Shown here: positions 1-38,004 of the stretch, piece by piece
Position numbering within the stretch: the stretch's first letter is position 1
Layout of the letters: each line of letters opens with the position of its first letter
IMG/VR virus record: IMGVR_UViG_3300007960_000061
Location: 1 to 38,004 of that record
From: a virus
Strand: one strand, 5' to 3'
Length of the DNA: 38,004 bases
The notes under the pieces: model-generated
Databases searched by the model: none
The model's input: the letters and a program-made list of their open reading frames with translations, nothing else
Told to the model about the DNA's origin: nothing
Translations under genes and position numbers: made by a program

Positions 1-69
1 CCTATAGGGGGGGTGGGGAACACGGAACCGGAACCGGGGTGTGGGGTCCAGCAGACCGAGGAGAAGCAG

Positions 70-462
70 ATGCAGATCGAGTTTACCATCCCCGCTCCGC
101 CCAGCTTGAAGAACAACGTCCGCATCGGACGCGGCCGCATGCGCAAGGCCGGCAACGTCCGAGCCGCCATGCGCCTGATCCGGCAGGTGGCCAGCCGCGC
201 CGCCATCGCCGCCGAAACCGACACCGTGCTCGACGTGCCGACGTTCGGCGACGACGACATCGGTGTGGAGATGATCCACCACGCCAAGAGCGGCGAGCTC
301 ACCGTTCGCGTCTGGTCTGAAGGGCCGCGGCCGCGTAGGTTCACCGGCCGAAAGCGCGACCTGCAGAACCTGCAGGACGGCGTGCTCGACGCGCTGCAGG
401 GTGTGCTCTTCGCCAACGACAACCAAGTGGTCAGCCTGACCATGCAGAGGAGGCTCGATTGA
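70..462 (+). CDS. RusA-like Holliday junction resolvase
   Basis: A 130-residue protein of the RusA endodeoxyribonuclease family, which cleaves four-way DNA junctions during phage recombination and before packaging. The N-terminus has the family's short strand with the PAPPSLKNN motif (residues 8-16). The core RDLQN...LDALQG...NDNQV lies at 96-120. The ATG at 70 is preferred to the upstream ATG at 13 because GAGGAG (58-63) sits 6 bases before it. E. coli RusA has catalytic Asp70, Asp72 and Asp91 plus Lys76. By motif alignment Asp97 and Asp117 are kept here, but the second Asp appears as Gln99 and the Lys as Asp103, so activity may be altered. The stop overlaps the next start. The family call is fairly sure; the activity is not. 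Confidence 0.75.
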   Translation: MQIEFTIPAPPSLKNNVRIGRGRMRKAGNVRAAMRLIRQVASRAAIAAETDTVLDVPTFGDDDIGVEMIHHAKSGELTVRVWSEGPRPRRFTGRKRDLQNLQDGVLDALQGVLFANDNQVVSLTMQRRLD

Positions 463-2468
463 ACACGTTCGCTCGCATCGAGAACCTGTCACCCATCCGC
501 CGCGAGCGGTGGCTGACCGTCCCCGTCCCTACGGCCGCAGTCGATGAGTTCCCCACCGAGCTCGTCGCGCACGTCAACGAACACCGACAGTGGCGCGCGG
601 TGAAGGGTCGACAACACGGCCGCGGCACACTCGTCCACATCTGTGCAGACATCGACGGCCACGAGAGCGTGCGCGTCGAGATCCTGCCGCGCGTCATGCC
701 GGCCGAGTCCGACAGCTCGTTCGAGTTCCACCCGTGGGTCAGCGATGACTTCAGCAAGCTCGTGCCGCAGTTCGGCGCGCGCGTCGACGGCGTCGATCTC
801 TGGTCGACACCGGCGCACACCGAGCTCGTCGAGCAGAACGAAGCCCGGCAGCGGTGGCGGCACGTCGAGGTGCTGGCTTTCGCCGGCCTCGTGCTTGAGT
901 GGTGGGCCGACATCTACTCGCGCGACAACGTCGTCGACGTGTGGGGCAAGCTAACCTGGAGCGATCGACGCGACAGCAACTGGAACCGATCCTTCGAGGC
1001 GCTTTGGATCCGCACCGGCGAGTTCGTTCGCTTCGACTACGAGACGACGCACGGCATCGTCAACGGCGCGAGCAAGGACAGCACCGGCAAGTTCGTTGCG
1101 CTGCTCGGCACTAACGTTTCGCTCAACGACGGCGCGAGCCTGCCTCTGTCCGGCAGCATGCTGTGCTTCAAGGACGACGAGCTTGATCCCGACGACATCG
1201 ACGCCGCTGTGCGCAACATGCAGGCAGCGGAGCGCGGACCGGTGCTCGGCTGCAGCGAGGCGTGGAGCGGCGAGTTCCTGGCGTGCGGTCACCTCGCGCG
1301 CATCAACCAGCAGGCGAAGCAGGAGATCGAGCTCGAGTGGAGGCAGTTCGAGGACGATCTTGAGAACCACCGCGGCTGGTTCGCGCCACGTCCGATCGGT
1401 ATCACGCGCACGCCGGGACAGACCGGCAACCAGGAGGACTTTGGCGTCACGAAGGGCACGGCCGTCACCGTCATGCACCACGCGCGGCACATCTACCGGA
1501 TGCGATGGGGTGTGCAGGGTGACTACTTCCGCGGCCTGTCGCTGCTCGAGGACACGTTCAGGCCGCTGCAGCGCGAGAACCATCCCAACTGGGTGACGTG
1601 GAGCGGAATCACACACTACCACACCGGGGTCTCGTCGGACAGACTTGGCAAGGAGCCGCCGCGCACGCCGGGCACCGGCTGGCACGGATACGACAACCAG
1701 CACCGGTCGCAGAACAACCTCGCCGCCTACCTGCAGCTGTGCGACGACCCGGCGACGGCGTCACTGGTCGCCGGCCACATCGAGATCGACAAGGCCGACT
1801 ACCGCTCGCGCTACCCGCAGAATGGCGCCGGCGCTCCGAGAGCCATCGGTCGGACCGCGGCCGCGTGGGCCAACCTGTCGACCGTGATGCCGGCGCACCG
1901 CGCCGACCTCGAGGAGCTGATGCACGCCAACGTCGTGCGCGCCCGCAACCAGCGCGACCACATCGCCGGCGCCGGACCGATGAAGCCGCTCGGCATCCTC
2001 GGGCCGGACGGGCGCTACCCTGTGCGCCTCGAGGAGGGTGGGCCGATCGTGCAGGCCGTGTCGGTGTGGGAGCACGGGCTCGCCATCGTCGGGCTCTGGA
2101 TGGCGAAGCAGGTCATGCCGAGTTCGGCGTGGCTCGAGGATCTGCTGACCACCACGGCCGAACTCCTGGCGCGCTACGGACTGATCGAGGACAGCGTCGG
2201 CTTCCATCTCGTCAACGGCGTGGCGTGGAACAACGGCGAAGACCCGCCCGGCGGCATGGTCGTCGGCTCGCCGGCGCTCATGCCGGGCACCGGCGGCGTT
2301 GGTGGCTGGACGACGGCTGGCTTGCTCGTCGCTCGTGAAGTGCTGCCGCAGTCGCACCCGGATTGGGACAAGGTCGATCGCTACGTGCGCGCGGCGATCG
2401 AACCGGAGACCTCGTCGGTCTACTGGGCAGAGTGGTATGCTGCGGCGGGAGACCCCAACCAACCGTAG
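459..2468 (+). CDS. large unidentified phage protein, beta-rich then helical
   Basis: A 669-residue protein I cannot name with confidence. It starts at TTG 459, overlapping the RusA stop, with AGGAGG (448-453) five bases upstream. There is no signal peptide or membrane segment. The first 270 residues look beta-rich, with many Trp and Asp (for example WSTPAH, WGKLTWSD). From about residue 340 it becomes helical and rich in His and Trp (HYHTG, GWHGYDNQH), in the style of an alpha/alpha-barrel. This two-part layout loosely recalls YetA/PcRGLX-type polysaccharide lyases, but that is only an impression and I see no catalytic signature I would defend. Its place beside the packaging genes fits a late virion protein or a capsule-degrading spike. 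Confidence 0.9.
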   Translation: MNTFARIENLSPIRRERWLTVPVPTAAVDEFPTELVAHVNEHRQWRAVKGRQHGRGTLVHICADIDGHESVRVEILPRVMPAESDSSFEFHPWVSDDFSKLVPQFGARVDGVDLWSTPAHTELVEQNEARQRWRHVEVLAFAGLVLEWWADIYSRDNVVDVWGKLTWSDRRDSNWNRSFEALWIRTGEFVRFDYETTHGIVNGASKDSTGKFVALLGTNVSLNDGASLPLSGSMLCFKDDELDPDDIDAAVRNMQAAERGPVLGCSEAWSGEFLACGHLARINQQAKQEIELEWRQFEDDLENHRGWFAPRPIGITRTPGQTGNQEDFGVTKGTAVTVMHHARHIYRMRWGVQGDYFRGLSLLEDTFRPLQRENHPNWVTWSGITHYHTGVSSDRLGKEPPRTPGTGWHGYDNQHRSQNNLAAYLQLCDDPATASLVAGHIEIDKADYRSRYPQNGAGAPRAIGRTAAAWANLSTVMPAHRADLEELMHANVVRARNQRDHIAGAGPMKPLGILGPDGRYPVRLEEGGPIVQAVSVWEHGLAIVGLWMAKQVMPSSAWLEDLLTTTAELLARYGLIEDSVGFHLVNGVAWNNGEDPPGGMVVGSPALMPGTGGVGGWTTAGLLVAREVLPQSHPDWDKVDRYVRAAIEPETSSVYWAEWYAAAGDPNQP

Positions 2469-2474
2469 ACCGAT

Positions 2475-2492
2475 CGCGCGCGCGCGCGCGCG
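2475..2492. repeat. (CG)9 dinucleotide run
   Basis: Eighteen bases of strictly alternating CG between the stop at 2468 and the small-terminase start at 2500. It ends next to the GAGGA at 2492-2496 that acts as the probable ribosome binding site. Such tracts are prone to slippage and can adopt Z-DNA; no role is shown. Confidence 0.9.
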
Positions 2493-2499
2493 AGGACAC

Positions 2500-3048
2500 A
2501 TGGCAACCAAGAAGCGAACCACGAAGGCGAAGAAGGTCAGCTCCGCGCAACGGGGCTCGTCGGCCTGGACTCCCGAGCACGTCGACCTGCTGTGCGACTT
2601 GCTCGAGGAGGGTGGCACGATCCGCTCGTTCTGCACCGAGCACAACCTCGCACGCGCGTCGCTCAACAAGTGGCGCCGGCAGGACCGCGAGCTCGACGCC
2701 CGCATCCAAGCCGCGCGCCAGACCGGAGCCGAGGCGCTCGAGGAGGAGTTCGTCGAGGTGACGAGTAGGCCCGAGCTCATGGTCAACGTCGGCACGGCCG
2801 CGAAGCCGAAGTGGGTGGCAACCAGCGACGACGTGCAGCACCGCAAGCTGCGCGCCTGGGGGCTCGAGAAGCGCATGGCGTGGAACAACGCCGGGCGCTA
2901 CGGTGACAAGCTGCAGGTCGGTGGCGCCGCCGATCTGCCGCCCGTCAGCATGTCGGTCGAGGAGCGACGAGCTCGCGCGGCCGCGCTGCTGGCGAAGGTG
3001 CGCAAGCGGCGCAAGGAGACCAAGGGTGAGCAAGACACCGAAGCGTGA
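2500..3048 (+). CDS. terS: terminase small subunit
   Basis: A 182-residue DNA-recognition subunit of the packaging motor. A Lys-rich N-terminus (residues 1-20) precedes a helix-turn-helix-like region (about 25-70) with the small-terminase pattern of TPEHV..., then SLNKWRRQDRELDARI. A central helical part follows, and then the family signature KLRAWGLEKRMAWNNAGRYGDK. The C-terminus is basic. The ATG at 2500 begins after a short-spaced GAGGA; an upstream open stretch has no support. The large subunit follows three genes later, which is unusual because the pair are normally adjacent. The family assignment is strong (Sf6/terminase-small-subunit-like) and the gene order supports it. Confidence 0.85.
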   Translation: MATKKRTTKAKKVSSAQRGSSAWTPEHVDLLCDLLEEGGTIRSFCTEHNLARASLNKWRRQDRELDARIQAARQTGAEALEEEFVEVTSRPELMVNVGTAAKPKWVATSDDVQHRKLRAWGLEKRMAWNNAGRYGDKLQVGGAADLPPVSMSVEERRARAAALLAKVRKRRKETKGEQDTEA

Positions 3049-3232
3049 CCGCTGGTCGATCGACCTCGACCTCGAGCGCATCGCGCGCGAGGCTGACAAG
3101 GCCGTCGACGGCAACGTCGTCATCTCGGCGCACGAGGCGCGCGCGCTGGTCGCGCTCGCTGAGCGCGCCGGCAATCCACTGCTGCGCGTAAGCTCGGACG
3201 GCAACGTCGAGGTCGTGAGATGCCAGCCGTGA
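3026..3232 (+). CDS. small hypothetical protein
   Basis: A 68-residue acidic-to-basic protein that I do not recognise. GTG at 3026 is chosen because AGGAG (3014-3018) lies seven bases upstream and the reading then overlaps the terminase small subunit by 23 bases. The sequence reads as a helix-forming core (RIAREADKAVDG, then HEARALVALAERAG) followed by a short strand-rich tail, without Cys pairs or membrane segments. Its stop overlaps the next start by 13 bases, so it is probably translated together with its neighbours. Confidence 0.7.
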   Translation: MSKTPKRDRWSIDLDLERIAREADKAVDGNVVISAHEARALVALAERAGNPLLRVSSDGNVEVVRCQP

Positions 3233-3861
3233 AGCCGCCGTTCCTCTACCGCGGCCGCGTGTTCACGCGCGCGCTGCTCGACTCCATCCCGCCGAAGATG
3301 TGGGGCTGGGTCACCGAGCGGCAGGACTACGAGGGCAGCGCGCACGTCGACACCGAGACGATCATGCTCCGCGGTCCGGCCGGCGAGGACGTCGACAGGC
3401 CGTTCGACTGCATCGAGACCAGTTCCTGGTGGGCTGCCGACGTGCTCGGAGCTCGAGGCGCCTACTGGGACGTGCTCGACCAGCTGCGCGAGATCGTGCC
3501 GCACACCGCGCTCGGCCGCGTGATGCTCGTGCGGCTGAAGCCCGGCGGCTGGGTGCGGCCGCACGTCGACGAGGGCGCCTACGCCGAGCACTACACGACC
3601 CGGCTGCACGTCGCGATGACCGAAACGCCTCGCGCCTACCTGCGGGTCGGCGGCCAGGTGCAGACGTTCGACCAGCACGAGTGCTGGTCGTTCAACCACC
3701 GCATGCTGCACGAGGCCCGCAACTGCGATACCGTGCCACGCGTCCACCTGATTGCCGACGTGGTCGAGGAGAACGACGATGACCGACGAGAACGCGAACA
3801 AGACGATGCCCGAAACCGAGACCTCCGAGCCGGAGACTACTGGCTGCGAGCCGATGCGTAG
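3220..3861 (+). CDS. aspartyl/asparaginyl beta-hydroxylase-like Fe(II)/2OG dioxygenase
   Basis: A 213-residue protein with the double-stranded beta-helix signature of the Asp/Asn beta-hydroxylase family. The iron-binding triad is His115-x-Asp117 (WVRPHVDEG) and His164 (NHRMLHEARN). Arg174 (PRVHLI) is placed to hold 2-oxoglutarate. The family motif 'RLHVAM' and the Trp-Ser-Phe-Asn stretch before the distal His also fit. It would hydroxylate a side chain using O2 and 2-oxoglutarate; the substrate is unknown. It lies between the two terminase genes and is translated in the same run. The last about 28 codons overlap the next gene by 83 bases and are low in complexity, so the catalytic domain probably ends near residue 185. 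The fold call is good; the target is open. Confidence 0.8.
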   Translation: MPAVKPPFLYRGRVFTRALLDSIPPKMWGWVTERQDYEGSAHVDTETIMLRGPAGEDVDRPFDCIETSSWWAADVLGARGAYWDVLDQLREIVPHTALGRVMLVRLKPGGWVRPHVDEGAYAEHYTTRLHVAMTETPRAYLRVGGQVQTFDQHECWSFNHRMLHEARNCDTVPRVHLIADVVEENDDDRREREQDDARNRDLRAGDYWLRADA

Positions 3862-4087
3862 CGCCGGCGAGCTCGCGCAGACTGAGGCCGAGCTGTGCCT
3901 CGGTGGCTACCAGCTCAGCGACGAGGACGCCTACGAGAACCCGCTCAACTACCCGCGGCAGCTGATCGAGACGATGCGCACACTCGTCGAGGAGATCATC
4001 AAGCTGCCGCAGTCGCCGGCCATCGAGCTGGCCGCTGCCACGATCGACCACGTCGCGAACGTGCTTGAATACGAGAACGACCGATGA
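3779..4087 (+). CDS. small acidic hypothetical protein
   Basis: A 102-residue acidic protein without recognised family. ATG 3779 follows GAGGAG with seven bases spacing, so it is preferred over an upstream ATG at 3752. The first 30 residues are Thr/Glu-rich and probably disordered. The rest is helical (LIETMRTLVEEIIKLP, then AIELAAATIDHVANVLEYE). It overlaps the end of the dioxygenase gene by 83 bases and ends just before the large terminase. It could be a small terminase-associated or regulatory protein, but nothing in the sequence decides this. Confidence 0.7.
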   Translation: MTDENANKTMPETETSEPETTGCEPMRSAGELAQTEAELCLGGYQLSDEDAYENPLNYPRQLIETMRTLVEEIIKLPQSPAIELAAATIDHVANVLEYENDR

Positions 4088-4093
4088 ACAGCT

Positions 4094-5698
4094 GTGGAGC
4101 CTGACTTCGACGAGAAGGACCTCGCCGCGATGACGGACGAGGAGCGCGCCGAGTTCGACCGGCTGCTCAAGCCGTCGCTGTGGGAGCCGCACCCGGACAA
4201 CGAGCCGCAATGCCTCGCCTACGAGGTCGCCGACAAGGTCGACGTGCTCGGCTTCGGCGGCGCCGCCGGCGGGGGCAAGACCGAACTCGGCCTCGGGCTG
4301 TCGCTGACGAAGCACTCGGTCTGTCAGGTGTTCCGGCGCGAGGGCACCGAACTCCGCTCGCTGATCGACCGCGTGGCCGAGATCCGCGGCGGCGACCGCA
4401 ACGGGCTCGGCGGCAAACCGCCGGTGTGGCGCGCGCCGTCGCCGTCGTGCGAGGTGCTCGAGTTCGGCTCGGTGCCGAACCTCGGGGACGAGACGAAGTT
4501 TCAGGGCCGCGCCAAGGACTTCCTCTGGTGCGACGAGGCCGCCAACTTCCTCGAGGGGCAGGTGCGCTTCCTGATGGGGTGGGTGCGCACGACGAACCCC
4601 GAGCAGCACTGCATGACGCTGCTGACGTTCAACCCACCGACGAACGCCGAGGGTCGCTGGGTGATCTCGTTCTTCGCGCCGTGGCTCGACAAGAAGCACC
4701 CCGACTACCCGGCACCGCCCGGCCAGATCCGCTGGTTCGCCACCGTCGACGGCGTCGACATCGAGGTGCCAGACGATCGGCCGTTCGTCATGGAGAAGGG
4801 CGAGCGTCGCTACCGGTTCGACCCCGACGACTACGACGCTGAGGACATCATCCAGCCGCAGTCGCGCACGTTCATCCCGTCGCGCGTCAGCGACAACCCG
4901 TTCCTGATGGGAACGAACTACCTGCGCCAGCTGATGGCGCTGCCCGAGCCGATGCGGTCGCTGATGCTGAAGGGTGACTTCGCTGCGGCGATTGAGGACG
5001 ACCCGTGGCAGTGCATCCCGACCTCGTGGGTCGAAGCCGCGATGGAGCGGTGGCGTGAGCCAGACCCGACGAAGAAGAAGCCGATGGACGTGCTCGGCGC
5101 GGACATCGCCATGCGCGGCCGCGACAGCACCGTGCTGATCCCGCGGCACGGCTGGTGGTTCGGCCACCCGATCGTCTACGAGGGCCGGCTCTGCATCGAC
5201 GGGCCGACCACGGCCGGCTTCATCGCGGCCGCGGTGCGCGACGAGGCCGTCGTCCACATCGACCTTTTCGGCGTCGGCGCCGAACCCTACGGCCACCTCA
5301 AGGAGCTCGGCATCCAGACGATCGGCTTCAACGTCGGCGACCCGGCGCGCGGCCTCGCGGCCGACGGGCACATGCGCCTGTTCGACCTGCGCACCGAGCT
5401 CATCTGGCGCATGCGCGAGGCGCTCGAGCCGCGCGCCGCGGAGCGCACCGGCATCGCGCTGCCGCCGGACCAGAAGCTGCTGGCCGACCTGTGCGCGTTC
5501 AAGTGGGAGATGCGAGGCGGCGTTATCAAGGCCGTGGATCGCAAGACGCTGGTCAAGGAGCTCGGCCGATCGCCCGACTACGGCAGCGCGGCTGTGCTGG
5601 CGTTGGCGCACACCGAGAAGCGCAGAGCCGCCATGCGGCTCGGTCGGCAAGCTCGTCGGAATGATTCGCCGGAATACGACCCCTATCGCGACATCTGA
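4094..5698 (+). CDS. terL: terminase large subunit
   Basis: A 534-residue packaging motor with ATPase and nuclease halves. The Walker A is GGAAGGGKTE with Lys62. The Walker B is FLWCDEA with Asp147 and the catalytic Glu148. A coupling-type motif TFNPP follows near residue 180. The C-terminal RNase H-like nuclease shows three spaced acids: Asp337 (GADIAM), Asp390 (HIDLFGVGAE) and Asp495 (SPDYGSAA). These would bind two metal ions and cut the concatemer at headful or cos/pac sites. The start is uncertain: GTG 4094 has no clear Shine-Dalgarno, and ATG 4130 is an alternative that loses only 12 residues. The length fits phage TerL proteins of the terminase_6 type. Confidence 0.95.
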   Translation: MEPDFDEKDLAAMTDEERAEFDRLLKPSLWEPHPDNEPQCLAYEVADKVDVLGFGGAAGGGKTELGLGLSLTKHSVCQVFRREGTELRSLIDRVAEIRGGDRNGLGGKPPVWRAPSPSCEVLEFGSVPNLGDETKFQGRAKDFLWCDEAANFLEGQVRFLMGWVRTTNPEQHCMTLLTFNPPTNAEGRWVISFFAPWLDKKHPDYPAPPGQIRWFATVDGVDIEVPDDRPFVMEKGERRYRFDPDDYDAEDIIQPQSRTFIPSRVSDNPFLMGTNYLRQLMALPEPMRSLMLKGDFAAAIEDDPWQCIPTSWVEAAMERWREPDPTKKKPMDVLGADIAMRGRDSTVLIPRHGWWFGHPIVYEGRLCIDGPTTAGFIAAAVRDEAVVHIDLFGVGAEPYGHLKELGIQTIGFNVGDPARGLAADGHMRLFDLRTELIWRMREALEPRAAERTGIALPPDQKLLADLCAFKWEMRGGVIKAVDRKTLVKELGRSPDYGSAAVLALAHTEKRRAAMRLGRQARRNDSPEYDPYRDI

Positions 5699-5721
5699 CG
5701 AGTCGGTCTACCCTCTGCGGC

Positions 5722-6195
5722 GTGGCACAGACACGCACCATCCCGCGCACGGTCATCGAGCTCGGCACGATCGACGACGTTCGCAACGCCGGCAATCTGC
5801 TCGAGCAGCATTGGCGCGAGCTCTGCACCGATCCGGAACTCATGGAACTCGACCCGGACTGGCGCGGCTACTACGACCTCGAGGAGCGCGGACGCACGTT
5901 CACGCTGGTCGTTCGGCGTGACGGGGCGACTGTCGGCTACTCGCTCAACTTCCTCTTCCCGCACCTGCACTACAAGCAGACGCTCATGGCGCAGAACGAC
6001 GTGCTGTTCGTCGACCCGGCGCTGCGGCGCACGACGGGCATCGGTCCGCGTTTGATCCGCGCGACCGAGGCCCAGGCGCGCGAGCTGGGTGCTCATCTGA
6101 TCTGCTGGCACGCGAAGCAGAACACGGCCCTCGACAGCTACCTTCCGAAGCAGGGCTACCGCGTGCAGGACGTGTTCTACTCTCGGAGGCTCTGA
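5722..6195 (+). CDS. GNAT-family acetyltransferase
   Basis: A 157-residue protein with the Gcn5-related N-acetyltransferase fold. The acetyl-CoA pyrophosphate loop is RRTTGIG (the R-x-x-G-x-G pattern), preceded by the strand LFVDPALR and followed by the helix RLIRATEAQARELGAH. The C-terminal QGYRVQDVFYSRRL matches the closing strand. It starts at GTG 5722 without a strong ribosome binding site. It sits between the large terminase and the portal, a position where related podophages also carry an acetyltransferase of unknown target. A virion or host protein is a possible substrate. The family call is firm; the role is inferred from neighbours only. Confidence 0.8.
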   Translation: MAQTRTIPRTVIELGTIDDVRNAGNLLEQHWRELCTDPELMELDPDWRGYYDLEERGRTFTLVVRRDGATVGYSLNFLFPHLHYKQTLMAQNDVLFVDPALRRTTGIGPRLIRATEAQARELGAHLICWHAKQNTALDSYLPKQGYRVQDVFYSRRL

Positions 6196-6530
6196 TGGGT
6201 TTGTCGATTGGGATGGTCGCGGCTGGCTTGCTCGTCGCAGGTGCATCGGTCTACTCTGGCGAGCGCCAGCGTTCGATACAGAAGAAGCAGATGCGCAACC
6301 AGAAGCTCGCGAACGAGCGCCAGATTGCGCAGGCCGTCAGCGCGCAGAAGCTTGCGGCTCAGGCTGACGCGAAGGCGAACCAGAGGGAGCCGAACACCAT
6401 GGCGCTGATGGAGAAGGCGTCGCTTGCATCCCGCCAGGGCCCGGCCTCGACGATGCTCACCGGTGCCGGCGGCATCGGTAAGGGGTCGCTGCTGCTCGGC
6501 AAGAGCACACTGCTCGGGGGCTCGGCATGA
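6195..6530 (+). CDS. small membrane-anchored phage protein upstream of portal
   Basis: A 111-residue protein. An N-terminal hydrophobic segment (residues 4-20, IGMVAAGLLVAGASVY) precedes a basic, Gln-rich coiled-coil-like helix (about 25-65). The Gly/Leu-rich tail (STMLTGAGG, then LLLGKSTLLGG) is a motif I associate with small proteins beside podophage portal genes, but I know no assigned function. It starts one base inside the acetyltransferase stop, with GGAGG a few bases upstream. Its stop overlaps the portal start (ATGA), so it is translationally coupled to the portal. Confidence 0.75.
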   Translation: MGLSIGMVAAGLLVAGASVYSGERQRSIQKKQMRNQKLANERQIAQAVSAQKLAAQADAKANQREPNTMALMEKASLASRQGPASTMLTGAGGIGKGSLLLGKSTLLGGSA

Positions 6531-8287
6531 GCAGCCCACCCATGCTCTACGACTTCTCGGTCGTCGAGGACAAGCGGGAAGCGTTCATCAGCCGCAACCA
6601 GTCGCTCAAGGCCGAGCGGTCTTCGTGGCACACTCACTACGCCGACCTCAGCCGGCACCTGCTTCCGCGAGCCCACCGTGCGTTCATCTCGGACCGGAAC
6701 CGAACCAGCCGGGCGAAATACAACGCCATCTACGACAACACCGGGACGCGCGGTGTTCGCACGTTGGGCTCGGGGATGCAGGCCGGCGCGAGCAACCCCG
6801 GCCGGCCGTGGTTCAAGCTGTCGACGCAGGATCCCGACCTTGCCGACTTCTACCCGGTGCGCGCGTGGCTCGACGACGTGGTCGAGCGCATGCAGCGCGT
6901 GTTCGCGCGCAGCAACACCTACCGGACGCTGCACCAGATGTATGAGGAGCTCGCGGTGTTCGGCACCTCGGTCTCGATCATGCTGCCGGACGCGAAGAAC
7001 GTCATCCACCACTACCCGGTGGTGTGCGGCGAATACTGCCTGCAGAAGAACTACCGTGGCGAGATCGTCGCGCTCTACCGCGAGTTCCAGAAGACGATCG
7101 GCGAGACGGTGAAGGAGTTCGGCTACGAGAACTGCTCGGTCGCCGTGAAGGACGCGTGGCGCAACCGCAACTTCGAGCAGACGGTCGACATCCTGCACGT
7201 CATCGAGCCGCGCGAAGATCAGGCGCGCGACCCCGAGAACCCGAGCCCGAAGCACATGCCGTGGAAGTCCTGCTACATGGAGCTCGGCGGCGAGAGCAAC
7301 AAGCTGCTGCGGGAGAGCGGCTACCCGCGCTTTCCCGTGCTGGCGCCGCGGTGGCAGGTCGTGGGTCAGGACGTGTATGGCATCAGCCCCGGCATGGAGG
7401 CGCTCGGCGACGTGCGCCAGCTGCAGCAGGAGCAGCTCCGCAAGGGGCAGGGCATCGACTACATGGTGCGGCCGCCGCTGCAGGTGCCGAGCTCGCTCAA
7501 GGATCGCGACAGCGAGCTCTTCCCCGGCGGCACCAGCTACTACGACCCCGGCACGCTGCTGCCCTTCGATCAGGTCACGCCAAACGGCGGCATCCGGCCG
7601 GCGTTCGAGGTCAGGCTCGAGCTCTCCCACCTGCTGGCCGACATCGTCGACGTGCGCCAGCGCATCGACCGCGCGTTCTACGCCGACCTGTTCCTGATGC
7701 TGGCGCTCGCCGGCCCGAACACACGCATGACCGCGACCGAGGTCGCGGAGCGCCACGAAGAGAAGCTGCTCGCGCTGGGCCCGGTGCTCGAGCGTCTGCA
7801 CAACGAACTCCTGCAGCCGATGATCGAGAACACGTTCGAGATCATGCTCGAGCAGGGTCTGCTCCCGCCGCCGCCGCCCGAGCTCCAGGGCGTCGACATC
7901 ACGGTCGAGTTCGTCTCGATCCTGGCCCAGGCGCAGCGAGCTGTCGGCAGCAACAGCATCGACCGGTTCATGGGCAACGCCATGCAGCTCGCCCAGGCCC
8001 GGCCGGACGTGCTCGACAAGGTCAATTTCGACAAGTGGGCCGATGTCTACTCTGGCATGGTCGGCGTGCCGACCGAGCTCATCGTCGACGACGACACGGT
8101 CGCCGCCCTGCGGAAAGCCCGGGCCAACGCGGAGGCCGCGCAGGCCCAGGTCGCCATCGGTCGCGAGCAGGCCGCGGCCGCGAAGGATCTGGCGGCCGCG
8201 TCGACGGACGGCCGGAACGCGCTGACCGACTCGCTCGGTGGCGGCGGCGCCAGCCTGCCGATCGACGCCGGGGGGATCCCGCTGTGA
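6527..8287 (+). CDS. portal protein (head-to-tail connector)
   Basis: A 586-residue portal of the podovirus head-tail connector family. Twelve copies form the ring at the unique capsid vertex, through which DNA enters and leaves and on which the motor and tail assemble. Recognisable parts are the start helices with SSWHTHYADLSRHLLPR, the GTRGVRTLGSGMQAGASNPGR stretch followed by PWFKL, and the central GISPGMEALGDVRQLQ. The C-terminal helical region holds TRMTATEV near residue 405, then a long Glu/Ala-rich helix. Length and order (after TerL, before scaffold and capsid) agree. ATG 6527 overlaps the previous stop, and its own stop overlaps the next GTG. Confidence 0.93.
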   Translation: MSSPPMLYDFSVVEDKREAFISRNQSLKAERSSWHTHYADLSRHLLPRAHRAFISDRNRTSRAKYNAIYDNTGTRGVRTLGSGMQAGASNPGRPWFKLSTQDPDLADFYPVRAWLDDVVERMQRVFARSNTYRTLHQMYEELAVFGTSVSIMLPDAKNVIHHYPVVCGEYCLQKNYRGEIVALYREFQKTIGETVKEFGYENCSVAVKDAWRNRNFEQTVDILHVIEPREDQARDPENPSPKHMPWKSCYMELGGESNKLLRESGYPRFPVLAPRWQVVGQDVYGISPGMEALGDVRQLQQEQLRKGQGIDYMVRPPLQVPSSLKDRDSELFPGGTSYYDPGTLLPFDQVTPNGGIRPAFEVRLELSHLLADIVDVRQRIDRAFYADLFLMLALAGPNTRMTATEVAERHEEKLLALGPVLERLHNELLQPMIENTFEIMLEQGLLPPPPPELQGVDITVEFVSILAQAQRAVGSNSIDRFMGNAMQLAQARPDVLDKVNFDKWADVYSGMVGVPTELIVDDDTVAALRKARANAEAAQAQVAIGREQAAAAKDLAAASTDGRNALTDSLGGGGASLPIDAGGIPL

Positions 8288-9228
8288 CGCGCGTGGTCGC
8301 CGAGCGCGTCGGAGCTCCTGACATGACGCGCTCGGGGCGCTACCGCCAGCGCGTGCCGGCGGCGCCCGAGGCGATCGACGTTAGTCGCCTCATCGGGACG
8401 CTGCCGAAAGCGCAAGGAGGCACGGGCGCCTCGGTCGAATCTGATGCACGCGCCAACCTCGGCCTCGAGATCGGGACGGACGTGGCCGCGAAGACGCACA
8501 CTCACGTCTACGGCGATCTCAGTGGCGTGGCGGCGAGCTCGCACACGCACCGCTCCAGTGACCTGACGCAGAACGAGACCGACTACGTCTGGTTCGCTGA
8601 CTTCATCTCGAGCAACATCACGGTGAACGGTTGGAGCTCCTCGACCTCTGGTGGGTCGACGGCCGGTCATTGGGACGCACTGGTCGACACGACCGACAAC
8701 GGCATCGGCGTCATCGAGCTCAAGACCGGAACCGGCAAGACCGGCTACTACTCGCTCTGCACCTTCAACGACAAGTTCTACCCAGGGCAGGCCGCGTTCA
8801 CGTTCGAGGCGCGTGTCTGCCCCGACGTGATCGCTGACGCCGCCAACGACTACGACATCTACGTCGGATTCGGCGCGAACGTCTATAACTCGTCGAGCGG
8901 TAACCACGAGGCCGGGCTCGTCTACCGGCGCAGCGCGCTCGGCGCCAACTGGCACGCGGTGACGAAGGCGTCCGGCACCGAAGAGCAGACCGACACCGGC
9001 GTCGCTGTCTCGGCCGGGACGCTCCAGAAGCTGAGAATCGAGTTGAGCGAAGACGGGACGACGGCCGCGTTCATGATCGACGGCGAGTCCGTCGCGGAGC
9101 ACACCACCAACTTGCCGACAGGCCGCATGGGGCTGGCCGTCGGCATCTTCAAGTCTGCCGGCACCACCCAGCGGGAGCTCTGGGTGGACTGGACCCGGCT
9201 GCAGGTCACTAGGAGCTCCGCGAGGTAA
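8284..9228 (+). CDS. tail-fibre-like protein with lectin-like C-terminus
   Basis: A 314-residue protein that begins at GTG 8284 inside the portal stop (GTGA), with a G-rich binding site upstream. Residues 38-60 carry the tail-fibre motif PKAQGGTGAS then ARANLGL. Two THTH/HTH strands follow (KTHTHVYGDL and SSHTHRSSDL), as in many phage fibres. From about residue 100 to the end it looks like a jelly-roll carbohydrate-binding domain of the laminin-G/concanavalin type, rich in beta strands and aromatic residues. It probably decorates the tail or capsid and binds a surface glycan. The position between portal and head genes is odd for a fibre, but the motifs are clear. Confidence 0.75.
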   Translation: MTRVVAERVGAPDMTRSGRYRQRVPAAPEAIDVSRLIGTLPKAQGGTGASVESDARANLGLEIGTDVAAKTHTHVYGDLSGVAASSHTHRSSDLTQNETDYVWFADFISSNITVNGWSSSTSGGSTAGHWDALVDTTDNGIGVIELKTGTGKTGYYSLCTFNDKFYPGQAAFTFEARVCPDVIADAANDYDIYVGFGANVYNSSSGNHEAGLVYRRSALGANWHAVTKASGTEEQTDTGVAVSAGTLQKLRIELSEDGTTAAFMIDGESVAEHTTNLPTGRMGLAVGIFKSAGTTQRELWVDWTRLQVTRSSAR

Positions 9229-9230
9229 CC

Positions 9231-9590
9231 ATGCAGGACAAGAACGAGGCCGATCTCAAGGTAGTCACTAACCCGAAGCGTCCGAAGACCGATGCCGAGA
9301 TCATCGCGGCGCTGAAGGACGACGACCCCAATATCAGGAAGCTGGGGCTCGAGGCGCTGTTCCCGCTGACGAAGGGCACCGTGCTCATCAACTCAACGAA
9401 GGACGGGAACCAGATCACCGCGACGGACAACCTGGACGCGTCTCGCGTGTTCGGCGCGATCCTGTTCGTCGCCATCCAGCTGGGCAAGTTCATGGGCATG
9501 GAGCTCAACTGGCTCGCCCACCCTGGCCAGCAACAGCAGCAGCAGCAGCAGGGCATCGAGGTGGTGCCTGAAGGAGCGATGCCGAGATGA
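9231..9590 (+). CDS. hypothetical protein with poly-Gln run
   Basis: A 119-residue protein of unknown function, starting two bases after the fibre gene. The first 50 residues are charged, with a helical DAEIIAALKDDDPNIRKLGL stretch. Residues 70-95 are hydrophobic (VFGAILFVAIQLGKFMG) and may form one amphipathic or membrane helix. Eight consecutive Gln (residues 100-107), coded mostly by CAG, precede the tail. The stop overlaps the next ATG. The three genes 9231-10212 together look like a small membrane or lysis cassette, but this one has no diagnostic motif. Confidence 0.75.
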   Translation: MQDKNEADLKVVTNPKRPKTDAEIIAALKDDDPNIRKLGLEALFPLTKGTVLINSTKDGNQITATDNLDASRVFGAILFVAIQLGKFMGMELNWLAHPGQQQQQQQQGIEVVPEGAMPR

Positions 9591-9907
9591 CAACGACGCC
9601 GGCCAACCTGAAGCCCGACACCACGAACCGTCGCCCCATCGTCGAGCGAGGGACGGTGGTCCCCCTCGCGATGGCGGCCGGCGTCGTCGTGGTCGCCGCG
9701 GCCTCGGCGTGGTCGGTGGCGAAGTCTATGACCGAGGTCGTGCTCACGACCAACTACAGGTTCGAGCGCATCGACGAGCGCCTCGAACTGCTCTCGAAGC
9801 AACTTGAGGAGGCCGGCGCCGACCGCTGGCGCCGCGGCGACATGCGCCAGTGGGCCGAGCTCCTGCGGGCGCAGAACCCCAACATCAACATCCCGAAGGT
9901 CCAATGA
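9587..9907 (+). CDS. holin-like membrane protein with coiled coil
   Basis: A 106-residue protein with one clear transmembrane segment (about residues 24-46, VPLAMAAGVVVVAAASAW) after a polar N-terminus. A predicted coiled coil (RFERIDERLELLSKQLEEAG, about 58-77) follows. The C-terminus DRWRRGDMRQW then NPNINIP recalls small membrane proteins placed near phage lysis genes. It could be a holin, an inner-membrane spanin, or a virion-assembly membrane protein; no endolysin is visible nearby to settle it. It is overlapped by ATGA at both ends, so it is expressed with the lipoprotein that follows. Confidence 0.7.
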   Translation: MTTTPANLKPDTTNRRPIVERGTVVPLAMAAGVVVVAAASAWSVAKSMTEVVLTTNYRFERIDERLELLSKQLEEAGADRWRRGDMRQWAELLRAQNPNINIPKVQ

Positions 9908-10212
9908 AGAGAACCATCTACACCGTCCTGCTCCTGCTGGCCGTCGCGCTCCTGTTCGCGGCCTGCATGACTCCACGCCAGACCGAGGCCGCCGAGGTGC
10001 TGCGCGAGCTCTACCGCGGGGGCATCTTGACGCCCGAGCAGCTGCAGCTGTTGCTCGACGCGCTGAACCCGACCAGCTGGGTCAACGACGTTATCGCGAT
10101 CGGCAGCGGCTTGTTCTTTGGCACGGGCTCCTTCGTCGCCACCAACTGGGCGCGCAACCGCGCGCGCCTAGCTCGAGGCGAGCCGGTCGGGAAGCCGACG
10201 CCGGCCGAGTGA
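9904..10212 (+). CDS. predicted lipoprotein with second membrane segment
   Basis: A 102-residue protein starting at ATG 9904, which overlaps the previous stop; an in-frame ATG at 9850 lies inside the neighbour and is rejected. The N-terminus KRTIYTVLLLLAVALLFAAC is a lipoprotein signal with the lipid-carrying Cys21 (FAAC box). Mature residues include LYRGGILTPEQLQLLLDALNP, then a second hydrophobic helix (about 63-82) and a basic tail. Small phage lipoproteins serve as outer-membrane spanins or superinfection-exclusion factors. The partner gene upstream favours a membrane pair, but the second membrane helix is not typical of a spanin. Function unresolved. Confidence 0.75.
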   Translation: MKRTIYTVLLLLAVALLFAACMTPRQTEAAEVLRELYRGGILTPEQLQLLLDALNPTSWVNDVIAIGSGLFFGTGSFVATNWARNRARLARGEPVGKPTPAE

Positions 10213-10219
10213 TTCATCA

Positions 10220-10304
10220 GGGGGAGGCGGGGCGCTGCATGGTGCGACTCTTCGCCGGTCCCGTGTCGATTGGTCTCCTCTCGTGACCGGATCCCGCCTC
10301 CCCC
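10220..10304 (+). promoter_or_regulatory. nested inverted repeat enclosing a possible 15-codon minigene
   Basis: GGGGGAGGCGGG (10220-10231) is matched perfectly by CCCGCCTCCCCC (10293-10304), and inside lies a second pair, CCGGTC (10255-10260) with GACCGG (10285-10290). Transcribed, this makes a long hairpin with a 12-bp outer stem, in the 167-base gap before the head genes. The left arm contains a GGAGG ribosome-binding-like sequence. ATG 10239 to TGA 10286 then encodes 15 residues (MVRLFAGPVSIGLLS) inside the loop. No T-run follows, so a classical terminator is unlikely. It could be a processing site, an attenuator, or a switch that hides the binding site. Confidence 0.6.
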
Positions 10305-10379
10305 GCTTTCTCCGCAACCGTTCGCCGGAAAGCTGCGCGCCTTGCCGGCCCAGCTCGTGGCCGTCACACTGCGGACTCA

Positions 10380-10697
10380 ATGACCGACCACGATCCATTC
10401 GACCTCGATGCCGAGCAGGAGCGCGCGGAGCTCAACCGCGCGACCGCCACGGCCGTCGCCGAGCAGGAAGCTCGCGACATCGAGTGGTTGATGCGCGGCC
10501 CCATCGGCCGCCGGATCGTCTACCGATTGCTCGCGCAGTGCGGCGCGTTCCGCACGTCGTTCTCGCCGAATGCCATGGAGATGGCGCGCGTCGAGGGCGG
10601 CAAGCAGATCGCCTACTGGCTGATGGCCGAGATCGACCGCTGCTGCGCTGAGCACTACGCAACCATGATCGAAGAGAAGAGGACGAACCATGTCTGA
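10380..10697 (+). CDS. Bbp19-like phage protein
   Basis: A 105-residue protein whose core matches the Bbp19 family of BPP-1-like podophages. GPIGRRIVYRLLAQCGAFRTSF is followed by NAMEMARVEGGKQIAYWLM and an acidic helical end with HYATMIEEK. Bbp19 proteins lie between portal and capsid genes in this lineage; their role is not established. ATG 10380 lacks a strong binding site. Its stop overlaps the scaffold start by eight bases, so the two are coupled. Length and position agree with the family. Confidence 0.75.
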   Translation: MTDHDPFDLDAEQERAELNRATATAVAEQEARDIEWLMRGPIGRRIVYRLLAQCGAFRTSFSPNAMEMARVEGGKQIAYWLMAEIDRCCAEHYATMIEEKRTNHV

Positions 10698-11397
10698 GAC
10701 TTCACTGCTGGGAGCCACCGAGGCAACAACCGAACCCGAGGGGCAGGCAGACAACAGCGCGGCGAGCTCGGAGCAGACCGCGCAGGAGCAGCAGCAGAGC
10801 TCCAACGGACAGGGCAACGATTCGCAAGCCACCAAGACCGAGGCCGGCGAGCAGACCACCGACAAGGGTGGCGAGCAGACCGAAGCCGAGGGCGAGAAGG
10901 GCGGCGACTCGAAGGGCAAGGACGAGGCTTCCGAACCCTACGAGCTCAAGGCACCCGAGGGTGTCGAGGTCGACTTGTCGGTTCTCGAGACCGTAGCAGA
11001 GGTCGCGCGAGAGCTGGACCTGCCGAAGGACAAGATCCAGAAGGTCGTCGACAAGGCGTTCGCCAAGGCACAAGACCGTGCCGCGGAGAACTACAAAGCC
11101 ACGGTCGCCGAGTGGGGCAAGGAGAGCAGGAAGCTCTCCGAGCTCGTCGGCGGCGACGGCTTCGACGCTAACCTAAAGATCGCGAACAGCGCCATCGAGA
11201 AGTTCGGCAACGATGCGCTGATGCAGCTGCTCGACGGCGGGCTCGGGAACCATCCCGCGTTCGTCGCCTTCGCCTACAAGGTGGGCAAGGCTCTGCAACC
11301 CGATGGGTTTGTGGCTGGTGGTCGCACGGAGTCCGCAGGGACGCCGGCGCCGAACGACGACGCAGCTATGGCAAGACGGCTCTACAAGGAGCAGTAG
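10690..11397 (+). CDS. capsid scaffolding protein
   Basis: A 235-residue protein placed directly before the capsid gene. The N-terminal 80 residues are very acidic and rich in Gln, Ser, Glu and Gly (low complexity). A short conserved strand YELKAPEGVEVD follows, then helices (LETVAEVARELDLPKDKIQKVV) and a C-terminal part with FGNDALMQLLDGGLGNHPAFVAF. This matches phage head scaffold proteins of the ordinary T7/P22-like style that guide procapsid assembly and then leave. The C-terminal helices would contact the capsid protein. I see no protease signature. ATG 10690 overlaps the previous stop. Confidence 0.8.
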   Translation: MSETSLLGATEATTEPEGQADNSAASSEQTAQEQQQSSNGQGNDSQATKTEAGEQTTDKGGEQTEAEGEKGGDSKGKDEASEPYELKAPEGVEVDLSVLETVAEVARELDLPKDKIQKVVDKAFAKAQDRAAENYKATVAEWGKESRKLSELVGGDGFDANLKIANSAIEKFGNDALMQLLDGGLGNHPAFVAFAYKVGKALQPDGFVAGGRTESAGTPAPNDDAAMARRLYKEQ

Positions 11398-11417
11398 TAA
11401 CAAGCGAGGACTGACTC

Positions 11418-12455
11418 ATGGCTAACCTCACTCTGATGGACTGGACGAAGCGCATCGACCCCGATGGCACGTCCCCCGTAATCGCGAACCTGCTGTCGCA
11501 GACGAACGCGATCTTGCAGGACGCGACCTACGTCGCTGGCAACCTGCCGACCGGTCACCGTGTGACCATCTCCACCGGTCTCCCGACCGTCTACTACCGC
11601 GCGCTCAACGAGGGCATCCCGACGAGCAAGGCGACGACCGCGCAGGTCGACGAGAACTGCTCGATCCTCGAAGCGCGCTCGGAGGTCGACATCGACTTGG
11701 CAATGCTCAACGGCAACACCGCTGAGTTCCGCCTTGGCGAGGCCCGCATGTTCATCGAGGCGATGAACCAGAAGCAGGCGACCGAGATGTTCTACGGGAA
11801 CCCGGCGACCAACCCGCGCGCGTATCTCGGCCTCGCGCCGCGCTACTCGAGCCTGTCGGCCGGCAACGCGCAGAACATCATCGACGGCGGCGGCGGCGCC
11901 GGCAACATCAACACGTCGGTGTGGCTCGTCTGCTGGTCGGACCAGACCGTGTTCTGCATCTACCCGAAGGGCAGCACGGCCGGCCTCCTGCAGGAGGATC
12001 TCGGTCGCCAGACCAGCTACGACGCTGGCGGCTCCGGCAAGCGCATGGAGGTGTTCGCGGAACGCTTCCAGTGGAAGACCGGGCTGGTCGTCAAGGACTG
12101 GCGCTACGCCGTCCGCATCGCCAACCTCGAGGTCGACACGGCCTCGGCGGGTGGCAACCAGATCGACAAGCTGACCGGCGTCTACGCCACCGGCGTCTTG
12201 ACCAACATCCTGCACCTCATGGCGCAGGCGATCGCGCGTCTGCCCAACACCGCGATGGGCCGCTGCGTGTTCTACATGAACCGCACGGTGTTCACCGCGC
12301 TGATGCGCACGGCGCTCGAGAAGGGCGCGGCCTCGGGTCTGATGATCGAGCCGGCCGCCACCCAGTTCGGCACGCCGTCGAACATGCTCAGCTTCCTGGG
12401 CATTCCGATCCGGCAGTGCGACGCGCTGCTCAACACCGAGGCACAGGTCGCCTAG
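11418..12455 (+). CDS. major capsid protein (Epsilon15 GP7 / BPP-1-like)
   Basis: A 345-residue capsid protein of the HK97 fold, in the Epsilon15/BPP-1 branch. The N-terminus MANLTLMDWTKRIDPDG and the phrase NLPTGHRVTISTGLPTVYYRALNEG are typical of that branch. Other markers are NQKQATEMFYGNPATNP, the KWxTGLVVKDWRYAVRIAN-like strand near residue 215, and the C-terminal IPIRQCDALL. It follows the scaffold with a GCGAGGA binding site seven bases before ATG. It has no delta domain to be cleaved that I can see. Two decoration-type genes follow, as in the BPP-1 arrangement. Confidence 0.93.
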   Translation: MANLTLMDWTKRIDPDGTSPVIANLLSQTNAILQDATYVAGNLPTGHRVTISTGLPTVYYRALNEGIPTSKATTAQVDENCSILEARSEVDIDLAMLNGNTAEFRLGEARMFIEAMNQKQATEMFYGNPATNPRAYLGLAPRYSSLSAGNAQNIIDGGGGAGNINTSVWLVCWSDQTVFCIYPKGSTAGLLQEDLGRQTSYDAGGSGKRMEVFAERFQWKTGLVVKDWRYAVRIANLEVDTASAGGNQIDKLTGVYATGVLTNILHLMAQAIARLPNTAMGRCVFYMNRTVFTALMRTALEKGAASGLMIEPAATQFGTPSNMLSFLGIPIRQCDALLNTEAQVA

Positions 12456-12497
12456 TTGGCGGCCTGACCATCCACCCCGAACCAGAGGACAGATCCT

Positions 12498-13403
12498 ATG
12501 ATCGCCGATATCAATCTCATCCTGGCGACGGCCGAGGCGGTGCCTAACGCAGGCGCGGCTCCGGGCGGCCTCGGTGGCAACACCATCACAGACGTCGCGG
12601 ATACCCCCTACACCATCGACATGCTCAGGGCGGACAACCCGCTCGGGGACGGCATCGACCAGCTACCGACCAGCGAGCTCGAGCTCGATGTCACCATCAC
12701 CACGTCGTTCAACGTCGGTCCGAACGCGATGGCCGAGTTCCAGCTGGTGTCGATGCCGATCGACCCGACGAAGCTCAGCGCGGCCGGGACCTCCGGTCGA
12801 CTGACCCAACTTGCCTCTGCCGCCACCACGGCATCGGACAACTCGGTCACGATCACCGGTCACGGCCTCGCGCTGGGCACGCCGGTCTACCTGTCGGCCC
12901 TGGCGACCACGACCGGCCCGAGCACGAACACGCTCTACTACGCGGTGCCGCTCAGCGCCGACAAGTTCGGTCTCGCGACCTCGCTCGCCAACGCCGTGGC
13001 CGGCACGCCGCTCGTCTCCATGTCGGGCAACGGCAGCTGCACGATCCAGTTCTTCCCCTACGTCCACATGACGACGGGCATGATCTGGGGCGGGTTCCTG
13101 AACGCCGGCGCGCGCTTCATCGGCCGCGCGGTGCCGGGTGCCATCGGCGGCGGCGGCGACCACGTCGCGCCCTACGCCGGCGCCGACGCGCTCCCGCTCG
13201 GCGCGCAGGTGCAGCCGAGCACGTCGCTCGGTGGCGGCACCGGCACGGCCACGGTAGCGGCTCCTGGCCGCTTCCTCGTGCCGCGCGTGTTCGTGTTCAA
13301 CGCGTCGGTCAGCTCGGCCGGCCGCTACAGCATGGCGCTCGGCGTCAACGCGGGTTCTTCGCAGCGCAACTACCCGATCGGATCGCGGATCAAGTCGTCC
13401 TGA
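12498..13403 (+). CDS. Bbp16-like capsid decoration protein with inserted HGL module
   Basis: A 301-residue protein right after the capsid gene. The N-terminus MIADINLILATAEAV and the strand-rich body (LELDVTITTSFN, AEFQLVSMPID, and the late VPRVFVFNASVS) fit the cementing proteins of BPP-1-like phages, which clamp capsid subunits. Residues about 98-178 hold an extra module, GHGLALGTPVYLSAL then TLYYAVPLSADKFGLATS, not expected in this family, which also occurs in the tail nozzle protein (17127-20648). Without it the protein would be about 220 residues, close to the second decoration protein. The start has AGAGGA eight bases upstream. The role is inferred from position and weak similarity. 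Confidence 0.75.
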   Translation: MIADINLILATAEAVPNAGAAPGGLGGNTITDVADTPYTIDMLRADNPLGDGIDQLPTSELELDVTITTSFNVGPNAMAEFQLVSMPIDPTKLSAAGTSGRLTQLASAATTASDNSVTITGHGLALGTPVYLSALATTTGPSTNTLYYAVPLSADKFGLATSLANAVAGTPLVSMSGNGSCTIQFFPYVHMTTGMIWGGFLNAGARFIGRAVPGAIGGGGDHVAPYAGADALPLGAQVQPSTSLGGGTGTATVAAPGRFLVPRVFVFNASVSSAGRYSMALGVNAGSSQRNYPIGSRIKSS

Positions 13404-13423
13404 CCTGACCCGCTTCTCGAGCT

Positions 13424-13439
13424 CGCCCCTTCGGGGGCG
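13424..13439 (+). promoter_or_regulatory. GC hairpin with TTCG loop
   Basis: CGCCCC (13424-13429) pairs with GGGGCG (13434-13439) around a TTCG tetraloop, the very stable UUCG class in RNA. It lies between the two decoration genes, 20 bases after the first stop and ten bases before the AGGAG of the next gene. No T-run follows, so it is more likely a stabiliser or processing signal than a terminator. Confidence 0.7.
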
Positions 13440-13459
13440 GGCGCACCAGGAGCTCAACA

Positions 13460-14098
13460 ATGACAATCCAAGACTACACGCTGGAACTCTCGCAGGACCA
13501 GTCGTTCACCGGCGCCTCGCCGAACTTCCTGCCCTACGTGGCCGGGTCGAATGCGATCGCGATCGGTTCTCTCGAGAACGCAATCGTGGACGTTGGTCTC
13601 GGTGCCGAGCTCGTGGTCGAGTTCGAGGTCACCGAGGCGTTCACCGGCTACTCGGCCGCGAACGCGATCCCGCACATCGTGATGGGTGTCTGTCTCGCGA
13701 CGGACGCCGCGCTCACGGCCAACGTGTCCATCATCAGCACGGCCGGCTGGGCGCTGGGCGGGACGAAGGTCGAGTTCGGTCTGCAGCCGAGTGACTCGAC
13801 GGTGTTGCCCAACCTGTTTCTCGGCGACCGCTACTACGCCAAGGTCAACCCTGGCGTGCTCGGCCTGCCGTGGATCGGCTCGGGCGGCGCGCGCAACAAC
13901 AAAGTGCTGCCGGGCAACCTCTACCTCGGCGCCTACTACATCCTGCCGATGCGCACCGGGCAGGCCGTGCAGATGTCCAACCCGGCCCTGTGGACGGCCA
14001 CCAACTTCACCGCGGGCAAGCTCAGCACCCGCATCCTCATCAACCAGCCGGTCGCGGACGCGGTCCACACCTACACGTCCGGCATGAAGGTCAAGTAG
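13460..14098 (+). CDS. second Bbp16-like capsid decoration protein
   Basis: A 212-residue strand-rich protein without Cys pairs or membrane parts. It begins MTIQDYTLELSQDQSF and carries the ordered strands VVEFEVTEAFTGY, TKVEFGL and the long GDRYYAKVNPG stretch. The C-terminal half ends LYLGAYYILPMRTGQ. Like its upstream neighbour it resembles capsid cementing proteins of the BPP-1/Epsilon15 group. Possibly the two are a duplicated pair, or one decorates the capsid and the other the hub. AGGAG lies seven bases before ATG. The family call is moderate; a structural capsid role is strongly suggested by position. Confidence 0.7.
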   Translation: MTIQDYTLELSQDQSFTGASPNFLPYVAGSNAIAIGSLENAIVDVGLGAELVVEFEVTEAFTGYSAANAIPHIVMGVCLATDAALTANVSIISTAGWALGGTKVEFGLQPSDSTVLPNLFLGDRYYAKVNPGVLGLPWIGSGGARNNKVLPGNLYLGAYYILPMRTGQAVQMSNPALWTATNFTAGKLSTRILINQPVADAVHTYTSGMKVK

Positions 14099-14107
14099 GA
14101 GACCACG

Positions 14108-14395
14108 ATGGCAACCAAGACCAGCCGCCGCCGCAAGGCCGAACCCGTTCTCGTGCGCGCGACCGCCCGTCTGTTCGACGGGCAGAAGCTGCGCGAGGAG
14201 GGCGAGGAGTTCCTCTACGACGGGCCGATGCCCCTTTCGCCGAACGCCCCGGTGGAGCTCGCGGAGGAGCCGCCGCAGCCGAAGCCGCAACGCCGCGGCA
14301 AGAAGTTCGGCGAGGCCGCTCCCGAGTGGACGACCGAAGGGGCGGCGCACGACGCCAAGGAGCGCGAGCTCGACGACGAGCTCGACGACGACTAG
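14108..14395 (+). CDS. small charged hypothetical protein
   Basis: A 95-residue protein with a basic start (KTSRRRKAEP), a short strand-forming middle (ARLFDGQKLREEGEEFLYDGP) and a Pro/Lys/Arg stretch. The acidic end is a run of Asp and Glu (ELDDELDDD). AGGAG lies seven bases before the ATG. It occurs in the head-completion region between decoration and adaptor genes and may be a minor head protein. I do not recognise the family. Confidence 0.75.
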   Translation: MATKTSRRRKAEPVLVRATARLFDGQKLREEGEEFLYDGPMPLSPNAPVELAEEPPQPKPQRRGKKFGEAAPEWTTEGAAHDAKERELDDELDDD

Positions 14396-14438
14396 CTCGA
14401 GGGCCGGTCGCCGCAAACCCAACTCTCGGAGGACAACG

Positions 14439-14489
14439 ATGAAGAAGCCAAAGCCGAAGCCGAAGCCACGGCCGCGTCCTGGTTACTGA
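14439..14489 (+). CDS. 16-residue Lys/Pro peptide gene
   Basis: ATG 14439 to TGA 14489 encodes MKKPKPKPKPRPRPGY, an alternating basic-Pro peptide. The Shine-Dalgarno GGAGGA (14428-14433) stands five bases upstream, as good as for any capsid gene here, which is the main reason to accept it. The peptide has no counterpart I can name. It may stick to DNA or another acidic partner such as the Asp-rich tail of the preceding protein. It could instead be a translated leader of the adaptor gene. Codon-level support is limited by length. Confidence 0.6.
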   Translation: MKKPKPKPKPRPRPGY

Positions 14490-14562
14490 TGCCGACTCCC
14501 GCACGTATGCGGTTGCTCTCGGTTAGCGGTTGACGAAAGCGTGAAACAACAATCGCAGGCCC

Positions 14563-17130
14563 GTGAGAGTCGGGCCGCACACCGACATGCTCAAGCACAT
14601 TGCGGACCTGTCTGGAGACTACGAGTACTTCATCGGCTGGGCCGGCCAGAGCACGTCGCGGCCGTGGGGATCGAAGGCGGAAGCCTACCAGCTGTTCCCC
14701 GAGTATGAGGCCGGCCCCACCGGCATCGACCTGACGGGCGTCGTCATCCCGGACAATAGCTCGCGTGCGGCCGACGACATCGAGACGCTGGACGTCACGA
14801 CGACGCTGCAAGCTGACCAATGGGTCGGGGCGCACCTTCGCCTCGGCACGGTCACGTCGCCGGTCGCCGGCTACGCGCTGGTGATCGCAAACTCGGCGAA
14901 CTCGCTGAAGGTCAAGTGGCTCTCCGCCACCGCTCTCCCGCCGAACAACTCGACGCAGGCCGGCATCCTCACCTACGAAGACTACCGGTTCGCCTACCGG
15001 CCGCAGGTCCGCGTCCTCACGCCTTACCAGCCGACGACCGACAGCACGACCAACAAGCTCGTCGAGTATCCCGACCCGACCGCTACGGTCGCGAAAGGCG
15101 GCCGCAGCGTGACGATGGGACCCGGCTTCACCACGCCGGCCGGATTGACGTTCGAGCGCGCTGGCGCGCTGCTCGAGTTCACGTTCAACGAGGGCATCGA
15201 CTCCTACGGCCTCCACGAAGCGTCGAGCAGCGGCGGCGCATGCACCGCCGCGACCGCGGCGACCTTTACCTTTACGAATAGCACCACGGCGAACTACTTC
15301 GTCAACGGCTACCTGCGCGCTGACTGGACCGACAGCACCGGCGACCCGAAAGTCAGCTGGTCGAGGATCGGTGACAACACCACGACACAGTTCACCGGTC
15401 TCTCGTGGAGCGGCGACGGCACGCCCGATACCTCCAGCGGAGCGGTGGTCAGCCGGTGGACGGCGTGGGTGCCGCACTACAACAACAACCCGCACTGCTA
15501 TGCGCCGGGTGAAGGCTACGCCTACCCGAACAACGACATGCAGCCGTGCGCGTTCTCGACGAACGGCGCGGCGATCCACAACCGCCCCAGGGGCATCACC
15601 GGCACCTGCTACGGCGACCAGTTCGGCGACCTGCTGGTCGTGGCCACGCGCATGTCGATGGCGACCGGCAAGCGCATCAACGTCGTCCACCTCGGCATCA
15701 ACACCGCCGGCCTGTCGCCGGTCAACACGCTGAACCCTTACGGCTTCGACGGCATCCTCGGCTGGTATGACCACCGCAACGTAGGGGCGTGGGCGCCGAG
15801 CCTTGGCGGCGAAGGCATCTTCAGCCGGCTCGACACGCTGCTGCGCTACACCCTGCCGAACGCGATGGCGGCCGAGGGCAACACCAAGACGCCGAAGTTC
15901 CTCGCATGGTTCTATTCGCAGGGCGAGACCGACGCGCTGAACAGGGGCGCGCGGCTGCACTACCGCGAGAGTCTGCGCGGCCTGAAGGCGGCGATCCGAA
16001 ACACGATCAAGGGGCTCGGCTACTCGCCCTACACCAACGGCGCCGAGATGCCTTGGGTGCAGGCGAAGGTCATGCACGTTGCCTATGAACTGAAGGGCAC
16101 CTACCAATACTACACCGGCCCGGTCGTCTTCGACGGCGACGGCGAGGGCCTCGTCAACAACGCGATCCTCGAGGAGAACGCCGGCGACGAGTTCGGCGAG
16201 TGGATCTACACCGACGACCTGCCGCGCAAGGCGACGGACCCGAACCACCTCAACGGCGTAGGCGAGTGCGCTCGAGGAGCTCGCTCGAGCAAGCGCATGG
16301 CCGAGATGGTCGACCATGCGCTCGGCTACGGGTCGCCGTGCCTCACCAGTGAGGACCACACCGTCGCGCTCTACAACCGCGCGCTGTCGCTGATCGGCGA
16401 GGCGCCCGACATCCAGAACGCGAAAGACGGCAGCGAGCAGCTGCGGCTCTGCCAGCTGTTCACCAACGAGTGCCGCGACACGCTGCTGCAGATGCGGCAG
16501 TGGTCGTTCGCGTTGCGGCGCGTGGCGCTGACCGAGGTGAAGATGCCGCAGCAGCCGCTCTACACGCAGTGGGGTCACTGCTACGTGCTGCCGCCCGAGG
16601 CGCTGAACGCGTTCAAGGTGCTGCCGCCTGATGCGATCGAGGAGCCGCCTACCGAGGCCGAGCTGATCAGCTGGGCGAACGATCCTGCTGGGGCCTACAC
16701 GTTCGCGTTCATCGACGCGTGGGACAAGACGCTCGCGCTCAACACGAGCATCGACCCGGCGACGGTCGACGCGTCGACGCTCCCCCTGGTCGACGAGGAC
16801 AGCCTCAAGCCGCAGGTGTTCCAGGTCGAGCGTTCGCCGCACGGCGGCCGCTACATCTTCACCAACCAGAAGCAGGCGACGCTGCAGTATGTCGAGCGGT
16901 GCGTCGACGCCAGCGAGTGGTCCCCGTCCTTCAGCGAGGCGTTCTGCGCCTACCTCGCGAGCAAGCTCGCCGGATCGCTGCTCAAGGGCAGGGAGGGAGA
17001 AAGGGTCGCCGCCGGCATGCTGCAGAAGGCGGCCGGCTACGTGCGCGTGGCGAGCTCTAGCGAGGGTCAGCAGCGCAAGGCGAACCACGGTCCGTTCGAC
17101 TTCGTCCCCGATCACCTAGCGAACCGATGA
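14563..17130 (+). CDS. SGNH-type carbohydrate esterase fused to gp11-like tail adaptor
   Basis: An 855-residue fusion. The C-terminal about 255 residues (from 600, VALYNRALSLIGEAPD, then CRDTLLQMRQWSFALRRVALT and YVLPPEALNAFKVLP) are a T7 gp11-type adaptor that sits as a ring under the portal. The first about 590 residues look like a sialate-O-acetylesterase (SASA/SGNH) enzyme. The nucleophile block is GQS with Ser30, then WFYSQGETDA (Gln453-Gly454-Glu455) and the late Asp559-x-x-His562 pair (DPNHLNG). Strand-rich stretches between residues 60 and 320 interrupt the enzyme and may be binding inserts. It could remove acetyl groups from surface polysaccharide. GTG 14563 is a weak start; ATG 14587 is an alternative that still keeps Ser30. 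The stop overlaps the nozzle gene. Confidence 0.85.
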   Translation: MRVGPHTDMLKHIADLSGDYEYFIGWAGQSTSRPWGSKAEAYQLFPEYEAGPTGIDLTGVVIPDNSSRAADDIETLDVTTTLQADQWVGAHLRLGTVTSPVAGYALVIANSANSLKVKWLSATALPPNNSTQAGILTYEDYRFAYRPQVRVLTPYQPTTDSTTNKLVEYPDPTATVAKGGRSVTMGPGFTTPAGLTFERAGALLEFTFNEGIDSYGLHEASSSGGACTAATAATFTFTNSTTANYFVNGYLRADWTDSTGDPKVSWSRIGDNTTTQFTGLSWSGDGTPDTSSGAVVSRWTAWVPHYNNNPHCYAPGEGYAYPNNDMQPCAFSTNGAAIHNRPRGITGTCYGDQFGDLLVVATRMSMATGKRINVVHLGINTAGLSPVNTLNPYGFDGILGWYDHRNVGAWAPSLGGEGIFSRLDTLLRYTLPNAMAAEGNTKTPKFLAWFYSQGETDALNRGARLHYRESLRGLKAAIRNTIKGLGYSPYTNGAEMPWVQAKVMHVAYELKGTYQYYTGPVVFDGDGEGLVNNAILEENAGDEFGEWIYTDDLPRKATDPNHLNGVGECARGARSSKRMAEMVDHALGYGSPCLTSEDHTVALYNRALSLIGEAPDIQNAKDGSEQLRLCQLFTNECRDTLLQMRQWSFALRRVALTEVKMPQQPLYTQWGHCYVLPPEALNAFKVLPPDAIEEPPTEAELISWANDPAGAYTFAFIDAWDKTLALNTSIDPATVDASTLPLVDEDSLKPQVFQVERSPHGGRYIFTNQKQATLQYVERCVDASEWSPSFSEAFCAYLASKLAGSLLKGREGERVAAGMLQKAAGYVRVASSSEGQQRKANHGPFDFVPDHLANR

Positions 17131-20100
17131 GCCGACAGCCCCGAATCCTGCAGCGGTCCTTCGCCGGCGGCGAGATGTCGCCGCAGATGTATGGGCGCCC
17201 CGACGACTCGCGCCTCATCAACGGCGCGGGGCTCTGCCTGAACATGATCTGCCGCCCGACCGGCTCGGTGTTCCGCCGGCCGGGCACACGGTTCGTCGCG
17301 AAGGTGAAGGACGGCGCCAACTACAAGAGCTACGTCTACCCGTTCACGTTCTCGCCGACACAGTCGGTCGTGGTCGAGGGCAGCCGCGCCGTCGTGAACG
17401 GCGTTGAGATGGGGCACTTCCGCTTCCATGTCGACGGTGGCACGCTGCTCTACTCGCAGCCGGATGACTGGCTGGAGTCGCAGCTGGTGACAATCTCCTC
17501 CGGCCTGATGACGACCGCATCCTCGCACGGCCTGCAGGCCGGCGACCCGGTCGTCATGACCATGAACCCTGGCGGTAGCTCGCCGACGTGCGCGTTCGCC
17601 AACGTCGCGACGACGGGCGACCAGACGGTGACGATCACCGGCACGCACGGCCTCACCTCGTTCTTCGGCCAACAGATCATGTTCGAGGACCAACTTGGTC
17701 CCGGCACGCTGCCGGCGAACGTCGAGCCCTACCGGATCTACTGGTTGACGAGCCGAACTGGCTCGGTCATTACCTTTAGCGAAACCTACAACGGCCCCAA
17801 CGTGAAGGGCTCCGGCGCGGCGAGCACGGGCACGATCTACATGGCCGCGATGCCGCGGTGGTTTCCTGACGCACGCGCCAACCGCGTCTACTACGTCTCG
17901 ACGGCGGGTCTGACCAGCAACACGTACAGACTCGCCGAGACTAAGTGCGCTGCGCTCGCCGGCGACTACATAACCGGCAGCAACGACGGGTGTGGCAACA
18001 GGCGCGGGCGCTACGCGTATCGGCGCGGCGACGTGGTCTATAGTTCGACGGGCGGCACGCCGGGCAACTTCTATTGCCTGCGCGAGCCGTGGTGCAACGC
18101 GCCGACTCCCGACGACTGGATCTACTGCTACCTGCTCGACCACCTCCCCGACGACACGAGCGACCGCAAGTTCTGGACGCAGCTGCCCGGAGACTTCACG
18201 GCCGGCGTGACCGTGACGCCCAGCACCGACACGATCGACTTCGGCGCCGCGCACGGCCTGACCAACAACGACCCGCTGATCCTGTCCGGGTCGACACCGC
18301 CGGGCGGCACGTCGTTCGGCACGGTCTACTACGCGATCGTCACCGGCACGAACACGATCCAGATCAGCGAGACGCCGTCGGGTCCGGTGCTCGACATCAC
18401 GAGCGCGGGCACCAGCGTCGACGTGCTGACGAACCCGATCTACGAGGTCCCGCATTTCTACAGCGAGGACGAACTCGCGACGATGTCGACCGCGCAGAGC
18501 AACGACATCTTGACGCTCTCGAGCCAGGACCATCCTGTCTCCGAGCTCCGTCGCATCTCGGCATCACGGTGGGAGCACCACCCGGTGCGGTTCGAGGCGA
18601 AGACCGCAGTGCCCGAGAAGCCATACGTCGTCGATGTATACACCGGCGAGAGCATCCTGGGCGGCCCTAGCACATCCGCCAACCGGATCGAGACCGTCTC
18701 GTATCACACCTTCGTGGCCGGCAACCCGGTCTACGTCAGGGGGGCATTCGGTACAGTGCCCTTCAGCGATGACTTCTACACCGTCGATCAGGTGTTCGGC
18801 TCCCCGCCGAACCAAATCTCGCTCAAGCGATACAACGGCGGCGCAGCCGTCACCTTCGCGGTCAGTAGCGGTTGGGCAGTCGAGATCATGTTCTGCGAGT
18901 CGATCACCGACATCACCAACTACTACAAGATAACGGCGGTCGACAACCAGGGCGAGGAGTCGGAGCCTAGCGAAGAGCTTGATGTGCTCAACAACTTGCT
19001 GGTCGCCGGATCGCACACCGACATCGGCTGGAGTCCGGTGCCGAACGCGACCCGCTACCGGATCTACAAGAAGCAGAACGGGCTCTTCGGCTTCATCGGC
19101 GAGACCGAGGATCTGCAGTTCCGCGACGATAATATCGGCCCCGACCTGTCGGTCTCGCCGCCGATCGTCGACACGTCGATGCGCCAGATTGGTTTCATCA
19201 CCTGGGACCAGACGAACGACGTGGTGCTGTGGCCTGGGCACAGCCTGCAGGAGCGCGATCCGGTCGTCTTCCACGGCAACGGCGTGATGCCGGACGACAT
19301 CCTCGAGGGCGCCACCTACTACGCGATCAACATCGGCGACGGCGCGTTCCAGCTGGCGTCCGACTCCGAGGGGACCACCGCGCAGACGGTCAGCTCCGGC
19401 ACGCCGACGGGCGAGGTGTGGGCCGAGGGCGGCTCGTTCCCCGGCAGCGTCACCTACTTCGAGGGGCGCCGCATGTTCGCTGGCAGCCGCGGCCGGCCGC
19501 AGGACGTGTGGGCAACGGCGAGCGGCACCGAGTCCGACCTGTCCTACTCGATCCCGATCGTCGACAGTGACCGCATCTACTTCCGCATCGCCTCGAGGGA
19601 GGGCAGCGCCGTGCGCCACCTCGTGCCGCTGTCGCAGCTGGTGCTGCTCAGCAACACGATCGAGTATCGGCTCACGCCGCTGAACAGCGACGCGATCACA
19701 CCGAGCACGATCAGCGTGCGGCCGCAGAGCTACATCGGCGCCGACTACCCGCAGCCGGCCGTTATCAACAACAACGTGGTGTTCGCGGCCGCGCGCGGCG
19801 GGCACATCCGCGAGCTCGGCTACAGCCAGGACGTGCTCGGCTACCTGACCGGCGACCTGTCGCTGCGAGCGCAGCACCTATTCGACGGCTTCTCGGTCAC
19901 CGACATTGCCTACCAGAAGGCGCCGGTGCCGATGGTCTGGTGCGTCTCGAGCTCGGGCAAGCTGCTGTCGCTGACCTACATACCCGAGGAGCAGATCGGG
20001 GCGTGGTCGCAGCACGTCACCGACGGCACCTGGGAGTCGATCGCCTCGATCCCCGAGGGCGTCGAGGACGCGGTCTACTGCGTCGTGCAGCGCGACGGCG

Positions 20101-20648
20101 AGCGGTTCATCGAGCGGTTCGCCGATCAGTTCACCGGCGGCGTTGCGGTGCTCGAGGACGCGATCTACGTCGACGCCAGTGTCACCTACGACGGCGCCGC
20201 CACGACGACGATCAACGTGCCGCACCTCGCCGGCCGCGCTGTCACCTACCTTGCCGACGGCGTGACCGGCACAGGCACCGTCAGCGCCGGCGGCGTGCTC
20301 ACGCTGGCGACGGCCGCGTCGAAGGTCCACATCGGTTTGCCGTCCGTGGCGCGTCTCGAGACCGTGCCGCTCTACGCGCAGGTCGATCAGGCGTTCGGCT
20401 CAGCGATGACGAAGAACATCCTGAAGGCGCACGTTCGCGTCTACCAGAGCGGTGCGTTCTCGGCTGGCCCGGTCGGCGGCCGGCTCGTCCCGTCCCGCTC
20501 GCCGGCTGCCGGCCTGCTGCAGACGAAGCTGCAGGAGGTCAAGCTGCCCGGCTCGTGGAACGACGAAGGACGGATCGCGATTGAGCAGTCCGATGCTCTG
20601 CCGCTGACTGTGCTTGGCATCACGATGGAGGTAGCCTTCGGCAACTGA
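17127..20648 (+). CDS. tail nozzle/tubular-B-like protein with HGL modules
   Basis: An 1173-residue tail protein. The start RSFAGGEMSPQMYGRPDDSR then CRPTGSVFRRPGTRF is the hallmark of podophage nozzle proteins (T7 gp12 type), which form the tube under the adaptor. Repeated modules of about 70-80 residues carry HGL/HSL motifs followed by YYAI-type strands: about residues 127-230, 353-430 (AAHGLTNNDP, TVYYAIV), 515-590, and 695-770 (PGHSLQERDPVVF, ATYYAIN). The YYKITAVDNQGEESEPSEE part (about 595-640) resembles a fibronectin-like strand set. The late region ends near VGGRLVPSRSPAAG. The ATG overlaps the adaptor stop. The structural role is clear; the module function is not. Confidence 0.85.
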   Translation: MSRQPRILQRSFAGGEMSPQMYGRPDDSRLINGAGLCLNMICRPTGSVFRRPGTRFVAKVKDGANYKSYVYPFTFSPTQSVVVEGSRAVVNGVEMGHFRFHVDGGTLLYSQPDDWLESQLVTISSGLMTTASSHGLQAGDPVVMTMNPGGSSPTCAFANVATTGDQTVTITGTHGLTSFFGQQIMFEDQLGPGTLPANVEPYRIYWLTSRTGSVITFSETYNGPNVKGSGAASTGTIYMAAMPRWFPDARANRVYYVSTAGLTSNTYRLAETKCAALAGDYITGSNDGCGNRRGRYAYRRGDVVYSSTGGTPGNFYCLREPWCNAPTPDDWIYCYLLDHLPDDTSDRKFWTQLPGDFTAGVTVTPSTDTIDFGAAHGLTNNDPLILSGSTPPGGTSFGTVYYAIVTGTNTIQISETPSGPVLDITSAGTSVDVLTNPIYEVPHFYSEDELATMSTAQSNDILTLSSQDHPVSELRRISASRWEHHPVRFEAKTAVPEKPYVVDVYTGESILGGPSTSANRIETVSYHTFVAGNPVYVRGAFGTVPFSDDFYTVDQVFGSPPNQISLKRYNGGAAVTFAVSSGWAVEIMFCESITDITNYYKITAVDNQGEESEPSEELDVLNNLLVAGSHTDIGWSPVPNATRYRIYKKQNGLFGFIGETEDLQFRDDNIGPDLSVSPPIVDTSMRQIGFITWDQTNDVVLWPGHSLQERDPVVFHGNGVMPDDILEGATYYAINIGDGAFQLASDSEGTTAQTVSSGTPTGEVWAEGGSFPGSVTYFEGRRMFAGSRGRPQDVWATASGTESDLSYSIPIVDSDRIYFRIASREGSAVRHLVPLSQLVLLSNTIEYRLTPLNSDAITPSTISVRPQSYIGADYPQPAVINNNVVFAAARGGHIRELGYSQDVLGYLTGDLSLRAQHLFDGFSVTDIAYQKAPVPMVWCVSSSGKLLSLTYIPEEQIGAWSQHVTDGTWESIASIPEGVEDAVYCVVQRDGERFIERFADQFTGGVAVLEDAIYVDASVTYDGAATTTINVPHLAGRAVTYLADGVTGTGTVSAGGVLTLATAASKVHIGLPSVARLETVPLYAQVDQAFGSAMTKNILKAHVRVYQSGAFSAGPVGGRLVPSRSPAAGLLQTKLQEVKLPGSWNDEGRIAIEQSDALPLTVLGITMEVAFGN

Positions 20649-21340
20649 TGACGACCTTCGGACAACAACCGGGCCCATGGTCCAGCGGCTACGTCTTCCC
20701 CACAGTGCCGGGAGGCGGTGGAGGCTCCACGGGCCAGGGCTACAGCGGGCTGACGAACGCCGCCGGGAACGTGGGCGCCGTGCTCGCGGTCGCCGGCGCC
20801 GTGAGCGCGGTCGTCGGCGCGTGGTATCAGGTCGATGCCGCGCGCTACCAAGCGAAGACGCAGGAGCTCCAGCTGCAGCTGCAGGAGACGCTCGGCAACC
20901 TCAACGCCCGCGCCGCCGAGCGCGACGCCGCGAACCAGATGCGCGCCGCCCATCAGGCGGCCGGCCGGTCCGACCTGCAATACAAGCAGATCGAGGCCGC
21001 GGCCCGCGTGGCGCAGAACCGTAGCGGCATCCAGGCCGGCGTCGGCTCCGCGGCCGAGGTGCAGGCGTCGATCGGCTACGCAAAGGAGGCCGACCACATC
21101 TCGATCACGACGAACGGCGTGCGCGCCGCGAACGCCTCGAGGCTCCGCGCCGCTGGCCTTCGCGGGCAGGCGATCGCGGCCGGCGCCGGCGCGCAGAACG
21201 CGGGTCTGGCTGGCCGGATCGCCATGCCGTGGATGGCGTCGTTCTCGACGCTGCTCAGTAGCGGCGCGCAGCTCGCGAACACCTGGGTCGCTAACACGCG
21301 CGCCGAGCGGCGCTACGGATACGGAGGGCAGTGGCCATGA
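20648..21340 (+). CDS. internal virion protein, gp14-like
   Basis: A 230-residue protein of the ejection apparatus. A Gly-rich N-terminus precedes a transmembrane-like segment (about residues 40-60, GAVLAVAGAVSAVVGAWYQ). A long Ala/Gln-rich helix follows (YQAKTQELQLQLQETLGNLNAR and onward), with helices through residue 200 and a final stretch with FSTLLSSGAQLANTW. This matches T7 gp14-like proteins that leave the capsid and form the outer-membrane part of the DNA-entry channel. It overlaps the nozzle stop by one base, and its own stop overlaps the next ATG. Confidence 0.75.
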   Translation: MTTFGQQPGPWSSGYVFPTVPGGGGGSTGQGYSGLTNAAGNVGAVLAVAGAVSAVVGAWYQVDAARYQAKTQELQLQLQETLGNLNARAAERDAANQMRAAHQAAGRSDLQYKQIEAAARVAQNRSGIQAGVGSAAEVQASIGYAKEADHISITTNGVRAANASRLRAAGLRGQAIAAGAGAQNAGLAGRIAMPWMASFSTLLSSGAQLANTWVANTRAERRYGYGGQWP

Positions 21341-23763
21341 GGATCCCGCTCCCGCAGGTCGGGCTTTCGACGAACACGACGCCCCTCATCGGTCCGGGCC
21401 AATCACCCGGCGTCAGCGGCGACGTGACCGGCCGGCAGCTGCAGCAGCTGGGCCAGAGCATGCTCGGCGCCGGCACGGCAGCGATGGGCATCGCGTCCGA
21501 GCTCAGGCTCGAGCACGATACGACGATCACCAAGGAGGCATACACGCAGCTCGCCGACTACGCGACCGAGATCCTTGAGAACCCCCAGAGCGGCTACTTC
21601 ACCAAGCAGGGGAAGAATGCCGTCGGCTACGAGCGCGCCAAGGCGCTCGGCTCGATCGAAAAGCGCATGCGCGAGATCGAGCAAGAGCTCGGCACCGACG
21701 TGGCCAAGGGCATGTTCCGCGAGCAGTCGAAGAAGGCTTTCGCGGACATCAAGCGAAAGGTGTATGGCCACGAGGCCACCGAGCGCCGGGTGTGGTCGCT
21801 GGGCCAGACCAGGGCCATGCAAAGCCAAGCGGCACGCGACGCGATCGCGGCCGCCATTCGGGGCGACACCCCGGTCGACGTGGCCGACGGCGCAGAGCTC
21901 GCTGGGGCCGAGGAGGATCGCGCCTACGGCCGCCAGAATCCCGAGACGTCTATCGGCACCACCGGGAAGTTCGTGGCTCCTGGGCAGCCTCAGGGCCCTC
22001 AGGGGCCACAGGGTCCGCAGGGCCAACAGGGCCAGGAACCCGGATCCCTGATCGGCAAGACGTATGCTCAGGCCGTAGCCGAAGACAAGGCTCGCCGGCA
22101 GGGGCGGCCGTCCTGGCAGATCCACCTCGACACGGCTACCGAGCAGGTCGAGGAGGAGTCTCGGATGCTGGGCGAGCCGGCCGAACTCAGGCGCGAGCGG
22201 GTGCTGAAGCTGAAGACCGAGGTCCACACCGGCATCGTCCGCGGCTTGCTTAGCCAGGGCCGGACGAAGGAAGCGCGCCAGTGGATGGAGAAGGTCCCCG
22301 AGAAGGACATGGCCGTGGGGGCCCGCCTGGAGCTGCAGAAGATTCTGAAGGACGCCGACCAAGCCGACCGGTCCTACTCCGTGGCCAACGAGATCATCGA
22401 CCAGCTGGCCCAGGAGGACGCCGCCGCGGCCGCGGCCGCAGAGCAGCCCAGCGAACCCTACGGACCCCCGATCCCGACGATGGGCCCCCCGGTCCCGGGC
22501 ACGTGGGAGGATGAGCTCCGTCGCAGCAGCAAGGCCGGCGGCGCCGGCGCAGGGATCAACGACGAGCTCGACACCACCACCATGCTTTCGCGCGCCAGCG
22601 CCGAACTTCGTCGCCGGTTCGAGGCCGGCGAGATCGACGCCCGCGAGCGCGACATGGCGATGGCGAAGATCAGGGAGGACCACTCGATTCGCGTCGGCCA
22701 GTGGAACGCCGAGGCCCAGGACACCCTGCGGAAGACCGAGCAGTGGTTCGAGGCGAACCCGGACGTGCGAGACCCGGACTCGCCGTCGTTCCCGCCCGAG
22801 CTCCGCGAGCAGCTGAACAGGTTCGGGTCGATGGACTCGGCCAGGAAGATCGGGCAGGCCCGAGGTAACCGCGTGACCGACCCCGCCGTCTACCGTCAGA
22901 TGCTCGAGGACTACGAGAGCGGTGCGTTCGTCAACATGTTGCCGTCGCAGCTGTTCAACCGCTACTACGCGCACCTGGGCCCGACCGAGTGGAACGAGGC
23001 GCAGAGCTACCTTGCTATCGCGAACAGGCCGGTCGCGGTCTCGAGAGGTGGTGGCGGCAGCAGCAAGCCACCCCCGGACGACGACTTCTGGGGCGTCCAA
23101 GATCAGATCCTCGAGCAGGCGATCGCCGCGAAGATCATCACGGCGCGCACGGCGGACGGCCGGCCGAAGCCGGACTCGGAGGAAGAGGCCGTGCTGCTCG
23201 TGGATTATCGCGCCGAGGTGCAGAACCGATGGAACGTCGAGCGCGCCGCGCTCATGGCGGCCGGCAAGCCGGCGGAACTGACGACGGCGCGCAAGGTCGA
23301 GATCGCGAGCGATGTGGCGTTCGACAAGCAGTGGGCGAAGAGATACGACATCGCACCGGGCTTCTTGTTCGGGCTCGGTGACTTGATGGACTCCGACGAG
23401 CCCTACTGGACGTGGCAGAGGGACATCCCCGAAGACGACAGGGAGACGCTCTACGTCATGACGAAGTTTGGCACCGAGGTGCGCATCCCCGAGATCCCGT
23501 CCGGCGCTCGCCAGGAGATTCAAGACGCGCACCGGCTGTCGCTCGTGCCTCGTGACCAGCGCGGGGCGGCGGAGGCCGAGCTCAGGAGCTACGGTTGGGG
23601 CAATAAGGACGAGAAGAAGGTGCATCGCGACAAGATCGAGGCAATGTGGATGCGGCTCGGTCTGGTGACGCGCAGCCCGAGGAATAACGTGATCGCCGAG
23701 AAGTGGGAGCGGATGCGGCGGCAGTCTGGCTCGCACTGGTACAAGTGGGGCGAAGAGAAGTGA
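21337..23763 (+). CDS. internal virion protein, gp15-like, with short Gly-Pro-Gln repeat
   Basis: An 808-residue, mostly helical, highly charged protein in the place of T7 gp15, which forms the periplasmic part of the ejection tunnel. ATG 21337 is chosen over GTG 21331 because GGAGGG (21323-21328) would be two bases from the GTG but eight from the ATG. Helical regions with RLEHDTTITKEAYTQ and EQELGTDVAKGMFREQS occupy the first 200 residues. A collagen-like PQGPQGPQGPQGQQGQ stretch follows at about 210-235, then long helices. The Ala-rich EDAAAAAAAE region near 360 marks a hinge. A loose Asp/Pro-rich segment precedes the last 250 residues. Role inferred from order and composition. Confidence 0.75.
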   Translation: MRIPLPQVGLSTNTTPLIGPGQSPGVSGDVTGRQLQQLGQSMLGAGTAAMGIASELRLEHDTTITKEAYTQLADYATEILENPQSGYFTKQGKNAVGYERAKALGSIEKRMREIEQELGTDVAKGMFREQSKKAFADIKRKVYGHEATERRVWSLGQTRAMQSQAARDAIAAAIRGDTPVDVADGAELAGAEEDRAYGRQNPETSIGTTGKFVAPGQPQGPQGPQGPQGQQGQEPGSLIGKTYAQAVAEDKARRQGRPSWQIHLDTATEQVEEESRMLGEPAELRRERVLKLKTEVHTGIVRGLLSQGRTKEARQWMEKVPEKDMAVGARLELQKILKDADQADRSYSVANEIIDQLAQEDAAAAAAAEQPSEPYGPPIPTMGPPVPGTWEDELRRSSKAGGAGAGINDELDTTTMLSRASAELRRRFEAGEIDARERDMAMAKIREDHSIRVGQWNAEAQDTLRKTEQWFEANPDVRDPDSPSFPPELREQLNRFGSMDSARKIGQARGNRVTDPAVYRQMLEDYESGAFVNMLPSQLFNRYYAHLGPTEWNEAQSYLAIANRPVAVSRGGGGSSKPPPDDDFWGVQDQILEQAIAAKIITARTADGRPKPDSEEEAVLLVDYRAEVQNRWNVERAALMAAGKPAELTTARKVEIASDVAFDKQWAKRYDIAPGFLFGLGDLMDSDEPYWTWQRDIPEDDRETLYVMTKFGTEVRIPEIPSGARQEIQDAHRLSLVPRDQRGAAEAELRSYGWGNKDEKKVHRDKIEAMWMRLGLVTRSPRNNVIAEKWERMRRQSGSHWYKWGEEK

Positions 23764-26700
23764 CGAACCACTACGACGACATCCTGCAGCGGAAGCCCGA
23801 GCCGATCGTGCCGGACCTGTCGCTGCAGGATCCTCGGCGCACGGCGCAGGGCATCGACCCCGGCATCGACCCCGGCCTCGAGGACCTGCTGCAATCCACG
23901 CTGCAGGAGGCGGCGCAGCTGGACAACGTCCAGTCGATGAACCCGCAGGGGCCCGTCGACTCGTCGCCGGGCAGCGGCCAGATGGACCCGGCGGCCGCGA
24001 TGCTCCTCGAGGACATCGCGAAGGCCGACAAGCTGAGCGACGCGGCCGTACTGCGTGCGCTCCACGCCGCGAGCAAGGTCAACCCCGAAGTCGCCGGCGA
24101 GGCGCAGCGGCTCGGCATCGAGCTCGGCATGGACGCGGGGCTGGTCGAGAGCAACCTCGAGAAGGCGCGCGCGCTCTGGACCCGGAGGCAGACCGAGGCG
24201 CTGTTCGCGTCCGGCGGCAACGAGCAGACGCTGCGCGCCCTGGTCGACCCGGAGTTCGCGCGCATCGCCAGAGACGACGTCGAGAACCTGTCGTTCCTCG
24301 AGAACCTCTGGCAGCAGCGCAGCGCGGCAAAGCTCGAGGAGCAACAGTCGCTGCTGTGGGCGAAGGTGATGTATGGCGGCGGCGACGATGCGGACATCGC
24401 CAAGATCGACACGATCAGCCGACAGCTCGCCGAGCTGCCGCCGGACTCGGACGTGGGTGGCTTTGTCGAGAACCTCGCCTATGGCGCAATGCGGACGTGG
24501 TCCGGCATGGAGGCGACACTGCTGATCTCGCTCGGCGCGGGTTTAGCCACCGCCGGCGCGGGCGCGGCGTATGGCATGACCAGCGGCCCGCTCGCGCCGG
24601 CGACCGCGACGGCCGGCGCCTTCACCGGGTTCAGTGTCGGCTTCTTCGGCTCGATGGGCATCAACTCGGCGATCCGTGAGGGCGGCGCAGCCTACGGCTC
24701 GATGATCGAGATGGGCATCGACCCCGCAATCGCGCGCCGGTGGTCGACCGGCGTCGGGATGGTCAACGGCGCGCTCGAAGTGTTGTCGGCCGGCGTGCTC
24801 AGCCAGCCGTTCAAAGCCGAGGCCAAGCGGATTCTGACGCGGAAGGTCGCCAAGGACATGCTGACGAGGACCACGCGCACCGCGGCCGCCACCCGGTTCG
24901 CGTTGACCTACGCGAAGGGTCTCGGGTCCGAGGTCGCTACCGAGGTCGCGCAGGAGATCAGCAACGTGCTCGGCGAGTCGATAGCGCGCTGGGAGCAGCA
25001 AGGCATCGACCCGACCACGCTCAAGGAGACCGACCCGTTCTTCGAGCGCATGAGCGGCATCATCACCGAGACCCTGCGCGGCATGGCTCTGCTCGGCCTG
25101 CCCGGTCCGCTGATGCAGCTGCGCACCGACATGAAACGAGCTCGCCAGGGCGCCTTCGACAAGAAGTGGGTCGAGAGCCTGGGCAAGCAGGTTGAGAAGT
25201 CGAAGACGCGGCCGCGAAACCGGCGACTGTTCGCTCGCTTCCTCGAGCAGCTGGCCGACGGCACCGACGCGGACAGACTCTACTTCGACGTAAAGGAGTT
25301 CAAGGCGAAGATGGAAGCGGTCGGCATGACGCCGGCGCAGCTTGCCGATATTGCGCCTGAGGTCGCGGGCCGACTGCGCGAAGCCGAGAAGACCGGCCTC
25401 GTCGAGATCCCGACCAGCGAGTTCGGCGCGGAGTTCCTGGCGACTGACTTCGGCAAGACGCTGATCCCGCACGCGCGCGTCACCCCTGACGGCGTGACGC
25501 CGCAGGAGCTCGCGAACGTGCAGAAGCGGGAGATCGACGAACAGGCCAAGAAGGCCGAGGAGCTCCTGAAGAAGTTCGGCGAGAAGGACAGCGAATACAA
25601 GAAACAGGCTGACGCGATCGAGCAGACGTTCGAGCGGGAGATGCTCGAGGCCGGTCGCAAGCCGGCCGAGGCGAAGGCGGGCGCGCGCTACTACCGCAAC
25701 CTCGCGCTGATCCTCGCGGCCGAGGAAGGCATCTCGCCGGCCGAGTGGCAGCGCAAGGCCGGTGTGGGCCTGCTGAGCGAGAGCGCATTCGCCGAGCTCA
25801 ATCTTGACGCCGATAGCGTCGCGCACATGCGCTTGTGGTTCCGCAAGAGCGCCGTCGTCGACAAGGAAGGTCGGCCGCTGGTGGTCGAGCACTTCGGCTG
25901 GTTCGACGAAACGACTGACGTCCCCGACAGCGGCATGCATTTCGGCACGGCCAAGGCAGCGAAGGATCGCGCCGCGAGCAAGCGGATGTCCGACCGCAAC
26001 GTCGAAGTCTATGAGGATCCCGAGGAGCAGGGTCGGTGGCTCTACTCGGTCGACGGCGAGCAGGATGTTGACAGCTACGGGTCGAAGGAAGAGGCCGAGA
26101 TGGCGGCGCGGGCCGACATGGAGGACCGGGGCCTGCTCAGAGACGACGAGGGCCGAACAACGCGTGCCTACCTTCGGATCGAGAACCCGAAGCGCGTCGA
26201 GGATGCCGGCGGCGACGCCGACGCATGGGCGAAGCTGATCGAGGAGGCGAAGGCCGAGGGGCACGACGGGATCGTCTACACCAACCAGCACGAGGACGTA
26301 GGGTCCGACAGCTACGTCATCTTTGAGCCGCAGCAGGCGAAGTCGCTTGACAGCGCGTTCACCGAGTCGCCGAAGATGCTCGAGCAGCTGAAGGACGACC
26401 CCACCCAGGAGGAGTCTGATGCATCCATCGACAAGGCGATCGACAAGGCCGCCGACGCAACCCCTCCACACGAGATCGAGCTGACCGATGTTCTTCGAAA
26501 GAAGGCGCGCGAGTTGGCCAGCCAGAACAAGAGCGGGTTCGGCAAGGTCTGGCGCAGCCTACCCGACGACGAGGTCGTGGCCTTGGTGCACACCAAATCG
26601 AAGGGGAAGACTGCAATGCAGCTGCTGGCTAGCCGCATGGCGACCCTGTGGCATCTGTTGCGAAATCTCCCCCGTGTTTCCGAGGTAGCCGCCGTCGCTC

Positions 26701-29700
26701 GCGCTGGTCGCTCGAAGCGCGGGTGGTATCGCTACAGCCAGAAGGCTCTGGAAATCATCTTCGGAGAAGACGCGCCAAGGTTCGCCGCGCTGCTGGCCGC
26801 AACGTCGCCACAGACCAGCGTCGAGGCGAACCTGCTCAACACGCTGAACATCTGGCGCAACTGGAACAAAGCCGGTCGACCGACCGACCCGCGCGTGATC
26901 ATGCGCATCCTGGGTGAAAGTGTTCAGGGAACGAAAGGCGTGGAGAGCGTCCTGAACGCGTGGGTCAACAACAGCATCGTGGCGCTGACGATGAAGGATC
27001 CGAAGCGGATCGTGCTGTCTGGTCCCAAGGTGAACAGCTTTATGTTGAACCTGCTAGGCTGGTCCAACGAGCTCACGAACGACGCCTGGATGGCTAACTA
27101 CTTCGGCGTCGACCAGAACATCTTCGCCACTGACGACTCAGTTCACCTGCCCGGTAAGGGCCCTGGCTACATCGCTTCGTCTACTCGCCAGAGGCAAGCT
27201 GCGGCGTCTCTCAACTGGAACCCGATGGAGGTGCAGGAGACGGTCTGGTCGTTCGCTAAGGCGCTCTACGAGAAAGCCTCGCGGATGAAGACGACAGCTG
27301 TCGAGCTGCTGAAGAGCGGCGGCTTGACGCACGAGGACATCAACGCGACGCCGGACTTCGAGAAGCTGTTCCTCTCGCCGGAATATCGCCACTTGGTGGA
27401 GGCGGCTGGATACGGCAAGCAGCTGGAAGAACTAGCGAAGGACGTCGCGTCGCGTGCCGAGGAGCCTGTCCAGGGCCCCGTGTATGACGCCAAGTCACCA
27501 GATGCCAAGCACCTTCTGCGAGCCGCGAAGCGACTCGACAAGTTGGCCGAGGTCCGTCGCTTCGAAAAGACGCGCACCGAGGTGCTGGTCAACCTGTCGG
27601 CAGCGACGAGTAGCATCCCCGGACTGAAGGAGCTCGCCGACGAAGCCAACAAGGGCGACCAGGAGGCGGCGGTGCTACTGCAAGACATCGCAGCCGACTC
27701 GCTGCGCTACCTCCTCAGTTCAGTCAAGTCGGCCAAGGTCGAGGTCAACCGCGTCACCGGCCTATACGCCGGAGACCTGGAACCATCGCTACAGCTGAGC
27801 GTGTCGTTCCAGAACAAGGATCGAGCTCGCGCTCTTGTTGCGCTGCGCCAGTTCGCTCGCAACTTCAACCAGCAGCAGTTCCACGTCCGATCGCACGAGG
27901 TGACCGGCAAGGCTGGCAAGGTCTACCCAGACGGATCGTTCAACACGATTGTCCGACGGTTTGAGCTCAAGAAGGAGATGTCGCGCGCCGAAATCGAGGC
28001 CGTGGCCAGGGAGGCCGGACTAGTCGGATTCACAGTGCATGAAAATGCACTGGAGGTATACTTTGTTGGAGACCCAACCGATGCCCAAGCCAGCAAGCAG
28101 TTCGTCGAAGCAACCCAACGAGCCCGAGTCGCTCTTGGAAAGAACATCGAGAGAGTTGGACGCTCTATTGAGCGACTCTGGGCTTACGGTGACGGATTCG
28201 GCGCCACCCACGGATATGACTCGATCGAAGGTGAGTTTCGTCCCCCGAAGGGAGACCAAGCAGCCAGGACCGCCCAGCGAATCGCAAGCCGACTCGCCGG
28301 CCGAAAAGTAGTCGGCTCGAAGCAGGCGGCTGTCATCACCGAAGAGCAGCGGGCTCTGCAGACCAGAATCGCGGAAGCCTACGGTCGATTGGAGCTCGAC
28401 CGACTCGACGACCCGATTGTCCGTCGGGCATACGAGGAAGCTGCCAACGAGATCGTGCGCCAGTTCAAAGCGTTGCCGATCAAGGTCGAAGTGTTCGAGG
28501 GCAAGGGTGAGCCCTACGGCGGCAAGGGGATGTCCGCGAAGATGCGCAAGGACATCAACGCCCGCAACCACCTCTTCATCTTCGCGACGATCCCTGATCA
28601 GTTCGGGCCTCCGGGTGTCACCTACAAGGATCACCCGCTGCTCGCTGACAGTGGTCTCAAAGACATCAACGGTCGACCGCTGCTGATCAACGATCTCCTG
28701 CGCGCTGTCCACGACTACTACGCGCACACGATGCAGACGACGACGTTCGGCCCGCTCGGCGAAGAAGCAGCGTGGCGGACGCACATGGAGATGACGCGCA
28801 GCCCATGGGCTCGGTGGGCGATCACAAGCGAGACGCGCGGCCAGAACAGCTGGGTCAACTTCAACCGCGAGGTCGACCCCGAGTCTTCGCTGAGCAAGCG
28901 ACCTTTCTCCGAGCAGAAGGTCGACCTGCTCCCACTGGAGTTCGTCGTCACCGGCATCGAGTCGGTCGATAGATCACTGCTGCAGCTACCGGGATCTGAT
29001 GGTTTGGTCCTGCAGCAGTCCGCCGCAGAACAAGAAGCCAGTGGAGCTGGACAGGCTGATCGTGCAGGCGATACGACGGCCGCCGCAGAACAAGCAGCCA
29101 GTGAAGCCGGACAGGTTCCTGGCGCAGACGTTCAAGGTGTCGAACAGCGAGAGGTCAACGCCAAGCGAGCAGGACGATACCTCCCCGATCTGAGGACGAT
29201 CCTGCTGGACGACGAGAACGCGACCCCCTCGACGGTCTTCCACGAGCTGTCGCACTTCTGGTTCTTCAGCGTGCTCGACATGGCTGCCCGAGGGGTGGCC
29301 AGCAAGCGCCTGCTCGCCGACATCGACACCCTGCTGCGGTGGTTCAAGATCGAGGGCAAGACACCCGAGGAACGGCTCGCCAACTTCCAGGCAATGGACT
29401 TCGAGGCGCAGCGCCGGCACCACGAGACGCTTGCCTACAACTTCGAGAACTACCTGTTCGACGGCAAGGCGCCGACCAGCAAGCTCGAGCGCGTGTTCGC
29501 CAAGATCCGCACGTTCCTGCTGAACACCTACGAGTCGATCCGCGACGAGCTCAACGCGATCTACAAATCGCAGTTCGGCACCGACCTTCCGGGCCTGACG
29601 CCCGAGGTGCGCGCGGTGTTCGACCGCATGGTCGCGACGCGCAGCGCGGTGGCGAACGCCGAGGCCGCGCGCGCCATGCGCCCGATGTTCCAGACGCTCG

Positions 29701-32700
29701 AGGAGTTCACGGCCGCGGGTTACACCGAGGAGCAGTGGGCAGAATATCTGGCCGTGATCGAGGAGGCGCGCGAGGAGGCCGAGACCGACCTGCAGGCGGC
29801 GACGCTGCGGCAGCTGAAGTGGTTGCGCAACGCGCGCGGCCGGTTGCTCAAGCAGAAGCAGAAGGAAGTCGAGGGCATCCGCCGCGCTGCGCGCAGCAAG
29901 ATGCAAGACGAGGTCGAGGAAGAGCACGTCTACCTCGCGATGGGGATCGTCCGCAGCGAGAAGGCGGCCGGCAAGATCCTCGAGTCGGATGTCGACCGTG
30001 TGCTCGGCGACATGCCGGAGAAGGAGCGCGAGAAGATCAAGAAGAAGCTCGGAACCGGACGCAAGGGACTGCTGTCGAAGCAGGGGCTGCGCGCCGACAA
30101 CGTAGCCGACGCGCTCGGCTACCGCAGCGGCGAAGAGATGCTGCGCGAGTTCGCCAACGCGAGGCCAATCGACGATGAGATCGAGATGCGCACGTCGCAG
30201 TATCTGCTCGATCAGCACGGCGAGCTCCTCGATCAGCGCATGATCGAGGAAGCGATCGACCGCGCCCTGCACAAGGAGGCGCGGGCCCGGTTCGTCGCCG
30301 CCGAGCTCCGGTTCCTCGAGGGGATTCGCCGGCCGGCGCGCGTGCAGATCGCGGCCGCGAAGGACGCGGCGCGCCGGGCGCTCGGCGGCCGCAGGATCAA
30401 GGAGCTCCGTCCCGACAGGTTCTCGCAGGCCGAGGCCCGCGCCGCGAGGCAGGCTGAGCGGGCGCAGAAGAAGGGTGACACCAAGGCGGCCGTCGAGGCG
30501 AAGCGGCAGCAGCTGCTGCTCAACCAGATGGTCGGCATGGCATACAAGGCGCGCGATGAGATCGGCAAGATGCTGGGCTCGTTCCGCAAGCTGATGCGCA
30601 GCAACGACCAGCTCGCAAAGATGGGCAACGTCGATGTGCTGCAGGCTGCCAAGTGGATCCTCGCGCAGTATGGGCTGGCGACGCAGACCGCGGCCGAGCG
30701 CGCGACCGACTACCTGAGCCTGCTGCGCGAGTATGACCCGGCGCTGTTCGCTCGTCTGGAGCCGGAGCTCGCGAAGGCCCAAGCCCGCGGCGCCGAGCTT
30801 GGCACGCTGAAGAACGGCGCGCCCAACTGGCGCGAACTCACGCTCGACGAACTTCGCGTCGTCCACGACACGGTCGACACGCTGGTCTACCGCGCGCAGC
30901 GCGACCAGAAGCTCCTGGTCGAAGGCAAGATGGAGGAGCTCGAGAGCGTGGTCGACACGCTGATCGGCGAGATCAAGATCCCCGAGGAGGTCCACGGCGA
31001 GAGCGGCGCGCTCACCTACTGGCAGCGCGCGAAGATGCGGCTACTCGGCACGCGCGCCAACCTCATAAAGCTCGAGCACTACCTGCGCGCGCTCGACGGC
31101 GGAAAGCAGGGACCGTTCCTCCGCTACCTGTTCAATGAGGTGCGCGCCTCGGTCGACGCCTACCGCACCGACGCGGCGGTCTACGTCAAGAAGCTCGTCG
31201 AGATCGTCTCCGAACTCCGCCGCAGCGGCCTGCTCGAGGACGGCAAGATCGACGCGCACGAGCTCAACTACACGTTCGGCGAGGGCAACCGAGGCGGCGG
31301 CATGGCCGAGCTCTTCGGCTTGCTGCTGCACATGGGCAACTCCGGCAACAAGGAGCGGGCCCTGGTCGCCGGCCGCGGCGGCGTCGTCGACCCGAAGACC
31401 GGGCTGATGTCGAAGTCGTGGGCCGACCTCGACGCCGAGGGCAACTTCGACTACTCGAGGTGGGAGGCGTTCCTCGACAGGATGAAGAGGGAGGGCAAGC
31501 TGAAGCCCGAGCACTTCCGCGCTGCGCAGCGGGTGTGGGATCTCATGGAGGAGATCAAGCCGAAGCTGCAGGAGGCGCACCGCGAGCTCGAAGGTTACTA
31601 CTTCAAAGAGGTGCAGGCCGACCCGTTCACCGTCGAGTTCCCTGACGGCACGGTCGAAACCTACCGCGGTGGCTACGTGCCGGCCACACGCGACACCGAC
31701 CTGCTGCCGCCGGGCGAGCTCAAGCTGACGGTGCAGGAGATGCAGCAGGACTTCTTCAATGGCCTGCCGAAGGTGCCGGACGGCTCGACCAAGGAACGCG
31801 CGGCCCGCTACACCAAGCGGCCGCTCGCCATGGACGTAAATAAGATCGCTGCGCACATCGACGAGACGATCCGCTACGCACACGTCCAGCCGCGCGTCGC
31901 CGACGTTCTGCGCATCATCGGCAACGAGCGGTTCGCCACGGCGATCACGCGCGTCGACCCGAACATGATCCGCGAGCTCATCATCCCCTTCCTTGAGCGC
32001 GCGGTCCGGCAGTCGGTCTACAGCAAGGGTGTCGACCCGACGCAGGACTGGTTCTGGAAGATGGTCCGCAGGAACACCGGCGTGGCAATCATGTTCGGCA
32101 ACGTCGTCAACACGCTGCAGCAGGTGACCGGCATCAGCAACTCGCTGATCTACGTCAAGGCTCGGTACCTGCGCAGCGCGCTCTACACCTACATGCGCAA
32201 GCGCGGCGACTTCGTCGACGCGATCATCGAGAAGTCGGAGTTCATGGACGACCGGCTGCGCAACCAGATGCTCGGCCTAACGCAGGATCTGCGCGAGCTC
32301 GCGCTCGACCCGTCGACGTTGGCGCACGTGCAGTCGTGGACCGGCAAGAAGGCCTACTTCATGCAGACGTTCACGCAGAACCAGGTCGACATCGTGACGT
32401 GGTGGGGCGCCTACGAGCAGGCTATCGCTAACGGCAAGCAGGAGCTCGAGGCGACACGCGAAGCAGACAGCACGGTTCGGTTGGCGCAGGGTTCGTTCAA
32501 CCCCGAGGACGTGGCCAACTACGAGACCGGCACGCCGGTCGCGAGGACGTGGAACCAGTTCACGTCCTACTTCAACACGGTGCTCAACCAGATTGCGTTC
32601 GCTCGAGGCAACAAGGCTCGGGCTATCGCGCTGTCGTTCACTGTGCCGATGGTCATCTCGCAGGCAATCGCGATGACGTTGTGGGGCCAGTGGGACGACG

Positions 32701-33116
32701 AGGACGACGACGGCCACGTCGACACGGTGTTTGACCTGTTCGTCGGGTCGCAGCTTGGCGGCGCGGCCGCGATGGTTCCAGTCTACGGCCCCGCGCTCTA
32801 CGGCCTGATGTCGCAGGCGCTGAGCAACCGCGAGTTTGGCGACAAGGTCGCGGCGTCGCCGGCGATGGTCACGGTGCAGCGTTCGCTCGCCGGGCTCTTC
32901 GGCCTCGCCGCCGGCGAACAGCCGACCGGCCGCCGCGTGCGCGACGGGCTGACGGCCGTGGTCCTGATGGTTCCGGGCGCCGGCATCATCGCCCCGGTGA
33001 TCCGGCCGACGGGCTACCTGATCGACGTGGCCTCGGGCAAGGTAAAGCCGCGCGGCGCGTGGGATGTCGCGACCGGCATCATGACCGGGCGTGCGTCTGA
33101 GGGCTCGCGCCGGTAG
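23760..33116 (+). CDS. giant polyvalent ejection protein (ART, glycosylase-like, zincin, helical domains)
   Basis: A 3118-residue protein in the place of T7 gp16 and probably ejected with the DNA. GTG 23760 overlaps the previous stop. Gly/Ala-rich hydrophobic helices at 250-306 suit membrane insertion. Residues about 680-862 resemble the ADP-ribosyltransferase of polyvalent proteins (LWFRKSAVVD, MHFGT, HDGIVYTN, SYVIFEP). About 895-1225 is a helical, DNA-glycosylase-like phage domain (AATSPQTSVEANL, GPKVNSFMLNLLG, NDAWM). About 1527-1735 contains VHDYYAHT (His1651, Asp1652, His1656) and ETRGQNSWVNF. A 60-bp repeat codes the linker. A zincin follows, HELSH (His1828, Glu1829, His1832) with Glu1889 or Glu1896 as third ligand. 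The rest is helical, with hydrophobic stretches after 2955. Domain names are by motif reading; the assembly role is inferred. Confidence 0.9.
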   Translation: MTNHYDDILQRKPEPIVPDLSLQDPRRTAQGIDPGIDPGLEDLLQSTLQEAAQLDNVQSMNPQGPVDSSPGSGQMDPAAAMLLEDIAKADKLSDAAVLRALHAASKVNPEVAGEAQRLGIELGMDAGLVESNLEKARALWTRRQTEALFASGGNEQTLRALVDPEFARIARDDVENLSFLENLWQQRSAAKLEEQQSLLWAKVMYGGGDDADIAKIDTISRQLAELPPDSDVGGFVENLAYGAMRTWSGMEATLLISLGAGLATAGAGAAYGMTSGPLAPATATAGAFTGFSVGFFGSMGINSAIREGGAAYGSMIEMGIDPAIARRWSTGVGMVNGALEVLSAGVLSQPFKAEAKRILTRKVAKDMLTRTTRTAAATRFALTYAKGLGSEVATEVAQEISNVLGESIARWEQQGIDPTTLKETDPFFERMSGIITETLRGMALLGLPGPLMQLRTDMKRARQGAFDKKWVESLGKQVEKSKTRPRNRRLFARFLEQLADGTDADRLYFDVKEFKAKMEAVGMTPAQLADIAPEVAGRLREAEKTGLVEIPTSEFGAEFLATDFGKTLIPHARVTPDGVTPQELANVQKREIDEQAKKAEELLKKFGEKDSEYKKQADAIEQTFEREMLEAGRKPAEAKAGARYYRNLALILAAEEGISPAEWQRKAGVGLLSESAFAELNLDADSVAHMRLWFRKSAVVDKEGRPLVVEHFGWFDETTDVPDSGMHFGTAKAAKDRAASKRMSDRNVEVYEDPEEQGRWLYSVDGEQDVDSYGSKEEAEMAARADMEDRGLLRDDEGRTTRAYLRIENPKRVEDAGGDADAWAKLIEEAKAEGHDGIVYTNQHEDVGSDSYVIFEPQQAKSLDSAFTESPKMLEQLKDDPTQEESDASIDKAIDKAADATPPHEIELTDVLRKKARELASQNKSGFGKVWRSLPDDEVVALVHTKSKGKTAMQLLASRMATLWHLLRNLPRVSEVAAVARAGRSKRGWYRYSQKALEIIFGEDAPRFAALLAATSPQTSVEANLLNTLNIWRNWNKAGRPTDPRVIMRILGESVQGTKGVESVLNAWVNNSIVALTMKDPKRIVLSGPKVNSFMLNLLGWSNELTNDAWMANYFGVDQNIFATDDSVHLPGKGPGYIASSTRQRQAAASLNWNPMEVQETVWSFAKALYEKASRMKTTAVELLKSGGLTHEDINATPDFEKLFLSPEYRHLVEAAGYGKQLEELAKDVASRAEEPVQGPVYDAKSPDAKHLLRAAKRLDKLAEVRRFEKTRTEVLVNLSAATSSIPGLKELADEANKGDQEAAVLLQDIAADSLRYLLSSVKSAKVEVNRVTGLYAGDLEPSLQLSVSFQNKDRARALVALRQFARNFNQQQFHVRSHEVTGKAGKVYPDGSFNTIVRRFELKKEMSRAEIEAVAREAGLVGFTVHENALEVYFVGDPTDAQASKQFVEATQRARVALGKNIERVGRSIERLWAYGDGFGATHGYDSIEGEFRPPKGDQAARTAQRIASRLAGRKVVGSKQAAVITEEQRALQTRIAEAYGRLELDRLDDPIVRRAYEEAANEIVRQFKALPIKVEVFEGKGEPYGGKGMSAKMRKDINARNHLFIFATIPDQFGPPGVTYKDHPLLADSGLKDINGRPLLINDLLRAVHDYYAHTMQTTTFGPLGEEAAWRTHMEMTRSPWARWAITSETRGQNSWVNFNREVDPESSLSKRPFSEQKVDLLPLEFVVTGIESVDRSLLQLPGSDGLVLQQSAAEQEASGAGQADRAGDTTAAAEQAASEAGQVPGADVQGVEQREVNAKRAGRYLPDLRTILLDDENATPSTVFHELSHFWFFSVLDMAARGVASKRLLADIDTLLRWFKIEGKTPEERLANFQAMDFEAQRRHHETLAYNFENYLFDGKAPTSKLERVFAKIRTFLLNTYESIRDELNAIYKSQFGTDLPGLTPEVRAVFDRMVATRSAVANAEAARAMRPMFQTLEEFTAAGYTEEQWAEYLAVIEEAREEAETDLQAATLRQLKWLRNARGRLLKQKQKEVEGIRRAARSKMQDEVEEEHVYLAMGIVRSEKAAGKILESDVDRVLGDMPEKEREKIKKKLGTGRKGLLSKQGLRADNVADALGYRSGEEMLREFANARPIDDEIEMRTSQYLLDQHGELLDQRMIEEAIDRALHKEARARFVAAELRFLEGIRRPARVQIAAAKDAARRALGGRRIKELRPDRFSQAEARAARQAERAQKKGDTKAAVEAKRQQLLLNQMVGMAYKARDEIGKMLGSFRKLMRSNDQLAKMGNVDVLQAAKWILAQYGLATQTAAERATDYLSLLREYDPALFARLEPELAKAQARGAELGTLKNGAPNWRELTLDELRVVHDTVDTLVYRAQRDQKLLVEGKMEELESVVDTLIGEIKIPEEVHGESGALTYWQRAKMRLLGTRANLIKLEHYLRALDGGKQGPFLRYLFNEVRASVDAYRTDAAVYVKKLVEIVSELRRSGLLEDGKIDAHELNYTFGEGNRGGGMAELFGLLLHMGNSGNKERALVAGRGGVVDPKTGLMSKSWADLDAEGNFDYSRWEAFLDRMKREGKLKPEHFRAAQRVWDLMEEIKPKLQEAHRELEGYYFKEVQADPFTVEFPDGTVETYRGGYVPATRDTDLLPPGELKLTVQEMQQDFFNGLPKVPDGSTKERAARYTKRPLAMDVNKIAAHIDETIRYAHVQPRVADVLRIIGNERFATAITRVDPNMIRELIIPFLERAVRQSVYSKGVDPTQDWFWKMVRRNTGVAIMFGNVVNTLQQVTGISNSLIYVKARYLRSALYTYMRKRGDFVDAIIEKSEFMDDRLRNQMLGLTQDLRELALDPSTLAHVQSWTGKKAYFMQTFTQNQVDIVTWWGAYEQAIANGKQELEATREADSTVRLAQGSFNPEDVANYETGTPVARTWNQFTSYFNTVLNQIAFARGNKARAIALSFTVPMVISQAIAMTLWGQWDDEDDDGHVDTVFDLFVGSQLGGAAAMVPVYGPALYGLMSQALSNREFGDKVAASPAMVTVQRSLAGLFGLAAGEQPTGRRVRDGLTAVVLMVPGAGIIAPVIRPTGYLIDVASGKVKPRGAWDVATGIMTGRASEGSRR
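29020..29115 (+). repeat. 60-bp imperfect tandem repeat in the giant gene
   Basis: Two copies with a 60-base period: 29020-29055 and 29080-29115 differ at three of 36 bases, and the similarity fades over the following 24 bases. In the gene's frame they give an Ala/Glu/Gln/Gly-rich linker (AAEQEASGAGQ and AAEQAASEAGQ). They lie exactly between the His-Asp module and the zincin, and so mark a junction of two building blocks. Confidence 0.85.
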
Positions 33117-33217
33117 ACTCCAGGCCCAGGCCGCCGAGCAGATAAACCGCTTGCCCGTGGTGTTGCTCAGTCACCAATGGCGAGAGGGACCGGTAGCGAG
33201 CTCGGCGGCCGCTTACC

Positions 33218-33616
33218 ATGGCGCGACCTCCGACGTTCACCGTCACCTACCAGGGCGAAGAGCGATACCTTTCCGAGCTCTGCCGGGAGCACGACATCCC
33301 GTGGGACACGGTGCGCGCTCGCATGCGCCGCGGCATGTCGGTCGAGGACGCGTTGACGAAGCCGCGCCGCTACCCGAAGCAGAGGAAGAAAGGCGGCCGC
33401 CGGCGTGGTGGGAAGGATGGTGGGAAGCCCGCGCCGGCGGCCGCAGAGTCGACGGTCGCAGCACCGGAGCGGCTGCCATTGCACCCGATGCTCGAGGAGG
33501 CGGTCAGCATGCTCGTCGACTCGAGGGAGATCATACTCAGCCACGACCTCACGCCGAGGCGGCTTCGGCTTCTCTCTGAGATTCGTAGCTGGCTACTGCG
33601 CGCTGGCTGGCGCTGA
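33218..33616 (+). CDS. small DNA-binding-like protein
   Basis: A 132-residue basic protein. Residues 8-50 have the pattern seen in small phage DNA-binding or HNH-linked domains: GEERYLSELCREHDIPWDTVRARMRRGMSVEDAL followed by a Pro. The middle is a Lys/Arg/Gly-rich linker (RKKGGRRRGGKDGGK). The C-terminus is helical (MLEEAVSMLVDSREII). ATG 33218 has no clear binding site, and the 101-base gap before it shows no strong promoter. The last 68 bases overlap the end of the minus-strand regulator gene tail to tail, so the two transcripts would be complementary at their ends. Confidence 0.7.
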   Translation: MARPPTFTVTYQGEERYLSELCREHDIPWDTVRARMRRGMSVEDALTKPRRYPKQRKKGGRRRGGKDGGKPAPAAAESTVAAPERLPLHPMLEEAVSMLVDSREIILSHDLTPRRLRLLSEIRSWLLRAGWR

Positions 33617-33821
33617 GGATCCAAAGCGTCAGCTCGTCAAGGGTCTCGCCCTTGCGCTGCAGCACCCGGGCCAAGGCCCGAGCCTGCGGCGGCCGCGGCA
33701 CGCTGCGCCCGTGTATCCAACGCCAGAGGGTGATGCGGTCGACGCCGGCGCGCTGCGCCGTCGCTCCGATGGCGAGGCCGCGGGCGGCCAGCCGGCCCGA
33801 GAGGGTTTCGGTGTGTTCCAT
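33549..33821 (-). CDS. Cro/CI-type (XRE) helix-turn-helix regulator
   Basis: A 90-residue regulator and the only minus-strand gene I accept. The helix-turn-helix at residues 18-40 (AIGATAQRAGVDRITLWRWIHGRSV) matches the XRE family; helices from the residues after it (PQARALARVLQ) complete the five-helix fold. ATG 33821 is preferred; upstream codons up to 33893 run through the operator boxes. A weak promoter with TTGCAA (33851-33856) and TACGTT (33828-33833), 17 bases apart, ends six bases before this ATG. The mRNA would thus begin at or near the start codon, as for lambda cI from PRM. It probably binds the TTGCAA boxes of the divergent region and decides between lysogenic and early expression. 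There is no visible ligand or cleavage domain. Confidence 0.8.
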   Translation of the reverse strand: MEHTETLSGRLAARGLAIGATAQRAGVDRITLWRWIHGRSVPRPPQARALARVLQRKGETLDELTLWILSASQRAVASYESQREAEAASA

Positions 33822-33827
33822 GTCGGG

Positions 33828-33856
33828 AACGTAGCACGGGCTACAGAATGTTGCAA
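33828..33856 (-). promoter_or_regulatory. putative leaderless promoter of the regulator
   Basis: Read on the minus strand: TTGCAA (33851-33856), 17 bases, TACGTT (33828-33833), six bases, ATG. TTGCAA is palindromic, so the same box faces the + strand operon. No Shine-Dalgarno precedes the ATG, which fits a transcript starting at it. The -10 match is poor (3 of 6). Confidence 0.4.
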
Positions 33857-33874
33857 TAATCGCCGAAGAGGGGG

Positions 33875-33902
33875 TTGCAACCATCTGCAACATCTCTAGG
33901 AT
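33875..33902 (+). promoter_or_regulatory. early promoter 1 with GCAAC/GCAAC operator
   Basis: TTGCAA (33875-33880), 16 bases, TAGGAT (33897-33902), eight bases before ATG 33911. GCAAC occurs twice, at 33877 and 33887, exactly ten bases (one helical turn) apart, and a further TTGCAA stands at 33851. The same layout recurs at 35640 and 36828. AGGA within the -10 block could also act as a ribosome binding site. Confidence 0.6.
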
Positions 33903-33910
33903 CCACCGTC

Positions 33911-34717
33911 ATGACAACGACCAACACCAAGTCCTTCCCCACCTACACCGTCACCGTCCGCGGCGAAGACGTCACCTTCACCAGCGCGTTCGCGACTCTG
34001 GCGGAAGCCTACCACGCACTCGCCGCTACCGAGCGGCGCAGCGAGTTCGCTGACGACCTGCTCGCCCGGGCACGGGCCCGCCAGCTGTCGCCGAAGCAGA
34101 TGGCTTGGCTCCACAAGCTCGCCACCGACGCCGCCAACCGCGCCAGCGGCCAGCCGCGCGTCGTCGCCCTGAACGCGGCAGACCTGTCGAACGTGCGCAA
34201 CCTGCTGCTTCGCGCTCGCGACGCGGGCAAGAAGTTCCCGAAGCTGCACCTCGAAGTCGAAGGGCAGCAGGTCATGCTGTCCCTCGCCGGCGACAAGGCT
34301 CGCGAGCCGGGCACCGTCAAGATCGCGGCCGGCCGCTACCCGAACCAGACCTTGTTCGGGACGATCACCGTCGACGGCAAGCTAGACGAGCGGTTCGCGA
34401 TGAACGCGACGCTGAAGAACCTGCTGATTGCGATCAACGACAACCCCGCCGCGGCCGCCGGCCAGCACGGCGTCGCGATCGGCCGCTGCTGCTTCTGCGA
34501 CATCGCGCTCTCGACCGCGGAGTCGCGCAGCGCCGGCTACGGTCCGATCTGCGCCCAGAAGCACGGCCTGCCCTGGGGCGACAGCACGGCCGCCGACGAG
34601 GCCGACAAGGCCGCCCAGGAGGCCACCAAGGCCGAGGAGCCGAAGCGGTGGCAGGACTACGACGCCCGCGCCGAGTGGCGCAAGGCCAACCCCTTCCGCC
34701 GCTACATCGGCGAGTGA
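33911..34717 (+). CDS. DUF6011-like zinc-ribbon protein, first early gene
   Basis: A 268-residue protein. The start ATG 33911 follows a conserved promoter block; an in-frame TTG at 33875 is inside the -35 box and is rejected. Residues 1-90 resemble small phage helical domains (LAEAYHALAATERR, then LSPKQMAWLHKLATDA). The middle has strands (KLHLEVEGQQVML, GTVKIAAGRYPNQTLFGTI). The C-terminal zinc-binding core GRCCFCDIALSTAESRSAGYG then PICAQKHG offers Cys193/Cys194, Cys196, Cys214 and perhaps His218 as ligands; this is the DUF6011 signature, often found in phage early proteins. The charged tail ends RRYIGE. It likely binds nucleic acid or a host protein early in infection; the function is not established. 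Confidence 0.8.
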   Translation: MTTTNTKSFPTYTVTVRGEDVTFTSAFATLAEAYHALAATERRSEFADDLLARARARQLSPKQMAWLHKLATDAANRASGQPRVVALNAADLSNVRNLLLRARDAGKKFPKLHLEVEGQQVMLSLAGDKAREPGTVKIAAGRYPNQTLFGTITVDGKLDERFAMNATLKNLLIAINDNPAAAAGQHGVAIGRCCFCDIALSTAESRSAGYGPICAQKHGLPWGDSTAADEADKAAQEATKAEEPKRWQDYDARAEWRKANPFRRYIGE

Positions 34718-34724
34718 TACCCTC

Positions 34725-34742
34725 GCCGGGCTCCAGCCCGGC
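34725..34742 (+). promoter_or_regulatory. perfect GC hairpin between early genes
   Basis: GCCGGGCT (34725-34732) and AGCCCGGC (34735-34742) are perfect reverse complements two bases apart, so a 7-bp stem with a 4-base loop would form in RNA. It lies just after the stop of the DUF6011-like gene. No T-run follows; it could lower expression of the next genes or protect the message end. Confidence 0.65.
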
Positions 34743-34768
34743 ACTACCCCTGACAGGAGACCAGAACC

Positions 34769-35041
34769 ATGACCACCAACAACACTCCCCCCCGCGACCT
34801 GCTCGACCTCTTCGTCGACGTCATGCCGCGCAAGCGCCGCGCGCCACGCGCTCGCTTCGAGATCCGCGTCGAGTGGCGCGACGGCACGAACATGGAGGGC
34901 GAAGGCACACGCCGCGATCTGCTCGCCGAGTTCGCTGACTACGTCGGCGACCCCGAGGTGGCTGCCGTGGAGATCACCCGCAACGGCGTCGAGATCCGCG
35001 AGTGGCGCGCTGGGGAGACCGCCGGGAGGCACGAGCGATGA
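34769..35041 (+). CDS. small early hypothetical protein
   Basis: A 90-residue protein without recognised family. AGGAG lies nine bases before ATG 34769. A helix (RDLLDLFVDVM) and a basic run (RKRRAPRARF) precede a strand-rich part (EIRVEWRDGT, VAAVEITRNGVEIREW). The ATGA overlap joins it to the next gene. It is the second member of the operon driven from 33875. Confidence 0.7.
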   Translation: MTTNNTPPRDLLDLFVDVMPRKRRAPRARFEIRVEWRDGTNMEGEGTRRDLLAEFADYVGDPEVAAVEITRNGVEIREWRAGETAGRHER

Positions 35042-35289
35042 GACTGAGCAGCAAGAAGCAGGGGCGCGTGCTCGAGGCCGCGCTAACTCACATCAGCGAC
35101 CCAGCCATTCGGCGCATTGCCGGCAAGGTGGTGGTGATCGGCAAGGACGTTGACGACAGCCGCCGGTGGGCAGGTCTTGAGGTCAGCCGGATCGACGACG
35201 ACGACGGCGTCTGGTGGTGCGATGCCGTCTACCTGCAGACCCGTCGCAAGGACGTGGTCGCCTACTTCGGAGGTGCCAGCGATGACTGA
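35038..35289 (+). CDS. small early hypothetical protein
   Basis: An 83-residue protein starting at ATG 35038, which overlaps the previous stop. A basic helical start (SSKKQGRVLEAALTHI) is followed by strand-like stretches (GKVVVIGKDVDD, then GVWWCDAVYLQTRRKDVVAYF). There is a single Cys and no membrane segment. No family is recognised. It overlaps the next gene by eight bases, so expression is coupled. Confidence 0.7.
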   Translation: MRLSSKKQGRVLEAALTHISDPAIRRIAGKVVVIGKDVDDSRRWAGLEVSRIDDDDGVWWCDAVYLQTRRKDVVAYFGGASDD

Positions 35290-35518
35290 GACCAACGACC
35301 GCGACGCGCTCGAGATCGGCGCCGCCGTCCACCAGTCGATCGCGGCCCTGCTGCAGAACGACGAGGTCGTCTTCTCGGCGTGCCCGATCGACGTGATGCA
35401 CCAGGACGGCATGCGCCGCGCGTTCGTCCTGGTGACGCTCGACGAGGACGTGGTAGACTTCCTGGAGCACGGTCTGGCGGAGGCGATCGAGCAGATGCGC
35501 CGGCGCCGGGGCGACTGA
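35282..35518 (+). CDS. small acidic early hypothetical protein
   Basis: A 78-residue acidic protein. ATG 35282 has GGAGG eight bases upstream, which makes it clearly better than earlier in-frame starts. The sequence alternates helix (IGAAVHQSIAALLQND) with a strand (RAFVLVTLDEDVVDFL) and ends in a short Arg run (MRRRRGD). It closes the operon, 47 bases before a strong terminator. Phage early regions carry many such small host-interaction proteins, but no target is suggested by the sequence. Confidence 0.7.
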   Translation: MTETNDRDALEIGAAVHQSIAALLQNDEVVFSACPIDVMHQDGMRRAFVLVTLDEDVVDFLEHGLAEAIEQMRRRRGD

Positions 35519-35565
35519 CTCATGCCTAGGCTGCGCGAGGCGCTGGCGAGACGCCCGTAGCAGCC

Positions 35566-35605
35566 GGGGGCCCCTGGTTGGGACTTCCGGGGGCCCCCAT
35601 TTTTT
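35566..35605 (+). terminator. rho-independent terminator
   Basis: GGGGGCCCC (35566-35574) pairs with GGGGCCCCC (35590-35598) across a 15-base loop. After a single A, six T (35600-35605) then CTTC follow. This is a classic intrinsic terminator that ends the first early operon before the next promoter at 35640. Confidence 0.85.
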
Positions 35606-35639
35606 CTTCAGATCGGCCGCGGATTCGCCGACTAGGGGG

Positions 35640-35667
35640 TTGCAACGGTCTGCAACATCTCTAGGAT
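35640..35667 (+). promoter_or_regulatory. early promoter 2 with GCAAC/GCAAC operator
   Basis: TTGCAA (35640-35645), 16 bases, TAGGAT (35662-35667), seven bases before ATG 35675. GCAAC at 35642 and 35652, ten bases apart. It is nearly identical to promoter 1, including the bases between the boxes and the start, and stands 35 bases after a terminator, so it must serve the DpdA-like gene alone. Confidence 0.65.
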
Positions 35668-35674
35668 CCACGTC

Positions 35675-36823
35675 ATGAGCAACACCCACAGCGTTCTCCG
35701 CGGCCGCGAAGTCACTCGCCAGCAGGTTCTCTCGATCCTCGACGGGATCGACGCCGGCCGGCTCAACCCGGCCGACTACGGCTACGGTCCGGCCCGCCGC
35801 TGGTTCATCCGGCACAACGGCCGCAGCTACCCCAGCAAGGCCGTGCTTGGCATCGCCGCCGGCATGCGCGCCAGCGAGTTCTTCGGCGGCGTCGCCGAGA
35901 CGACCCGCGTCCTGCGCGCGCTCGGCTTCGATCTCCGCATGGCGGACAACACCGCGCAGGCCGATGCCAACATCGTCGAGATCGCGAGCCTGATCCGGTC
36001 GCTGAACGCGAGCGTCGTCGAGAAGCCGTGGAACCTCGAACCTGCGCCGGCCGCCTACTACGCCAGCGGCAGCAACCGCCCCACCGAGATCCGCGGCCTG
36101 GGCTGGGCCGGCGCCGACATCGGCTGCGTCGCCGGCGAGCTCAGCGAGCAAGCCCTGGTCGAGCTGGAGGCCCTGGCTGGCACCGACGTGGTGGTGTTCG
36201 TCGACAGCGGCGCCTTCTCCGAGGTCGACCGCGAGCTGCGCGTCGTCAAGCCGATGGTCGACGCCGACTGGCGCCGCATCCTGCGCGTCTACGAGCGGCT
36301 CGCTCGCGCGCTCGGCTCGCAGCTCACCGTCGTCGCCCCCGACCGTGTCGGCTGTCAGGCGACGACCCTGACCCGCCTGTTCAACTACCGCGTCGAGCTC
36401 AACACCCTCGCCCAGCTCGGCGCCCGCGTCCTGGTCCCGATCCAGAAGGGCGCCGAGTCACAGGTCGACTTCGCCTGCCGCATCAACGCGATCCTCGGCG
36501 CCGACAGCTGGGTCCCCGCGATGCCGTGCAAGAAGGGCGCAACGACCGCCGAGGAGCTCGCTACGTTCGTCGCGCGCTTCCAGCCTCGCCACGTTCACCT
36601 GCTCGGCCTCGGCGTTCGCAACCGCAACGCCGCCGACTACGCCGCGGCCTTCGCCGGCACGCCGACTAGCTACTCGATGGACAGCTGCTGGATCGCTGCG
36701 AACGCCGGCCGCAGCGAGGCACAGCCCCGCCGGTTCACGGCCGTGCGTGACGTCGCTGCCCGGCTGGGTGGCACGGCACTCTCAACCATTGCGATGCTCG
36801 CCTGCTTCGCCCACAACATCTAG
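35675..36823 (+). CDS. tRNA-guanine-transglycosylase/DpdA-like protein with McrA-head-like N-terminus
   Basis: A 382-residue protein. Residues about 10-90 (VTRQQVLSILDGIDAG, then NGRSYPSKAVLGIA and LRALGFDLR) resemble the head domain at the N-terminus of ScoMcrA-type restriction enzymes. Residues about 130-360 look like the TGT barrel: FVDSGAFSEV with Asp177 in the place of the DSGGFQ motif, PDRVGC (Asp223), VLVPIQKG, the HLLGLGVRN loop, and YSMDSCWIA with Asp336 as candidate nucleophile. Phage DpdA proteins of this superfamily exchange guanine in DNA for a 7-deazaguanine, which blocks host restriction. No precursor-synthesis gene (queC, queD, queE, folE) is in view, so host preQ0 or distant genes would be needed. 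A tRNA-directed role is possible. The superfamily is fairly sure; the substrate is inferred. Confidence 0.7.
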   Translation: MSNTHSVLRGREVTRQQVLSILDGIDAGRLNPADYGYGPARRWFIRHNGRSYPSKAVLGIAAGMRASEFFGGVAETTRVLRALGFDLRMADNTAQADANIVEIASLIRSLNASVVEKPWNLEPAPAAYYASGSNRPTEIRGLGWAGADIGCVAGELSEQALVELEALAGTDVVVFVDSGAFSEVDRELRVVKPMVDADWRRILRVYERLARALGSQLTVVAPDRVGCQATTLTRLFNYRVELNTLAQLGARVLVPIQKGAESQVDFACRINAILGADSWVPAMPCKKGATTAEELATFVARFQPRHVHLLGLGVRNRNAADYAAAFAGTPTSYSMDSCWIAANAGRSEAQPRRFTAVRDVAARLGGTALSTIAMLACFAHNI

Positions 36824-36827
36824 CGGC

Positions 36828-36855
36828 TGGCAACCTGCCGCAACACCCCTACCTT
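36828..36855 (+). promoter_or_regulatory. early promoter 3 with GCAAC/GCAAC operator
   Basis: TGGCAA (36828-36833), 16 bases, TACCTT (36850-36855), ten bases before ATG 36866. GCAAC at 36830 and 36840, again ten bases apart. The hexamers are degenerate, but the box spacing is the same as in the other two. TGGAG just before the ATG may be a ribosome binding site. Confidence 0.5.
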
Positions 36856-36865
36856 CTGGAGCCCC

Positions 36866-37156
36866 ATGAACAGCGTTCACCGTGAGATCGCCCAGATGCA
36901 CGCCGAAGCGCGCGCGCTGCACCCCGACAACCACCTGCCGATCGCCTTCTGCGACTGCCGACTGGCCACCGCCTACCGCCAAGCGAAGCAGCGCGCGATC
37001 AGGCGCCTGCCCAACCCGCCGCTGATCGCCGGCGGCCAGGGCCGCTCGGCCGCCGACGTCGAGGACGCCGTGAGCGGCGTGCTTGTGTGGTGTGCGATCC
37101 TCCTTTCCTTCGCCGTTGTGGCCTGCATTGCGTGGGCCTGCGGCACCTTCAACTGA
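36866..37156 (+). CDS. small C-terminal membrane-anchored protein
   Basis: A 96-residue protein. The soluble N-terminal part is His/Arg-rich (EIAQMHAEARALHPDNHLP, FCDCRLATAYRQAKQR). The C-terminus is one membrane helix (residues about 69-94, GVLVWCAILLSFAVVACIAW). A tail-anchored early protein like this may act at the host inner membrane, for example in exclusion or as a docking factor; nothing shows which. Promoter 3 lies just upstream. Confidence 0.7.
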   Translation: MNSVHREIAQMHAEARALHPDNHLPIAFCDCRLATAYRQAKQRAIRRLPNPPLIAGGQGRSAADVEDAVSGVLVWCAILLSFAVVACIAWACGTFN

Positions 37157-37180
37157 CCGACACGACTGACTGACTGAGCT

Positions 37181-37972
37181 ATGGCATACGACCTGAGCAC
37201 CGTGCAGCGTTCGACGCTGCTTCCCCCGCGCCTCGTGATCTACGGCGTCCCCGGCATCGGCAAGACCACGCTCGCTGCCTCTGCCCCGAACCCGATCTTC
37301 CTGCCCGTCGAGGATGGCCTCGGCCAGCTCGAGGTCGACACCTTCCCGCGACCGCAGTCGTATCACGACTGCATCGAAGCGGTGGGGTCGCTGATCGAAC
37401 AAGACCACGACTACCGCACGCTGGTGGTCGACTCGCTCGACAAGCTCGAGCCGCTGCTGTGGGACCACGTCATCGAGACGGTGCCCCACGAGAAGGGCAA
37501 CCGCGTCGAGCGGATCGAGCAGTATGGCTACGGCAAGGGCTACACGCACGCGCTCAACGAGTGGCGCAGCCTGCTCCGTGGCTTCGACGTGCTGCGCGAA
37601 GAGCGCGGCATGACGATCGTGCTGATCGCCCACAGCGCCGTCGTCAAGTTCGACACGCCGGACAGCGATCCCTACGACCGCTACCAGCTGCGCCTGCACA
37701 AGTCGGCAGACGCGTGCGTCAGCGACTGGTGCGACGCGCTGCTGTTCGCCAACTACAAGGTCGCCGTCGTCGACAAGCACGGCAGCGACAGGAAGCGCGC
37801 CGTCGGCAAGGGCGAGCGCCTTCTCTACACGCAGGAGCGCCCGTCGTTCAGGGCGAAGAACCGCTACTCGATGCCCGAGAGCCTGCCGCTCGACTGGGCC
37901 GAGCTCGAGCCGTTCCTCTTCTCGGCCGCCAAGAAGGCGACCGGCAAGCGGACGAAGCAGGCCGCGGAGTAA
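37181..37972 (+). CDS. Sak4-like RecA-fold ATPase (AAA_24 type)
   Basis: A 263-residue P-loop ATPase of the phage recombination type. Walker A is GVPGIGKTT with Lys28; Walker B is LVVDSLD with Asp84. Following signatures are EWRSLLRGFDVLREERG, a sensor-like IVLIAHSAVVKFD and the C-terminal CDALLFANYKVAV. This is the pattern of Sak4/AAA_24 proteins, which are thought to anneal single strands in phage replication and recombination. It would work with the RusA-like resolvase at the other end of the window, and probably with a single-strand binding protein beyond the edge. No Shine-Dalgarno is evident before ATG 37181; a short GACT repeat precedes it. Confidence 0.8.
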   Translation: MAYDLSTVQRSTLLPPRLVIYGVPGIGKTTLAASAPNPIFLPVEDGLGQLEVDTFPRPQSYHDCIEAVGSLIEQDHDYRTLVVDSLDKLEPLLWDHVIETVPHEKGNRVERIEQYGYGKGYTHALNEWRSLLRGFDVLREERGMTIVLIAHSAVVKFDTPDSDPYDRYQLRLHKSADACVSDWCDALLFANYKVAVVDKHGSDRKRAVGKGERLLYTQERPSFRAKNRYSMPESLPLDWAELEPFLFSAAKKATGKRTKQAAE

Positions 37973-37983
37973 CCGCGACCACT

Positions 37984-38004
37984 AACCACAACCACAACCA
38001 CAAC
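37984..38004 (+). repeat. AACCAC tandem repeat at window end
   Basis: The hexamer AACCAC occurs three and a half times from 37984 to the last base, after the stop of the Sak4-like gene. It probably continues past the edge. Such short arrays sit in intergenic gaps of some phages; a regulatory or origin role is only a guess. Confidence 0.8.

Follow-up and report, generated by a model that had tools for sequence, protein, structure and literature searches.

The fusion gene and its genomic setting

The stretch of viral DNA analysed here (the window) is 38,004 nucleotides long. An open reading frame at 35675-36823 on the plus strand, with an ATG start and AGGA 8 nt upstream, encodes a protein of 382 residues. 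The earlier note had read this protein as a TGT/DpdA-like enzyme fused to a head domain of the ScoMcrA type, with the motifs DSGAF, PDRVG and SMDS contributing Asp177, Asp223 and Asp336. These positions are correct in the sequence and both domain assignments are upheld by the profile and fold tests given below, with the reservation that, among alpha/beta barrels, TGT is not picked out by fold comparison on its own. The features of the locus are as follows.

35566..35605, plus strand: intrinsic-terminator-like hairpin with T-run (folding)
35642..35663, plus strand: repeated 22-bp promoter/operator-like motif before the fusion gene (exact-motif search)
35675..36823, plus strand: head-DpdA-like fusion gene, 382 aa (open reading frame with ATG and Shine-Dalgarno; AlphaFold2 pLDDT 87, pTM 0.78)
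35675..35944, plus strand: N-terminal ScoMcrA-type head domain, residues 1-90 (sequence, profile and Foldseek matches)
36038..36709, plus strand: C-terminal DpdA/TGT-like (beta/alpha)8 barrel, residues ~122-345 (profile comparison and AlphaFold2)
36203..36217, plus strand: DSGAF motif, with Asp177 as the equivalent of the general acid/base Asp of TGT/DpdA (62-member alignment, profile)
36338..36352, plus strand: PDRVG motif, with Asp223 aligned to the Asp of DpdA LDVIG (profile alignment, 62-member alignment)
36596..36598, plus strand: His308 of HLLGLG, matching the DpdA His196 region HGFG (alignments)
36674..36688, plus strand: SMDSC motif, with Asp336 as predicted nucleophile at the end of strand 8, parallel to DpdA VDSSSW (alignments, AlphaFold2)

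The AlphaFold2 model, computed with 62 aligned sequences, displays an alpha/beta head (residues 1-90), a loose linker (about 91-121), a barrel (122-345) and a C-terminal helical tail. Upstream, the gene is separated from the preceding genes by a hairpin at 35566-35598 (-30 kcal/mol, z=-2.3) followed by TTTTTT; with a loop of more than 8 nt, it escaped a simple scanner. No sigma-70 consensus promoter was found before the gene. The 22-bp motif GCAAC-N5-GCAACAnCnCTA, built of two direct repeats one helical turn apart and then TAnnnT, lies on the plus strand at 33877-33898, 35642-35663 and 36830-36851, without further exact copies in the window, and in each case 11-14 nt before a start codon (33911, 35675 and 36866). 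It looks like a candidate phage-specific promoter or operator. The suggestion that the gene has its own promoter after a terminator stands as to the terminator-like hairpin with its T-run and the presence of a repeated upstream motif, but not as to a promoter of the sigma-70 consensus type.

An independent contig (L001) overlaps the last 1509 bases of the window (36496-38004) as well as its first 1047 bases, with 100% identity. As it bridges both ends, the genome of the phage can be closed to a circle of about 43.8 kb, and the segment outside the window apparently encodes, by eye, a DUF669-like protein, a helicase and a primase-polymerase. A sequencing artefact as the origin of the fusion gene was rejected, its C-terminal part being 100% identical in an independent contig and the family being conserved.

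The barrel and its relation to phage DpdA

Residues 122-345 are predicted with high confidence (pLDDT >90 over most of them) to form an eight-stranded alpha/beta barrel, in agreement with what the motifs had led one to expect of this half. The predicted strands cover residues 127-130, 149-152, 174-177, 217-220, 251-255, 280-284, 306-310 and 332-337, and Asp177, Asp223, Gln257, His308 and Asp336 come, in this order, on or just after strands 3, 4, 5, 7 and 8. Across an alignment of 62 relatives Asp177, Asp223 and His308 are invariant (62/62 each), while Asp336 is kept in 61 and Gln257 in 54; the relatives having been collected with patterns over the DSGAF and APD-VG motifs, one of which sufficed per locus, only His308 and Asp336 are free of search selection. 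The catalytic pair of the DpdA family, the Asp of DSGxF and the nucleophile Asp, is therefore present as Asp177 and Asp336. His308, a conserved residue beyond those of the earlier note, aligns with the H-G-F-G region and is the counterpart of DpdA-family His196 (phage 9g numbering), itself absent in DpdA2.

Comparison of the family profile with that of eight annotated phage DpdA proteins gives a probability of 95-96% (E=2e-8 to 4e-9) with the motifs in register. The aligned DpdA proteins display the same motif order: DSGAFS, D-V-I-G, H/G-E, G-G, H-G-F-G and S-V-D-S-S-S-W. In a control set where the eight DpdA were entered singly together with 74 E. coli proteins, several TIM barrels among them, seven of the eight rank above all 74 decoys, the best of which reaches 8%, and a reversed DpdA sinks to 0.4%. 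The hhalign alignment with DpdA covers 133 columns and ends before Asp336, with the DSGAF region giving much of the score. Identity to known DpdA is about 16%, and DpdA has other residues behind the PD motif and in the surroundings of Asp336.

Several broader searches were negative. With the single sequence, Pfam, PHROGs and NCBIfam returned no usable match to the barrel; Pfam TGT matched neither the window protein nor its 61 relatives; tblastn of the protein found no match in 50,697 phage records; and the profile gave chance matches only among PDB sequences. Identity with a canonical tRNA TGT was rejected, there being neither a Pfam TGT match nor, after Asp336, the zinc motif CxCxxC...H that follows the nucleophile Asp in tRNA-TGT.

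Fold comparison is less discriminating. With the whole model, a search of the PDB lists generic barrels (aldolases, beta-eliminase, UVDE) and no TGT among the 50 matches listed, and for this reason it is on sequence profiles and the order of the motifs that the assignment to DpdA is based; a structural search of viral proteins returned two phage queuine-tRNA-ribosyltransferase entries, not in first place, among them the DpdA of Mufasa8 at E=1e-3. The preference for generic barrels would suit a TIM-barrel enzyme from outside the TGT superfamily, its DSG and PD motifs having become TGT-like by convergence, as would the fact that E. coli TGT alone is not recognised by the family profile (1.7%, not significant, aligned at DSGGF; DpdA itself obtains 1.2%). 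Such convergence is nevertheless highly improbable, for DpdA stands above all other barrels tested by profile, the reversed control is negative, and the order and strand positions of all the motifs agree.

The head and its association with the barrel

Residues 5-90 are genuinely related to the head of ScoMcrA (PDB 5zmm, residues 5-94). Taken by itself, the window protein matches 5zmm weakly (E=0.01) and mREase_IV of PADLOC at E=2.4e-4, the match being confined to residues 12-93. A profile of eight heads, by contrast, retrieves residues 5-94 of 5zmm at E=1.2e-15 and nothing else credible. Modelled alone, the head has a pLDDT of 90.5, and chains of 5zmm are the top three and the only convincing matches of this model in a Foldseek search of the PDB. 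The head-like nature ascribed to the N-terminal ~90 residues is thus confirmed by both routes. ScoMcrA is a type IV, phosphorothioate-dependent restriction endonuclease, and the fusion protein shares with it this small N-terminal head only: the sulfur-binding domain (SBD), SRA and HNH of ScoMcrA-type enzymes are absent, the remainder of the AlphaFold2 model being barrel, so that a modification-type enzyme replaces the nuclease part. The protein is therefore two-domain, best described as a new DpdA-like branch carrying a restriction-enzyme head. Plasmid relatives of the head belong to proteins annotated as HNH endonuclease, DUF3427 protein and AAA ATPase, and Vibrio phages have a DUF3427 protein that matches the head weakly.

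Head and barrel are joined in six distinct proteins (that of the window and those of L012, L013, L014, L015 and L020; L016 and L017, copies of L015, were left out of the count), the other five being 46-50% identical to the window protein. In two further loci (L023 and L024) head and barrel have a gene each, and the stop of the head gene overlaps the start of the barrel gene as ATGA, which commonly indicates translational coupling. A tree of the barrels unites the fused forms in one clade (support 0.91) with the split-gene pair as its sister (0.88), a pattern that a single acquisition would explain. Given this clade, and the split genes still linked in the sister lineage, head and barrel belong together functionally; to judge from these sequences, the fusion is a conserved architecture and not a one-off. 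Apart from structural genes in two distant relatives, no other gene of the window recurs near fused or split relatives in the stretches examined, which implies that the module moves between unrelated phages. Directly 3' of the fusion in L013 (8810-9205) lies a relative of nucleoside 2-deoxyribosyltransferase (E=6e-6, just under the cut-off).

That a head otherwise met in HNH endonucleases, helicase-type or ATPase proteins should appear in a phage protein might evoke an anti-restriction decoy, in which the head would mimic that of a host ScoMcrA-type enzyme and disturb its assembly or targeting, the barrel only helping. This is very unlikely, as the barrel keeps its full catalytic set, most relatives have no head, and the two parts are linked even as two genes. 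Furthermore, the ScoMcrA head takes no part in dimer contacts, and its function is given as unknown (PMC6224610).

Partner domains, precursor supply and a proposed base exchange

Relatives of the barrel were found first in plasmids (best E=7e-17) and then at 79 viral loci and 20 bacterial genome loci; for the collection scans an alignment of nine sequences was too diverse, and one of three sequences worked. They form a widespread, so far unnamed family of phages and plasmids, where the barrel may stand by itself, form part of a mid-size protein or be embedded in one of 1000-5000 aa. Fusions with DUF6884 exist in both orders (L038 5139-9098, L039 5862-9239, L042 7161-9269 and L006 5698-7446), that of plasmid pRK1-3 being reversed with respect to L038, L039 and L042. 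The DUF6884 stretch of L042 has a second match, to YaaA/DUF328 (E=8e-4); DpdC, an enzyme that processes DNA-borne preQ0, has been placed in that family (PMC12839542). These DpdC-like fusions lend indirect but independent support to a 7-deazaguanine reading.

Other partners are varied: inorganic pyrophosphatase in L025 and L055, LPD1 in a Cupriavidus plasmid, and both ART-PolyVal and a PP-loop domain of the PAPS-reductase type in a single protein of 1909 aa (L028 5352-11078). In L046 (6558-10088) one protein unites a C5-cytosine methylase, the DpdA-like barrel and a Mom-like domain, which by domain content would put three DNA-modification activities in one chain. In the Alteromonas plasmid L003 (2778-8344) a PAPS-reductase gene, an unknown gene, a DpdA-like gene and a DndB-like gene stand in a row; this is not a general rule, since across the phage relatives no DndB-like gene exceeds the cut-off. 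PAPS-reductase-type genes are above the cut-off in 7 of 50 family records, and nothing is argued from them because such genes are common in phages.

Relatives of the barrel thus reside inside polyvalent proteins of phages and conjugative elements (ART-PolyVal, LPD1, 1000-5000 aa), whereas the barrel of the window sits in a small two-domain protein. The words DpdA, queuine and deaza do not appear in the main text of the 2017 survey of polyvalent proteins (PMC5512222). The window itself codes, at 23703-33116 on the plus strand, for a polyvalent protein of 3137 aa with LPD22, DUF7178 and a weak ART-PolyVal match. A TGT homologue, sometimes fused to an acetyltransferase (GNAT), is also known in a DNA-conflict setting from the BRC systems; unlike the phage fusion gene, these are chromosomal defence operons with HerA/PglZ, and the likeness rests on their published description (PMC12839542).

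The closest parallel is phage DpdA itself (Enterobacteria phage 9g, BcepGomr, the Mycobacterium phage Rosebush group). Both are phage-encoded TGT-like barrels, with the Asp of DSGAF(S), a second Asp then V/I-G, the His of H-x-G and a D-S near strand 8 in common, but the fusion protein is set apart by its low identity, its additional head, its lack of a Pfam or PHROGs model and the absence of preQ0 genes. On this last point the statement that no synthesis genes are in view holds genome-wide: neither of the two records that close the genome contains recognisable QueC, QueD, FolE, radical-SAM or YaaA/DUF328 families. QueC appears, weakly, in 1 of 50 family records, which leaves the family without a genomic link to 7-deazaguanine supply. 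Genes for preQ0 synthesis are common beside DpdA and not required. Phages that possess DpdA and no synthesis genes have been described as a group, and a use of host preQ0 has been suggested for them (PMC6884629).

It may be asked whether a DpdA/TGT relative would here exchange bases with another partner, be it another modified purine, or tRNA or RNA in place of DNA. The distance from known DpdA, the deviating residues behind the PD motif and near Asp336, and the missing QueC in 49 of 50 records would fit, as would the PP-loop ATPases (PAPS reductase type, with unknown product) that adjoin or are fused to some relatives and the nucleoside 2-deoxyribosyltransferase relative next to one of them. 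We consider this alternative rather unlikely: the acidic set and His308 agree with those of DpdA, fusions with DpdC-like domains speak for a 7-deazaguanine route, and the zinc motif of tRNA-TGT is missing.

The reading that we favour, with a probability of about 0.6, is that the phage DNA undergoes a base exchange of the DpdA kind that depends on the host and for which the head provides the positioning; what we infer as to its chemistry, DNA substrate, base, head role and benefit would run as follows. Asp336, at the end of strand 8, would attack C1' of deoxyguanosine and release guanine. A 7-deazaguanine, most likely preQ0, would then settle in the guanine pocket, kept there by Asp223 and Gln257, and replace guanine with Asp177 as the acid/base. 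This preQ0 would not be made by the phage but taken from its host. The head, otherwise a part of modification-dependent restriction enzymes, would bind or position DNA for the barrel, and the DNA of the phage would in this way withstand restriction by the host. The presence of 7-deazaguanine in the phage DNA may reasonably be inferred from the relationship with DpdA, and the fusion enzyme probably disguises that DNA by means of a host-derived base.

A broader and distinctly tentative view would see here one branch of an undescribed, widespread base-exchange family of phages and conjugative plasmids, making no precursor of its own and freely swapping partners, with the restriction-enzyme head in the present case and, in others, a nitrile-processing domain like DpdC, a methylase together with Mom, or a PP-loop ATPase. 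As part of giant polyvalent proteins the barrel might accompany the DNA into the cell and alter its bases on arrival; in the present fusion the head might sense how the DNA is modified and direct or restrain the writing.

If base exchange of this kind is indeed what these proteins perform, 7-deazaguanine-type DNA modification would extend to many phages and conjugative plasmids that standard models miss, as witnessed by 62 members without a TGT-type Pfam match. The fusion would furthermore offer a first functional handle on the ScoMcrA head: with one module common to a modification-dependent cutter and a base-modifying enzyme, what the head recognises becomes a testable question.
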